Source: an uncultured Myxococcales bacterium (GTDB lineage: Bacteria > Myxococcota > Myxococcia > Myxococcales > Myxococcaceae). Taken from it: a DNA stretch of 44,637 nt. The DNA is taken from contig CAIWFK010000834.1 of assembly GCA_903911905.1 (NCBI GenBank), positions 1-44,637 on the forward strand, in the 5' to 3' direction. Shown one piece after another: positions 1-44,637 of this stretch. The translations under genes were made by a program, and so were the position numbers. The first letter of the stretch is position 1; the number at the start of each line of letters is the position of its first letter. The notes under the pieces were generated by a model that was not told the origin of the DNA, searched no databases, and saw only the letters and a program-made list of their open reading frames with translations.

Positions 1-40
1 GCTGGTGGCGAAGGTGGCGTACACGTGGCGGTTGTAGCGC

Positions 41-526
41 TCACGCCACCGAGGTGATGGTCAGCTCGCGTTTGCGACCGCCGAGGGTCAGTTCGAATGA
101 TTCACCCTCGCCGCGACCGAGCAAGGCCTGACCCAGCGGCGAGCTGGGCGTGACGACCTGCACCGTGCCGCGCGCGAGCTTGCTGCCGCCACCTTCGGGG
201 GCCAGGAAGAAACGCAGGGTCGACTCGGCTTCTTCGACCTCGACGAGGGCACCGAGCATCACCGTGTCGTCGGACAGGGCCGTGGTGGGCATCGCCTTGA
301 GCGCGGCGACCCCGGTGCGGAGCGCTTCCACGCGCATCGCCTGGCCGCGGGCGAGGTAGCTGGCTTCGATGGCCCGGGTGTCCTTGTCGTTCTCGGGCTT
401 GGCCTCGGCGTGCGTGGCACCTTCGGCAGCATCGGCGTGCGCCTGTTCGAGCGCGTCGAGCGTCCTGGTCAGCGCTGCGAGCAGCTCGGTCTTGAGCGCC
501 GCCTTGTCGTGGGGACGCGGTTTCAT
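41..526 (-). CDS. GreA/GreB-family transcription elongation factor-like protein
   Basis: A 161-residue protein with the two-part layout of Gre factors. Residues about 8-75 form a charged helical N-terminal region that would make the coiled-coil finger, with the conserved stretch ENDKDTRAIEASYLARGQ at about 45-62. Residues about 85-161 match the FKBP-like GreA/GreB C-terminal domain, including SPLGQALLGRGEGESFEL. Gre factors enter the RNA polymerase secondary channel and stimulate cleavage of backtracked RNA; the acidic residues in the finger fit that, but this subgroup is shorter and divergent, so an Rnk-like or inhibitory role is possible. The ATG at 526 overlaps the TGA of the upstream TonB-like gene as ATGA, so translation is probably coupled. 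A further minus-strand frame may begin at GTG 44, but only 44 bases are visible. Confidence 0.85.
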   Translation of the reverse strand: MKPRPHDKAALKTELLAALTRTLDALEQAHADAAEGATHAEAKPENDKDTRAIEASYLARGQAMRVEALRTGVAALKAMPTTALSDDTVMLGALVEVEEAESTLRFFLAPEGGGSKLARGTVQVVTPSSPLGQALLGRGEGESFELTLGGRKRELTITSVA

Positions 527-1243
527 TTGAGGCCGAACCGGACGGGCACGTCGAAGCACTGGCCTGCCGCTGCGTGAGGGAAGGGCACGGCCTCGGGCAA
601 TACGCATTCGAGGGTTGCGGCGTCGAGTGACGGCACGCCGCTGGGGTGGCGCACCTCGGCGCGCGCGAGGCCGCCGGTGGCGTCGAGGCAGAAGCCCAAC
701 TGGACTTCGCCCGTCTGGTGGAAGCGTCGGGCGGTCGCGGGGTAGCAGCGGGCTGCGGCCGCCACGAGGCGTTCGTGGAGCAGCGCTGCGACGTCGACGG
801 TCGGAGTGGGGGGTCGGCGCCGGCCCCGGAGCCGCGGGCCCAGGGGGACCATCGGTGACGGGCCCCGGGGAGGCCGAGGTCGGCCCGGGGTCGGCGCTGG
901 TGGACCCCGGCTCGTCGGCCGCGGTGCTGGTGACGGGGGCGTCGGCCTCGGTCGCCATCGACGGCGTCGTCATGGCGGTCGGGCGGCGCACGGTGCGCGC
1001 CGTGGCCACTCGCGCGCTGGCACCGGCGGCCTGGACAGCCGCGGCCGGTGCCTCATGGCGGTGGCTGGAAGGGAGAATCGAGACCCTCGTCCAGGCTGGC
1101 GAGTGCGCGACCTTCGGCGGCGCGGAGACGGCGGCCAGGACTCCCCGAACGTGGTGTACGGCGCCCAGCACGGCCGCGACCAGGCCCAGGTGCACGAGCA
1201 CCGAAAGGCAGACGGCTGAGAACCAGGGGCGGCGGTGAAGCAC
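523..1243 (-). pseudogene. TonB-like energy-transducing protein, frameshifted at a C6 run
   Basis: The first part (GTG at 1243) encodes a short basic N-terminus, one membrane segment (about residues 9-30) and a Pro/Ala/Thr-rich linker, as in TonB. The second part, in another frame (readable 523-852), is a typical TonB C-terminal domain with GEVQLGFCLDATGGL and the ending PVRFGLK. The frames meet at a run of six C on the minus strand (808-813 on plus). Removing one C gives a continuous protein of about 239 residues through PTPTPTVDVAALL. TonB couples the inner-membrane proton motive force, through ExbB/ExbD, to outer-membrane receptors. The break may be a real mutation, transcriptional slippage or a homopolymer error. 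The 3' end overlaps the Gre-like start. Confidence 0.7.
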
Positions 1244-1562
1244 GGAGTCGATCTACACCGCACTCGGCCGCGCGTGCGAGCACCCATTGGGCGCGTGGCG
1301 CGTCACCGCGCGGGGTTGGTTTCCGTGCAGGGGCGCAAAGCGGACGGCAACGCGCGGTACGCCACGGAGTACGGGCATCGAGCCGCAACTCACCGATGGT
1401 GCGCAGGCGGAGTGGCAGCCCAACCCGCCGGTGCGCGGCGGAGTCAAAGCCAACCGATGGTGCGGGCCTCGAGTGGGAACGCTCCGGCGGTCCGCGTGTC
1501 ACGAGGCAGATCACCGAGGGTCGCGCGTCGAGTCGGAGCCCACCAACGGTGTCGACCTGGTC
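1244..1562. other. intergenic spacer, no convincing gene
   Basis: This 319-bp spacer lies between the HopA1-like gene and the TonB-like gene, both on the minus strand. Open frames crossing it (for example minus 1253-1453) have weak starts, no ribosome site and no family resemblance. The main content is the degenerate dyad repeat array listed separately. I looked here for a RiPP precursor peptide because of the kinase/HopA1 pair upstream and saw none I could support. Confidence 0.6.
1376..1557. repeat. degenerate ~30-bp tandem array with ACC-N3-GGT dyads
   Basis: Six head-to-tail units of about 28-32 bp carry a variable part resembling GAGTNNNANCC followed by a hyphenated palindrome ACC-N3-GGT. 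The dyads start near 1391 (CACCGATGGTG), 1423, 1451 (AACCGATGGTG), 1482, 1512 and 1541 (CACCAACGGTG), spacings 32, 28, 31, 30 and 29. The uneven spacing does not keep a reading frame, so the array is unlikely to be coding. About three helical turns between dyads would put bound proteins on one DNA face. Fainter unit-like sequence may extend upstream to about 1280. Confidence 0.6.
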
Positions 1563-2309
1563 TCAGCCGCCCAGACCGGCAGCCACCGCTTCGACCGCAC
1601 GCTTCCACCCGAAGCCGTCGGCCACGTCCGCTCGCGAGGTCCCCGTGGCGGTGGGCAGGCCCAGCGGCCCGCGCACCGTTCCATGAGGCTGACCGCGCGC
1701 GACGAAGAGCTTCGGGTTCGCCGCGAGGAAGGCCTCGAGCACCTTCACCACGCCGCCCAGGTCGTTGACGCCCACGTCGAGCACCGCGGCGTCAGCCTTG
1801 TCGAAATCGAGCGGCGAATTGCTCACCGCCAACGAGAAGCGCAACTGGTCGCCCAGCTTCGAAGCGAAGGTCTCGACCAGTGAACTGGCTCCCGTGTACG
1901 GGAACGAGAGGAAGAACTTGGTGAAGTTCTGGCCCACCACCACCGGGCCCTGGCCTCCATTGAGCGTGAAGCGGTGCGGGTACAGGTTCTCGCGGGCGCG
2001 GGGCAGGCGCAGCGCCACCTGGTCTCCGGGCTTGGCGTCACTGGGCACGTACTGGCCCGGCTCGTCGACGAAGACGCTCAGGCGCCCGTCGCTGATGAAG
2101 GCCCACTCGCCGCCGCCCTTCACCAGTCGAAAGCTCCAGTCCCACCCGGTGGCGCCGTGCGTGCACGCCGTCAGGTGTGCGACGAAGCCCGAATCACCGC
2201 TGGCCCGCGAGAGGTCGGGCGCCTCACCCGTGCGCAGGCTGAAGCGCTTCGAATGGAACTGCCGCACGCGCGGGTCGCTCGAGCCGGCGGTCTGCCCCTT
2301 CGCGCTCAT
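1563..2309 (-). CDS. HopA1-family-like protein (probable partner of the adjacent kinase)
   Basis: A 248-residue cytoplasmic protein without signal peptide or membrane segments. The second half follows the HopA1-effector-family pattern as I know it: a strand-rich LYPHRFTLNGGQG region (about 105-120), then FSLAVSNSPLDFDKADAAVL (about 160-180) matching the family's lysine/valine strand plus DAAVLYV element, then a Pro/Gly-rich segment and a final helix. In thioviridamide-type and class V lanthipeptide clusters, a HopA1-like protein and an APH-like kinase together phosphorylate and eliminate Ser/Thr in precursor peptides. The ATG at 2309 overlaps the kinase stop as ATGA, supporting a functional pair. 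No precursor, leader peptidase or cyclase gene was seen nearby, so the substrate is unknown. The family call is from pattern memory, not a search. Confidence 0.6.
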   Translation of the reverse strand: MSAKGQTAGSSDPRVRQFHSKRFSLRTGEAPDLSRASGDSGFVAHLTACTHGATGWDWSFRLVKGGGEWAFISDGRLSVFVDEPGQYVPSDAKPGDQVALRLPRARENLYPHRFTLNGGQGPVVVGQNFTKFFLSFPYTGASSLVETFASKLGDQLRFSLAVSNSPLDFDKADAAVLDVGVNDLGGVVKVLEAFLAANPKLFVARGQPHGTVRGPLGLPTATGTSRADVADGFGWKRAVEAVAAGLGG

Positions 2310-3361
2310 CGCTGCGAATCTCCCCAGAGCACCGAGGGCCAGTCCGCAGGCTTGCCGAGCATGTCGAGCGCGTGGCGCGCGACGCCCAGGGCCCGCGCAT
2401 CGAGCACCTGCTCGTAGTGCGAGATGCCGTAGACCGAAATGAGCAGCGCGGCGCCGACCCACCGCACCACCCGGTGCTGAAAGCCCACGTCGAGCGCGAA
2501 GCCTGCCTCGCGCGCCTGCGCGTAGCCGGCGAGCAGTTCCCTGGCGAAGCCCTCGAGCGTCTGCCGCGCCAACACCTCGCTGCGGTGCTCGGGCGCCAAC
2601 CACCCCAGCACGTAGTCGCACAACAGGCTGCCCAGGTCGCGCGCGGGGTCGCCCCAGAAGCTCAATTCCCAGTCGAGGAACACGATGTGCGGCTGACCGC
2701 GCGGGCGGGCTACTCGCAACAGGTTCGCCTGGCGCAGGTCGCCGTGCAGCAGCGCCGAATCACCTTCACGCAGTTGCTGGTCGCTGAGCGCCTGCAGCCC
2801 CTGCATCGCGGGCCCGTCGGCCTGCACCTGGGCGAAGAAGTCGATGCCCACGTGCGAGAGCCGCGAATAGAAGTCGGGCCGCATGCGCAGGAAGCATTCG
2901 AGCAGGTCGCTCTCGTCACGAAACGCGTCGGCCAGCGCGTAGCGCGAACGGCCTTCGCGAGACATGCGGTGCAGGAAGCCCAGCGCATTGCCGACCTGGC
3001 GCGCCAGGGGCCCCGGGTATTCCTGCGAGCGGCGGTGGTAGTGGTGCAGGGTCTCGCCGTTGGAAATCCAATCGAGGGCCAGCAGGCCGTGCGCGGGGTC
3101 GAAGGCGTGCACGTGCGGCAATTCGAGCGGGCTCTTCGGCATCGCCGACAGGGGGCCCACGCGCTCGAGCACCGAGCCTTCGCGCAGCACGCCCACGTTC
3201 CCCGGGCCGTCGGCAATCTTCACCAGGAAGCGCTTCTTGCCGGCCTTGCAGACGACGGTGCGGTTCTTCGATGGCGGCGGCGAGCTGATGCTGGTGTCGC
3301 GCGAGAGCCCCAACGCGCCCAGGCGGGTGTCGAGCTCGTCGTCGGTCAGGGGCGCACGCAT
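2306..3361 (-). CDS. aminoglycoside-phosphotransferase-fold kinase paired with HopA1-like protein
   Basis: A 351-residue APH/choline-kinase-fold protein. Visible elements are the nucleotide-binding lysine in RFLVKIADG (K48), a downstream glutamate (LREGSVLERV), the Brenner catalytic loop HGDLRQAN (206-213) and the metal-binding LDWE (229-232). All key catalytic residues are present, so it should be an active phosphotransferase. Its gene overlaps the HopA1-like gene by 4 bp, the arrangement of kinase/HopA1 pairs acting as split Ser/Thr dehydratases in several RiPP pathways. The upstream barrel gene ends 45 bp before its ATG, so it probably belongs to the same transcript as the DUF1232 and barrel genes. 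Alternatives are a small-molecule or sugar kinase. Confidence 0.75.
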   Translation of the reverse strand: MRAPLTDDELDTRLGALGLSRDTSISSPPPSKNRTVVCKAGKKRFLVKIADGPGNVGVLREGSVLERVGPLSAMPKSPLELPHVHAFDPAHGLLALDWISNGETLHHYHRRSQEYPGPLARQVGNALGFLHRMSREGRSRYALADAFRDESDLLECFLRMRPDFYSRLSHVGIDFFAQVQADGPAMQGLQALSDQQLREGDSALLHGDLRQANLLRVARPRGQPHIVFLDWELSFWGDPARDLGSLLCDYVLGWLAPEHRSEVLARQTLEGFARELLAGYAQAREAGFALDVGFQHRVVRWVGAALLISVYGISHYEQVLDARALGVARHALDMLGKPADWPSVLWGDSQR

Positions 3362-3406
3362 GCTGCGGGCCGCATTCGAAACCAGAAACCGCGCGCTGAC
3401 AAACTC

Positions 3407-4096
3407 TTAGAAGCTGTAGCCGACTGCCGCCGTCAAGCGCTGCTCGCCCAGCGGCACCAGCTCGGCAGACAGGTCGAAGCCCTTCGGCAGACCCACGACC
3501 AGCCCGACGCCGAACTGGTAGTGGTACAGGTCGGTGCCGACGGTGCCGAGCGTGAAGACGGGGCCCCCGAAGGCCCGCGCCGCCACGTATGGCGTCACCC
3601 GCTCGAGAATCGTGTAGCCCGCGACCACACCCGCCCGCACGTCGAGCGCCCGGTAGTCGGTCTGCATGGCGCTGAACGAGAGCGAGCCCGACAGCTGCAC
3701 GAAGGGCCACCACTTCGCCTGGTCGAGCACCAGGTACGACGCGGCCACGCCGACGGTGCCGCCGCCTCCCTGGGTCAGGTCACCCAGGTGTGCGCGGAAG
3801 AGCCCGCCCGCCGAGAACTGCAGGCTCCAGGCCCTGGTGGCGCGCCATTCGAACGAGCCGCTGACCGCCATCTGCTGAAGCCCGAGGTGCGCTTCGCCGA
3901 CCACCAGCGTGGTGCGGAAGACGCCCCAGCTGGCGCCGACGTGGAACGCGGGCGCGTCACCTTCGTGGCCGGTGCAGCGTTGCGCGATGCCCGTCGGACC
4001 GATGGGCGGCGAGATGCCTCAGGCCCTCGCATCGCGCGGAAAGAAGAGCGCGAGCAGGGTTCCACAGAGCACGACGACGAAAGCGAGGGCCTTCAC
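3407..4096 (-). CDS. outer-membrane beta-barrel protein with an in-frame UGA after the signal peptide
   Basis: A GTG at 4096 overlaps the DUF1232 stop (GTGA) and starts a clear Sec signal peptide (KALAFVVVLCGTLLALFF, cleavage after ARA). The next codon is UGA (4021-4019). The same frame then stays open for about 203 codons: a short segment starting GISPPIGPTG with one Cys (QRCTG), then amphipathic strands such as WSLQFSAGGLF and a final aromatic strand LTAAVGYSF, as in small outer-membrane barrels. Reading the UGA as an amino acid gives a 229-residue protein. The mature part has a single Cys, so a Cys or Sec at the UGA would supply a pairing partner. A hairpin follows the UGA (listed separately). 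Otherwise this is a nonsense-mutated gene, or a downstream GTG (about 3904) gives an unexported fragment. Function beyond barrel is unknown. Confidence 0.6.
3989..4007 (-). promoter_or_regulatory. candidate SECIS-like hairpin downstream of UGA 4019-4021
   Basis: On the minus strand, counting the U of UGA as 1, bases 15-18 (GCCC) pair with 30-33 (GGGC) and bases 20-22 (UCG) pair with 26-28 (CGA), with one A-C mismatch between the two helices. The apical loop is G23-U24-C25. In E. coli fdhF the SelB contacts are, as I recall, the loop G23 and U24. The stem is short and GC-rich DNA makes hairpins easily, so this is suggestive only. Confidence 0.35.
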
Positions 4097-4350
4097 CTGG
4101 CAGAAGGTACTGCGTCGACCACCACTTCGCCACGCTGTGTGAGCTGGGCATGCCGTGCCACGTCGCGCGAGACGAAGGCCACCACCGCAGCGATGACGCC
4201 CAGGTCGTCGAGCCACCCCAGTACGGGAATGGCGTCGGGAATGAGGTCGAAGGGCATCAGCGCATAAGCGGCCGCCACGAAGACCAGCGAGCGACGCCAA
4301 CGGGGCACGGCCGCGTCACGCAGATACCGACCCAGGTCGCGAAGGTGCAT
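4093..4350 (-). CDS. DUF1232 (YkvA-type) small membrane protein
   Basis: An 85-residue protein with the DUF1232 core: a hydrophobic segment (SLVFVAAAYALMPFDLIPD, about 21-39), the signature LIPDAIPVLGWLDDL (36-50) and a second hydrophobic helix (GVIAAVVAFV). Members of this family are small inner-membrane proteins without an established biochemical role. The ATG at 4350 is 66 bp from the divergent PPK2 ATG, so the intervening stretch probably holds back-to-back promoters. Its stop overlaps the GTG of the barrel gene, making it the first gene of the minus-strand run that continues into the kinase and HopA1-like genes. Confidence 0.85.
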   Translation of the reverse strand: MHLRDLGRYLRDAAVPRWRRSLVFVAAAYALMPFDLIPDAIPVLGWLDDLGVIAAVVAFVSRDVARHAQLTQRGEVVVDAVPSAR

Positions 4351-4416
4351 GGCTGATCGACGCTCGCGGTGGATTTCGATTTCAACGCACACACAACCTT
4401 GAGCAAACTCGCGACC

Positions 4417-5193
4417 ATGGCCAGGAAGAAGCAGCGCTTCACCGACAAGAGCCCGACCGCCTACGAATTCGACGTCTTCAAGCCGGGCACCCTCGACCTG
4501 TCGGGGGTGCGGCTCGACCAGACCGTGGACAAGAAGGCCGCTGAAGCCGAGGTGCTCGACCTGCAGGAAAAGCTCTTCGAATTGCAGGTGCGCTACTGGC
4601 TCGAGAAGCGACGCGCGGCCTTCGTGTTCGAGGGGTGGGACGCGGCGGGCAAGGGCGGCGCCATCAAGCGCATGACCGCCTTGATGGACCCGCGCGGGTA
4701 CAAGGTCTGGCCCATCGCCGCGCCCGGAGAAGAAGAGCGCGCGCACCACTACCTCTACCGCTTCCAGACCCGCATGCCGCCCCGCGGCACCATCGCCATC
4801 TTCGACCGCAGTTGGTACGGCCGGGTGCTGGTCGAACGCGTCGAGGGCTTCTGCACCGAAAAGGAATGGCAGCGCGCGTACGACGAAATCAACGCCTTCG
4901 AGCGCATGTACACCGACGACGGCGTCACGGTGCTCAAGTTCTTCCTGCACATCGACAAGGCGACGCAGTTGCAGCGCTTCAAGGACCGCGAGCGCGACCC
5001 GGTGAAGAACTTCAAGATTGGCGACGACGACTGGCGCAACCGCAAGCGCTGGAGCGAATACGAAGAGGCGTACCAGGACATGTTCGACCGCACCCACCGG
5101 CCCGACGCGCCGTGGGTCATCGTGCCCGCCAACGACAAGCGCGCCGCACGACTGACGGTGCTCAAGGCGGCCATCGCCGCGCTCGATGAGTGA
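4417..5193 (+). CDS. ppk2: polyphosphate kinase 2 family protein
   Basis: A 258-residue P-loop kinase. Residues 73-81 are the Walker A motif GWDAAGKGG, and IFDRSWYGR (128-136) is the conserved Walker B region of PPK2 enzymes; the basic lid follows (FKDRERDPVKNFK, then WRNRKRW). PPK2 proteins transfer phosphate between polyphosphate and nucleoside mono- or diphosphates, commonly making NTPs from polyP. The length is that of a single-domain enzyme. The frame could also start at GTG 4369, but the ATG at 4417 gives the usual short N-terminus and leaves room for a promoter opposite the DUF1232 gene. The end overlaps the next gene by 8 bp. The subclass (ADP- or AMP-phosphorylating) cannot be settled by eye. 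Confidence 0.92.
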   Translation: MARKKQRFTDKSPTAYEFDVFKPGTLDLSGVRLDQTVDKKAAEAEVLDLQEKLFELQVRYWLEKRRAAFVFEGWDAAGKGGAIKRMTALMDPRGYKVWPIAAPGEEERAHHYLYRFQTRMPPRGTIAIFDRSWYGRVLVERVEGFCTEKEWQRAYDEINAFERMYTDDGVTVLKFFLHIDKATQLQRFKDRERDPVKNFKIGDDDWRNRKRWSEYEEAYQDMFDRTHRPDAPWVIVPANDKRAARLTVLKAAIAALDE

Positions 5194-5746
5194 GCCCCGG
5201 TCGGTCGGCCCGCGTTGGCGCATCACCCGCGACGACGGCGCGACGCTCGAGCTGACGCGGTCGACCTCGACCGAATGGCGGCGCGCGGTGGCCTCGGCGC
5301 TGGTGGGGCTGGGGTGTGAAGCGGGCGCGGCGGGGCTCTTCGTGGTCACGCCCGACACGCTCACGCTGGTCTTCTGGCCGCTGGCGGCAGGGCTGGTGCT
5401 GGTGGGCGTGCTGGCCTTCTTGGGCGCGGTGCGCTCGGTTCGACACGCCGCGTACGGGCTGACGCTGGTCTTCGAGGCCCGGGGCGTTCGCGGGGTGCCG
5501 CTGCCGCGCGGGTTGGGGCTCGAGCTGGGTTCGACGGTGACTGCCAGCACCGGCGAGGTGGCGCGGCTTCGGCTGCACCGGGCGCCGCACCCGCCGTTGA
5601 CGCTCTCGTTGCTCGAGGTCGAGCTGCGTGACGGGCGGCGGCTGCAGGGGCCCGAGGTCGCGTGGCCGGCCAGCGAGGCCGACCCGCTCGAATCGGTGGC
5701 GCGCACGGCGGCGAAGGTCGCGGACCTGATCTTGATCATCGACTGA
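5186..5746 (+). CDS. hypothetical membrane protein with two membrane segments
   Basis: A 186-residue protein I do not recognise. A basic N-terminal stretch is followed by two adjacent hydrophobic segments, roughly residues 34-55 (ALVGLGCEAGAAGLFVV) and 58-80 (TLVFWPLAAGLVLVGVLAFL), then a soluble C-terminal half rich in beta strands and Arg, ending in KVADLILIID. This looks like a two-helix inner-membrane anchor with a cytoplasmic PH-like domain, but that is inference from pattern only. Its ATG lies inside the last codons of ppk2 (8-bp overlap), so the two are very likely co-translated. Confidence 0.7.
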   Translation: MSEPRSVGPRWRITRDDGATLELTRSTSTEWRRAVASALVGLGCEAGAAGLFVVTPDTLTLVFWPLAAGLVLVGVLAFLGAVRSVRHAAYGLTLVFEARGVRGVPLPRGLGLELGSTVTASTGEVARLRLHRAPHPPLTLSLLEVELRDGRRLQGPEVAWPASEADPLESVARTAAKVADLILIID

Positions 5747-5801
5747 GGCCCTGGCCCGCCCAAAACTGTTCGCTCACAACAGCCACGCGCGTGGCGCTCG
5801 G

Positions 5802-5829
5802 TTGAGCCGCGCGCCGCATTGACTATGAC
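5802..5829 (+). promoter_or_regulatory. candidate sigma-70-type promoter for the cytochrome c gene
   Basis: TTGAGC (5802-5807) and TATGAC (5824-5829) are separated by 16 bp and lie about 60 bp before the ATG at 5888, where a good ribosome site GAAAGGAA (5872-5879) stands. The boxes are plausible but only partly match consensus. Confidence 0.35.
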
Positions 5830-5887
5830 GCCGCCGTGAACAAGCCGGCAGGCGCTGTCGTCTGCCCGCGTGAAAGGAACGTTCCAC

Positions 5888-6307
5888 ATGCACAAGCTGG
5901 TTCTGGTGGTTGGTCTGGTCGGCAGCGCGGCGTTCGCGGCCGAGGCGAAGTTCGAGCTCAAGGGTGACGCGGGCAAGGGCGCCACCACCTTCAAGACGCT
6001 CTGCGTGTCGTGCCACGGCGAGACCGGCAAGGGCGACGGTGCGGCGGCGGCGGCGCTGACCCCCAAGCCGTGCAACTTCACCGACCCGGTCAATGCCGAG
6101 CGGCTGACCGACGAGCACGTGTACAAGACCATCAAGGACGGCGGCGCGGCCGTCGGTCGCTCGCCGCTGATGGTGGCGTGGTCGTCGACCCTGAAGGACG
6201 ACCAGATTCGTGACGTCGCGGCCTACGTGCTCAGCTTCAAGCCCGCGCCGGCACCCGCGAAGAAGGACGCGGCGAAGGCCGGCAAGCCGGCACCTGCGAA
6301 GAAGTAG
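5888..6307 (+). CDS. secreted single-haem c-type cytochrome
   Basis: A 139-residue protein with a signal peptide (MHKLVLVVGLVGSAAFA) and one haem-binding motif CVSCH at about residues 39-43. The second axial ligand is probably the Met in SPLMVAW near residue 98, placing it in the class I cytochrome c group. Conserved features include GDAGKGATTF before the motif and DDQIRDVAAYVLSF at the C-terminal helix. An Ala/Pro/Lys tail follows and may be flexible or electrostatic. The start is chosen at the ATG 8 bp after GAAAGGAA; an upstream GTG in the same frame overlaps that ribosome site. It should act as a periplasmic electron carrier; no partner enzyme is adjacent. Confidence 0.88.
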   Translation: MHKLVLVVGLVGSAAFAAEAKFELKGDAGKGATTFKTLCVSCHGETGKGDGAAAAALTPKPCNFTDPVNAERLTDEHVYKTIKDGGAAVGRSPLMVAWSSTLKDDQIRDVAAYVLSFKPAPAPAKKDAAKAGKPAPAKK

Positions 6308-6323
6308 CCCAAGTCGAACGCCC

Positions 6324-7538
6324 TCAGGGCAGGCGGCCATCGGTGGCCATCTGCTCGAGCTGCTCGGGCGTGGGGAAGCCCTTGACCCGCCAGCGTTCGG
6401 GCAGGTCACCGCTGGGCTGCATCAATTCGCCCACCACGCGTCGGGCGATCTCGAAGCTGGTGCTCCAGACCTGGCCCTGGGCCGAGCCGTCGGTGGCGAC
6501 CTTCACGAAGTCGACGCGGTCGGTCTGGGGCAGCAGGGCCTCGACGTTTTCCAGCCACGCGCAGGCGGTGAAGATGGCGCCGTCGGGCGTGCGGAACGCG
6601 CGCATGGTGCCCACGGTGATGTCGTGCCCGTTGGCGTGCAGCAGGGCCTCGAGCACTTCCTTCTGGCGGGCGTAGGCCGAGGCCATGGTCTGCAGCTCGA
6701 GCAGCTTGAACTTGGCCCAGGCCGGGTGCCCCTTCTCGGGCAGCCAGTGCTTCCAGGTGGTGCCCTCGAGGCGGAAGGCGAGGGCCGCGTGCGCGCGCGG
6801 CTCGAGCAGGGCCTCTTCACCCCAGGTGGCGATCTGCAGCAGGCCTTCGGCGTCGTCGTCTCCGGTGACGAAGACGATGTCGTGCGTGGGGGCCAGCGCC
6901 ACCGGCTGGCCCTTGACCTTGAGCCCCGCGAACAGCTCGGGCAGGGCCAGGCGCGAGGCGTCGAAGGTGTCGTGGTAGGGCGAGACGAACACGCCCGGCG
7001 CGGCCTCTTCGAACGGCAGGGTCGAGCGCGCCTTCAGGTTGGCGCAGGCGCGCTGGTAGAGCGGTTCGAATTCGCGCTCCCAGGCCTCGAGGCGATCGAC
7101 GCCGACCTCGGTGACCGAGGTGGCCAGCTCGAAGGCCAGGTGCACGGCGAGCAGCTCGTTGAGCGGCTGGTGGGGCAGCATGGCCCCGTCGATGGCGTCC
7201 TCGTCGGCGCCCAGGTCGAGCTCGGCCTGGCGGCGCACCGCCGAGAACCACGCGGCGTCGCGCACGCGCGGCAGCACCGAGCGCTCGATGGCGGCCGAGC
7301 GGGTCTCGGGCGCACGGGTGATGGAGGACCAGAAGCGGCGGCTGAGCACCCGCTCGCGCTCGCCCACGGGAGCGGCCTCGTATTCGACGTGCGCGTGCCC
7401 GAGGAAGAGGAAGTTGACCGGCTCGGGCGGCACGCCCACCACCAGCCGGTGGCGTGACGGGTCGACGGCGATGGGGCGTCGTTCACCCTGCGCGCGCAGA
7501 AAATCGGCGGCGATGCGTGCGAATTCCTCGGAGGTCAT
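6324..7538 (-). CDS. DUF1444 (YtpQ-like) family protein
   Basis: A 404-residue soluble protein. The N-terminal part (MTSEEFARIAADFL, then RLVVGVPPEPVNFLFLGHAH) and the central block (LYQRACANLKAR, then SPYHDTFDASRLALPELF and DIVFVTGDDD) follow the DUF1444/YtpQ layout, but the protein is longer than Bacillus YtpQ (about 270 residues) because of a C-terminal extension. No catalytic motif is known for the family. The ATG at 7538 is preceded closely by a GA-rich stretch and lies 67 bp from the divergent YjbQ gene. Its 3' end is 16 bp from the convergent cytochrome gene. The function is unknown. Confidence 0.65.
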   Translation of the reverse strand: MTSEEFARIAADFLRAQGERRPIAVDPSRHRLVVGVPPEPVNFLFLGHAHVEYEAAPVGERERVLSRRFWSSITRAPETRSAAIERSVLPRVRDAAWFSAVRRQAELDLGADEDAIDGAMLPHQPLNELLAVHLAFELATSVTEVGVDRLEAWEREFEPLYQRACANLKARSTLPFEEAAPGVFVSPYHDTFDASRLALPELFAGLKVKGQPVALAPTHDIVFVTGDDDAEGLLQIATWGEEALLEPRAHAALAFRLEGTTWKHWLPEKGHPAWAKFKLLELQTMASAYARQKEVLEALLHANGHDITVGTMRAFRTPDGAIFTACAWLENVEALLPQTDRVDFVKVATDGSAQGQVWSTSFEIARRVVGELMQPSGDLPERWRVKGFPTPEQLEQMATDGRLP

Positions 7539-7605
7539 GAAAGCCCCGTCGAGTCTGTCATGGATCAGCGGGCAACCACCCACCAAAAAGTGCATACAGT
7601 GCCGC

Positions 7606-8037
7606 ATGAGCGCGGTGCGCGTGCTTCAGGGCGAGCTTCAGGTGAAGACGGCGGGGCGGGGCTTCGTCGACCTCACCGCCAGGGTGGCCGGCTGGCTGGC
7701 CGAGCAGCGCGCCCAGGCGGGGCTGGTGACCGCATTCGTGCTGCACACCTCGGCCAGCCTGGTGGTGCAGGAAAACGCCGACCCCGACGTGCGGGCCGAC
7801 CTCGAGCGCTTCTTCGCGCGGCTCATTCCCGATTCGCTCGAGTACGCGCATCGCGACGAGGGGCCCGACGACCTGCCGGCCCACGTGCGCGCCGCGCTGA
7901 CCGCGACCCAGGTCAGCATGCCCGTTCGTGATGGGCGACTTCAGCTTGGCACGTGGCAGGCGCTGTGGTTGGCCGAGCACCGCGTGGCCGGTTCGACGCG
8001 CAGGGTGTCCCTCACCTTCGTGGGGACCGGCCCATGA
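7606..8037 (+). CDS. YjbQ/UPF0047 family protein
   Basis: A 143-residue protein with the YjbQ signature: FVLHTSASLVVQENADPDVR (about 46-65), then the HRDEGPDDLPAHVRAAL segment and the closing LGTWQALWLAEHR. The family forms compact trimers. E. coli YjbQ has been linked to thiamin phosphate synthase activity, but the true role is uncertain. The conserved His and acidic residues of the presumed active site are present. The ATG at 7606 gives the expected family length. The gene is divergent from the DUF1444 gene and followed by a 114-bp gap before the YceI gene. Confidence 0.9.
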   Translation: MSAVRVLQGELQVKTAGRGFVDLTARVAGWLAEQRAQAGLVTAFVLHTSASLVVQENADPDVRADLERFFARLIPDSLEYAHRDEGPDDLPAHVRAALTATQVSMPVRDGRLQLGTWQALWLAEHRVAGSTRRVSLTFVGTGP

Positions 8038-8151
8038 ATCGAAGCAGATGATCCATACCCAGCGGCCGGGACACTGACTTTTCTGCAACCCTTTCACGTC
8101 GGGAACGTTAGAACCGCCGCGCCCGACGCTTCATCATTCTGGAGGTCTACA

Positions 8152-8679
8152 ATGTCGTCTTCGTTCGTTCGTGTGCTCACCCTGAGCGTCGTCGCCGTGG
8201 CCACCGTCGCCTTCGCCGGCTGGAGCCGCAGTGGAGAGGCGCTGGCCAGCTTCAAGGCCACGGGCCCCGCGGGCTTCAAGATCGTCGGCGCCACCAAGAA
8301 CCTCGACATCAAGGACGACGGCACCACCCTGACCGTCGCCATCAAGCTGACCGACATCGACACCGACAATTCGCTGCGCAACAAGCACATGCTCGAAGAC
8401 CTCGAGGCCGAGAAGATGCCGGCCTGCTCGCTGACCGTGCCGCTGGCGAGCCTCAAGGAAGACGGGAAGGACGCCGAGGCCAAGGGCACCTTCGCGCTGC
8501 ACGGCAAGACCCACGAGGTCACCTTCAAGTACACCTCGTCGTGCGCCGACGGCGTCTGTTCCATCGACGGCGCGACCGACATCAACTTGAAGGACTACGA
8601 CGTGAAGGTGCGCAGCTACCTGGGCATCACCGTCAAGTCCGAGGTGTCGGTCACCGCCAAGTTCCAGCTCAAGAAGTGA
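8152..8679 (+). CDS. secreted YceI-family protein
   Basis: A 175-residue protein with a signal peptide (VLTLSVVAVATVAFA) followed by a YceI-like lipocalin-type barrel: SFKATGPAGFKIVG, DNSLRNKHMLEDL and the paired-strand end KVRSYLGITVKSEVSVTAKFQLK. YceI proteins bind long isoprenoid chains in the periplasm and often sit beside cytochromes. This one also carries cysteines (ACSL and SSCADGVCS), allowing a disulfide. A strong ribosome site GGAGGT (8141-8146) precedes the ATG. Its stop overlaps the GTG of the haem-motif barrel gene, suggesting a shared envelope redox or lipid-related job. Confidence 0.88.
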   Translation: MSSSFVRVLTLSVVAVATVAFAGWSRSGEALASFKATGPAGFKIVGATKNLDIKDDGTTLTVAIKLTDIDTDNSLRNKHMLEDLEAEKMPACSLTVPLASLKEDGKDAEAKGTFALHGKTHEVTFKYTSSCADGVCSIDGATDINLKDYDVKVRSYLGITVKSEVSVTAKFQLKK

Positions 8680-9896
8680 CCGTGCGCTTCGTTCGTTCGA
8701 GCCTGAAGTTCCTCGCCGTCGCCGTGCTGCTGAGCGGGTCGTCGGCCTTCGCCTACCCGTGGATGGTGAAGCACAACTACGGGGCCTGCGGCACCTGCCA
8801 CGTCGACCCCTCAGGCGGCGGTCAGTTGACCTCGTACGGCCGCGCCCAGGCCGACGTGTTGGTGCAGTGGAAGCTGCACAAGCCGCCGGTCGACAAGGAA
8901 CAGGAAGTGCCGCGCTCGGCGAACTTCCTCTGGTTCCTCGAGCTGCCCGACGTGGTGAACCTGTCGGGCAACTTCCGCGACGGCGTGCTGGTGCGCCCGG
9001 CGACCACCGCGATGCCGGTCATTCCGCTCATCATGGCGACCGACTTGTACGCGACCATCAACGTCGACCGCTTCGTCTTCCACGCGGCGGGCGGCTTCGG
9101 CTTCCGCAACGAGGTGGCCAAGGCCATCGTCGCGCCGGGGTGCAACCCGGTGACGACCTCGACCGGCCAGTGCGGCCCGTCGTTCGTCTCGCGCGAGTTC
9201 TGGGCTGGCGCCAAGTTCGCCGACGAGGCGGTGATGGTGCGGGCCGGCCGGCTGAACCTGCCCTTCGGCCTGCGCAACTACGAGCACACCAGTTGGGTGC
9301 GCGCACTGACGCTGACCGACATCAACGTCGACCAGCAGGTGGGCGTCGCCGTCTCGTACAACTCCGAGACCCTGCGCGGTGAGGTGATGGGCATTGCCGG
9401 CAACTTCCAGACCGGGCCCGACGCCTACCGCGAGCGCGGGTATTCGGCCTTCGCCGAGTACGCCATCAAGCCCAACGCCTACGTGGGGCTCTCGAGCCTC
9501 ATCGCGGCCTCGAAGGCTGACCCCGCGACCCTGGCCGCCACCACCCGGCACGCGCACGGCCTGTTCGCCCGCGTGGCGCCCACCGAGAACTTCGCCTTGC
9601 TGGCCGAGGCCGACCTGCTGGCGTGGGTCTCACTGCCGTCGACCGACCGCCTGGGCTTCGCGGCCTGGCTGCAGGGCGACTACGAAATCATGCAGGGCCT
9701 GCACGTCATCGGCACGCTGGAAGGCAGCTCGCAGGGCAACGCGGGTGAGACCGTGCCGTCGCTCGGCGGGTGGCTGTCGGCCTCGTGGTACCTGCTGCCC
9801 CACTGCGAGCTGCGGTTGGACAACATTCTGCGCAAGTCGCCTTCGGCCTCGGCGGTCGACTACTCGCTGCTGGTGATGTTCCACTTCTTCCTGTGA
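8676..9896 (+). CDS. outer-membrane beta-barrel with an N-terminal CXXCH haem motif
   Basis: A 406-residue protein: a signal peptide (FLAVAVLLSGSSAFA), then immediately one haem-binding motif in CGTCHVDPSGGG (about residues 35-46), then a long series of amphipathic strands ending in an aromatic C-terminus (LLVMFHFFL), as in porins. Fusion of a single c-type haem site to a barrel is seen in uncharacterised proteins of delta-group bacteria. It could pass electrons across the outer membrane or sense redox state at the pore mouth. The start is taken as GTG 8676, which forms GTGA with the YceI stop; GTG 8682 is an alternative. It is followed 8 bp later by a second haem-motif protein. Confidence 0.75.
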   Translation: MTVRFVRSSLKFLAVAVLLSGSSAFAYPWMVKHNYGACGTCHVDPSGGGQLTSYGRAQADVLVQWKLHKPPVDKEQEVPRSANFLWFLELPDVVNLSGNFRDGVLVRPATTAMPVIPLIMATDLYATINVDRFVFHAAGGFGFRNEVAKAIVAPGCNPVTTSTGQCGPSFVSREFWAGAKFADEAVMVRAGRLNLPFGLRNYEHTSWVRALTLTDINVDQQVGVAVSYNSETLRGEVMGIAGNFQTGPDAYRERGYSAFAEYAIKPNAYVGLSSLIAASKADPATLAATTRHAHGLFARVAPTENFALLAEADLLAWVSLPSTDRLGFAAWLQGDYEIMQGLHVIGTLEGSSQGNAGETVPSLGGWLSASWYLLPHCELRLDNILRKSPSASAVDYSLLVMFHFFL

Positions 9897-9904
9897 GCCC
9901 ACGC

Positions 9905-10375
9905 ATGGTTCGCCTGCTGACCGCCTCGCTGGTGTTGACCGGTGCTGCGGCGTTCGCCTCGCCCGTCTACCCGGCCGACATTCAGACCCACCTCTCGCTC
10001 TCGGCCCCGCCGCCGCAGTCGTGCTCGCTGTGCCACGTCAACGGGGTGGGCGCGGTGGGCACGGCCAACACGCTCTTCGGCAAGGCCATGCGGGCGCAGG
10101 GCCTGGTGCTCGAGAACCCGACCAGCCTGAACACCGCGCTCGACGCGCTGGCCACCGCGAAGACCGACAGCGATGGTGACGGCATGAGCGACATCGACGA
10201 ATTGAAGGCGGGGCGCGACCCCAACGTGGCCGACAACGCCGACGGTGGCACGGGCGGTGGCGGTGGGTCGACCAGCCCGGGCGCGTTGACCTACGGCTGC
10301 GGGTCGAACGAAGTTCCCTTCCTGGCCACGGGCCTGGGGGTGTTGGTGCTGCTGCGCCGCCGGGAGCGCTCATGA
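9905..10375 (+). CDS. single-haem-motif, Ca-binding MYXO-CTERM surface protein
   Basis: A 156-residue exported protein. After a signal peptide (LLTASLVLTGAAAFA) there is one haem motif CSLCH (about 40-44), a helix-rich cytochrome-like region, then DSDGDGMSDIDE (about 96-107), a calcium-binding loop of the thrombospondin type 3/dockerin kind. The end is a Gly-rich linker, a GCG motif, a hydrophobic segment (FLATGLGVLVLL) and RRRERS, matching the MYXO-CTERM tripartite sorting tail processed by myxosortase. The protein is therefore probably displayed on the cell surface. It sits between the haem barrel (8-bp gap) and dapD (ATGA overlap). Confidence 0.75.
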   Translation: MVRLLTASLVLTGAAAFASPVYPADIQTHLSLSAPPPQSCSLCHVNGVGAVGTANTLFGKAMRAQGLVLENPTSLNTALDALATAKTDSDGDGMSDIDELKAGRDPNVADNADGGTGGGGGSTSPGALTYGCGSNEVPFLATGLGVLVLLRRRERS

Positions 10376-11193
10376 ACCTCGACGACCTGAAGAGCCGGGT
10401 GAACGCGGCGTTCGCCGATCGCGAAAAGCTGAAGGAACCGTTCTACGCGATGGCGGTGAAGGAAACCGTGTCGCTGCTCGACCGCGGCGTGCTGCGGGTG
10501 GCGCAGAAGGGCGCGGGCGGCTGGGAAGTCAACGCCTGGGCCAAGGAAGCGATTCTGCTCTTCTTCGCCTTGAGCGAAATGAAGACCATGGAACTGCCGC
10601 CCTTCGAGTTCTTCGACAAGATTCCCCTGAAGAAGGGGCTGGCCGAGGCGGGCGTGCGGGTGGTGCCTCCGGGCACGGTGCGGTACGGCGCGTTCTGCGA
10701 GCGGGGCGTGGTGGTGATGCCGGGCTACGTGAACATCGGCGCGTGGGTCGGCGCAGGCACCATGGTCGACACCTGGGCCACCGTGGGCAGTTGCGCGCAG
10801 GTGGGGCGCAACGTGCACCTCTCGGGCGGCGTGGGCCTGGGCGGCGTGCTCGAGCCCGCGGGCGCGCAGCCGGTCATCATCGAAGACGGGGCCTTCATCG
10901 GCAGCCGGTGCGTGGTGGTCGAGGGCGTGGTGGTCGAGGAAGAAGCGGTGCTGGGCGCCAACGTGGTGCTGACCAGTTCGACGCAGATCATCGACGTCAG
11001 CGGGCCGACCGAAGTGGTGCACAAGGGTCGGGTGCCGGCGCGCAGCGTGGTGATTCCCGGTACGCGGGCCAAGAAGTTCCCCGCCGGCGAATACCAGGTG
11101 CCGTGCGCGCTCATCATCGGCAAGCGCAGCGCGACCACCGACCAGAAGACCTCGCTCAACCAGGCGCTGCGCGACTTCGCGGTCCCGGTCTAG
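10372..11193 (+). CDS. dapD: 2,3,4,5-tetrahydropyridine-2,6-dicarboxylate N-succinyltransferase
   Basis: A 273-residue cytoplasmic acyltransferase of the lysine/meso-diaminopimelate pathway, transferring succinyl from succinyl-CoA to tetrahydrodipicolinate. The N-terminal helical region is followed by a left-handed beta-helix with hexapeptide repeats (for example NIGAWVGAGTMVDTWATVGS) and the DapD C-terminal cap containing GKRSATTDQKTSLNQALR. The length is that of the DapD family. The ATG overlaps the previous stop as ATGA, an odd pairing of a biosynthetic enzyme with envelope haem proteins. A strong hairpin at 11273-11297 closes the transcript. Confidence 0.95.
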   Translation: MNLDDLKSRVNAAFADREKLKEPFYAMAVKETVSLLDRGVLRVAQKGAGGWEVNAWAKEAILLFFALSEMKTMELPPFEFFDKIPLKKGLAEAGVRVVPPGTVRYGAFCERGVVVMPGYVNIGAWVGAGTMVDTWATVGSCAQVGRNVHLSGGVGLGGVLEPAGAQPVIIEDGAFIGSRCVVVEGVVVEEEAVLGANVVLTSSTQIIDVSGPTEVVHKGRVPARSVVIPGTRAKKFPAGEYQVPCALIIGKRSATTDQKTSLNQALRDFAVPV

Positions 11194-11272
11194 AGCGCCG
11201 ATCCGCGTTCCGCAACGACCGGATCGACACGGCTCGGCGCGCGCGCTCGCCAGTCCGTCAGGGCGGAAAAGA

Positions 11273-11297
11273 AAAGCCCCGGGGTCACCGGGGCTTT
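11273..11297. terminator. bidirectional intrinsic terminator between dapD and the Skp/OmpH-like gene
   Basis: A perfect 10-bp inverted repeat (AAAGCCCCGG and CCGGGGCTTT) with a 5-base loop lies between two convergent genes. The A-rich left flank and T-rich right end let it work in both directions. Confidence 0.85.
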
Positions 11298-11324
11298 CGA
11301 GCTTCGGGAACCTCGAACGAACGC

Positions 11325-11900
11325 CTACTTCTTGGGGGCGTCGACGGCCTTGGGTGCGTCAGCCGCCTTGGGAGCCGCCGCGCCGCCACCAGCGGCCTTG
11401 AACTGCGCGTTGTACATGCGAATGAGCTCGTTGGTCAGGTCGAGCGCGGGAGGCGCCCAGGCCAGGCCCGACGACGACTTGTCGAACACCATGGTCAGGC
11501 CTTCACGCTGGGCAATCTGCCCGAGCAGGGTCTCGAGCTTGGGCATGATGGACCCCAGTTCCTTGCGCTCGCTGTCGGCCATCTCGGCGCGCAGCTTGTC
11601 GGTGCGCTGGGCGAAGTCGTAGGTCTTCTTCTGCAGTTCCTGCTCGCGGGCGCTGCGAACCTTGTCGTCCATCGTGGGCGCCTGCTTCTGGAAGGCCTCG
11701 ACCTCGGTCTGCAGCGCGGTCTTTTCCTTCTCGACCGCCTTCTGCTTGGCGTCGACCATGGCCTGCAGGCGCGACTTGGCGGCCTTGCCCTCGTCGGTTT
11801 CCTGGAGCGCGCGCTGAATGTCGACGTAGGCCGCCTTGAACTCGGCAGCGTGAGCGGCGGCGGCGAACAGCGTGAGGGCGGCGACGAGCGACTTCTTCAT
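11325..11900 (-). CDS. Skp/OmpH-family periplasmic chaperone
   Basis: A 191-residue protein with a signal peptide (MKKSLVAALTLFAAAAHA) and the OmpH core: AAYVDIQRALQETDEGK, a long charged coiled coil (about residues 35-115) forming the tentacles, and the returning segment with LTMVFDKSSSGL. A low-complexity Ala/Pro/Lys tail (repeats of APKA and DAPK) ends it. Skp proteins hold unfolded outer-membrane proteins in the periplasm. The start is the ATG at 11900, which begins the signal peptide; an upstream in-frame GTG would add an unlikely leader. It is usually beside bamA or lpxD, but here stands alone. Confidence 0.85.
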   Translation of the reverse strand: MKKSLVAALTLFAAAAHAAEFKAAYVDIQRALQETDEGKAAKSRLQAMVDAKQKAVEKEKTALQTEVEAFQKQAPTMDDKVRSAREQELQKKTYDFAQRTDKLRAEMADSERKELGSIMPKLETLLGQIAQREGLTMVFDKSSSGLAWAPPALDLTNELIRMYNAQFKAAGGGAAAPKAADAPKAVDAPKK

Positions 11901-12037
11901 GGGCACGAGGCTTTCGAAAAAAGGGGAACGAACGGGCCTCCTATACACCGCCCGCGCGCGAAGGGAACGCGCTTGTGTGACGCACCGGGCGGCGAGGTAT
12001 TTCGACCCGCGTCGACGTCAGGCGGGCGGGAACAGGT

Positions 12038-12973
12038 TCAGCGCGACGCGTGTTCAGCGGGATCGACGTCGAGCCAGCGGACCGCGCCCGAACCTTCGTT
12101 GTAGACCAGCCGCATCACCGGCGGGGCTCCCGGCCGACGCAGCACCGCCGAGCGCTTGGTGAGCGCGGCCGAGCTGGCCGTCACCACCGCGTCGGCGAGG
12201 TCGGCGCGCGCGTGGCTTCCGCCAAGCGCCAGCACCCTGGCCACCGTGGTCGCTTCACCGGGGCCGGCCTTCGCGTGGCTGGCAGCGGTCTCGAGCGGGT
12301 GGCAGTGGCGGTGCCCCAGCACCAGCACCACCTTCGCGTGGTGGCGCCAGACCGCGTCGTCGACCGCGGCCACCACCGCGTCGTCGACCAGGGCGGCCGG
12401 AGTGCGCACCACCACCAGTGAGCCCAGGGCCTGGTCGAAGAGCAGCTCGGGCGGCACGGTGGCCTCGGAGCAGGCCACCACCACCGCCTTCACCGGCGCG
12501 GGCGTCTTGCGCAGCTGCAGCAGGTCGTGGCTCTGCGCGACGCCCTGGGCGAAGCGCTCGTTGCCGTCCATCAGCTCGCTGACCGTCTGGGCCAGCAGCT
12601 TGGCGGGGTCGGTCTCGGGGGTGGCGGGGTGCTCGTCGGTGCTGGCGGGCTCGGGCTTCGAAGGCTCGGGCGTGGCGACTTCGGCCTCTTTGACGGGCTC
12701 GGCTTCCTTTGGCGCTGCCGCAGCTTCGGGGGCCGGCGCTTCCTTCGCTTCCTCGGCGTGCTTCTCTTCGGCAGCAGGCTCGGCCTTCGTGGGCTCGCCC
12801 TTCGTCGGCTCGACTGGAACGGCGACGGCGAGGGCGACCGACGCGTCGGGTCGGTCCTTGGCTGGCTTGACCACGCGCATCGGGTCCGAGAGGAGGTCAA
12901 CGAACAGGTAGATCAGCCCGCCGAACAGCACGACGGCCTGAGCGATGACCCCAATCAACATGGCGCGCTTCAT
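12038..12973 (-). CDS. membrane-anchored divergent beta-carbonic-anhydrase-like protein
   Basis: A 311-residue protein: an N-terminal membrane anchor (MLIGVIAQAVVLFGGLIYLF), a Pro/Glu/Ala/Lys-rich linker of about 110 residues, and a C-terminal beta-carbonic-anhydrase-like domain beginning LMDGNERFAQG. The domain keeps VVVACSEATVPPELLFDQALG and LVLGHRHCHPL, so the Cys/His/Cys zinc ligands can be placed. The CxDxR motif of the active enzyme reads C-S-E-A-T, losing the Arg and changing the Asp to Glu. That argues for a weakened or different activity. The ATG at 12973 starts the anchor directly. The gene stands alone, with a 512-bp spacer upstream. Confidence 0.75.
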   Translation of the reverse strand: MKRAMLIGVIAQAVVLFGGLIYLFVDLLSDPMRVVKPAKDRPDASVALAVAVPVEPTKGEPTKAEPAAEEKHAEEAKEAPAPEAAAAPKEAEPVKEAEVATPEPSKPEPASTDEHPATPETDPAKLLAQTVSELMDGNERFAQGVAQSHDLLQLRKTPAPVKAVVVACSEATVPPELLFDQALGSLVVVRTPAALVDDAVVAAVDDAVWRHHAKVVLVLGHRHCHPLETAASHAKAGPGEATTVARVLALGGSHARADLADAVVTASSAALTKRSAVLRRPGAPPVMRLVYNEGSGAVRWLDVDPAEHASR

Positions 12974-13074
12974 GGTGCTGGTGACAGCAAGCCCCGCGCC
13001 GCGGCCAGGTGGTTGATCTCGCTGCAGGTCGCACGAGTCCAACGGCACTCGTGAAAAAAGCGTGGGTGTGCACC

Positions 13075-13103
13075 TTGACGAAAAAAACCTCGGGTCACAT
13101 GCT
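13075..13103 (+). promoter_or_regulatory. candidate promoter upstream of the micro-ORF and PATAN-like gene
   Basis: TTGACG (13075-13080), a 17-bp spacer starting with seven A, then CATGCT (13098-13103). The -35 is close to consensus and the -10 is weak. The run of A may add UP-like bending. It would start RNA near 13110, just before the ribosome site of the micro-ORF. Confidence 0.3.
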
Positions 13104-13131
13104 TGTGAACGTCCCCACGAAAGGAGTGCTG

Positions 13132-13185
13132 ATGTCCCCAGCTCTTCCAGTGAACTCCTCACAAGGAGCGCGACCGACGAACTGA
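13132..13185 (+). CDS. 17-codon micro-ORF with strong ribosome site (possible leader peptide)
   Basis: ATG at 13132 is preceded by AAAGGAG with a 5-base gap, one of the best ribosome sites in the window. The frame reads MSPALPVNSSQGARPTN and stops at TGA. A GGAG/CTCC complement spans the start and the middle of the frame (around 13121 and 13155), so the leader RNA could fold over its own ribosome site. No family is recognisable. It may be a regulatory leader, a true small protein or chance. Confidence 0.3.
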   Translation: MSPALPVNSSQGARPTN

Positions 13186-13485
13186 TGGTTCGGTGTCATT
13201 GGCGCGCGGGTGAACGCGCAGCCGCCCCGAACGAAGGCCACTCCAACGCACCAGACTGAGCGGTTCTGCTGCGGGCCCCCACGCTCACACATACGATGGA
13301 CGTTGCGACCGCTGCACCGTCGCCGCCATCGGAATTCACGGTCAATCCGTCTGAACAGGTCCCCGGGGCACGCACCCGAGGGACAACCGTGTTCATTCGC
13401 ACCCACCTCAGGCTCGTTGACCCCCGCGCTGATCAGCCGTTGCGGGTCTCTCGCGCTGGCGGAGCGCTTGCTTGGCAGAGCGGTG

Positions 13486-13974
13486 ATGGCTGCCATGTCG
13501 CTCGCCGAGGCGCTCCGGTCATGGAGTTCGGCCCAGGAACTGGAATTCGATCTCGAGCTCGCCGCCGGGGCACTGGCGGCGTGCGGCGACGCGGGCATCA
13601 CTGGCACCTTCGTCGGCGTGACCTCCTGGATGACGTGGCGGGTCTGGTTCGTCGAGGGGCGGCTGTGCCAGTGCGAATGCGGGCCGGGTGACACCACCCA
13701 CCTGCGCGGGCCGATGGCGCTGTGGGCGCTGCTGGTCACCCGAGGGCTGACCGGTCGGCTCGAGGCAGGCACCGTGCCCTCTGGGGAAGGCTTCGGTGGC
13801 GCGCCCACCCCTGCGGTGCTCGCCGAACTGCACCGGCGCATCGACGAGCGGCGCAACGCGGGCCTCGACGTCGACCGCTTCGCGTTGAACCTCGACGCCC
13901 GCCCAGTGCAGGTGCGTGGGCCCGCCACGCCCACCGTCGATCCGTTGGCCGCGCCTTTGCTGCAGCGGGAGTGA
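13486..13974 (+). CDS. DUF4388/PATAN-like protein
   Basis: A 162-residue soluble protein. The pattern GITGTFVGVTSWMTWRVWF followed by VEGRLCQCECG, then a Gly/Ala-Leu helix region and the ending ELHRRIDERRN resembles the PATAN/DUF4388 domain, whose usual form is a G-x-L strand, an F-x-x-G-x-I element and a terminal RRIDE helix. Such domains are frequent in myxobacterial signalling proteins. The start is uncertain: ATG 13486 (after GTG 13483) or ATG 13495; codon use becomes protein-like at about this point. It lies 17 bp before the HDOD gene, suggesting a shared operon and pathway. Confidence 0.55.
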   Translation: MAAMSLAEALRSWSSAQELEFDLELAAGALAACGDAGITGTFVGVTSWMTWRVWFVEGRLCQCECGPGDTTHLRGPMALWALLVTRGLTGRLEAGTVPSGEGFGGAPTPAVLAELHRRIDERRNAGLDVDRFALNLDARPVQVRGPATPTVDPLAAPLLQRE

Positions 13975-13991
13975 GGGCTTCGAGGCACCCC

Positions 13992-15173
13992 ATGACCACC
14001 GATGCGCAACCACAGCAGATGAGGGAGGATCGTCTGGTGGCCGCCCTGCACGAGCTGGTGTCACGCGGCAACGTGCGGGTGCCGCCGTACCCGGCCACGG
14101 CGCTCAAGCTGCAGCAGGTGCTGGGCACCGACGACTACACCGTCGCGCAGCTCGTCGACGCCATGCGCACCGACCCGGTCTTCACCGCCAACCTGTTGCG
14201 GTTGGCCAATTCGCCCTTCTACCGGCGCGGCGCCGAGGTGACCTCGTTGACCGTCGCGGTGCAGCGCATCGGCGCCAGGGAACTGGTGCGGCTGGCGATG
14301 GCCTCGAGCGTGGCGAAGCTGTCCGGCGACGACGGCGTGCTGACCGCCCTGCGGCGCCAGGTGTGGCGGCAGTCGCTCTCGTGCGCGATGGTGACCGAAG
14401 CGCTCAGTCACCTCGAGGGTGCCGACGAAGGCGAGGGCTTCGTGGCCGGGCTGCTGCACGACGCCGGCAAGTTGCTGGTGCTGGTGGCGCTCGAAGACGT
14501 GCGCCGCCACGACGCCACGGTCGGCACCCGCACTGCGCGCGAATGGTTGGCGCTGGTCGAGCGGTTTCACGTGCCCTTCGGCGAGCAGTTGGCCGAGCGG
14601 TGGCACCTGCCCGGCGTGCTCGGCGCGGTGGTCAGCACCCACCATGACGAACAGGGCGTGCTGGGCCCGTTGACCCGCCGGGTCGTCACGGCCGATTCGG
14701 TGGTGGCGCTGCTCGACCGGGAAGCGGTGGTGAGCGTGGCCGACCTGGTGGCGCTGGGCCTGCCGCGGCCCACGGGCGAGGCGTTGGCCGCGATGCTGCC
14801 GCGAATTCCCCAGGCGCTGCGCGCGTTCGAGGCCGACGGTGCACACGGCGACGAGCTGTCGCTGGTCGAGCCCGAAGCGCCCTCGGCTGGAGGCCGCCTC
14901 GTGGAAGGGTTGCACCTGGTGGTCGATGGCGCGTCGTGGCCGGTGCTGAAGGTCGGCGAGCGCGTCCTCGAGGTGCAGGCGGGCAAGGCCCTGGCGCCCA
15001 ACCTGATGCTCGAGGTGCGGCTCGAGCCGACCGGGCTGTCGTTCTGGGCCATCGTGCAGCGGGTCGAAGCCGTGCACGGCGGTTGGGTGACCGAGCTGAC
15101 GCCCTTCGCGCTCGCGCCAGAACATCTGGTGGCGTGGGAGTCGTTGGTCAAGGGGTCGCGCGCGGCAGCGTGA
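13992..15173 (+). CDS. HDOD-domain signalling protein
   Basis: A 393-residue protein. Residues about 20-230 are an HDOD domain: PPYPATALKLQQVLG, the helix LLRLANSPFYRRG, VAVQRIGARELVRLAMASS and the HD-like segment FVAGLLHDAGKLLVL, followed by AVVSTHHDE. HDOD proteins are non-catalytic relatives of HD phosphohydrolases and often act with chemosensory or c-di-GMP signalling. The C-terminal 120 residues, containing LEVRLEPTGLSFWAIVQRVEAV and WVTELTPFALAPEH, are strand-rich and could be a PilZ-like domain, but I do not see the RxxxR motif. ATG 13992 follows the PATAN-like gene closely. Confidence 0.85.
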   Translation: MTTDAQPQQMREDRLVAALHELVSRGNVRVPPYPATALKLQQVLGTDDYTVAQLVDAMRTDPVFTANLLRLANSPFYRRGAEVTSLTVAVQRIGARELVRLAMASSVAKLSGDDGVLTALRRQVWRQSLSCAMVTEALSHLEGADEGEGFVAGLLHDAGKLLVLVALEDVRRHDATVGTRTAREWLALVERFHVPFGEQLAERWHLPGVLGAVVSTHHDEQGVLGPLTRRVVTADSVVALLDREAVVSVADLVALGLPRPTGEALAAMLPRIPQALRAFEADGAHGDELSLVEPEAPSAGGRLVEGLHLVVDGASWPVLKVGERVLEVQAGKALAPNLMLEVRLEPTGLSFWAIVQRVEAVHGGWVTELTPFALAPEHLVAWESLVKGSRAAA

Positions 15174-15193
15174 GCCGAAGGTCCGTCACCGCT

Positions 15194-16678
15194 TCACAGC
15201 CGCAGCGTCACGTTGCCCACCACCCGGTCGTCGGTGGGCCGCAAGTCGGGCGTGAAGGCCGCGCGCTCGGCGTCGGTCGTCGGCTGCAGGCCGTTGGGCC
15301 CGGTGATGCCGCCCTTGCCCGAGAAGTAGGGCTGGTTCGCCGCGCGGTGCGAGTACTCGAGCCGCACCAGAATCCACGGGTTGGGGCGCCAGTCCATGGT
15401 GACGGCGATGCCTCCGCCGAGCCACTCGAAGGGGTTGGTCGCGCTGCCGTTGCCGGGCAGGGTGTACGGGCTGCCCAGGGGCAGGGGCGTGATGACCGCC
15501 GCGCTGTGGTCGTAGAAGAGGTCGCCACGCAGGGTCGACATGAAGTTCCGGTTCCATTCCACCCGACCGGTGAGCGAACCGCCGGCCATGATGCCATTGG
15601 GCGGGGTGGGCTTGCCGTTCGCGTCGAGCTCGCCAGCGTGCGGCCCACGCACCTCGTACCCGACGTCGGCCACCAGCGCGAAGGCCAGCCGCTGGAACAC
15701 CGGGCGCGAGAGGTCTTCGAAGGCCAGCACCTGCACGTGGTTGTCGCTGTAGACGCGCAGTGACTGGTTGTTGGGGTCGGACGCGCGGGTCTGCTCCTGG
15801 CCGACGTACAGGGTGTGGGTCAGCGCCAGGCGACCGTTCGGCCTGACGGTGTACAGGTACCCGCCGGTGAGCGCGTCGTGCCAGCGCCCGAACGACTGCC
15901 AGCCGTTGACCAGCCACAGCTCGAGCTTGCTCCTCGAGGTGGGGAAGAGCTGGGTGCGCAGGCCGGCGAAATAGTACGGGGTGAAGTCCGACACGAAGGG
16001 GTGGGTGTAGTTCCAGTTTTCCTGCGGCACGTAGCTCTCGAGCGCGATGTACGAGGGGAAGATGCCGACCTCGACGTTGAGCCCGTGCAGCACGTGGAAG
16101 TGCCAGCCCGCGCCGGCCTGCTTGACGTAGCTGAGCGTGGGGTTCGACAGGAAGAAGCCGCGGGCCAGGGTGCTGTCCTGCCCGTGAATGGTGGCGATGT
16201 AGCTGCCGAACTGCAGCTCGACCCGGCCGATGGGGCCGCCGTACCTCGTGTCGATGCCGTTGAGCTCGAAGCCGACCCAGGCCAGGTTGAGCGAGAATTC
16301 AGAATGGCGCGCCGCGGTGGTGGTGGGGAAGATGGTGTGGTCGACGGGGTTGTTGAACTGCCACGCGTAGTCCGAATCGATGGCGAAGGTGGGCGTCACC
16401 GGCCCCACGCGCAGCAGCGAGGCTGGCTGGTAATTCGACCCGTTGAGCCAGGACCAGTCGCCGGTCGAGAAGGGTGCTTCCTTCACGTCGAGCAGCTCGG
16501 CGGTCTCGCTCACCTCGGCGGCCTTAGCGCTGGGGGCGGGCGGTGCCTTCTTGAGCGCCTGCACGTCGGCCTCGAGGGCCCGCAGCCGCTCGAGCAACGC
16601 GGCGACGTCGACCCCGGCATCTTCCTGCGCGAGCGCGGGGAGCGCCGCGAGCGCGACCAACACGACCAGCGAGCGCAT
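15194..16678 (-). CDS. outer-membrane porin-like protein (bbp2/OmpL type)
   Basis: A 494-residue protein with a signal peptide (MRSLVVLVALAALPALA), a short coiled-coil segment (LLERLRALEADVQALKK, about 28-44) and then a large barrel of alternating strands, for example FSLNLAWVGFELNGID, VELQFGSYIATIHGQ and LVRLEYSHRAANQPYF, ending NVTLRL. The repeated YFAGLR, WLVNGW and TLYVG elements are typical of putative beta-barrel porin-2 proteins. The coiled coil before the barrel recalls porins that trimerise or bind peptidoglycan. The gene starts 4 bp after the MshEN gene, so the two are co-transcribed, though their functional link is unclear. Confidence 0.8.
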   Translation of the reverse strand: MRSLVVLVALAALPALAQEDAGVDVAALLERLRALEADVQALKKAPPAPSAKAAEVSETAELLDVKEAPFSTGDWSWLNGSNYQPASLLRVGPVTPTFAIDSDYAWQFNNPVDHTIFPTTTAARHSEFSLNLAWVGFELNGIDTRYGGPIGRVELQFGSYIATIHGQDSTLARGFFLSNPTLSYVKQAGAGWHFHVLHGLNVEVGIFPSYIALESYVPQENWNYTHPFVSDFTPYYFAGLRTQLFPTSRSKLELWLVNGWQSFGRWHDALTGGYLYTVRPNGRLALTHTLYVGQEQTRASDPNNQSLRVYSDNHVQVLAFEDLSRPVFQRLAFALVADVGYEVRGPHAGELDANGKPTPPNGIMAGGSLTGRVEWNRNFMSTLRGDLFYDHSAAVITPLPLGSPYTLPGNGSATNPFEWLGGGIAVTMDWRPNPWILVRLEYSHRAANQPYFSGKGGITGPNGLQPTTDAERAAFTPDLRPTDDRVVGNVTLRL

Positions 16679-16682
16679 GCGG

Positions 16683-17459
16683 CTACTCCTCTTCGCCCAG
16701 CGCCTTGAGGAACTCCTCGCGCGAGACGATGTTCTTCTTCGCCAACAACTGCAGCAGCACCCAGAACTTCTGCTCGAGCTTCTCGACGCCGTCGTCGTCG
16801 GCGGGGCGGCCTCCGAAGAGGAAGTCGAGGTCGCGGGTGACGGTGCGCTTGCGGGCGCCGGGGTCGGCCGGCACGGTGGGCACCAGGTTGTCCTTCGAGA
16901 TGATTTCCTCGCCGACCAGCACTTCACCCGAGGGCGCGGCCTCTTCGACGGGTTCGAGCACCACCGAGCCGCCGCCGCCGACCAGTGGGCCGGCCTGCTT
17001 CACGTGGGCCTCGGACACCTTGTGGTAGTAGCGCAGCACGGCGGCGCGAATCTGCGAGTGGGTCGAGACGTAGGGCGAGACCTCGAGCCCGGTGGTGAAC
17101 TCGATTTCCTTGCGGGCCGACTCGTCGAGCGGGTCGCTCATCGCCACCATCACCCGCTTCTTCGTGGTGCCCTTGCCGTCGATGGCGAAGGGAAAGAGCT
17201 CGTGCTTTTCGCAGAAGCGCGCGCGGAGCATGTGCACCGCCGACCAGTCGACCTGCACCTGGGTGAGGTCGACGGTGGCCAGGCCCAGTGACTGGGCGAG
17301 CACCTGGGCCAACTGCACCTCGGTGATGGACCCGGCCTGAATGAGTGTGACGCCCAGGCGCTGGCGGGTGCGCTGTTGGGCCGTCAGCCCGGCGGCGAGT
17401 TGTTCGCGGGTGATCGCACCACGGTCCAGCAGCAGTTCCCCGATTCGCTTGCGGCTCAT
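16683..17459 (-). CDS. GspE/PilB N-terminal (MshEN) domain protein
   Basis: A 258-residue cytoplasmic protein. Residues 1-150 hold the MshEN fold found at the N-terminus of type II secretion and type IV pilus ATPases: RIGELLLDRGAITREQLAAG, then RQRLGVTLIQAGSITEVQLAQVLAQ, and the second half with RVMVAMSDPLDESARKEIEF. In this fold the conserved RLG/LG pairs can bind cyclic di-GMP. No ATPase domain follows; the C-terminal part (LEQKFWVLLQLLAKKNIVSREEF) is helical. It is likely a stand-alone c-di-GMP or regulatory module. It lies 250 bp from the divergent gliding-motor operon and is co-transcribed with a porin-like gene. Confidence 0.85.
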   Translation of the reverse strand: MSRKRIGELLLDRGAITREQLAAGLTAQQRTRQRLGVTLIQAGSITEVQLAQVLAQSLGLATVDLTQVQVDWSAVHMLRARFCEKHELFPFAIDGKGTTKKRVMVAMSDPLDESARKEIEFTTGLEVSPYVSTHSQIRAAVLRYYHKVSEAHVKQAGPLVGGGGSVVLEPVEEAAPSGEVLVGEEIISKDNLVPTVPADPGARKRTVTRDLDFLFGGRPADDDGVEKLEQKFWVLLQLLAKKNIVSREEFLKALGEEE

Positions 17460-17553
17460 GGTCGGCTTCGGTGGCTAGCACGCTGGCAACGCCTTGAAAA
17501 CGCGTGGGACACCGGGCGGTTGAAACCTGACGGTCGGTTCTGTTGTCAGCGCC

Positions 17554-17583
17554 TTGACACCTTTTTTTACGTCGGCCTAAGGT
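17554..17583 (+). promoter_or_regulatory. candidate sigma-70 promoter of the motor operon
   Basis: A consensus -35 TTGACA (17554-17559) is followed after 18 bp, including a T7 run, by TAAGGT (17578-17583). The predicted start lies about 120 bp before the aglR-like ATG at 17710, leaving a long leader. Confidence 0.5.
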
Positions 17584-17709
17584 GCGCGCGATTTTCCGGA
17601 AAGCTGATCCCGGAAGGTTTCAAGGGGACCAGGCGAGCGAACAACTCGGTCGGCCTGGCGAAAACAACACAGACAGAACAGGGATTCACGCCCTGGAGGC
17701 ACGTACACA

Positions 17710-18447
17710 ATGATGCTTGGACAGCTCGGACTTCTGGCAGCTGAAGCGGCGGAGGCTGAATCGGGTGAGGGCGGCGGCTTGTTCTCGAACATCGCCAAGG
17801 CCTGGAACGAAGGCGGCTGGGGCATGTACCCCATCGCGTTCTTCCTCGTCATCGGCTTCGCCATCACCATCGAGCGCGCGATCGTGTTGTTCTTCGCCGC
17901 GAGCATCAACAAGGACGGCTTCCTGCGCGGGCTCAAGAAGCACATCTACGCCGGCGACCTGGACAAGGCGATCAACTACGTGGCCGGCCAGAAGCCGACC
18001 CCCCTGACCAACGTCATCAAGTCGGGCCTGATGAACGTTCCCAAGGGCGAAGAAGAAGTGCAGGCGGCGCTCGACGAGGCCTCGCTGCGCGAGAACCCGA
18101 AGCTCGAAGCGCGCACCGGCTACCTGGCCATGCTCGGCAACGCCGCGATGCTCGCCGGTCTGCTCGGCACGGTCGACGGCCTCATCGGCTCGTTCAAGGC
18201 CGTTTCGCACGCCTCGCCTGCCGACCGCGCGACGATTCTCGCCGGTTCGATCGGTGAAGCCATGAACTGCACCCGCTTCGGCCTCATCAGCGCCATTCCC
18301 CTGCTGATCATGTTCTCGGTGCTCAACGGCCGCACCCAGTCGCTGATCAACGACATCAACGAGACCTCGGTCGCGGTGCTGAACCTGATCGTGCAGAACA
18401 AGGACAAGTTCAAGAACCTGACGGTCCCGGCGCAGGCCGAGGAATAA
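17710..18447 (+). CDS. aglR: TolQ/ExbB/MotA-family proton channel, AglR-like
   Basis: A 245-residue inner-membrane protein with three membrane segments: MYPIAFFLVIGFAITIERAIVLFF near residues 38-60, and two in the C-terminal half (LAMLGNAAMLAGLLGTVDGLIGSF and TRFGLISAIPLLIMFSVLNG). The central cytoplasmic loop and GLLGTVDGLIGSF motif are those of TolQ/ExbB. In Myxococcus xanthus, AglR forms a proton channel with the TolR-like AglQ and AglS to drive gliding motility. The same one-TolQ/two-TolR order here supports that assignment, although a generic Tol/Exb unit cannot be excluded. The ATG at 17710 gives a normal length. Confidence 0.75.
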   Translation: MMLGQLGLLAAEAAEAESGEGGGLFSNIAKAWNEGGWGMYPIAFFLVIGFAITIERAIVLFFAASINKDGFLRGLKKHIYAGDLDKAINYVAGQKPTPLTNVIKSGLMNVPKGEEEVQAALDEASLRENPKLEARTGYLAMLGNAAMLAGLLGTVDGLIGSFKAVSHASPADRATILAGSIGEAMNCTRFGLISAIPLLIMFSVLNGRTQSLINDINETSVAVLNLIVQNKDKFKNLTVPAQAEE

Positions 18448-18538
18448 GTCGGTTTGCGGTTGGCCTGGGAGTGAGAACTCCCGGGCCGAACTCGGTGTCT
18501 TGCAGGTGAACCTGTCGCACAGTTGAACGGAGTCAACG

Positions 18539-19018
18539 ATGGCCGGCGGAATGGATCTTGGGACGAGTGGCAAAGGCGGCAAGAAGCCACTCGACACGAC
18601 TATCAACCTGGTGCCCTTCATCGACCTGATGGCGGTCACCATCGTGTTCCTGATCATGTCGGCCGTGTGGACGCAGGTCGGCCGGCTTCAGGTCTCGCAG
18701 TCGGGGCAGAACGCGAGCGACGAGCAGCCGCCTCCGAACACGCTGCTGCCCATCACCGTGCTCATCACCGACAAGGAACTGAAGATCACCGTCGGCGGCA
18801 CCGCGATGGACCCGATTCCCTTCGTCACCGGTGACAAGGCCGCCGTGCAGAAGTTCACCGACCGGCTGAAGGAACTGAAGACCCAGCAGCCCGAGCAGAA
18901 CGCCATCACCCTCTCGACCGAAGACTCGGTCAAGTACGAGGACCTGGTGATGATCATCGACACGTGCATCGGCGGGCAGTTCCCGTCGGTGTCGGTCTCT
19001 CCAGCCTCGAACGGTTAA
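18539..19018 (+). CDS. aglQ: TolR/ExbD-family protein, AglQ-like
   Basis: A 159-residue protein with one N-terminal membrane helix (INLVPFIDLMAVTIVFLIMSAVW, about 22-44) and a periplasmic domain. Asp29 in VPFID is at the position of the essential proton-binding aspartate of TolR/ExbD/MotB; AglQ of M. xanthus is known for an equivalent Asp near residue 28. The periplasmic part ends DLVMIIDTCIGGQFPSVSVS. It lies 91 bp after the aglR-like gene, with ACGGAG as ribosome site, and 14 bp before the second TolR-like gene. Confidence 0.75.
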   Translation: MAGGMDLGTSGKGGKKPLDTTINLVPFIDLMAVTIVFLIMSAVWTQVGRLQVSQSGQNASDEQPPPNTLLPITVLITDKELKITVGGTAMDPIPFVTGDKAAVQKFTDRLKELKTQQPEQNAITLSTEDSVKYEDLVMIIDTCIGGQFPSVSVSPASNG

Positions 19019-19032
19019 GGAAAAGCACCACC

Positions 19033-19599
19033 ATGGCAATCGTTGCTCCTGGCAAGCGGTACGGAAAGCGGCTCCAGCACTCGAAGATCTTCGGGCACCT
19101 GGGCGGTCACAAGTCGGTCAACGCCGACCTGAACGTGACGCCGTTGGTCGACATGTTCGTGATTCTGGTGCTCTTCCTGGTCGCCAACTTCTCGGCGACT
19201 GGCGAGATTCTCTCGATGTCGAAGGACGTCGAGCTCCCCGAGGCCGCCAACACCGACGAGCTGCAGATCGCTCCGGTGGTGATGATCTCGAAGGAGCAGG
19301 TGCTCGTCTCGGGCACGGTCATCGGCCGCATCGACGACCTGACCCGCGAGGAATACCTGAACATTCCGAACCTCGAAGAGAAGCTGCGCGAAATGAAGAA
19401 GCAGTTCGAAGACCTGCACAACGCCGCGAACGACACGGGGGCCTTCAAGGGTGACGTGAACATCCAGGCCGACAAGAGCGTGAAGTTCTCGATCGTGAAG
19501 CGGGTCATGTTCAGCTGCGCGTCGGCTGGTTACGGCAACATCGCCTTCGCCACCCTGGCCAAGGGCGCCGAGAAGAAGGCCGAGACCGCCTCGCGCTGA
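19033..19599 (+). CDS. aglS: second TolR/ExbD-family protein, AglS-like
   Basis: A 188-residue TolR-like protein. A basic N-terminus (KRYGKRLQHSK) precedes the membrane helix LNVTPLVDMFVILVLFLVANF (about 36-56), whose Asp in PLVD is the expected proton-carrying residue. The periplasmic domain has an inserted helical segment (LNIPNLEEKLREMKKQFEDL) and a conserved ending with FSCASAGYGNIAFATL. It follows the AglQ-like gene by 14 bp with TAAGGAAAAG as ribosome site, and the operon ends in a strong terminator. AglQ and AglS are non-redundant in M. xanthus, which fits two divergent TolR copies here. Confidence 0.75.
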   Translation: MAIVAPGKRYGKRLQHSKIFGHLGGHKSVNADLNVTPLVDMFVILVLFLVANFSATGEILSMSKDVELPEAANTDELQIAPVVMISKEQVLVSGTVIGRIDDLTREEYLNIPNLEEKLREMKKQFEDLHNAANDTGAFKGDVNIQADKSVKFSIVKRVMFSCASAGYGNIAFATLAKGAEKKAETASR

Positions 19600-19625
19600 A
19601 GCGGTACCAATCGACGTTTCAAAGG

Positions 19626-19653
19626 ACCCCGGGACGACCTCCCGGGGTTTTTT
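19626..19653 (+). terminator. rho-independent terminator of the motor operon
   Basis: A 9-bp stem (ACCCCGGGA and TCCCGGGGT) with a 5-base loop is followed directly by a run of six T, 27 bp after the aglS-like stop. Confidence 0.92.
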
Positions 19654-19688
19654 GTTTCTGCAGCGCCGTGCTACTTGGGTTCCCCACG

Positions 19689-20315
19689 ATGGAACTCCTG
19701 CACAAGCTCAAAGAGCTGCTCAACCCCGACACCATCATTCCCATCGCCGGCTACCCGGGCCTGACGCTCATCGTCTTCCTCGAGACGGGCGCGCTGGTGT
19801 TCTTCCTGCCGGGCGATTCGCTGCTCTTCATGGCGGGCATGTACGCCGGGCGCGGAGACCTGAACATTCTGATGCTGCAGGCGCTGCTCGTTCCCGCAGC
19901 CATCGTCGGCGACGCCATCAGCTACACCATCGGCTCGCGCATGGGCCCCGCGCTCTTCAGCAAGCCCGAGTCGCGGTTCTTCAAGCCGCAGCACATGAAG
20001 GCCGCGCACGACTTCTACGAGCGGCACGGTGGCAAGGCCATCATCCTCGCGCGGTTCATGCCGGTGGTGCGCACCTTCGTGCCGGTGGTCGCCGGCATCG
20101 GCAAGATGCCCTACAAGCGCTTCGCGTCGTTCAACGTCATCGGCGGGGCGGCGTGGGTGCTGTCGATGACCATCGGCGGCTACTTCCTGGGGCAGTTCGA
20201 GGTGGTCAAGAAGCACATCGAGCTCATCGTCATCGGCATCGTGGTGCTCTCGGTGCTGCCGGCGGTGTTCGCCTGGGCGAAGCAGAAGTTCGGCGGTCAG
20301 AAGGCCGTGGCGTGA
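19689..20315 (+). CDS. DedA-family membrane protein
   Basis: A 208-residue polytopic inner-membrane protein of the DedA/VTT family. It shows the conserved N-terminal GALVFFLPGDSLLFMAGMYAG block, the re-entrant segment with GDAISYTIGSRMG, and the key motif ARFMPVVRTFVPVVAGIGKM followed by NVIGGAAWV. DedA proteins take part in lipid-carrier recycling and membrane potential maintenance. The ATG at 19689 is preferred to the upstream GTG at 19668, which lies close to the motor-operon terminator. Its stop overlaps the GTG of the LON-domain gene. Confidence 0.9.
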   Translation: MELLHKLKELLNPDTIIPIAGYPGLTLIVFLETGALVFFLPGDSLLFMAGMYAGRGDLNILMLQALLVPAAIVGDAISYTIGSRMGPALFSKPESRFFKPQHMKAAHDFYERHGGKAIILARFMPVVRTFVPVVAGIGKMPYKRFASFNVIGGAAWVLSMTIGGYFLGQFEVVKKHIELIVIGIVVLSVLPAVFAWAKQKFGGQKAVA

Positions 20316-20971
20316 GCGACGCGCTCGAGCGGGCGCGGGGCGCGGCGCGGCGACTGAAGGTCTTCCCCCTGCCGTCGGTGGTGCTGCTGCCGGGCACGGC
20401 GCTGCCCCTGCACATCTTCGAGCCGCGCTACCGCGAGCTGGTCAGCGACGCGCTGGCGGGCGACAAGCTCTTCGCCATGGCCCAGGTGGTGCCGGGCCAG
20501 GAGCGCACGCCGAAGCCCGACCTCGAGCCCATGCTGTGCATCGGCACCATTTCGATGCACGAGAAGCTGGAAGACGGCCGCTTCGAGCTGTTGCTCAGCG
20601 GCGTGGTGCGGGCGCGGGTGGTGAGGGAACTGCCCACCAGCAAGCTCTACCGCGAGGTCGAGGTCGAGGTGCTCGAAGACCCTGCGGTGCCCGACGGCGA
20701 CGACGACGAGGAAGCCCTGCGCTTCGCCCTGCTCGAGTTGGTCGCGCGGCTGCCCACCGACGTCGGCGAGCGCGTGGCCCAGGCCACCGTGCGGGCCCGT
20801 GGCGGCGCCCTGGCCGACGTGCTGGCCAGCGCGGTGATGGAAGACGTCATTCGTCGCTACGAGGTGCTTTGCGAGCGTGACGTGCACGTGCGCATGCAGA
20901 TGGTGGCCGAAGAGACCATGGTGCTGGTCGCCGGCATGCAGTCGCGCAAGCCCGAGGGGCTGCTCAACTAG
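20312..20971 (+). CDS. LON substrate-binding-domain protein
   Basis: A 219-residue soluble protein matching the N-terminal domain of Lon proteases without the ATPase or protease parts: VFPLPSVVLLPGTALPLHIFEPRYRELV, then MLCIGTISMHEKLEDGRFELLLSGVVRARV and the helical C-terminal half. Stand-alone LON-N proteins are common, and their role (peptide binding or adaptor) is unproven. The start is GTG 20312, overlapping the DedA stop as GTGA. After the stop there is a hairpin containing the 12-bp palindrome CTTTCGCGAAAG (20982-20993) that may terminate the transcript. Confidence 0.85.
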   Translation: MSDALERARGAARRLKVFPLPSVVLLPGTALPLHIFEPRYRELVSDALAGDKLFAMAQVVPGQERTPKPDLEPMLCIGTISMHEKLEDGRFELLLSGVVRARVVRELPTSKLYREVEVEVLEDPAVPDGDDDEEALRFALLELVARLPTDVGERVAQATVRARGGALADVLASAVMEDVIRRYEVLCERDVHVRMQMVAEETMVLVAGMQSRKPEGLLN

Positions 20972-20976
20972 CCGTT

Positions 20977-20998
20977 CTCGCCTTTCGCGAAAGACGAG
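20977..20998 (+). terminator. hairpin after the LON-domain gene, possible terminator
   Basis: The perfect palindrome CTTTCGCGAAAG (20982-20993) is flanked by CTCG and CGAG arms with one mismatch. There is no T run, so it may act as a rho-dependent pause or RNA 3' end rather than a classical terminator. A second short inverted repeat (GTCCCGC-GT-GCGGGAC) lies at 21027-21042. Confidence 0.35.
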
Positions 20999-21166
20999 GG
21001 CGCACGTTGGAGCGTCCACGTCCACCGTCCCGCGTGCGGGACCCGAGCGCTACCGTTCCCACCCACGCCACTGGAGCCCCGCGCTGGCACGCCGCCTGCT
21101 CATGCGCGCGCCGTCGACACTTTGGTCGGCAGGCAGTGACTGGCAGTGAAAGGAAGGTGGACGGTG

Positions 21167-21445
21167 ATGGTGACGGGGAAGCGGTACCAGGTCTTCTCGA
21201 TCAAGGAACGGCGCATCGACGAGAAGGACAAGGACAAGGGCGTGGATCGAAGCACGCAGTGGGTGAAGGCGGGCTCGGCGTGGGTGAACCGTGACGGGTC
21301 CATCAACGTGTACCTCGACGTGCTGCCGTTGGACGGCAAGCTGCACGTTCGCGAGGCGTTGGACAAGCGGGACGCGGTCGAACCGAGGAATACGTCGACG
21401 AATGGGTCGCCGACGATGGAACTGGGCGTGGCGGGAGGGAACTGA
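21167..21445 (+). CDS. small hypothetical protein upstream of the ComEA-like gene
   Basis: A 92-residue protein of unknown function. It is predicted to be a small strand-rich domain: KRYQVFSIKERRIDEKD, then KAGSAWVNRDGSINVYLDVLPLDGKLHVRE. No signal peptide or membrane segment is visible. The start at ATG 21167 sits 9 bp after AGGAAGG; GTG 21164 is almost equivalent and GTG 21146 would lie on the wrong side of that ribosome site. The stop is 2 bp before the ComEA-like ATG, so the two genes are co-translated and may act together in DNA handling, but that is inference. Confidence 0.7.
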   Translation: MVTGKRYQVFSIKERRIDEKDKDKGVDRSTQWVKAGSAWVNRDGSINVYLDVLPLDGKLHVREALDKRDAVEPRNTSTNGSPTMELGVAGGN

Positions 21446-21447
21446 AC

Positions 21448-21852
21448 ATGAAGCTGGCAATCAAGACGGTGGCGGCAGTGGCGATGGCGATGACGGTGCT
21501 GGGCGCGAGCCCGGCCCTGGCGAAGAAGGCGGCGGTGAAGCACGAGGTGACGGGGGTGGTGAACCTGAACACCGCGAGCGCCACGCAGCTCGACCTCCTT
21601 CCCGGCGTGGGGCCCAAGGCCGTCAAGCGCATCATCGAACAGCGCAGCAAGACGCCGTTCACCAGGGTCGACGAGCTGGTCAAGGTGAAGGGGTTCGGCG
21701 CCAAGAAGCTGGCACGGCTCAAGCCGTACCTGAGCGTCAACGGGCCGACCACCATCGCGCTGAAGAAGGGTGCTGGGTCGGGCGGTGGCACCGTGCAGTT
21801 GGGCGAACCCATCATCGAAGCGCAGGGTCGCAGCGCGCCGCGACCCCGTTAG
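21448..21852 (+). CDS. ComEA-like secreted helix-hairpin-helix protein
   Basis: A 134-residue protein with a signal peptide (AAVAMAMTVLGASPALA) followed by two helix-hairpin-helix motifs: VNLNTASATQLDLLPGVGPK (about 38-57) and VDELVKVKGFGAKKLARLKP. This is the ComEA DNA-binding domain, which binds incoming double-stranded DNA in the periplasm during transformation. A Gly-rich C-terminal tail follows (GAGSGGGTVQLGEP). No comEC or pilus genes are in the window. It forms a two-gene unit with the small upstream protein and ends 67 bp before a convergent lipoprotein gene. Confidence 0.85.
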   Translation: MKLAIKTVAAVAMAMTVLGASPALAKKAAVKHEVTGVVNLNTASATQLDLLPGVGPKAVKRIIEQRSKTPFTRVDELVKVKGFGAKKLARLKPYLSVNGPTTIALKKGAGSGGGTVQLGEPIIEAQGRSAPRPR

Positions 21853-21871
21853 CGCGCACACCGTCGAGAAC

Positions 21872-21900
21872 GCGGAGTCAGGCCTGGCGTCTGGCTCCGC
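21872..21900. terminator. stem-loop between convergent genes
   Basis: GCGGAGTCAG and CTGGCTCCGC form a 10-bp stem with one G-U pair and a 9-base loop, between the ComEA-like gene (plus) and the lipoprotein gene (minus). There is no T run on either side. Confidence 0.4.
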
Positions 21901-21919
21901 GGTCGTGCGTCTTCGTCGG

Positions 21920-22219
21920 TTACTGACCGGCGTCGGCTTCGGTCGCCAGCGGCCGCGCCAGGCCGCAGTTGGCCTTGCCGGTGGCCGTGTCGACCAGACG
22001 GCAGTCGCAGGTCTTGAGCAGCGCCTGGCAGGTGGCCTCGTCGGTCGAGGTGGGCACCACGTTGTTCGCGCGGGCCGAGGCGTTCTGCAGGCAGAGGTTC
22101 TTGTCGTTGCTGTTCACCGCGCAGTCACACAGCTTTTCGGACAACTGCTGGCAGTTGCCCTTGCAGCCGGCGAAGGCGAAGACGGCGGCGAGCGAGGCGG
22201 TGATCAGCAGGGTGCGCAT
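21920..22219 (-). CDS. small cysteine-rich lipoprotein
   Basis: A 99-residue precursor with a lipoprotein signal ending in the lipobox FAGC (Cys19). The mature part has seven further cysteines in CQQL, CDCAV, LCLQ, TCQALLKTCDC and NCGL contexts, which suggests a compact disulfide-rich fold held at the membrane. I do not recognise the family. The ATG at 22219 starts the signal sequence directly. It lies 24 bp after the ureohydrolase gene on the same strand and could share its transcript. Confidence 0.75.
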   Translation of the reverse strand: MRTLLITASLAAVFAFAGCKGNCQQLSEKLCDCAVNSNDKNLCLQNASARANNVVPTSTDEATCQALLKTCDCRLVDTATGKANCGLARPLATEADAGQ

Positions 22220-22243
22220 GGAACGCCGCGCAAACTGCCACAG

Positions 22244-23344
22244 TCACCCTCGCACGACCAGCGCGGCGTCGAGGGTTTCGAGCAGGTAACGCACCGCCAG
22301 CGCCGTGGTGCGCGGGGCGCTCTGGGGGGTCGGGGTGAGCGAGGGCGCCAGTTCCATCACGTCACCACCGACCAGGCCGACCTCCCGGCCCAGTCGGCGA
22401 ATCAGTTCGACCACCCAGTCGGGCTCGAGCCCATCGGGTTCGGGCGTGCCGGTGGCGTCGGCGTAGCGCGCGTCGGTGCCGTCGACGTCGTTCGAGAAGA
22501 GTACGCCGGTGCGGTGGCGCGAGCGAACGTGGGCCAGCACGTCGTCGAGGGCGCGGGCGGGGTCGCGAAGAATGTCGGCAGCCCAGAACTGCCGGACCCC
22601 CAGCGTCGATTCCCAGTGCGCGCGGTCGCGGCCCGAGGCGCGAATGCCGACCTGGGTGAGGCGGCCGTCGCGGCCCAGGGCCTCGTTGGCGTGCCAGCTC
22701 CAGGTGGCGAAGCAGTACTTCACGCCCAGCCGGGTCTCGAGCAGGTCGGTGTGGGCGTCGCTCTGCACGATGCCGAAGCCGGGGCGGGCCGCATGGAGGG
22801 CGAGGACCGCGGGGAGCGCCGTGGAGTGGTCTCCGCCCAGGGTGAAGGGCTTCGCTGCCGGGTTGATCTGGAAGATGAGCTGCCAGGCGCGCTCGGCGAT
22901 GGAGAGCGGCGCGACGGGCAGGGTGCGGCGCACCTCGTCGGGCACGTTCGGGTACACCGCGCGGCGCGAGGCCTGCATCTGGGCCTCTCCGAGCATGTCG
23001 TCGTGCAGCAGTTGCGGGACCACGAAGACGTCGCCCACGTCGACCGCGCCGCGGCTGGAGAGGTCGACCCCGTCCTCCACCAGCTTGCTGCGAATGGCCT
23101 GCGGGCCCAGGTTGGCGCCTCGGCGAAAGCCCGCGCCCACGTCCGACGGAATGCCCAGCAGCACGGCCTTCGCTCCCACGATGCGCGAGAGCCGCTCGAC
23201 GAAGCGGGCCTGCACCTCGGCCTCGCTCGACACGCCGTACAGCGACTGCTGCAGCGCGAGTTGTTCCTTCTTGCCGGTCGAGACCAGGTACAGCCCAGCG
23301 CCGGCGGGGCGAAGAATGGTGGCGAGCTCGTCGAGGGCGTTCAT
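22244..23344 (-). CDS. arginase/agmatinase-family ureohydrolase
   Basis: A 366-residue enzyme with a complete set of binuclear manganese ligands: LGGDHSTALP, SDAHTDLLE and SNDVDGTDARYADATGTPEPDG. Upstream, GIPSDVGAGFRRGANLGPQAIR is the family's substrate-side region. Ureohydrolases split urea from guanidino compounds (arginine, agmatine, guanidinobutyrate or formiminoglutamate). The N-terminal extension of about 55 residues is not typical of short arginases, so the substrate is open. ATG 23344 is chosen over GTG 23353, since it gives a normal start to the first helix. Confidence 0.88.
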   Translation of the reverse strand: MNALDELATILRPAGAGLYLVSTGKKEQLALQQSLYGVSSEAEVQARFVERLSRIVGAKAVLLGIPSDVGAGFRRGANLGPQAIRSKLVEDGVDLSSRGAVDVGDVFVVPQLLHDDMLGEAQMQASRRAVYPNVPDEVRRTLPVAPLSIAERAWQLIFQINPAAKPFTLGGDHSTALPAVLALHAARPGFGIVQSDAHTDLLETRLGVKYCFATWSWHANEALGRDGRLTQVGIRASGRDRAHWESTLGVRQFWAADILRDPARALDDVLAHVRSRHRTGVLFSNDVDGTDARYADATGTPEPDGLEPDWVVELIRRLGREVGLVGGDVMELAPSLTPTPQSAPRTTALAVRYLLETLDAALVVRG

Positions 23345-23426
23345 GGCCTGCACTTCATGGCACCAAGTGGTCCCCGAGGGTCAAGTTGAACGGCTCTCGC
23401 CGCGAGCGCACGGGCCTCGGGTGCGC

Positions 23427-23654
23427 TCAGTCGGCGGGGAGCTCGAGCGAGGCCACGGCTCGTTCGAGGTCGGGCCTGGCGGCCGCGAAGGACTTCTTCG
23501 CCGCGAACCCCTGCACTTGCACCACGTTCCGCCCGCGCGCGTAGAGGCCGACGTAGAATTCGGCACGAAGACGGCGTCTGGCGGCGTCAGCGGGTCTTGC
23601 ATGGGTGAGGCTCCGGAAAGGGTCGACGAGCGACCAGCGCGAGCGGGCAGGCTA
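23427..23654 (-). pseudogene. C-terminal gene remnant (no start codon)
   Basis: In one minus-strand frame there is a protein-like stretch, AEFYVGLYARGRNVVQVQGF followed by AAARPDLERAVASLELPAD and a TGA at 23427-23429. It resembles the end of small secreted proteins with paired strands and a final helix. The frame is closed upstream by TAG near 23655 and contains no ATG, GTG or TTG start. I read it as a remnant whose 5' part was lost, perhaps when the neighbouring acyltransferase gene arrived. Chance resemblance is possible. Confidence 0.35.
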
Positions 23655-23711
23655 CCTCATCGAGTGCTTGTCAGGCAGCGGGCGCGCGGGTGATGGGGTA
23701 AGCGATGGGTC

Positions 23712-24629
23712 GTGACTGCCGCAGCGACCACGGTGCCATTTCCCAAGCGGGCGCGCCGGTACGTGCGCTCGCAGGTGGTGCGTGCCCTGGTGTGGCTGTT
23801 CGCCTTCGCGCCGCTGCGCCTGGCGTCAGAGGTCGGCGCTGTCCTTGGCGGCCTCGCGTACTTCCTGGTCGGCGGTGAGCGACGGAAGGCGCTCGAGTCG
23901 CTGGGCATCGCCTACCCCAAGAAGACCGCGGCCGAGCGGGTAGCGCTGGCGAAGGCCTGCTTTCGCCACCTGGGCCGCGCTGCGGGCGAGATGGTCTGCG
24001 TGCGGCAGTTGGACGCGCGCCGTGCCGAACTGGTCGAGTGGCCCGCCGAAGACCGGGCGCGCATGGACCGCGCGCTGGCGAAGGGCAAGGGCGTGGTCTT
24101 CGTCACCGGGCACTTCGGCAATTGGGAAGTGCTCGCGCGCCACGTCGCCCTCGAGGGGTACCCTGCGGCCGTCATCGGCAAGGAGACCAGCGACGCGCGC
24201 ACCACGGCGCTGGTCGAACGCTTCCGCAACGACGGCAAGCTGCGCGTCATCTGGCGAGGCGCCGCCGGGGCGGCGAAGGACATGCTGCGCACCCTGCGCG
24301 GCAACGCGATTCTGGGCCTGCTCATCGACCAGGACACGAAGGTGCAGTCGGTGTGGGTGCCCTTCTTCGGGCGCCTGGCCAAGACGCCTCGGGCCGCCGC
24401 CGACCTCGCGCTGCGCACCGGCGCGGTGCCGATGCTGGGCTTCGCGACGCGCGTAGGACCCTGCCGCTACCGCATCTCGATGCACGACGTGGCGCTGCCC
24501 GAGGGCGATGGGGAAGACGCGGTCGTCGCGCTCACCGCGGCGTTGACCGCTGGCATCGAGGCGCAGATTCGCAGCGCGCCTGAGCAGTGGGTGTGGCTGC
24601 ACCGGCGCTGGAGGTCGCCTCCGCCATGA
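23712..24629 (+). CDS. LpxL/HtrB-family lipid A acyltransferase-like protein
   Basis: A 305-residue membrane-associated acyltransferase. After an N-terminal hydrophobic helix (VVRALVWLFAFAPLRLA) come the catalytic motif GHFGNWEVLARH (His-x4-Glu, about residue 132), the segment ILGLLIDQDTKVQSVWVPFFG, and the ending APEQWVWLHRRWRSPP, all typical of lysophospholipid acyltransferases that add secondary acyl chains to lipid A. The start is GTG 23712; no in-frame ATG is near. The stop overlaps the ATG of the broken ModA gene. Confidence 0.88.
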   Translation: MTAAATTVPFPKRARRYVRSQVVRALVWLFAFAPLRLASEVGAVLGGLAYFLVGGERRKALESLGIAYPKKTAAERVALAKACFRHLGRAAGEMVCVRQLDARRAELVEWPAEDRARMDRALAKGKGVVFVTGHFGNWEVLARHVALEGYPAAVIGKETSDARTTALVERFRNDGKLRVIWRGAAGAAKDMLRTLRGNAILGLLIDQDTKVQSVWVPFFGRLAKTPRAAADLALRTGAVPMLGFATRVGPCRYRISMHDVALPEGDGEDAVVALTAALTAGIEAQIRSAPEQWVWLHRRWRSPPP

Positions 24630-25360
24630 CGAAGCGACTGGTGCTGCTGTTGCTGGTGGCGTCATGCAAGTAGTCGTCGCCGGCGGTGACGCCGTTGCAG
24701 GTGGCCGCAGCGGCCGACTTGAAGCCAGCGTTCGAAGCGCTCGGGCGAACCTTCACCAGTCGCTCGGGCGTACCGGTGGCCTTCACCTTCGGCAGCACGG
24801 GCCTGCTGGCCACGCAGCTCAAGGAAGGGGCGCCGTTCGACCTCTTCGCCGCCGCGAGCGTCGAGGCCGCGAAGGACGCGAGCTCCACCGGTACCTGTGA
24901 GGTGACGACGTTGCACACCTACGCCCGCGGCACGCTGGTGGTGCTGGGCGTCTCGTCGATGCAGGCGCTCGCGGACCCCAAGGTGAAGGTCATCGCGCTC
25001 GCGCAGCCCGACCACGCGCCGTATGGCCGCGCGGCGAAGCAGGCGCTCGAGCGCGCGGGGCTGTGGGACGTGGTGTCGGGACGCGTGGTGTACGCGCAGA
25101 ACGTCGGTCAGGCGCAGCAGTACTTCGCCACGCACAACGCGGAGGCCGCGTTCGTCTCGCGGAGCCTGGTGTCTGGTGCCGATGCCGGGGTGATGACCGA
25201 GGTGCCGGGGGCGCTGCATGACCCCATCGAGCAGGCGATGGTGGTCTGCACCCGCGGCGCGCATCGCATCGAGGCGCAGCGCTTCGCCGACCTGGTGCGC
25301 TCGAGCGAAGGCCAGGCGGTGCTCGCCGCGGCGGGGTTTCTGCCCGTCGCAACGAAGTGA
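24626..25360 (+). pseudogene. modA: ModA-like molybdate-binding lipoprotein with in-frame amber codon
   Basis: The ATG at 24626 overlaps the acyltransferase stop (ATGA) and begins a lipoprotein signal, MTKRLVLLLLVASC, with the lipid Cys at residue 14. Codon 16 is TAG (24671-24673). The same frame then runs open into a typical ModA protein: LQVAAAADLKPAFEALG, FGSTGLLATQLKEGAPFDLF, and DHAPYGRAAKQALERAGLW near the ligand site. The whole would be 243 residues. ModA binds molybdate or tungstate for an ABC importer, but no modB or modC is adjacent. Either the gene is inactivated, the base is a sequence error, or translation restarts at GTG 24683 without an export signal. Confidence 0.75.
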
Positions 25361-25850
25361 CCCGAGCCTTCACCGACGGTGCGGGCGGTGTGGTCTTCTG
25401 GAGCGGTCACGCACGCACGTCGGTCGTACTGCTGGTCTGTCCCTGCGGGTCCGTCAGCGCCAGAAGATGGCGCCAGGGTCTCTTCTCGCGGCCGTGGGTG
25501 TGGTCGGCGTGCACGGAGGAGTCGGTGCTGGCCACGTGCTCGTGGAGACGCTCCCGCACCGCCGGTCTGGTCCGAACGCAGGGCCTGCTGGGGTCATCTG
25601 CGCCGCCGTGGCCTGACGCGCCAGGTCCGCGTGAGCAAGACGGCGTCGGTGGGAGTCAAGGCGCGCACCGACGGTGTGGCCGCCGCCATGCGCGCTCGTC
25701 AGGACCAGGCTGCCGGGGTGGTGTGTGAGACGGGTTGCACGGTGCTCGACGCGGCCGAGCTCGCAGGCCTCGTGCTCCCGCTCGGCGTCGCATCACCTGC
25801 GTCGTCACCCACGCGTGCGTGAGGGCTCGGCGCGCGCTATCTCCCCCTGC
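25361..25850. other. 490-bp spacer with dyad-repeat sequence, no convincing gene
   Basis: Open frames here (for example plus 25379-25822) lack ribosome sites and have Arg-rich, shadow-like composition; a possible 63-residue frame from GTG 25632 is unsupported. The spacer carries several copies of the dyad motif seen at 1376-1557. Confidence 0.55.
25371..25680. repeat. dispersed copies of the ACC-N3-GGT dyad repeat
   Basis: CACCGACGGTGCGGG begins at 25371, CACCGCCGGTC at 25557 and CACCGACGGTG at 25666. The last is preceded by GGAGTCAAGGC, which matches GGAGTCAAAGC in the 1376-1557 array, so at least one full unit is shared between the two spacers. The copies here are spaced irregularly. Confidence 0.45.
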
Positions 25851-27629
25851 ATGCGACGACTGGTCCTGTTGGCGACGCTGGTGCAGTGTGGTTGTCGGAC
25901 GCCCGGTTTGTTCACCATCGAGCGGCCTTCCAGCGACACCCTGCGCCAGACGACGCAGGGACCCGTGCTGGGCGGTGACGGTCGGTACGGCAGTCACGCG
26001 TGGCTGGGCGTGCCGTTCGCCCAACCGCCAGTGGGGCCGCTGCGTTGGCGCGCGCCGCGGGCCCCCGCCCCCTGGTCCGGCACGCGCGAGGCGACGAGCT
26101 TTGGAGCGGCCTGCCCGCAGCAGGGCTCGGCCATGTCCAATTCCGAGAGCGGCGCCATCACCGGAAGTGAAGACTGTCTGACCTTGAGTCTGTGGGCCCC
26201 GCCGCTCAAGCCCGCCGAGGTCGCCACCACGAAGCTGCCGGTGATGGTGTGGATTCACGGCGGCGGCAACAGCATTGGCACCGTGTCGTTCTACGACGGC
26301 GGCCGTCTCGCCACCGAGCAGCAGGCGCTGGTCATCGGCGTGCAGTACCGCCTGGGGCCGCTGGGCTGGTTCCGCCACGCGGCGCTGCGCGAGGGGGCCG
26401 ACCAGTTCGACGCCAGCGGCAACTTCGGCACGCTCGACCTCATTCGGGCGCTGCAGTGGGTGCGCGACAACGCCCGAGCCTTCGGCGGCGACCCCGACAA
26501 CGTCACCATCTTCGGCGAGTCGGCAGGCGGGCTCGACACGTACACCCTGCTGCTCAGCCCGCTGGCGAAGGGGCTCTTCCACCGGGCCATCATCGAGAGT
26601 GGCGGTTTGTGGAGTGAAGCTCCCGAGTACGCCGAGGCGCCCCAGGCCGCGGGGGGCCACAAGAACAGCTCGACCGAGGTCATCACCCGGCTGCTGGTGA
26701 GCGCCGGCAAGGCCCCCGACGAGGCGAAGGCGCGCGCGCTGCTCGCCACCATGCCCGCAACCGAGCTCGCCACCTGGCTTCGCAGCCTGCCGGCGAAGGC
26801 GCTCTTCGCCGGCTACGGCACCGGCCGTGCGCTGGGCATGCTCGACGCGCCGCTGGTGTTCGCCGAGGGCACCGTGTTGCCGAAGGGCGACTGGCTCGAG
26901 CAGTTCTCGAAGCCCGACGGGTGGAACCGCGTGCCGGTCATCGTCGGCACCAACCGCGACGAGATGCGGCTCTTCCTCTTCCTCGACCCGAAGCGCACGC
27001 ACAAGGCACTGGGGCTGTTTCCCCGGCTCGACGACGAAGCGAACTTCACCGCCACCGCCGATGCGATGAGCCGCTTCTGGAAGCTGACCGGGGTCGATCG
27101 CCCGCTCTCGGCGATGGCCAGCAGCGGCGCCACCGAGCTCTACGCCTACCGCTGGGACTGGCACGACGAACCGACCACGGGCGGTTCCGACCTCTCGGTG
27201 ATGCTCGGCGCAGGCCACGGGCTCGAGGTGCCATTCGTCTTCGGCCACTTCCAGATGGGCCCGCTCAACGTCATCTTCACGCCCCAGAACGAAGCGCAGC
27301 GGGAAGCCATTTCGTCGGCCATGCGCTCGGCCTGGGGGCACTTCGCGAAGACGGGCGAGCCCGGCGGGGCGTGGGCGCGGTGGACGACCCAGGCGCACCA
27401 GAACCTGGTCTTCGACGTGGCCGCCAACGGCGGCATTCGCCCGCAGACGCTCGTCGAAGACGGCGAGCGCATCATCGCCGACACGCTTGCCGATGCGCGG
27501 CTGAAGACGCCGAAGGCGCGTTGCGAGGTGCTGCACGACCTGGCGGCGTGGGGGCGGGCGGTCGGTCGGGCGACGTACGACACTCAACCGATGTGCAGTG
27601 ACTTCGCGTTCGACGAGTATCCCTGGTGA
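25851..27629 (+). CDS. carboxylesterase type B family lipoprotein
   Basis: A 592-residue alpha/beta hydrolase. The signal sequence MRRLVLLATLVQCGC suggests a lipoprotein. The fold motifs are all present: GVPFAQPPVGPLRWRAP, SEDCLTLSLW, the oxyanion-hole VWIHGGGN, the nucleophile elbow IFGESAGG, and an acid-His pair near VPVIVGTNRDEM and GAGHGLEVPFVFG. Type B esterases hydrolyse a broad range of carboxylic esters, and an exported one would act on extracellular substrates. ATG 25851 starts the signal directly, after a spacer of about 490 bp. A small membrane protein begins at the base after its stop. Confidence 0.88.
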   Translation: MRRLVLLATLVQCGCRTPGLFTIERPSSDTLRQTTQGPVLGGDGRYGSHAWLGVPFAQPPVGPLRWRAPRAPAPWSGTREATSFGAACPQQGSAMSNSESGAITGSEDCLTLSLWAPPLKPAEVATTKLPVMVWIHGGGNSIGTVSFYDGGRLATEQQALVIGVQYRLGPLGWFRHAALREGADQFDASGNFGTLDLIRALQWVRDNARAFGGDPDNVTIFGESAGGLDTYTLLLSPLAKGLFHRAIIESGGLWSEAPEYAEAPQAAGGHKNSSTEVITRLLVSAGKAPDEAKARALLATMPATELATWLRSLPAKALFAGYGTGRALGMLDAPLVFAEGTVLPKGDWLEQFSKPDGWNRVPVIVGTNRDEMRLFLFLDPKRTHKALGLFPRLDDEANFTATADAMSRFWKLTGVDRPLSAMASSGATELYAYRWDWHDEPTTGGSDLSVMLGAGHGLEVPFVFGHFQMGPLNVIFTPQNEAQREAISSAMRSAWGHFAKTGEPGGAWARWTTQAHQNLVFDVAANGGIRPQTLVEDGERIIADTLADARLKTPKARCEVLHDLAAWGRAVGRATYDTQPMCSDFAFDEYPW

Positions 27630-27980
27630 GTGAGGCCCAACGAACGCGCCTTCACGGCGGCGACCCGGCTCAGTGGCCAGTTTCCTCGACGTGAGGCGTT
27701 GCTGAAGGAGCTGCGCCGACTCGGCTACCCCGACGACGAGGCCCGCATCGCAGCCAACGCGGTGAAGCCTCCGCAGGTCTTCCACGGCGACGAGCTGGCG
27801 GAGCGCGACGCGAAGCAGCGCGGGTACCTGCTGCTGCTCTCGGGAGCGCCCTGCCTGGGCGCTGGAATTCTCGGCTTTCTGATTTCCGATTCACCGCTCG
27901 CCGCGCTGCTCGCCCTGGGCCTCGGCGTGGGTCTGGTGGGCCTGGGCCTTCGCGCCACCTGGCGGGCTCGCGGCGTCTGA
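27630..27980 (+). CDS. small hypothetical protein with two membrane segments
   Basis: A 116-residue protein of unknown function, beginning at GTG 27630 directly after the esterase stop. The N-terminal half is soluble and helical (AATRLSGQFPRREALLKELRR), and the C-terminal half has two hydrophobic segments separated by a short loop (YLLLLSGAPCLGAGILGFLI and ALLALGLGVGLVGLGLRA). Its last 90 bp overlap the convergent PQQ-type gene, an unusual tail-to-tail overlap that would create complementary transcript ends. Tight spacing to the esterase suggests co-translation. Confidence 0.55.
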   Translation: MRPNERAFTAATRLSGQFPRREALLKELRRLGYPDDEARIAANAVKPPQVFHGDELAERDAKQRGYLLLLSGAPCLGAGILGFLISDSPLAALLALGLGVGLVGLGLRATWRARGV

Positions 27981-29609
27981 GGCCTTTGAGCGAATGGTCA
28001 GGCCGTAGATGCGGTCGGCGCGCGTGCCCAGCACCACGTGCTCGTTGAACACCGCCGGTGACGATTCGATGCCGCCCTCGAGCTGCACGTGCGTGACCTC
28101 GGCGCCGGTCCTCGCGTCGAGCAGCCGAACGAGGCCGTCGATGCCGCCCTGCAGCAGGTACGACTTGCCGCTGGCCGAGGTCAGCAGGGTGGGGCTGGAC
28201 CACGAGAAGTGCGGCAGGTCGACCTTCCACGCCTGGTGGCCGGTTGCCTTGTCCAACGCCAGCACCATGCCATTCTCGGGGCCCGGGCAGCGCGAGAGCG
28301 TGAAGTACACCAGGTCGGCGACGTCGCCTCGGCCCACCACGTTGGTGGCGAACAGGCCAGCGTCGATTTTCTTCGGCGGGCCGGTCGCGCCCAGGCAGGG
28401 CCGCGTCACGTCCCACTGCTGGGCACCGGTCAGGGCGTCGAGCTTGCGCAGGTGGGTCTGGCCTTTGGGGCCGGTGCGGTCGACCTCGCAGCCCGTGTAG
28501 AGAAAGGGGTGTCCGCTCTCGACGTCGATGGTGATGCTGGCGTCGGTGTCGTCGCCCGCGTCGAAGGCCCACAGCGGCGTGAAGGTGCGCAGGTCGAGCG
28601 CCTGCAAGAGGCCCGAGTTGTCGCCGAAGAAGGCCAGGTTCCTGGTCACGCTCAGCGAATTCTCGACCCCGAAGGTCTCGGTGTGAGGGTGGCGGTAGCG
28701 GTAGCGCGTGACCTCGGGCGCGAGCGTGAGCGTCAGGGCGATGGGGTCGAAGCGGGTGTTCAGGTGCAGCAGGTACACGAGGCCGTTCTCGCCGCCGACC
28801 ACGTAGGTGTCGGTTCGCCGGTTGAGCAGCCCCGAGCTGTCGAAGGCGCCCCACTCGTGGCGGGGCGCGTCGGGGTCGTGCCCCGGCAGGAAGAAGACCT
28901 CGCGGTGGGTGATGAGGTCGTAGACGCGCAGGCCGATGGGCGCGTGGTCGGGAATGCCCTGGCCCACGAAGAGCAACGGGTAGCCGCGCGGGTCCACCGA
29001 CACCGAGCCCTTGATGGGGTTGCGGGTGTCGAGCGGCGGGCGGGTCTGTCGACCGGTGAGCAGGTCGAGGAAGTACACGTGTCCGTCGAGCGAGCCCTGC
29101 AGCACTTCGATGAAGTCGTCATCGAAGCGGCGCGACCCCAGGTTGGTCATCGAATGGCGCACCACCGCGGGCCACCGCACGATGGCGCTCTGGCCGGTCC
29201 ACCCGCTGCCGCCGAACCAGGGCGCGGCGCCGTCGGTGGTGCGGGCCACCCAGGTCACGCTCAGCTTCGTCGGTGAATCGGGAATGGTACCGAACGCACC
29301 GCCGGTGCGCTGCGGGTTGCCGCGAAAGGTGAAGACGCCCTCGAGGGTGCTGTACGGCTCGGGGAAATGCTGGCGGTCGCTCTCTGGGACGCCCGCGTCG
29401 TGCAGCACCGAGCGCTCGAGCGTGGCCAGGCTGGCCGACGGTGCGACCTCGTACCAGTCATCGGGTGGTGGCGGCGGCTGTGGCAGGCCCGCGTCGACTT
29501 CGAGCGGTGCCTCGACGACGGCAGGTGGCGCGGTGACGACTGGCGGTGGCGTGGGCGTACGACACGCCGTGACGCCGAAGACCGCCAGGAAGAGCCCGCA
29601 GACCCGCAC
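27891..29609 (-). CDS. PQQ-type beta-propeller lipoprotein
   Basis: A 572-residue protein with a lipoprotein signal (VCGLFLAVFGVTAC) and a Pro/Val-rich linker, followed by repeated propeller blades such as LQGSLDGHVYFLDLLTG, VGGENGLVYLLHL, LLQALDLRTFTPLWAFD and LQGGIDGLVRLLDARTG. These AxDxxTG-type turns are those of PQQ-like repeats found in dehydrogenases and in BamB; no catalytic residues for PQQ binding are obvious, so it may be a scaffolding or binding propeller. The start is uncertain: GTG 29609 begins the signal; TTG 29636 would add nine residues. The C-terminal 30 residues are low-complexity and overlap the convergent small membrane protein. Confidence 0.8.
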   Translation of the reverse strand: MRVCGLFLAVFGVTACRTPTPPPVVTAPPAVVEAPLEVDAGLPQPPPPPDDWYEVAPSASLATLERSVLHDAGVPESDRQHFPEPYSTLEGVFTFRGNPQRTGGAFGTIPDSPTKLSVTWVARTTDGAAPWFGGSGWTGQSAIVRWPAVVRHSMTNLGSRRFDDDFIEVLQGSLDGHVYFLDLLTGRQTRPPLDTRNPIKGSVSVDPRGYPLLFVGQGIPDHAPIGLRVYDLITHREVFFLPGHDPDAPRHEWGAFDSSGLLNRRTDTYVVGGENGLVYLLHLNTRFDPIALTLTLAPEVTRYRYRHPHTETFGVENSLSVTRNLAFFGDNSGLLQALDLRTFTPLWAFDAGDDTDASITIDVESGHPFLYTGCEVDRTGPKGQTHLRKLDALTGAQQWDVTRPCLGATGPPKKIDAGLFATNVVGRGDVADLVYFTLSRCPGPENGMVLALDKATGHQAWKVDLPHFSWSSPTLLTSASGKSYLLQGGIDGLVRLLDARTGAEVTHVQLEGGIESSPAVFNEHVVLGTRADRIYGLTIRSKASDAASPPGGAKAQAHQTHAEAQGEQRGER

Positions 29610-29660
29610 GCCCCGAGCGTAGGTCGACGTACTCAAAGCGACAGTTTTCGAGGTGACGCG

Positions 29661-30069
29661 TCAGGCGCGCTCGAAGCCCAGCAGTTGCTCGGCGCGCAGC
29701 CAGACCTCGGACCCTGCGTCGATGGGGCCCGGCACGAACCAGGAGCCCCACGATGGGAATGGGCGCCACCGCGCGCAGGAAGAACGCCTGGCCGTCGATG
29801 CTCACCAGGTCGTCGGACTCGCGGACCCGGCTCGCGCGCTCGTCGGGCGGCACGGCGAAGAACGCGTCAGGGCGGCGGAAGGCGGGCTCGACTTCGTCGT
29901 GGGCTTCACCGCAGGGGGCGCTGGTCACGAGCGCTCTGGCTGGCCGACGCACGCGCTTCTTCGCCTTCGCCGGTTTCGGCTTCGACGCCCGAGCCGAGCG
30001 CTTCGTGGACGTCGGCCGCTTCGCCGTCGAGCGCGCCCGTCGCTTCGGCTTCAGTCGCCTGGTGGCCAT
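29661..30069 (-). pseudogene. DUF2199-like protein, frameshifted
   Basis: ATG 30069 opens a frame with a very basic Lys/Arg tail (MATRRLKPKRRARSTAK and further Lys/Pro repeats), then a DUF2199-like core: CGEAHDEVEPAFRRPDAFF, VPPDERASRVRESDD, DGQAFFLRAVAPIPI. The next family element, WGSWFVPGPIDAGSEVW, is found in another frame and ends at TGA 29661. Skipping one base near 29750 joins them as PIPI-WGSWF. This looks like a single-base insertion. DUF2199 has no known function. The basic tail is unusual and might bind nucleic acid. Confidence 0.55.
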
Positions 30070-30276
30070 GGGCGCGATGGACGGCCTCGGGCGCTGTTCG
30101 AACCAGTCGGTGCCCGAAGTGGCTGAATCGACTCGGGTGTGGGCGAGTGCGGGAAGATCGCACCCCACGAAGTCACTGCATCGCGACGTCGAAGTCGTCA
30201 CACTGTCGCAGGAGGCCGGTAAATCGGCCTCGCATGACGCTGAATGAAAGAGAACGTCACTCACGGGAGGCCACAC

Positions 30277-30522
30277 ATGCTGCAGCCTGAATCCGTCCGT
30301 TCCGTCGCCGAGCGTCTCGACAACTACTTCGAATGGTACCTGCGCACCGACCCCGATGCGTCGTCGGCGGTGGTCGCGTTGGTGGCCCGCTTCACCGCAC
30401 TCGCGGGCGGTGAGGTGAACCCGGCTGAGGCGAAGCGCCTGCTCGACGACACGCGTGGCTTCTCGCTGGGCAGCCCGTGGGAAGAGATGCGCATGACCTT
30501 GATGACGTTGACCCGCGCCTGA
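30277..30522 (+). CDS. small hypothetical protein
   Basis: An 81-residue, probably all-helical soluble protein with no recognised family: SVRSVAERLDNYFEWYLRTD, then ALVARFTALAGGEVNPAEAKRL and a short C-terminal helix. A clear ribosome site CGGGAGG ends 6 bp before the ATG, which supports expression. The gene stands alone between a broken DUF2199 gene on the other strand and a 387-bp spacer. Confidence 0.65.
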   Translation: MLQPESVRSVAERLDNYFEWYLRTDPDASSAVVALVARFTALAGGEVNPAEAKRLLDDTRGFSLGSPWEEMRMTLMTLTRA

Positions 30523-30909
30523 GCGGCGAACGGGCTCCCGCGTGGAGCGGGCCAGGCGAACCTCGCTCGCGAGGCTCATGACGTGGAAGCCGACCCCGTG
30601 CTCGCGACCGACGGGGTGTGGCGGACTTCGTTCGGGTGAGGTCGTACGCCGTCGGTGCAGCGCCGTTGTCGACGCTCCCGACTCCCGACTCGCACTCGAG
30701 GGCGCGGGCACCGAGCTCCGCCAAGGCGTTTGGTCGCAACGGGCGAGGGAGGCGGGCTCATCGCGCTCGTCGCCACGCCACCCTGGTCGACGGTGTGCTG
30801 CGTACCTGCGAGCGCCGTGGTCACGATGACGCCGACCTCCCGCAGCTCCGAGGGCGAGGGCCTCGAGCCAGCTCGGTGGGCACCGTGGAGTCCAGCGCGC
30901 CGCGTGACG
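30523..30909. other. 387-bp spacer, no gene seen
   Basis: This lies between the 81-residue protein (plus) and the SET-domain gene (minus), so both transcripts converge here. A small hairpin CCTCGCTCGCGAGG occurs at 30561-30574. Long open frames through the spacer are compositional. A few CGGTG and GAGTC elements recall the dyad repeats but are too weak to claim. Confidence 0.5.
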
Positions 30910-31308
30910 TCACTTCGCGACGATCCACCCTCGGCACGCCTTCGCACCGCACCGGCACTTTTCCTTGAGCTCGGGCGGAAACGCGTAGTCGTAGAACAGC
31001 TCGTCACCCGCGCGAATGGGCTTGAGCGCCTGCAGTTGCGCCCACCCGTGGCCCGCTCGGGTGACACCGGCCTCGACCACCACGTTGGGGTCGCACGAAT
31101 GGTTCACCCACCGGGTCTGGTCGACCATGTCGAAGAACACGCCGTCGTCGAGCACCAGCGAGTACCGGTCGTCGCGTCGCTCCCCGCTGCGCCACAGCAC
31201 GCCCTCGACGTTGGCGATGACCTGCCCGCGCCGGAAGCCCCGCGTGGCCACCACGCCGTAGCCCTCGACCTTCGAGCGAACGACCTTCAGCCCCGGAATG
31301 CGTGCCAT
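30910..31308 (-). CDS. SET-domain protein with post-SET cysteine cluster
   Basis: A 132-residue minimal SET domain: GLKVVRSKVEGYGVVATRGF at the start, WVNHSCDPNVVV (the NHSC pseudoknot motif, about residues 68-79), DELFYDYAF with the catalytic Tyr region, and the post-SET cluster CRCGAKACRG. SET proteins methylate lysines using S-adenosylmethionine. The post-SET CxCx4C should bind zinc with the Cys of NHSC and completes the active site. Bacterial copies exist but their substrates are mostly unknown. It is encoded 3 bp after the giant Cys-rich lipoprotein gene on the same strand, so the two are one operon. Confidence 0.9.
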   Translation of the reverse strand: MARIPGLKVVRSKVEGYGVVATRGFRRGQVIANVEGVLWRSGERRDDRYSLVLDDGVFFDMVDQTRWVNHSCDPNVVVEAGVTRAGHGWAQLQALKPIRAGDELFYDYAFPPELKEKCRCGAKACRGWIVAK

Positions 31309-31311
31309 GAA

Positions 31312-34230
31312 TCAGGGCGCGACGCAGGTGCCGTTGGTGCAGGTCTGGTTCGACGCGCACGCTCGGCCGCAGGCGCCGCAGTTGTTCCGGTCGAACAGGG
31401 TGTTCGAGCAGGTCGCCCCGCACAGGGTCAGGCCGTTCGCGCAGGTGCACATGCCCGCGATACAGCCGACCTGCGCCGCGGTGCCCGGGCACACCACGCC
31501 GCAGCCGCCGCAGTTGGTGCGGTCGTTGCTCAGGTCGCGGCACACGCCCAGGCAGTTGGTCTGGCCGACCGCGCACGAGCAGGTGCCCGCGGTGCAGAAG
31601 AAGCCGGGGTTGCAGGCGTTGCCGCAGTTGCCGCAGTTGTTCCGGTCGCTCTGCAGGTTGCGACACACGCCCGAGCACACCGCGCTGCCGCCAGTGCAGT
31701 AGCACAGGCCGCCCACGCACTGTTCGGCCGTGCCGCACACGTTGCCGCAGCCTCCACAGTTGGCGGCGTCGGCCAGCACGTCGATGCAGGCGCCGTTGCA
31801 GGCAGCCTGGCCCGCGCTGCACATGGTCTGGCAGGTGCCCGCATTGCAGACCTGGCCCGCGCCGCAGACCACGCCGCAGCCGCCGCAGTTGGCGGGGTCG
31901 GTGTTGATCTGCACGCAGGCGTTGCCGCAGCGGGTGGCGTTCTGCGCGCAGGTGCAGACGCCGGCGTTGCACCCCACCGAGCCGGCACCGCACGCGTTGC
32001 CGCACGCGCCGCAGTTGTTGCGGTCGTTGTTGGTGTTGATGCACGAGCCGTTGCAGTCGGTCTCGAAGGGCAGGCACATGCGCCGGCACATGCCGCCGTT
32101 GCAGACCTGGTTGGCGTTGCAGGTCACGCCGCACGCGCCGCAGTTCTGGCCGTCGGTGCGGGTGTTGACGCACGCGCCGTTGCACGAGGTGAGGTTGGGG
32201 TTGGCGCAGGTGCACGCGCCGTTGACGCACGCGCCGCCGGTTCCGCACGACACGCCGCACGCGCCGCAGTCGCTGGGGCTGGTCTGGGTGTTGGCGCAGG
32301 TGCCCTTGCAGTCGGTGTAGCCCGTGGGGCACCCCGCGCGGCAGGCGCCCGAGAGGCAGTTGGTGCCCGCCGCGCAGACCGTGCCGCACGCGCCGCAGTT
32401 GTTGGGGTCGGTGACGGTGTCGGTGCAGGTGCCGTTGCAGGTGGTGAGGCCGCCGCCGCAGACGCACGCGCCGTTGGAGCACGTCTCACCCGTCTTGCAG
32501 GTCACGCCGCACGCACCGCAGTTCGCCGGGTCGTTCGACACGGTGGTGCACGCGCCGTTGCAGTCCTTCGTGCCGGCCGGGCAGGTGCAGACGCCCTGCA
32601 GGCACTGCGCGCCCTTCGAGCAGCCGTGCCCGCAGCTGCCGCAGTTGTTGACGTCGACGCCTTCGTTCACGCAGGTGCCGTTGCACGAGGTGGTGCCGGC
32701 CGCGCACTGGCAGGCACCCGCCACGCAGCTCGCTCCCGCGCCGCACACGTGGCCGCAGCTGCCGCAGTTGAGCGGGTCGGTCTGGGTGTTGCCGCAGTTG
32801 GCGACGCACTTGCCCGACGAGCAGGTCTGCCCCGCGCCGCACACGATGCCGCAACCGCCGCAGTTCACCGGGTCGGTGGTGAGCGTGGTGCACTGGTTGC
32901 CGCACAGCGTGGTTCCCGCCGCGCAGGTGCAGGTACCGTTGGTGCAGCTCTGGCCGACCGCGCAGCCGCGCCCGCAGCCACCGCAGTTGGTGGGGTCGGT
33001 GGAGGTGTCGACGCAGGCGTTGCCGCACAATTGCTGCGAACCCATGCAGGGGCTGACGCACTGGCCGGCCTGGCACGAGAAGCCCGCCGAGCAGACCTTG
33101 CCGCACGCGCCGCAGTTGAGCGGGTCGGTCTGCAACAGCACGCACGAATTGCCGCACTGGGTGGTCATGGCGCTGCAGACCTGGCCGCAGGTGGTGCCGT
33201 CGCACAGTTGGCTCGAGGTGCAGGCCACGCCGCACGCGCCGCAGTTCTTCGGGTCGGTCTTCGCCACGCAGGTACCGTTGCAGAGGTTCTGGCCCGCGGG
33301 GCAGGTGCACTGGCCGGCGACGCACGAGGTGCCCGCGCCACACGTCTTGCCGCACGCGCCGCAGTCGGTTGCGCTGTCGGACAGGTTGACGCACGCGCCA
33401 TGGCACGAGACCAGCGGGGCCGCGCAGGCGATGGTGCACGCGCCGGCCACGCACGACGAGCCGGTGCCACAGACCTTGCCGCACGCGCCGCAGTTGGCCG
33501 CATCGGAGCTGACGTCGACGCAGGCGCCGTTGCAGACCTGCTGGCCGGTCGGGCATTGGGTGGTGCAGTGGCCCGACACGCAGCCCTGGCCGCTGGCGCA
33601 GGCGGTGTTGCAGGCTCCACAGTTCTTCACGTCGGTCAGCGGGTCGACGCAGGTGCCGGCGCAGTCGAGCTGGGTGGCACCGCAGGCCTGCACGCAGCGG
33701 CCATTGGTGCAGGTGGCGTTGGCGCCGCAGACGGTGCCGCAGCCGCCACAGTTGAACGGGTCGGCGTTCTGGTCGACGCAGCCGCCGTTGCAGTTGGTGA
33801 ACCCCGTGCCACAGTTGGCCACGCACGCGCCCTGCTGGCAGAGCTGGCCGCCGCAGTCCTTCCCACAGGCACCGCAGTTCTTCGGGTCACTCGACGGGTT
33901 GGTGCAGCCCGTGCTGCAGGCGAGGAGCCCGCTGCCCGCGCACTGGCAGGTGCTGCCGATGCAGGTCTCGAGCGACGAGCAGGTGGTGCCGCACGCGCCG
34001 CAGTTGGCGTGGTCGGCCGTGGTGTCGACGCAGGTGCCGCTGCACGAGGTCTGGCCGGTGGCACAGGTGCCGCCGTCGGGGGTCGAGCCGGGCACGCAGC
34101 GCAGGTTCACGCAGGTGAAGCCGATGCCGCACGACGGGTCGCCCGGGCCGTTGCAGAAGTAGAGCGTGGTGCGCGAGCAGCCCGCGGCGGTCAGGGCGAG
34201 GACGGCGAGGGCGAGGGCGTGGGGGCGCAT
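31312..34230 (-). CDS. giant cysteine-rich repeat lipoprotein (MXAN_6577-like/Stig1-like)
   Basis: A 972-residue lipoprotein (lipobox LTAAGC, Cys18) composed almost entirely of about 22 tandem units of roughly 40 residues. Each unit contains NCGACG or NCGGCG, then a CxxGxxCxxGxC pattern and a short CNGxCV segment. One unit (around VANCGNTQTDPLNCGSC) lacks the usual middle CNGxC part. Such proteins are abundant in myxobacteria and resemble plant Stig1 repeats. Many disulfides would make a stiff rod on the outer membrane. The repeats keep other frames open on both strands, which are shadows. It precedes the SET gene by 3 bp. Its function is unknown, with adhesion or matrix roles likely. Confidence 0.85.
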   Translation of the reverse strand: MRPHALALAVLALTAAGCSRTTLYFCNGPGDPSCGIGFTCVNLRCVPGSTPDGGTCATGQTSCSGTCVDTTADHANCGACGTTCSSLETCIGSTCQCAGSGLLACSTGCTNPSSDPKNCGACGKDCGGQLCQQGACVANCGTGFTNCNGGCVDQNADPFNCGGCGTVCGANATCTNGRCVQACGATQLDCAGTCVDPLTDVKNCGACNTACASGQGCVSGHCTTQCPTGQQVCNGACVDVSSDAANCGACGKVCGTGSSCVAGACTIACAAPLVSCHGACVNLSDSATDCGACGKTCGAGTSCVAGQCTCPAGQNLCNGTCVAKTDPKNCGACGVACTSSQLCDGTTCGQVCSAMTTQCGNSCVLLQTDPLNCGACGKVCSAGFSCQAGQCVSPCMGSQQLCGNACVDTSTDPTNCGGCGRGCAVGQSCTNGTCTCAAGTTLCGNQCTTLTTDPVNCGGCGIVCGAGQTCSSGKCVANCGNTQTDPLNCGSCGHVCGAGASCVAGACQCAAGTTSCNGTCVNEGVDVNNCGSCGHGCSKGAQCLQGVCTCPAGTKDCNGACTTVSNDPANCGACGVTCKTGETCSNGACVCGGGLTTCNGTCTDTVTDPNNCGACGTVCAAGTNCLSGACRAGCPTGYTDCKGTCANTQTSPSDCGACGVSCGTGGACVNGACTCANPNLTSCNGACVNTRTDGQNCGACGVTCNANQVCNGGMCRRMCLPFETDCNGSCINTNNDRNNCGACGNACGAGSVGCNAGVCTCAQNATRCGNACVQINTDPANCGGCGVVCGAGQVCNAGTCQTMCSAGQAACNGACIDVLADAANCGGCGNVCGTAEQCVGGLCYCTGGSAVCSGVCRNLQSDRNNCGNCGNACNPGFFCTAGTCSCAVGQTNCLGVCRDLSNDRTNCGGCGVVCPGTAAQVGCIAGMCTCANGLTLCGATCSNTLFDRNNCGACGRACASNQTCTNGTCVAP

Positions 34231-34322
34231 GGCGAAGGTCTCCAGAGGTTCACGGTATGCCCCAGTCGGGCAAAACGATCACTCCCGCTGTGCCGCGCCA
34301 CGTCAGGAGGTAGAAAGCCCCA

Positions 34323-35300
34323 ATGCGCGCGTGGCGATTCGACCGATTCGGGCCGTACCGGGAAGTCCTTCACCTGGTGAACGCGGTGACGGCGCCGCCC
34401 GAGGCCCAGGAATGCCGGGTGCGCATGCGGGCCATCGGCCTCAACTTTCCCGACGTGCTGCTGGTCGAAGGCAAGTACCAGCTCAAGCCCGAGCTGCCCG
34501 CCACGCCGGGCATGGAAGGCATGGGCGAGGTGGTGGAAGCGGGCCCCGGTAGCCGCTATCGCCCGGGCCAGCGGGTGCTGGTCAACCTGCTCAACGGCAC
34601 CTTCGCCGAAGAGGTCACCGTCAGCGACGCGTTCCTGTTGCCGGTGCCCGACGGCATGAGCGACGGCCAGGCCGCGGCCTTCCACGTCACCTACCAGACC
34701 TCGCACCTGGCGCTGCTCCATCGCGGGCAACTGAAGGCGGGCGAGACGCTGCTGGTGCACGGCGGCGCGGGCGGGGTGGGTACGGCGGCCATTCAGTTGG
34801 GGCGGGCCTTCGGCGCGAAGGTCATCGCGACGGCGACCGGCGCGCTCAAGTGTCAGGTCGCGAAGCGCTGCGGCGCCGACGAGACCATCGACCTGTCGAC
34901 CGAGGACTTCGTGGCGCGGGTGAAGACCCTGACCGGCGGGCGCGGCGTCGACGTGGTCTACGACCCGGTGGGCGGCGAGCTGTTCGACAAGTCGCTCAAG
35001 GTGCTGGCGCTCGAGAGCCGCCTGCTGGTCATCGGCTTCACCTCGGGCACCATTCCCTCGGTGCCGGTCAACCGGCTGCTGCTCAAGAACGCCTCGGTGG
35101 TGGGCGTGCAGTGGGGCACCTACAAGTTCCAGCAGCCCGCGCGCATCGTGGCCATGCACGAAGAGCTCTGTGCGCGGTTCGCCGCCGGTCGGCTCTCGCC
35201 CGTGCTGTACGAGACGACCTTCCCCTTCGAGCGGCTGCCCGACGCGCTGGGGGTGCTGATGTCGCGCCAGGCGTACGGCAAGGTCATCGTCACGGTCTGA
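34323..35300 (+). CDS. NADPH:quinone oxidoreductase family (MDR) protein
   Basis: A 325-residue medium-chain dehydrogenase/reductase without catalytic zinc ligands. Visible are the N-terminal GLNFPDVLLVEGKYQ motif, PATPGMEGMGEVVEAG, the cofactor site VHGGAGGVGTAAIQLGRAFG (about 149-168) and VDVVYDPVGGELFDKSLKVL. This is the quinone oxidoreductase subgroup; relatives reduce quinones or enoyl groups with NADPH. ATG 34323 gives the expected length. It is divergent from the Cys-rich lipoprotein gene and 98 bp before an acyl-CoA ligase gene, so a lipid-metabolism role is plausible. Confidence 0.92.
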   Translation: MRAWRFDRFGPYREVLHLVNAVTAPPEAQECRVRMRAIGLNFPDVLLVEGKYQLKPELPATPGMEGMGEVVEAGPGSRYRPGQRVLVNLLNGTFAEEVTVSDAFLLPVPDGMSDGQAAAFHVTYQTSHLALLHRGQLKAGETLLVHGGAGGVGTAAIQLGRAFGAKVIATATGALKCQVAKRCGADETIDLSTEDFVARVKTLTGGRGVDVVYDPVGGELFDKSLKVLALESRLLVIGFTSGTIPSVPVNRLLLKNASVVGVQWGTYKFQQPARIVAMHEELCARFAAGRLSPVLYETTFPFERLPDALGVLMSRQAYGKVIVTV

Positions 35301-35397
35301 AACGCACAAACCATGGCGAGCGGCCGGAGGTTGTACGACACTCGCCACCCTTCCTGGCTTGCCAGGCCCTTTCGACACCGTCACCCGGAGTGAGCCC

Positions 35398-37272
35398 ATG
35401 AGCAGCTACCAGCCGCAGTTGGAAGCTTCCGTCGCGAAGTTGAAGTCGAAGCACCTGGTGCAGATGTTCCGCGATCAGGTGAAGAAGAGCGGCCCCCGTC
35501 GCGCGGCGCGCGCCAAGAAGAACGGCGCGTGGGTCTCGAAGACCTGGGCCGAGCTCGACTCGCAGGTGCGCGACCTGGCGAACGGCTTGCTCGAATTGGG
35601 CCTGGCCAGGGGAGAGCGGGTCGCCATCTTCGGCCTGACCTCGATGGAATGGGCCGTGGCCGACCTGGCCATCATCTCGGCCGGTGGCGTGACGGTGCCC
35701 ATCTACGCGTCGAACACCGTCGACGAGACTGCGTACATTCTCGAGAACTCGGGCGCGGTGATGGCCTTCGCTGACAGCGACGTGGGCGAGAAGGGCGCGG
35801 CGGGCCGACTGACCCGGCTGCTGGGCGCGCAGGCCAAGGTGCCCGCGGTCAAGCACGTCATCTGCTTCGACGACGCGGCGGTGGGCAGCACCAGCGCGAA
35901 GAAGCTGAGCGAGCTCGAAAAGTCGGGCCGCGCCTGGGGCAGCGCGAACGCGGCGGTGCTCGACCAGCGCGCCGAGGCCATCACCCCCTTCGACCCGGCC
36001 TGCTTCATCTACACCTCGGGCACCACCGGCAACCCCAAGGGCGTGGTGCTGGCGCACCACTCGTTCGTGCTCGAGAACGAGGCGCTGCTCGAGATGTCGC
36101 TGATGAAGCCCAGCGACGTGATGCTCCTGTTCCTGCCGCTGGCGCACGTGTTCGGCAAGACCGCGCTCGCCTCGTGGATCGGGCAGGGCTTCGACCTGGC
36201 CTTCTGCGACAACGTCGACAAGATTCTCGAATACGCCGCCGAGACCAAACCGACGGTGCTGCCGGCGGTGCCGCGCATCTTCGAGAAGGTCTACGCGGGC
36301 GTCATTCAGAAGGCGACGGGCGCTCCGGGCATCAAGGGCAAGCTGGCCAAGTGGGCGCTGGGTGAGTTCGACCAGTACGCGCGCGCCCGCATGGACGGCA
36401 AGACGTACGACTCGCTGGGGCTGACGCTGGCCAAGAAGCTGGTGTTCACGAAGATCGCCGCCACCTTGAAGGAACGGCTGGGCGGCAACATTCAGTTGTG
36501 CGTCTCGGGCTCGGCGCCGCTGGCGCGGAAGATCGCCTACTTCTTCGAGTTCAACGGCCTGGTCATCATCGAGGCCTACGGTCTGACCGAGAACTGCGCC
36601 GGGGCGACCAGCAACCGGCTCAACAAGAACAAAATCGGCACCGTCGGCCCTGCGTTCCCCGGCACCGAGGTGAAGATCGCCGAAGACGGCGAAATCTGCC
36701 TGCGCGGCCCCCACGTGATGAAGGGCTACTGGCGCAACGACGAGGCGACGAAGGAAGTGCTCGGCGACGACGGCTGGTTCAAGACCGGCGACATCGGCGA
36801 GATGGACGGCGATGGCTACGTGAAGATCACCGACCGCAAGAAGGACCTCATCAAGACCTCGGGCGGCAAGTACATCGCCCCGCAGAACCTCGAGAACGCG
36901 CTCAAGGCCGCCACCCCGCTCATTTCGCAGGTCATGATTCACGGCGACCGCCGCAAGTACGTCAGCGCGCTGGTCACGGTGAACGAAGACGGCGCGAAGA
37001 AGCTGCTGACCGACAAGGGCCTGACGGCGCCGCCCTACGCCGAGCTGACCCAGCACGCCGAGGTCAACGCCGCGCTGCAGAAGGTGTTCGACGAACTCAA
37101 CGCCACGCTGCCCAGCTACGAGACGGTCAAGAAGTTCAAGGTGCTCAAGGCCGACTTCACCGTCGAGGGCGGCGAGCTGACCCCCTCGCTCAAGGTCAAG
37201 CGCAAGGTCGTCACCACGCGCTACCTGGCCGAGCTCGACAGCATGTACGACGAGAAGCTGGCCGACAGCTGA
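35398..37272 (+). CDS. long-chain acyl-CoA synthetase (AMP-binding) family protein
   Basis: A 624-residue adenylate-forming enzyme with the standard motif series: YTSGTTGNPKGVVLAHHS (P-loop), LPLAHVFGKT, EAYGLTENCAGATSN and the hinge region GDGYVKITDRKKDLIKTSGG. The first step makes acyl-AMP, the second acyl-CoA; the sequence fits the FadD15-like or plant-like long-chain group. The ATG at 35398 is preceded by CCGGAG and is better than the upstream in-frame GTG 35359. It is followed after 8 bp by the His-tailed transporter gene. Confidence 0.93.
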   Translation: MSSYQPQLEASVAKLKSKHLVQMFRDQVKKSGPRRAARAKKNGAWVSKTWAELDSQVRDLANGLLELGLARGERVAIFGLTSMEWAVADLAIISAGGVTVPIYASNTVDETAYILENSGAVMAFADSDVGEKGAAGRLTRLLGAQAKVPAVKHVICFDDAAVGSTSAKKLSELEKSGRAWGSANAAVLDQRAEAITPFDPACFIYTSGTTGNPKGVVLAHHSFVLENEALLEMSLMKPSDVMLLFLPLAHVFGKTALASWIGQGFDLAFCDNVDKILEYAAETKPTVLPAVPRIFEKVYAGVIQKATGAPGIKGKLAKWALGEFDQYARARMDGKTYDSLGLTLAKKLVFTKIAATLKERLGGNIQLCVSGSAPLARKIAYFFEFNGLVIIEAYGLTENCAGATSNRLNKNKIGTVGPAFPGTEVKIAEDGEICLRGPHVMKGYWRNDEATKEVLGDDGWFKTGDIGEMDGDGYVKITDRKKDLIKTSGGKYIAPQNLENALKAATPLISQVMIHGDRRKYVSALVTVNEDGAKKLLTDKGLTAPPYAELTQHAEVNAALQKVFDELNATLPSYETVKKFKVLKADFTVEGGELTPSLKVKRKVVTTRYLAELDSMYDEKLADS

Positions 37273-37280
37273 AGGACTCC

Positions 37281-38327
37281 GTGACCGGGCGCCCGCTGCT
37301 GACCGGCGTGCTGTTGGCGCTCGCTTCGGCGACCGCGTTCGGGCTCACCCTGCCGGTGCTGGCCTGGGCGGGGGCGGGGGTGGGCGCGGCCACCACCGCG
37401 GCGTTGCTCTACCTGGGCGCCAGCCTCGCCTCGCTCGCCCAGAAGCCCTTCGTCGAAGACGCTGGCGCGCCGCTGACCCGCGCGGCGTGGCCGGCCCTGC
37501 TGGTGATGTCGCTGGCGGGCGCGGCGGTCGCGCCGACGCTGCTTGCCTGGGGGTTGCAGCGCACGGGTCCGGTGACAGGCGGGCTGCTGCTCAACCTCGA
37601 GGCGGTGTGGACCGCGGCGCTGGCGGCGCTGATGTTCCACGAGCAGCTGGGGCGACGCGTGCTCGCCGCGCTGGGCCTGATGACGGCGGGCGGCGTGGTG
37701 CTCTCGCTGCGGGACGACGGTGGCCTGGGGTGGAATTCGCTGGGCGCGCTGGCCGTCGTCGGTGCAACGGCGGCCTGGGCGCTCGACAACACCGCGTCGC
37801 GGCGGCTGGCCGACCTGCGGGTGCTGACCGTGGTCGCGACCAAGGGTGCGCTGGGGGCGGTGCTGACCATCGGCCTCGCGCTGGCCAGAGGTGAACGCCG
37901 GCCCGAAGCCTGGAAGGTGGCGGCGCTGCTGGCGGCGGGAGCCACGGGGTACGGCTTCAGTCTTCGGCTCTACGTGCTGGCCCAACGGCGCGTGGGCGCG
38001 GCGCGCACCGCGTCCATCTTCTCGCTGGCACCCTTCATCGGCGCGGCGTTGGGGCTGCTGGTGGTGCCCACGGCCCTGGGGTGGCCCCACCTGGTCTCGG
38101 CGGCGCTCTTCACCGCGGGGGTGGCCCTGCACGTGTTCGAGCGCCACGCGCACCCGCACCACCACCACGCGACCGAACACGAGCACCCGCATCGGCACGA
38201 CGATGGGCACCACGAGCACGGGCACGAGCCGCCCTTCGTGGGCGAGCATTCACACTGGCACGCGCACCACGACCTCGAGCACTCGCACGAGCACGCCGAC
38301 GACCTGCATCACGGCCACTCGCACTGA
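37281..38327 (+). CDS. EamA/DMT-family transporter with His-rich C-terminal tail
   Basis: A 348-residue polytopic membrane protein with about ten hydrophobic segments in the duplicated EamA layout (for example LLLNLEAVWTAALAALMFHE and ASIFSLAPFIGAALGLLVVP). The last 55 residues are a His-rich tail with HPHHHHATEHEHPH and later HSH and HEH groups, containing about 25 histidines. Such tails bind Zn, Ni or Co and are typical of metal-linked transporters, so this may be a metal or metal-complex exporter. The start is GTG 37281, just after the acyl-CoA ligase stop; GAAGGA serves as ribosome site. Confidence 0.85.
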   Translation: MTGRPLLTGVLLALASATAFGLTLPVLAWAGAGVGAATTAALLYLGASLASLAQKPFVEDAGAPLTRAAWPALLVMSLAGAAVAPTLLAWGLQRTGPVTGGLLLNLEAVWTAALAALMFHEQLGRRVLAALGLMTAGGVVLSLRDDGGLGWNSLGALAVVGATAAWALDNTASRRLADLRVLTVVATKGALGAVLTIGLALARGERRPEAWKVAALLAAGATGYGFSLRLYVLAQRRVGAARTASIFSLAPFIGAALGLLVVPTALGWPHLVSAALFTAGVALHVFERHAHPHHHHATEHEHPHRHDDGHHEHGHEPPFVGEHSHWHAHHDLEHSHEHADDLHHGHSH

Positions 38328-38384
38328 CGCTTGCGCCACATCACCCCCGCGCCTTCCGGCACGGGTTCTGCTTTGACCTGCCGC

Positions 38385-40262
38385 ATGGACCCCCTTGCGC
38401 CGTACTTCCTCGGAGCCTTCGCCGAGAACAACGACTTCTTCGAGAAGACCGTCATCGAACTCGTGCGCGACCACGTGTTCTGGCGCAGAAATTTCCACCC
38501 CGAAGACCTGCCGCCCATCGGCACCGCCGACCAGTATTCGCCCGAGTACCTCGAAGGCGTGGCCCGCACCCGCCACGAGCTGCACCAACTGACCGCCGCG
38601 CTCAAGCGCTCGGTGCCCTTCTTCCACCCGCGCTACCTGGGGCACATGGTCAGCGACCTGTTGCTGCCCGGGCTGGTCGCGCAGTTGGTCACCACGCTCT
38701 ACAACCCCAACAACGTCGTCGAAGACGCGGCGCCCGTCACCGTGCAGTTGGAGCTCGAGGTCGGCCGGCAACTGGCGACCATGCTCGGCTTCGCCATCGA
38801 CCCCGCGAAGGTGCCGTGCGCGCTGGGCCACCTGACCAGTGGCGGCACCATCGCCAACGACCAGGCGCTCTTCCTGGCGCGCGCGGTGCGGCTTCTGCCG
38901 CTGGCCATGCGCGACGCCCTCGACTCGCTGGGCCGCCGCCCCGAGACGATTTCGCCGAAGCTCGACGCAGACGACTGGGCGCACCTGAACCTCCCGACCC
39001 GCGACATTCTCGACCTGGCCGACACCTTCCACCGCGACCCCGAGCTGGCGAAGGCGCTGGCGCACACCCGGGTCGAGCACGTGGGCCTGGGGCACTTCTG
39101 CGCGAAGCACCCGCTGGTCGCCAACCTCGCGGTCATCGCGCCCGGCACCGCGCACTACTCGTGGAAGAAGGCGCTGCGCCTGCTGGGGCTGGGCGCCGCC
39201 AACCTGGTCGAACTGCCCACCCGTCAGGCCCGCGCCGATTCGGCCGCGCTCGACACGCTGTTGCAGACCTTCGCACGCGAGCGCCGGCCGGTGCTGATGG
39301 TGATGGGGGTGTACGGCACCACCGAGTTCGGCACGCTCGACCCGCTGCACGAACTGGCCGCGCTGCGCGGTCGGTCGGTCGACTTCTGGCTGCACGTCGA
39401 CGCGGCGTGGGGCGGCTACCTGCCCTCGGTGTTCCGCGACCCGAAGGGGAACCTGCGACCGCGCGAGGACCTTCGCGCCGAGTTCGCGCACTTTCCCTCG
39501 CAGCGCGTCTACGACACCACTGCGGCGCTGCCCCTGGCTGATTCCATCACCGTCGACCCGCACAAGCAGGGCTTCGTGCCCTACGGCGCCGGCTGCTTCG
39601 TGGCGAAGGACCGCCGGGTCTTCGACCTGGTGCTGACCGACGCGGCCTACGTCTTCCATGGCGACGAGCTGGGCGAGCAGCGCTACCGCTCGCCCGGGCG
39701 CTTCAGCCTGGAAGGCTCGCGGCCCGGCGCGGCGGCGGCAGCGTGTGTGGTCAACCACCGCGTGTTGCCGCTGGACTCGGCGCACTTCGGCCGGCTCATC
39801 GCCCGCTCGGTGCACACCTGCGAGACCTTGTCCGACGCGTTGCCCGCCTTCGCGGCGCGCCTGGCCCCGGTGGCGACCCTGGCCATGCCCTTCGACCCCG
39901 ACTGCAACCTGCTGGTCTTCGCGGTCAACCCGCTGGGCAACCGCTCGCTCAAGGCGGCCAACGCGTTCGGCCAGCGGGTGATGGACGCGATGAGCGTCAC
40001 GCCCGCGCGGCCGGTGCAGTTGCGTGAATTCTTCGGTTCCTGCACCACCGTCTCGCTCGAGCACCTGAGCGCCGACAGCGCCGAATTGTTCCGCGCGCTG
40101 GGCCTCACCGAGGTCGACGACGACGGCGTGTTCCTGCTGCGGCACACGCTGATGAACCCGTGGTTGCTCTCTCACCCCACCGAAGGTGACGGCAGCTACC
40201 TCGACGCGTACCTGGCCTTCCTCGAGCGCACGGTGCACGAGCTGGTCACCGTGGTACGGTGA
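38385..40262 (+). CDS. PLP-dependent group II decarboxylase-family protein
   Basis: A 625-residue fold-type I PLP enzyme of the glutamate/aromatic-amino-acid decarboxylase family. The PLP lysine is in SITVDPHKQGFVPYG (Lys394). Upstream are LTSGGTIANDQALFLAR, which holds the phosphate-binding region, and FWLHVDAAWGGYLPS with the ring-binding Asp and Ala. It is longer than typical GAD (about 460), with extra N-terminal and C-terminal segments. Substrate specificity cannot be read by eye; tyrosine, aspartate, glutamate or a secondary-metabolite amine are possible. The start is ATG 38385. It overlaps the next gene by 4 bp (GTGA), suggesting coupling. Confidence 0.85.
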   Translation: MDPLAPYFLGAFAENNDFFEKTVIELVRDHVFWRRNFHPEDLPPIGTADQYSPEYLEGVARTRHELHQLTAALKRSVPFFHPRYLGHMVSDLLLPGLVAQLVTTLYNPNNVVEDAAPVTVQLELEVGRQLATMLGFAIDPAKVPCALGHLTSGGTIANDQALFLARAVRLLPLAMRDALDSLGRRPETISPKLDADDWAHLNLPTRDILDLADTFHRDPELAKALAHTRVEHVGLGHFCAKHPLVANLAVIAPGTAHYSWKKALRLLGLGAANLVELPTRQARADSAALDTLLQTFARERRPVLMVMGVYGTTEFGTLDPLHELAALRGRSVDFWLHVDAAWGGYLPSVFRDPKGNLRPREDLRAEFAHFPSQRVYDTTAALPLADSITVDPHKQGFVPYGAGCFVAKDRRVFDLVLTDAAYVFHGDELGEQRYRSPGRFSLEGSRPGAAAAACVVNHRVLPLDSAHFGRLIARSVHTCETLSDALPAFAARLAPVATLAMPFDPDCNLLVFAVNPLGNRSLKAANAFGQRVMDAMSVTPARPVQLREFFGSCTTVSLEHLSADSAELFRALGLTEVDDDGVFLLRHTLMNPWLLSHPTEGDGSYLDAYLAFLERTVHELVTVVR

Positions 40263-42748
40263 CGCTCGTGCTTTCCCTGATGCTCACCTTCGCATTGGCC
40301 GGTTCGCCGACCCCGCGCGAAGTGCTGCAGGGCATCGACCAGCAGGAAACGCTGAACCTCGAGCTCGAGGCGCATTTCGACCAGGTCTGCAGCGCGCTCA
40401 AAGCGGGCCGGCACGACCTGAGCGGGCTGGTGGGCCCGGGCGTGCGCTTCCCCATCGACGAATTCGTCCAGGTCCCTTCGTGCTCGCTGCGTGCGCTGTC
40501 GGTCGGCAAGGTGGTCGACGACACCATCGCCCTGCGCGTGTTGTGGGACCTCGACGGCCGCGACGCGCGAGGGGCCCGCCGCTCGGTGCGAGCCGAGAGC
40601 GACGGCGAAGTCGTGCGCGAAGGCAAGGGCTGGAAGCTGAGCCGGCTCGACACGTCGAACGCCCATCGGGTCGAGCGCGATGCGCCGCGCTTCGTCGAGC
40701 GCGCCGCCGAGGCAGGGCTGGTGTTGCCTCAGGTGGTGACACCCATTTCGCCAGCGGCGTTCCTGTCGAGCGGGTTGGCGATTCGCGACGTCGACGGCGA
40801 TGGTATCGCCGACGTCTTCGTCATCGATCGCCAGACGCTGTATCTCTACCGTGGCAAGCCGGGCCTGCACTTCGCGCCGCCGGTAGCCATCGCCAGGACC
40901 GGTGGCGACACCATCTTGAGCGGCGTCTCGCTGGGCGACCTCGACGGCGATGGCGACCCCGACCTGGTGCTCACGACCTGGCGCGACCGGCCAGTACGTC
41001 TGTTCCGCAACGAGCACGGCACCTTCGTCGAGGCGGGCAAAGTTGGGCGCGGCGGGCAGCACCAGGGCACGGTGCTCAGCGACCTCGACGGCGACGGGAA
41101 GTTGGACCTGGCGGTGGTCAGCTACCCGCTGGGCTACGCGATTCCCTCGAGCTTCCTCAACGCCGACAACGGCGACCCGCCCGAGCTGTGGCTGGGCAAC
41201 GGCGACTTCACCTTTCACCAACTGCCTCTCCCCGCACGTGTCGCGAAGCACCATTGGAGCTTCGGCGGGGTGGCCGCCGACTTTCTCCATCGAGGCGGAA
41301 TGCAGCTCTACGTCTTCAACGACTATGGCGTGAAGGACCTCTACGTGCTCGACCGCGACGGCGGGGTCAGTGAGGTCTCGGCGCAGTACGGGCTCAACGA
41401 CCCGGGCGGCGGCATGAGCGCCGACCTGGGCGACGTCGACAACGACGATCGCGTCGACCTCTACGTCGCCAACATGTTCAGCAAGGCCGGAACCCGTATC
41501 GCCAACGGCGTCGGGGCCAGGGTGCCCGAGGCGACGCGCGACCTGGTCTCGAAGTTCGTGCGCGGCAACACGCTCTTCCTGGGTCAACCCGATGGCGGGT
41601 ACGCCGACCATGCGGTCGACCTCGAGGTGCACCGCGGGCTGTGGAGCTTCGCGTCGCTGCTGGCCGACGTCGACAACGACTCGCGGCTCGAGGTGCTCAT
41701 CGCCAACGGCTTCATCAGCGGGAAAAAACGAAAAGACCTTTGAAGTGTCTATTGGCGCCAGGTCCTGGCGCAATCAGTACTCTCGAGCAACCCCTCGCCG
41801 GCTGACGAGGCGCTGGCGCTGCCCCCGAGCAACATGACGGCGAGCAGCGAAGACAGCATGTCGGGCTTCGAGCCCAAGCGGCTCTTCGCGCGCGGCGCTG
41901 ACGGCCGGTTCGACGACTGCGCCTTCGTCGAGGGCTTCGACTCGCGCCTCGATGGCCGCAGCCTGGTGGCCGCCGACCTCGACGGTGACGGTGACCTCGA
42001 CCTGGTGATGACCACCCGCAACGGGCCGCACCTGCAGTTGTTCGAGAACGTGGGCGCGCCGGGCCAGGCCTTCGAGCTCGAATTGCACGCCGTGCACGGG
42101 CACCCCGAGGCCGACGGTACGGTGGTGCACGTGGAAGGGGTCGGCGCGTTCCCGGTGGTGCTCAACCGCGGGTACTCGAGCTCGACCGACCCTGCGGTGC
42201 ACGTCGGCCTGGGCACCCGGCAGAGCGCGCGGGTGCGGGTTCAGTGGCGCAGCGGCGTCACCGAAGACGTCGGGGTCGTCGCCGCAGGAGCGCGGGTGCG
42301 CGCGACGGAGGGCGCTGGCAAGGTCGAGCCGGTACGGGCGTTCACCGAAGGCCGTCGCCTTCCCGCGCGGCCGTTCCCCGCGAAGGTGAGCGACCTGCCC
42401 CTGCCCAGGGGGGAAGGCCCGACGGTGGTGCAGTTGTTCATGCAGTCGTGCAAGCCCTGCCGTGAAGAGGTGCCCGCGCTCAACGCGCTCTCGAAGAAGG
42501 GGAAGGTGCACGTGTTCGGTCTGGGGCTGCACGACGACAACGCGCTGCCGAAGGTGCGCGCGGCGATGAAGATGACCTACGAGGTCGCGCCGTTGCCCGA
42601 GCCGGTCGCCGAGGCCTTCGAGAGTGGTGGTGGTCTCGCGCTCCCCACGCTGCTGGTCTACGGCGCCGACGGGGTGTTGATGCGCGTCATCTCGGGCGCA
42701 GGCAACCTTCCGCCGGTGCTCGACGAGCTGAAGCTCGACGCTCGCTGA
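40259..42748 (+). CDS. secreted FG-GAP/ASPIC (CRTAC1-like) plus thioredoxin fusion with in-frame UGA
   Basis: GTG 40259 (GTGA overlap with the decarboxylase) begins a signal peptide (LVLSLMLTFALAG). An N-terminal domain of about 150 residues is followed by FG-GAP/VCBS calcium-binding blades (VRDVDGDGIADVFV-like units: IRDVDGDGIADV, GDLDGDGDPDLV, SDLDGDGKLDLA, GDVDNDDRVDLY). Codon 495 is UGA (41741-41743), after SGKKRKDL. The same frame continues SVYWRQVLAQSVLSS, a conserved element of this family, then another blade (ADLDGDGDLDLVMTT), an ASPIC/UnbV-like region (HVGLGTRQSARVRVQW) and a TlpA-like thioredoxin domain with CKPC (731-734). Full length would be 829 residues. A strong hairpin follows the UGA. 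It is either a selenoprotein or a nonsense-mutated gene; a downstream restart at ATG 41834 would lack a signal. Confidence 0.65.
41751..41774 (+). promoter_or_regulatory. candidate SECIS-like hairpin downstream of UGA 41741-41743
   Basis: Counting the U of UGA as 1, bases 11-20 (AUUGGCGCCA) pair with 26-34 (UGGCGCAAU) with one bulged G, giving nine pairs. The five-base apical loop is G21-G22-U23-C24-C25. The loop has G in its first two positions and starts 17 bases after the UGA, within the 16-37 window of bacterial SECIS models as I recall them. The fdhF element of E. coli has loop G23-U24. Confidence 0.45.
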
Positions 42749-42787
42749 AGCATGGGCCATCGCCCCCGGCCGTGATGAAGTGCGCCC

Positions 42788-44284
42788 ATGCGTCGACTGG
42801 CCTTCGTGACCTCGTTCCTCGTGGCCTGCAGCGCCTTCGCGCAGACGAAGCCTGCGCCGGGTGGCTACACGCCGTCGGTGACGTACCAGTTGCTCGACGT
42901 GGCGCTCGACGCCACGGCGACCGAAATCGAACGGGTCGGAGCACGGCCCACCATCAACTCGCGCGAGCTCTTCCTGGCCACCGCGGCGCTCTACGACGCG
43001 TGGTCGCTCTACGACGCCGACGCGCAGCCCTCGCACCTCAGCGGCGTGGCCCGTCGCCCGGTCAACGAGCGCACCGACGAGGCGCGGGCTCGCGCGATGA
43101 CTGCGGCTCTCGAGACGGTGTTGCTCGACCTCTACCCTTCGCAGAAGTCGCGGCTCGAGGCGGTCTTCGCGGCGCGCGGGCTCAAGGCCGCACCGGCGAA
43201 GGGCTCGCCCGAGGCGTGGGGCGTGGCGGTCGCGCAGGCCATCATCGGGCAGCACCAGCACGACGGCGCCAACCAACTGGGTGACGAGCGCGGCTCGAAT
43301 GGCACGCCGTACGCCGACTACACGTTCTACACGCCGGTGAATGGCCCGCAGAAGGTCATCGACGAAGACCGCTGGCAGCCCATTCCCTTCACGCTCGACT
43401 CGGGCGAGGTGGTGCGGCCCAATTTCCTGACGCCGCATTGGTACCGCGTGAAGCCGTGGGCGCTCGACTCGGCCTCGCAGTTCCGCCCGCCGCCCCCGCC
43501 GAAGTACGGCAGCGAGCAGCTCAAGCAGGAGGTGGACGAGGTGATGGCGCTCAACGCGAACCTCACCGCCGAGCAGAAGGCCACGGTCGAGTTCATGCGC
43601 GACGGCCCGCGCTCGACGGGGCAGTCGGGGCACTGGCTGCGCTTCGCCCAGGCCGTGTCACGTCGTGACCAGAACGACCTGTCGCGCGACGCGAAGCTCT
43701 TCTTCGCGGTGGGAGCGGTGTGCTTCGACGCCTTCATCGCCGCGTGGGACGCCAAGCGCTACTACGACTCCTCGCGCCCGTGGACGCTGGTGCGGGTCAT
43801 GTACAAGGGCCAGAAGGTGCGCGGCTGGCTGGGGCCCGGCCAGGGCGTGGGGCTCATTCCCGCCGAGCAGTGGGCGCCGTATTCGCCGGCCTCGTTCGTG
43901 ACGCCGCCCTTTCCCGGGTACGTCAGCGGGCACAGCACGGTCAGCGGCGCGGCGGCGCGGGTGCTCACGTTGTTCACCGGCTCGGACCGCTTCGATGACG
44001 AAGACGCGCGGCGCGCCGGGCAACTGACCGAGAAGGGCGCCACCCACGCGGCGATGCAGTCGGTCGACGGCAAGCCTTCGACTGCCAGCGAGAAGAGCTG
44101 CGACGTGGTGTTGCCGTTGCCCACCTTCACCGCGACCGCGGCGATGGCGGGGTGGTCGCGCGTGCTGGGCGGGTACCACATTCAAGCCGACAACCTGGCC
44201 GGCCTCGAGCTGGGGCGGAAGGTGGCCGATGCGGCGTGGCCGAAGCTGGAAGCGCGCTTCGGCGTGAAGAAGAAGAAGAACTAG
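42788..44284 (+). CDS. secreted vanadium-haloperoxidase-like (PAP2-fold) protein
   Basis: A 498-residue protein with a signal peptide ([15 protein letters not shown]) and the complete PAP2/vanadium haloperoxidase signature: K-x6-RP (KRYYDSSRP, 323-331), [11 protein letters not shown] (SGH at 380-382) and SR-x5-H (SRVLGGYH, 457-464). Relatives are vanadium-dependent haloperoxidases and acid phosphatases. Its length and the spacing of the motifs fit the bacterial haloperoxidase-like group; whether it binds vanadate or acts as a phosphatase is not decided by sequence. ATG 42788 follows the fusion gene by 39 bp. The stop overlaps the convergent atpG stop in a CTAG tetranucleotide. Confidence 0.85.
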
Positions 44285-44637
44285 CCCTTGAGCGCTTCGG
44301 CGCCCGAGACGATTTCCACCAGTTCCTTGGTGATCTGCGCCTGGCGGCTGCGGTTGTAGAACAGCGTCAGCGAGCCGATCATGTCACCGGCGTTGCGGGT
44401 CGCGTTCTCCATCGCGCTCATGCGGGCGGCGTGCTCGGCGGCGAAGCTCTCGAGCAGCGCGCGGTACACCTTCACCGCCACGGCCTGGGGCACCAGCTTC
44501 TCGAGCACCGACTGCGCGTCGGGCTCGTAGGTGAACTCACTGGTGGCGCCTTCGGCCTTCTTGGCGTCGAAGGGCAGCAACTGCACCGTGGTGGGCACCT
44601 GGGCGATGGCCGAGACGAACTCGTTGTACATCACGTA
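44281..44637 (-). CDS. atpG: ATP synthase F1 gamma subunit, C-terminal part
   Basis: The 118 visible residues are the C-terminal region of the gamma subunit, which forms the central rotor shaft. The conserved segment [20 protein letters not shown] followed by [20 protein letters not shown] and the ending VSGAEAL is diagnostic. Upstream, the sequence matches the globular domain with [21 protein letters not shown]. The gene runs off the window at base 44637, so the start and the other atp genes lie beyond. Its stop overlaps the haloperoxidase-like gene stop on the other strand. Confidence 0.95.

Follow-up and report, generated by a model that had tools for sequence, protein, structure and literature searches.

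The 44,637-nucleotide contig CAIWFK010000834.1 of an uncultured Myxococcales bacterium (assembly GCA_903911905.1; this whole stretch of DNA is called the window below) contains a frame of 829 codons and a final TGA that is interrupted by a single internal TGA, codon 495. Is this UGA a defect in an ordinary gene, or is it decoded as selenocysteine (Sec), and what might a Sec residue do in such a protein? A preliminary description, made from the window alone, had seen one UGA in an otherwise continuous frame, conserved protein on both sides of it, five cysteines in the readthrough product and a hairpin behind the UGA, and had inferred an undescribed exported selenoprotein family, with a nonsense mutation or base error as the rival. 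These claims are taken up below together with comparisons to relatives in several bacterial phyla.

The gene and its internal UGA

Re-reading the frame confirmed its continuity on both sides of codon 495, and the features of the locus are collected in Table 1. The gene begins with a GTG that overlaps the stop codon of the upstream gene, the UGA is flanked by KKRKDL upstream and SVYWRQVLAQS downstream, and the cysteines of the 829-codon product are at residues 44, 75 and 556 and in the CKPC motif (731-734), five in all, as had been described. In close pairs of relatives dN/dS downstream of the UGA is 0.08-0.49, and it is likewise low in the first 60 codons. In these relatives purifying selection thus acts both before and after the UGA, and the readthrough product is therefore under selection. 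Ordinary gene calling breaks up or shortens genes of this kind at the UGA.

Table 1. Positions of the selenoprotein gene, its parts and the next gene in the window
Feature	Position	Strand	Basis
Putative selenoprotein gene (829 codons with Sec495 counted, followed by TGA stop)	40259..42748	+	Frame; relatives show purifying selection before and after the UGA
FG-GAP beta-propeller repeats preceding the Sec codon	40787..41740	+	Pfam PF13517/PF01839; model resembles murine CRTAC1 (9etn)
Putative Sec-encoding UGA, codon 495	41741..41743	+	All close homologs and 83/135 tree sequences have UGA at this codon
SECIS upper stem-loop GCGCCAG-GUC-CUGGCGC, loop beginning 18 nt past the UGA	41755..41771	+	Folding and comparative evidence
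UnbV/ASPIC domain, residues 620-679	42116..42295	+	PF07593, E = 9.7e-10
C-terminal thioredoxin-like domain, residues 718-807	42410..42679	+	Weak AhpC-TSA and DsbE/TlpA matches, ResA/StoA fold matches, CxxC conservation
CKPC motif of the thioredoxin-like domain	42449-42460	+	
Next gene, DUF6851/vanadium-chloroperoxidase-like PAP2 protein	42788..44284	+	PF21167, PF22778, PF01569

The UGA is shared by homologs in at least four phyla

The residue at codon 495 in homologs was the check that the preliminary description had proposed. In 60 related genomes, all long homologs have TGA at the corresponding codon. When 195 genomes of the window's phylum were searched with a profile, 13 other genomes gave 14 homologs whose alignment covers the site, and all 14 have TGA; some belong to other families and classes, with identity of about 30%, and the 14 include one of another class-level family and one from a different part of the phylum. 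The search also gave two more remote matches (L164 and L165), which have no alignment over the motif. Named genome contigs were scanned as well, and TGA stands at this site in Acidobacteriota, Akkermansiaceae (Verrucomicrobiota) and Gemmatimonadota. In wider sampling, 56 distinct TGA contexts came from 396 genomes of the L070 phylum (Acidobacteriota) and 388 of the L131 phylum (Verrucomicrobiota). Counted from the tabulated matches, no fewer than 48 of these 396 genomes of Acidobacteriota, or at least 12%, carry the gene. UGA at this codon is thus found in relatives from at least four bacterial phyla, and one test of a bacterial selenoprotein, an in-frame UGA that is conserved among homologs, is met. 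The 78 distinct UGA contexts collected in all stem from assemblies unrelated to one another and are followed by conserved coding sequence, so that a nonsense mutation, pseudogene or sequencing error truncating an ordinary protein, in whose favor only the draft state of the genome (907 contigs) can be cited, is refuted and retains a negligible probability.

A SECIS hairpin follows the UGA

The window hairpin starts 11 nt 3' of the UGA and consists of the upper stem-loop of Table 1 above two U-A pairs that lie beneath a G bulge. On refolding, the nine pairs and single bulge of the preliminary description were recovered, and the invariant G-U of the loop occupies positions 22-23, as it had stated, if the U of the UGA is counted as 1. 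The published bSECIS model calls for a loop of 3-9 nt with a G within its first two positions, a stem of 4-16 bp, a spacing of 16-37 nt and a minimum free energy of at most -7.5 kcal/mol (PMC13188914); the window satisfies every one of these constraints (loop GUC, 7-bp stem, spacing 18 nt, -11.3 kcal/mol). The same arrangement, in which a hairpin with a small loop that has G in its first positions lies 16-37 nt from the UGA, is seen in bSECIS selenoproteins such as formate dehydrogenase (FdhA/FdhF). A strict contiguous-stem version of the model is passed by 50 of the 78 UGA contexts vs 5 of 48 others.

In single-sequence folding the window hairpin by itself has z = -1.9, and several relatives are near 0. 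This value is unremarkable for the composition, so one sequence alone is unconvincing and only comparative evidence counts. A hairpin with a GU loop follows the UGA in all 69 distinct genes of the main class (motif DL-U-SxxWRxVV); its mean energy there is -11.5 kcal/mol, vs -5.9 kcal/mol in 19 relatives that share the WR motif and have a sense codon (p = 1e-9). The loop GU is retained in 18 of those 19 relatives because it encodes a conserved Val, whereas the stem is lost. Pair 18-28 joins the third base of an Arg codon, a synonymous position, to the first base of the fourth codon after it; the pair occurs as CG, GC, GU, UA and AU, and is paired in 98% of UGA genes vs 33% of non-UGA genes. A formal covariation count on 19 sequences found 7 cells changed on both sides, a number reached in 0 of 500 shuffles. 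Such comparisons take the hairpin and UGA of the window far beyond chance. A second motif class, LPYILSAVAH, lacks WRQVV and has a GGUC hairpin shifted one codon later, and a divergent UGA homolog (L282, G265:C1 at about 4000000; motif DG-U-TCLWRAVV) has an unrelated, perfect 7-bp SECIS-like stem.

Selenocysteine machinery

The preliminary description had called for a search for the sel genes. The window's genome encodes a full-length SelB on contig C508 (310 bits, above cut-off) and a full-length SelA on contig C142 (E = 1.3e-137), and so meets the test that both occur in one genome. That search was only partly satisfied, in that no tRNA-Sec was recovered from this draft (907 contigs, 92%-complete; the scan scored 150 of about 2130 candidates). 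The strongest candidates in it are tRNA-Ser; Rfam tRNA-Sec matches on its contig C771 are tRNA-Ser genes and were rejected. A direct tRNA-Sec pattern had no match in the window's genome either, and this is uninformative because the pattern also missed G013, which has a tRNA-Sec. In relatives, tRNA-Sec scored above the Rfam cut-off in all nine genomes tested, and 55 of the 57 UGA genomes tested have SelA, vs 9 of 21 sense-codon relatives (p = 5e-7, Fisher, uncorrected for shared ancestry). One of these 55 has only a partial match (G198); the two UGA genomes without a full SelA match are G107 and G472, the former with a tRNA-Sec-like match. A plasmid search gave no match.

Could the UGA be decoded as some other amino acid, or undergo inefficient readthrough, without help from the Sec machinery? 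Protein data are absent, and close UGA-free relatives have no Cys at the site, which leaves room for such decoding, but the covariation of the SECIS, the loss of the hairpin together with the UGA and the co-occurrence with SelA make it very improbable. Selenocysteine remains the preferred reading: SelB with Sec-tRNA would decode UGA 495 as Sec, steered by the downstream hairpin, a step shown by comparison and not by experiment. Although there are no protein-level data, we regard it as nearly certain from these sequence comparisons that the gene product is a selenoprotein.

Domains and predicted structure

Pfam places FG-GAP repeats both upstream and downstream of the UGA and the UnbV/ASPIC domain downstream of it. 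All FG-GAP and UnbV_ASPIC matches are above the Pfam cut-offs, and membership in the CRTAC1/ASPIC-UnbV family is met. The C-terminal domain scores below cut-off (AhpC-TSA 15.0 vs 26 in Pfam, dsbE 23.6 vs 123 in NCBIfam), while its fold match is clear; no NCBIfam model scores above its cut-off for the UGA-family proteins. An AlphaFold model has a mean pLDDT of 78.5 and a pTM of 0.78. In the PDB, murine CRTAC1 (9etn) matches it best (E = 2e-22; TM-score 0.68 by target length), and the model's C-terminal domain matches the ResA and StoA structures. In this model Sec495 is at the N-terminus of helix 494-507 (local pLDDT about 70), which would be inserted into the CRTAC1-type FG-GAP beta-propeller; the Sec is thus predicted to reside in the propeller and not in the redox fold.

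This position also bears on the idea that the UGA is a selenium-dependent switch between two designed products, a truncated propeller and the full protein, both functional. Some relatives, and the CRTAC1-like branch with Cys at the site, do without the thioredoxin domain, but the UGA lies inside the propeller, ahead of more FG-GAP repeats and the ASPIC domain, so the truncated product should misfold, and we give the switch little credence.

The UGA subfamilies that lack the thioredoxin domain are L073, L263, L264, L266, L276, L277, L280 and L282. Tandem UGA genes without the domain occur in L073 (2994-5648 and 5641-8091) and in L264/L289. At L289 a thioredoxin-like gene (WCQPC) lies two genes beyond the tandem pair, in the same direction.

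Loss of selenocysteine and of the thioredoxin CxxC

In a tree of 135 core sequences, 83 of them with UGA, the distribution of UGA and non-UGA codons requires 8 changes. The residues that take the place of Sec in relatives are Glu, Asp, Gly, Ala, Ser and Asn; Cys is found at the aligned site only in the distant CRTAC1-like branch (DYCTxFWRHDIY) and never in the closer WRQVV class. Asp or Glu at the site had been named beforehand as evidence that would refute a selenoprotein. Some relatives do have these residues, yet they belong to lineages that lack the hairpin and have mostly lost SelA.

The CxxC motif is retained in 73 of 73 UGA members that have a thioredoxin domain vs 2 of 18 members without UGA (Fisher, uncorrected for shared ancestry); the other 16 of those 18 lost Sec and CxxC alike. 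In L208 and L131 the Sec is gone and CxxC is still present. An order in which Sec is lost first and CxxC later would fit a reductant left idle after the loss of its client, which is suggestive and not proven. The joint losses represent about two independent events and are therefore suggestive only. What they suggest is that the tethered thioredoxin may service the selenocysteine, its CxxC most likely reducing an oxidised Sec (selenenic acid or selenenylsulfide). That CxxC is the in-cis partner of Sec, an inference from this coupled loss, we consider somewhat better than an even proposition. The protein would then be a self-contained periplasmic redox or peroxide-handling enzyme, again an inference from the coupled loss; its substrate is not known.

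The strongest competitor accepts the selenoprotein but makes its Sec a metal ligand or a structural anion and not a redox residue serviced by the thioredoxin. Glu or Asp stands in place of Sec in several lineages and UGA members without a thioredoxin domain exist, both of which such a role would accommodate; the presence of CxxC in every UGA member that has the domain and its loss in most relatives without Sec speak against it, and we judge it unlikely, while still a serious possibility. On the preferred redox reading, these would be widespread extracytoplasmic selenoenzymes with a catalytic Sec on a CRTAC1-type beta-propeller and their own tethered thioredoxin reductant, whose chemistry is poorly replaced by Cys, so that site and CxxC both decay in lineages that lose Sec; this full scheme is tentative, and we hold it with slightly less than even confidence. 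The coupled loss makes the mechanism directly testable.

In the clade of L243, L246, L249-L252, L254, L256-L258 and L260 the Sec is replaced by Gly, Ala or Ser, and in the same clade the thioredoxin CxxC has become AxxC, SxxC or AxxS. Its members are possibly a record of decay that followed the loss of Sec decoding.

Relation to known proteins

Like CRTAC1 and other ASPIC-UnbV FG-GAP proteins (murine CRTAC1, 9etn), the window protein has the propeller fold over its core and an UnbV_ASPIC domain; unlike CRTAC1 it carries a Sec codon, where distant CRTAC1-like bacterial relatives have Cys, and a further thioredoxin domain at the C-terminus. It resembles ResA/TlpA/DsbE-type oxidoreductases in its CxxC, its ResA/StoA structure matches and its TlpA/ResA/DsbE model matches below cut-off, and differs from them in that this domain is fused to a propeller and the Sec is outside the thioredoxin motif. 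In the known UGC-containing TlpA-family selenoproteins the Sec is in the thioredoxin motif (PMC13188914).

A 2026 inventory lists 119 selenoprotein families and subfamilies, with no FG-GAP, CRTAC1 or UnbV member among them (PMC13188914), and no FG-GAP, VCBS, CRTAC1 or ASPIC selenoprotein was found in the open-licence literature. Cys is absent from close relatives, so searches for Sec/Cys pairs are expected to miss the family, which may explain its absence. No experiment has yet been done, but we are highly confident that this is a selenoprotein with its SECIS, of a family new to the inventories. The inference of an undescribed exported family is supported by SelA and SelB, the spread of the UGA over at least four phyla and the compensatory hairpin changes; its scope has to be revised, in that the family extends far beyond a single protein and Cys rarely replaces Sec in it. 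A large family would thereby be added to the bacterial selenoproteome, with the gene in at least 12% of the genomes sampled from Acidobacteriota (above), a phylum little mentioned in the selenoproteome literature searched, and the biochemistry of CRTAC1-like proteins generally may, we infer, gain a lead.

Neighboring genes

The PAP2/DUF6851 gene lies 39 nt downstream of the selenoprotein gene, and such a gene also adjoins the homologs in L177 and L070. In 16 other loci, mostly of Bacteroidota and mostly UGA-free, similar genes lie close to FG-GAP proteins. A link between the vanadium haloperoxidase and Sec was considered and rejected: it is the neighbor at 3 UGA loci and at more UGA-free FG-GAP relatives, and so goes with the superfamily and not with Sec. 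We regard this gene as context; it is not shown to be part of the selenoprotein system. Elsewhere in the window, the minus strand at 31312-34230 encodes a 972-aa protein with 12 stretches that match the plant Stig1 family (E = 2.4e-96).

Follow-up and report, generated by a model that had tools for sequence, protein, structure and literature searches.

Proteins of the CRTAC1 type combine an FG-GAP beta-propeller with an ASPIC domain, and TlpA, ResA and DsbE (CcmG) (PDB 1jfu, 1st9 and 2b1k) are thioredoxins with a CxxC motif, recharged by membrane electron donors of the CcdA/DsbD type. Bacterial selenoproteins of the thioredoxin fold, as described in the available text of PMC13188914, share an in-frame UGA, a bSECIS element and dependence on SelA, SelB and tRNA-Sec, and the same text credits almost every selenoprotein with Cys homologues. 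In NHLRC2 (PMC6107167), a beta-propeller is combined with a thioredoxin-like domain, although this propeller belongs to another family, the NHL propellers, and the available portion of that paper mentions no Sec.

The window, the whole stretch of 44,637 nt analysed here (contig CAIWFK010000834.1 of an uncultured member of the Myxococcota), contains a gene related to these systems, which, judged from sequence comparison, very probably encodes an unreported secreted selenium-containing enzyme in which a beta-propeller is fused to a thioredoxin domain. Its likeness to CRTAC1 was seen both with the family profile (E = 3.7e-44) and with the predicted structure, which matched murine CRTAC1 (9etn) with Z = 39.7 over residues 142-686. 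This match stops before the thioredoxin domain, and a helical insertion bearing the predicted Sec and the C-terminal thioredoxin distinguish the family from CRTAC1. The C-terminal domain resembles TlpA, ResA and DsbE, but in the family the thioredoxin is appended to the end of a large propeller protein. Unlike the UxxC or UGC selenoprotein forms of the thioredoxin fold, the predicted Sec lies outside the CxxC, and no Cys homologues were found in the family, whereas these are near-universal among selenoproteins according to the available text of PMC13188914.

Gene and domain organization

The features of the gene are listed in Table 1. Its reading frame starts with GTG at nt 40259, is interrupted only by a TGA at codon 495 (nt 41741-41743), and then stays open until the terminal TGA (nt 42746-42748). 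Since the predicted Sec codon resembles a stop, standard gene calling splits the gene in two; the present reading would correct models currently terminated at the TGA.

Table 1 Features of the putative selenoprotein gene in the window
Feature	Position (nt)	Strand	Basis
Whole gene, putative FG-GAP propeller/ASPIC/thioredoxin selenoprotein, 829 aa with Sec495	40259..42748	+	reading frame, Pfam, homologues
Signal-peptide-like N-terminal stretch MTLVLSLMLTFALAGS	40259..40306	+	judged by eye
Alpha+beta N-terminal domain ahead of propeller, codons ~19-140	40313..40678	+	model secondary structure
CRTAC1-like beta-propeller with DxDxDG-type calcium loops, codons ~142-603	40682..42067	+	Pfam, model, match to 9etn
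TGA predicted to be read as Sec495, first residue of predicted helix 495-507 inserted in propeller	41741..41743	+	homologues, model
Putative SECIS core stem-loop, stem 41755-41761 with 41765-41771, loop GUC	41755..41771	+	folding, family covariation
UnbV_ASPIC domain, codons 620-679	42116..42295	+	Pfam
TlpA/ResA-like C-terminal thioredoxin domain, codons 715-829	42401..42745	+	profile and structure matches
CKPC active-site motif, codons 731-734	42449..42460	+	translation

In the readthrough protein, FG-GAP repeats are followed by ASPIC and then by a thioredoxin domain of the TlpA/ResA type, which contains CKPC. The Pfam matches to FG-GAP_3 (E = 3.5e-32), FG-GAP (E = 3.1e-18) and UnbV_ASPIC (E = 9.7e-10, residues 620-679) make the protein CRTAC1-like, as both FG-GAP and UnbV_ASPIC exceeded the Pfam cut-offs and occurred in this order. 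The N-terminal domain had no Pfam match in the scan of the whole protein. Several relatives possess N-terminal stretches that resemble a lipobox by eye.

The thioredoxin domain of the window's protein was below the Pfam cut-offs for AhpC-TSA (E = 0.024, 15 bits versus 26) and Redoxin (13 bits versus 26.6), and below that of NCBIfam dsbE (E = 3.1e-5), whereas the relatives L053 and L051 exceeded both Pfam cut-offs. Searched against structures, the family profile matched TlpA (1jfu, E = 2.5e-17) as well as ResA. Foldseek retrieved thioredoxins at E of about 3e-5 with a domain model of low confidence, its pLDDT being 61.6 when the domain was folded alone and, for individual blocks within the full model, about 30 to 77. 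A residue taken as the cis-proline, P796, was invariant in alignment A1. Thus, the CxxC together with a thioredoxin fold places the domain among the TlpA/ResA-like thioredoxins. The three-part architecture recognized in the first-pass annotation is borne out by the Pfam matches, the family profile and the CKPC motif; the combination, which had been regarded there as an oddity, proved to be standard for a widely distributed family.

Distribution of the family and conservation of the TGA

This architecture was found in 15 genes from 14 of the 195 genomes of the window's phylum, with more members in records of Planctomycetota, Acidobacteria and Verrucomicrobia. No relative was found when genome contigs were scanned with the window's single protein. 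Family matches, some of them without Sec, were present in 116 of 392 sampled Planctomycetota genomes among the matches listed, a count that is not a prevalence, the alignment scan outside the phylum being dominated by generic CRTAC1 proteins.

All 15 long homologues of the phylum had the TGA at the Sec position and otherwise remained open as far as the C-terminus, and the TGA was invariant at the same column in alignments A1 (14 rows) and A2 (22 rows), which span four phyla. In each of the four close pairs for which both flanks of the TGA were tested, dN/dS remained below 0.5 upstream as well as downstream. The gene shows in this respect a hallmark of bacterial selenoprotein genes, a conserved in-frame UGA with selection acting on the coding sequence to either side. 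The window's genome is a fragmented draft, as might be invoked for a pseudogene or a base-calling error in its assembly; with the same TGA in dozens of genes of independent genomes from the four phyla, and with purifying selection on both sides, the probability of such an artefact is negligible. An alternative genetic code reading TGA as Trp or Gly was also set aside, because the same gene terminates in TGA. Recoding is normally confined to one codon per gene.

Selenocysteine machinery and putative SECIS element

The window's genome encodes SelB (310 bits, cut-off 242) and SelA (548 bits, cut-off 268), so that both proteins expected for a selenoprotein are present in the same genome. SelB was detected in all 14 family genomes of the phylum versus 123 of the remaining 181 (p = 0.006). 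Similarly, among the matches listed for Planctomycetota, it occurred in 82 of the 89 genomes with a TGA-holding match, being not seen in the other 7, versus 154 of 303 others (p = 5e-14). tRNA-Sec was present in 13 of the 14 family genomes of the phylum and was not found by any search in the window's own draft assembly (907 contigs, 92% complete).

The bSECIS model in the available text of PMC13188914 specifies a loop of 3-9 nt with a G in the first two positions, a stem of 4-16 bp, a spacing of 16-37 nt and an MFE not above -7.5. The hairpin downstream of codon 495 (loop GUC, spacing 18 nt, -11.1 kcal/mol) lies within these limits, and its lower stem may reach 41742-41784. By itself it is not rare, since 673 of 5000 synonymous recodings folded equally well, and the case for a SECIS element therefore rests on the family. 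There, 52 of 57 distinct Sec members satisfied the bSECIS limits; the corresponding figures were 25% for synonymous recodings and 10 of 48 for rows without Sec. Both sides had changed in 5 of the 7 stem pairs, a result reached in 0 of 500 shuffles, and an Arg codon covaried with the residue after the loop (CGC/GCG Ala, CGT/ACG Thr, CGA/TCG Ser and AGG/CCT Pro). Given charged tRNA-Sec, codon 495 would thus almost certainly specify Sec, because SelA and SelB are encoded in the genome and a correctly spaced hairpin of the bSECIS type covaries in the family. The earlier suggestion of a Sec residue at the UGA is strongly supported by the conserved TGA, this hairpin, SelA/SelB and the tRNA-Sec of relatives.

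If the TGA were instead a true stop, a propeller-only protein would be followed by a second protein restarted at ATG 41834, an arrangement that might work as a switch controlled by selenium. This ATG, 30 codons past the TGA, indeed starts a frame of 304 aa, and a gene caller would report tandem split genes. However, the segment between TGA and ATG contains the covarying hairpin and includes residues 495-509, which rank among the protein's most conserved stretches with a mean pairwise identity of 60%. In the rows examined, TGA was the only stop at the Sec column, and neither TAA nor TAG occurred there. A true stop is accordingly quite improbable.

Sec-less relatives and proposed mechanism

At the Sec column, the 12 Sec-less close loci possessed N, N, H, R, R, D, E, E, E, E, Q and S, with no Cys among them. 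Judged by these loci, the family lacks the Sec/Cys pairing that is usual, though not obligatory, for selenoproteins, and searches based on such pairs would miss it, which exposes families without a Cys form as a blind spot of that approach. Of the 57 Sec rows, 46 had the CxxC, whereas L169 was the one locus among the 12 without Sec to retain it (p = 4e-6, with no correction for kinship); on the tree, only three independent changes underlie the coincident loss of Sec and CxxC (sign test p = 0.25). The joint absence of both is consistent with a Sec-to-CxxC relay. The remaining 11 of the 57 Sec rows had no CxxC-bearing thioredoxin domain in the stretch examined, indicating that some Sec forms can do without the domain, and one such branch has a U-x-C, which could be a built-in stand-in for the partner thiol.

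In the proposed mechanism, Sec495 would open a short helix inserted in the calcium-dependent CRTAC1-like propeller, where the helix N-terminus would favour the selenolate. Sec495 may then serve as catalytic nucleophile outside the cytoplasm, attacking a substrate that is oxidised or is itself an oxidant (peroxide, sulfoxide or disulfide). The oxidised selenium would form a selenenylsulfide with the CxxC of the TlpA/ResA-like domain in the same protein and so be re-reduced; that domain would presumably be recharged in turn by a CcdA/DsbD-type electron donor in the membrane. That a secreted Sec enzyme is re-reduced in this manner by its own thioredoxin domain is somewhat favoured, and the complete explanation, a secreted selenoprotein with Sec495 as nucleophile and a relay to its own CxxC, was given a probability of about 0.62. 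The idea of a secreted or extracellular redox enzyme, put forward in the first-pass annotation, is counted as right.

The absence of Cys from the Sec-less close members is odd for a plain thiol-type enzyme, DxDxDG-type metal loops abound in the propeller, some Sec branches have no thioredoxin domain, and thioredoxins of the TlpA/ScoI type act in metal-site assembly. Sec495 could accordingly be real but serve as ligand or modulator of a metal or cofactor bound in the propeller, with the TlpA-like domain needed for maturation, e.g. metal loading. This is unlikely, though the least remote of the alternatives, as no conserved metal-binding set was identified around Sec and the absence of CxxC from 11 of 12 Sec-less loci fits a redox couple at least equally well. 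Adhesion proteins can contain FG-GAP propellers, and a disulfide-controlled adhesin without enzymatic activity had also been considered at the outset. It received no specific support: a conserved Sec at the predicted helix start with a linked CxxC would be costly, unlike a structural disulfide, and neither an adhesin partner nor an anchor was identified, which makes this reading very improbable.

Returning to the Sec enzyme with its own thioredoxin, the odds lean modestly towards a new class of secreted selenoenzymes built on a calcium beta-propeller and common in Planctomycetota and the window's phylum, in which Cys cannot replace Sec, and loss of Sec would lead to a polar non-thiol residue and decay of the thioredoxin partner.

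Comparison with selenoprotein catalogues

No FG-GAP, ASPIC or propeller family appears in Table 1 of PMC13188914 (2026), which comprises 119 prokaryotic selenoprotein families and subfamilies, and the available main text of that paper contains no mention of FG-GAP, propeller, integrin, CRTAC or UnbV. The same holds for families of the FG-GAP, propeller or CRTAC type in the available parts of PMC9312934, PMC12013277, PMC5029168 and PMC2398784. Literature on selenoproteins or selenocysteine in connection with FG-GAP, ASPIC, CRTAC1 or VCBS yielded nothing related in the text available, while the S9 Table of PMC4807772 (Planctomycetes candidates) might include a member. In NCBIfam, no model covered the eight family members scanned. 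The putative selenoprotein family is thus new relative to the catalogues compared (the PMC13188914 table and NCBIfam), being found in neither. If the reading is correct, a large family present in at least four phyla, often with at least two copies per genome, would be added to the bacterial selenoproteome. Sec would then occur on a beta-propeller, a scaffold unnamed in the PMC13188914 catalogue, and CRTAC1-like proteins would gain a testable chemistry.

Genomic neighbourhood

Among greedy ORFs around 32 other family loci (the window's locus left out), no neighbour was common to more than four genomes, and no conserved neighbour gene indicated a substrate. No stand-alone thioredoxin was found near the members L050 and L116, which are devoid of the thioredoxin domain; the one stand-alone CxxC ORF was located near L044, which possesses it. 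A vanadium-haloperoxidase-like gene adjoins the window's gene and recurs only next to the family gene of one other genome (G102).

Organization of the probable selenoprotein gene and its neighbours

The gene and its neighbours are listed in the table below. When the gene was read through, FG-GAP repeats flanked the internal TGA on both sides. The stop of the decarboxylase gene and the start of the selenoprotein gene shared four bases (GTGA), suggesting that the two are translationally coupled. The vanadium-chloroperoxidase-like gene downstream is possibly linked in function to the family gene; in genome G102, a 57%-identical gene of this kind adjoins the family member.

Features of the selenoprotein gene region
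Feature	Location	Strand	Remarks
Pyridoxal-dependent decarboxylase gene	38331-40262	+	tyrosine decarboxylase-like; TIGR03811, E 1e-91, under cut-off
Frame from GTG start to internal TGA	40259 to TGA 41741-41743	+	494 codons up to TGA
Frame after internal TGA	up to TGA 42746-42748	+	334 codons up to TGA
ASPIC domain	residues 620-679, read-through protein		
Thioredoxin-like C-terminal stretch	read-through protein		CKPC = 731-734
Vanadium-chloroperoxidase-like gene	42788-44284	+	VCPO_2nd, E 5.2e-16; PAP2, E 5.6e-9

Conservation of the TGA codon and novelty of the family

When the protein was searched against 195 genomes of Myxococcota, 14 of them yielded long matches, 15 in total since one genome had two, and all 15 contained an internal TGA at the identical position in the context D-x-TGA-S-x-Y/F-W-R or a near variant. 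This recodable TGA column was invariant in the 14-row alignment, as were both thioredoxin cysteines, and likewise in the 22-row alignment spanning four phyla. Among the matches listed in a scan of named genome contigs, one TGA was likewise present in members from Planctomycetota (L049, L053 and L116), Acidobacteria (L128 and L050) and Verrucomicrobia/Akkermansiaceae (L051 and L052). In a sample of 392 genomes taken as Planctomycetota, 116 had a family match at E 1e-70 or better, with one TGA in most rows among the matches listed.

The Acidobacteria record L050 carried tandem family genes (614-3163 and 3177-5594), each with one TGA, in TDLU and DDLU contexts, and lacking the Y-W-R motif and the thioredoxin domain. 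Of the three in-frame TGAs in L171, two lie 21 and 25 model positions past the Sec site (UAEAU), and these would be either additional Sec residues or signs that the copy is damaged. The second ASPIC gene of the window's genome (L001, G000:C322:2767-2973), a 776-aa frame with no stop, fell outside the Sec branch.

PMC13188914 gives 119 families/subfamilies of selenoproteins in its Table 1, none of them of FG-GAP, ASPIC or propeller type. No NCBIfam 20.0 model spanned any of the eight members scanned, and in the literature searched no published description of the family was found.

SECIS-like hairpin

From the TGA onward, the 48 Sec members with Y/F-W-R aligned with no gaps, and a SECIS-like stem (columns 15-21/25-31) covaried among them: standard pairs occupied 91.8% of cells, both-sided changes occurred at five of the seven pairs, exceeding every one of 500 shuffles, and offsetting the partner side by 1-3 columns lowered the paired fraction to 28-66%. 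The Arg codon and the codon four further on changed together, as CGC/GCG (Ala), CGT/ACG (Thr), CGA/TCG (Ser), AGG/CCT (Pro) and TGC (Cys)/GCA; the protein sequence at the hairpin thus follows the RNA pairing. Under the published bSECIS criteria (PMC13188914), 52 of the 57 distinct Sec members scored as positive, versus 10 of the 48 non-Sec rows and 25% of the synonymous recodings. The exceptions were the two L050 genes, L173, and L026 and L052, whose energies fell narrowly short. Taken alone, the hairpin of the window's gene is good, not exceptional: elsewhere in the gene, 6 of 808 codons had an equally good one at that distance, as did 673 of 5000 synonymous recodings.

Selenocysteine machinery

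SelA and SelB scored above curated cut-offs in the window's genome. No tRNA-Sec was found there by Rfam search (150 of 2132 candidates scored), by two sequence patterns, or by a model built from relatives (150 of 16240 candidates scored); the Rfam and relative-model hits fell in a cluster called tRNA-Ser by ARAGORN, except one at a tRNA-Lys. Since this genome is a draft, 92% complete in 907 contigs, and ARAGORN predicted tRNA-SeC in each of the phylum's 13 remaining family genomes, an assembly gap is the likely reason. In two genomes, a second tRNA-Sec-like sequence (L206 in G101 and L207 in G102), GGGCTTCAAAACC, was rejected by ARAGORN, and a proper tRNA-SeC lay elsewhere in each.

SelB was above cut-off in 14/14 family genomes of the phylum versus 123/181 others, and was present in every genome from which the seven Sec loci of other phyla came. 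In the Planctomycetota sample (E 1e-60), it was found in 100/116 family genomes versus 136/276 others, and in 82/89 genomes with a listed TGA-holding match versus 154/303. The seven TGA-bearing genomes of this sample with no SelB at E 1e-60 (G349, G428, G471, G484, G508, G552 and G264) would be either incomplete assemblies or carriers of decaying genes.

Predicted structure

In an AlphaFold2 model built from 16 sequences (mean pLDDT 77), the propeller was predicted to have a CRTAC1-like fold, superimposing on murine CRTAC1 with Z 39.7 and rmsd 2.8 over 443 residues. Sec495 opens a predicted helix (495-507) of modest local confidence, about 64. The second half of the thioredoxin domain was poorly modelled (blocks of 31-60; 61.6 when the domain was modelled alone), and Foldseek with the domain model retrieved thioredoxins at E about 3e-5.

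Loss of Sec and its association with CxxC

Twelve close members lacking Sec (L054 and L159-L169) had, overall, Q, N, N, R, H, R, D, E, E, E, E and S in the Sec column, and none had Cys. Such residues (D, N, S, E, Q, H, R) may be tolerated at the helix start after the chemistry was lost. Sec and the CxxC of the TlpA-like domain were jointly absent from most of these members, 11 of the 12 lacking CxxC or the entire thioredoxin domain and L169 retaining CxxC; among the 57 Sec rows of the tree set, CxxC was present in 46. The 11 others were the two L050 genes, L116, L151 and L172-L178 (L171 excepted), L151 and L173 being incomplete matches. In a tree from which the Sec region and the thioredoxin domain were left out, made after removal of near-identical or repeated rows (L022, L044-L048, L129, L130, L145 and L156), there were three Sec changes, and an average of 2.6 of the 3 independent pairs showed CxxC changing in the same direction, which is suggestive, not significant.

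By the mechanism proposed here, the protein, exported as its signal judged by eye would indicate, may use Sec as a nucleophile, which the CxxC of the thioredoxin domain would reduce with electrons supplied by a putative CcdA/DsbD-type protein. A branch of the Planctomycetota sample lacking the thioredoxin domain (L116, L174, L175, L176 and L178) shared a U-x-C motif, PDGU[TAN]CLW, and may carry out the same chemistry within a single domain.
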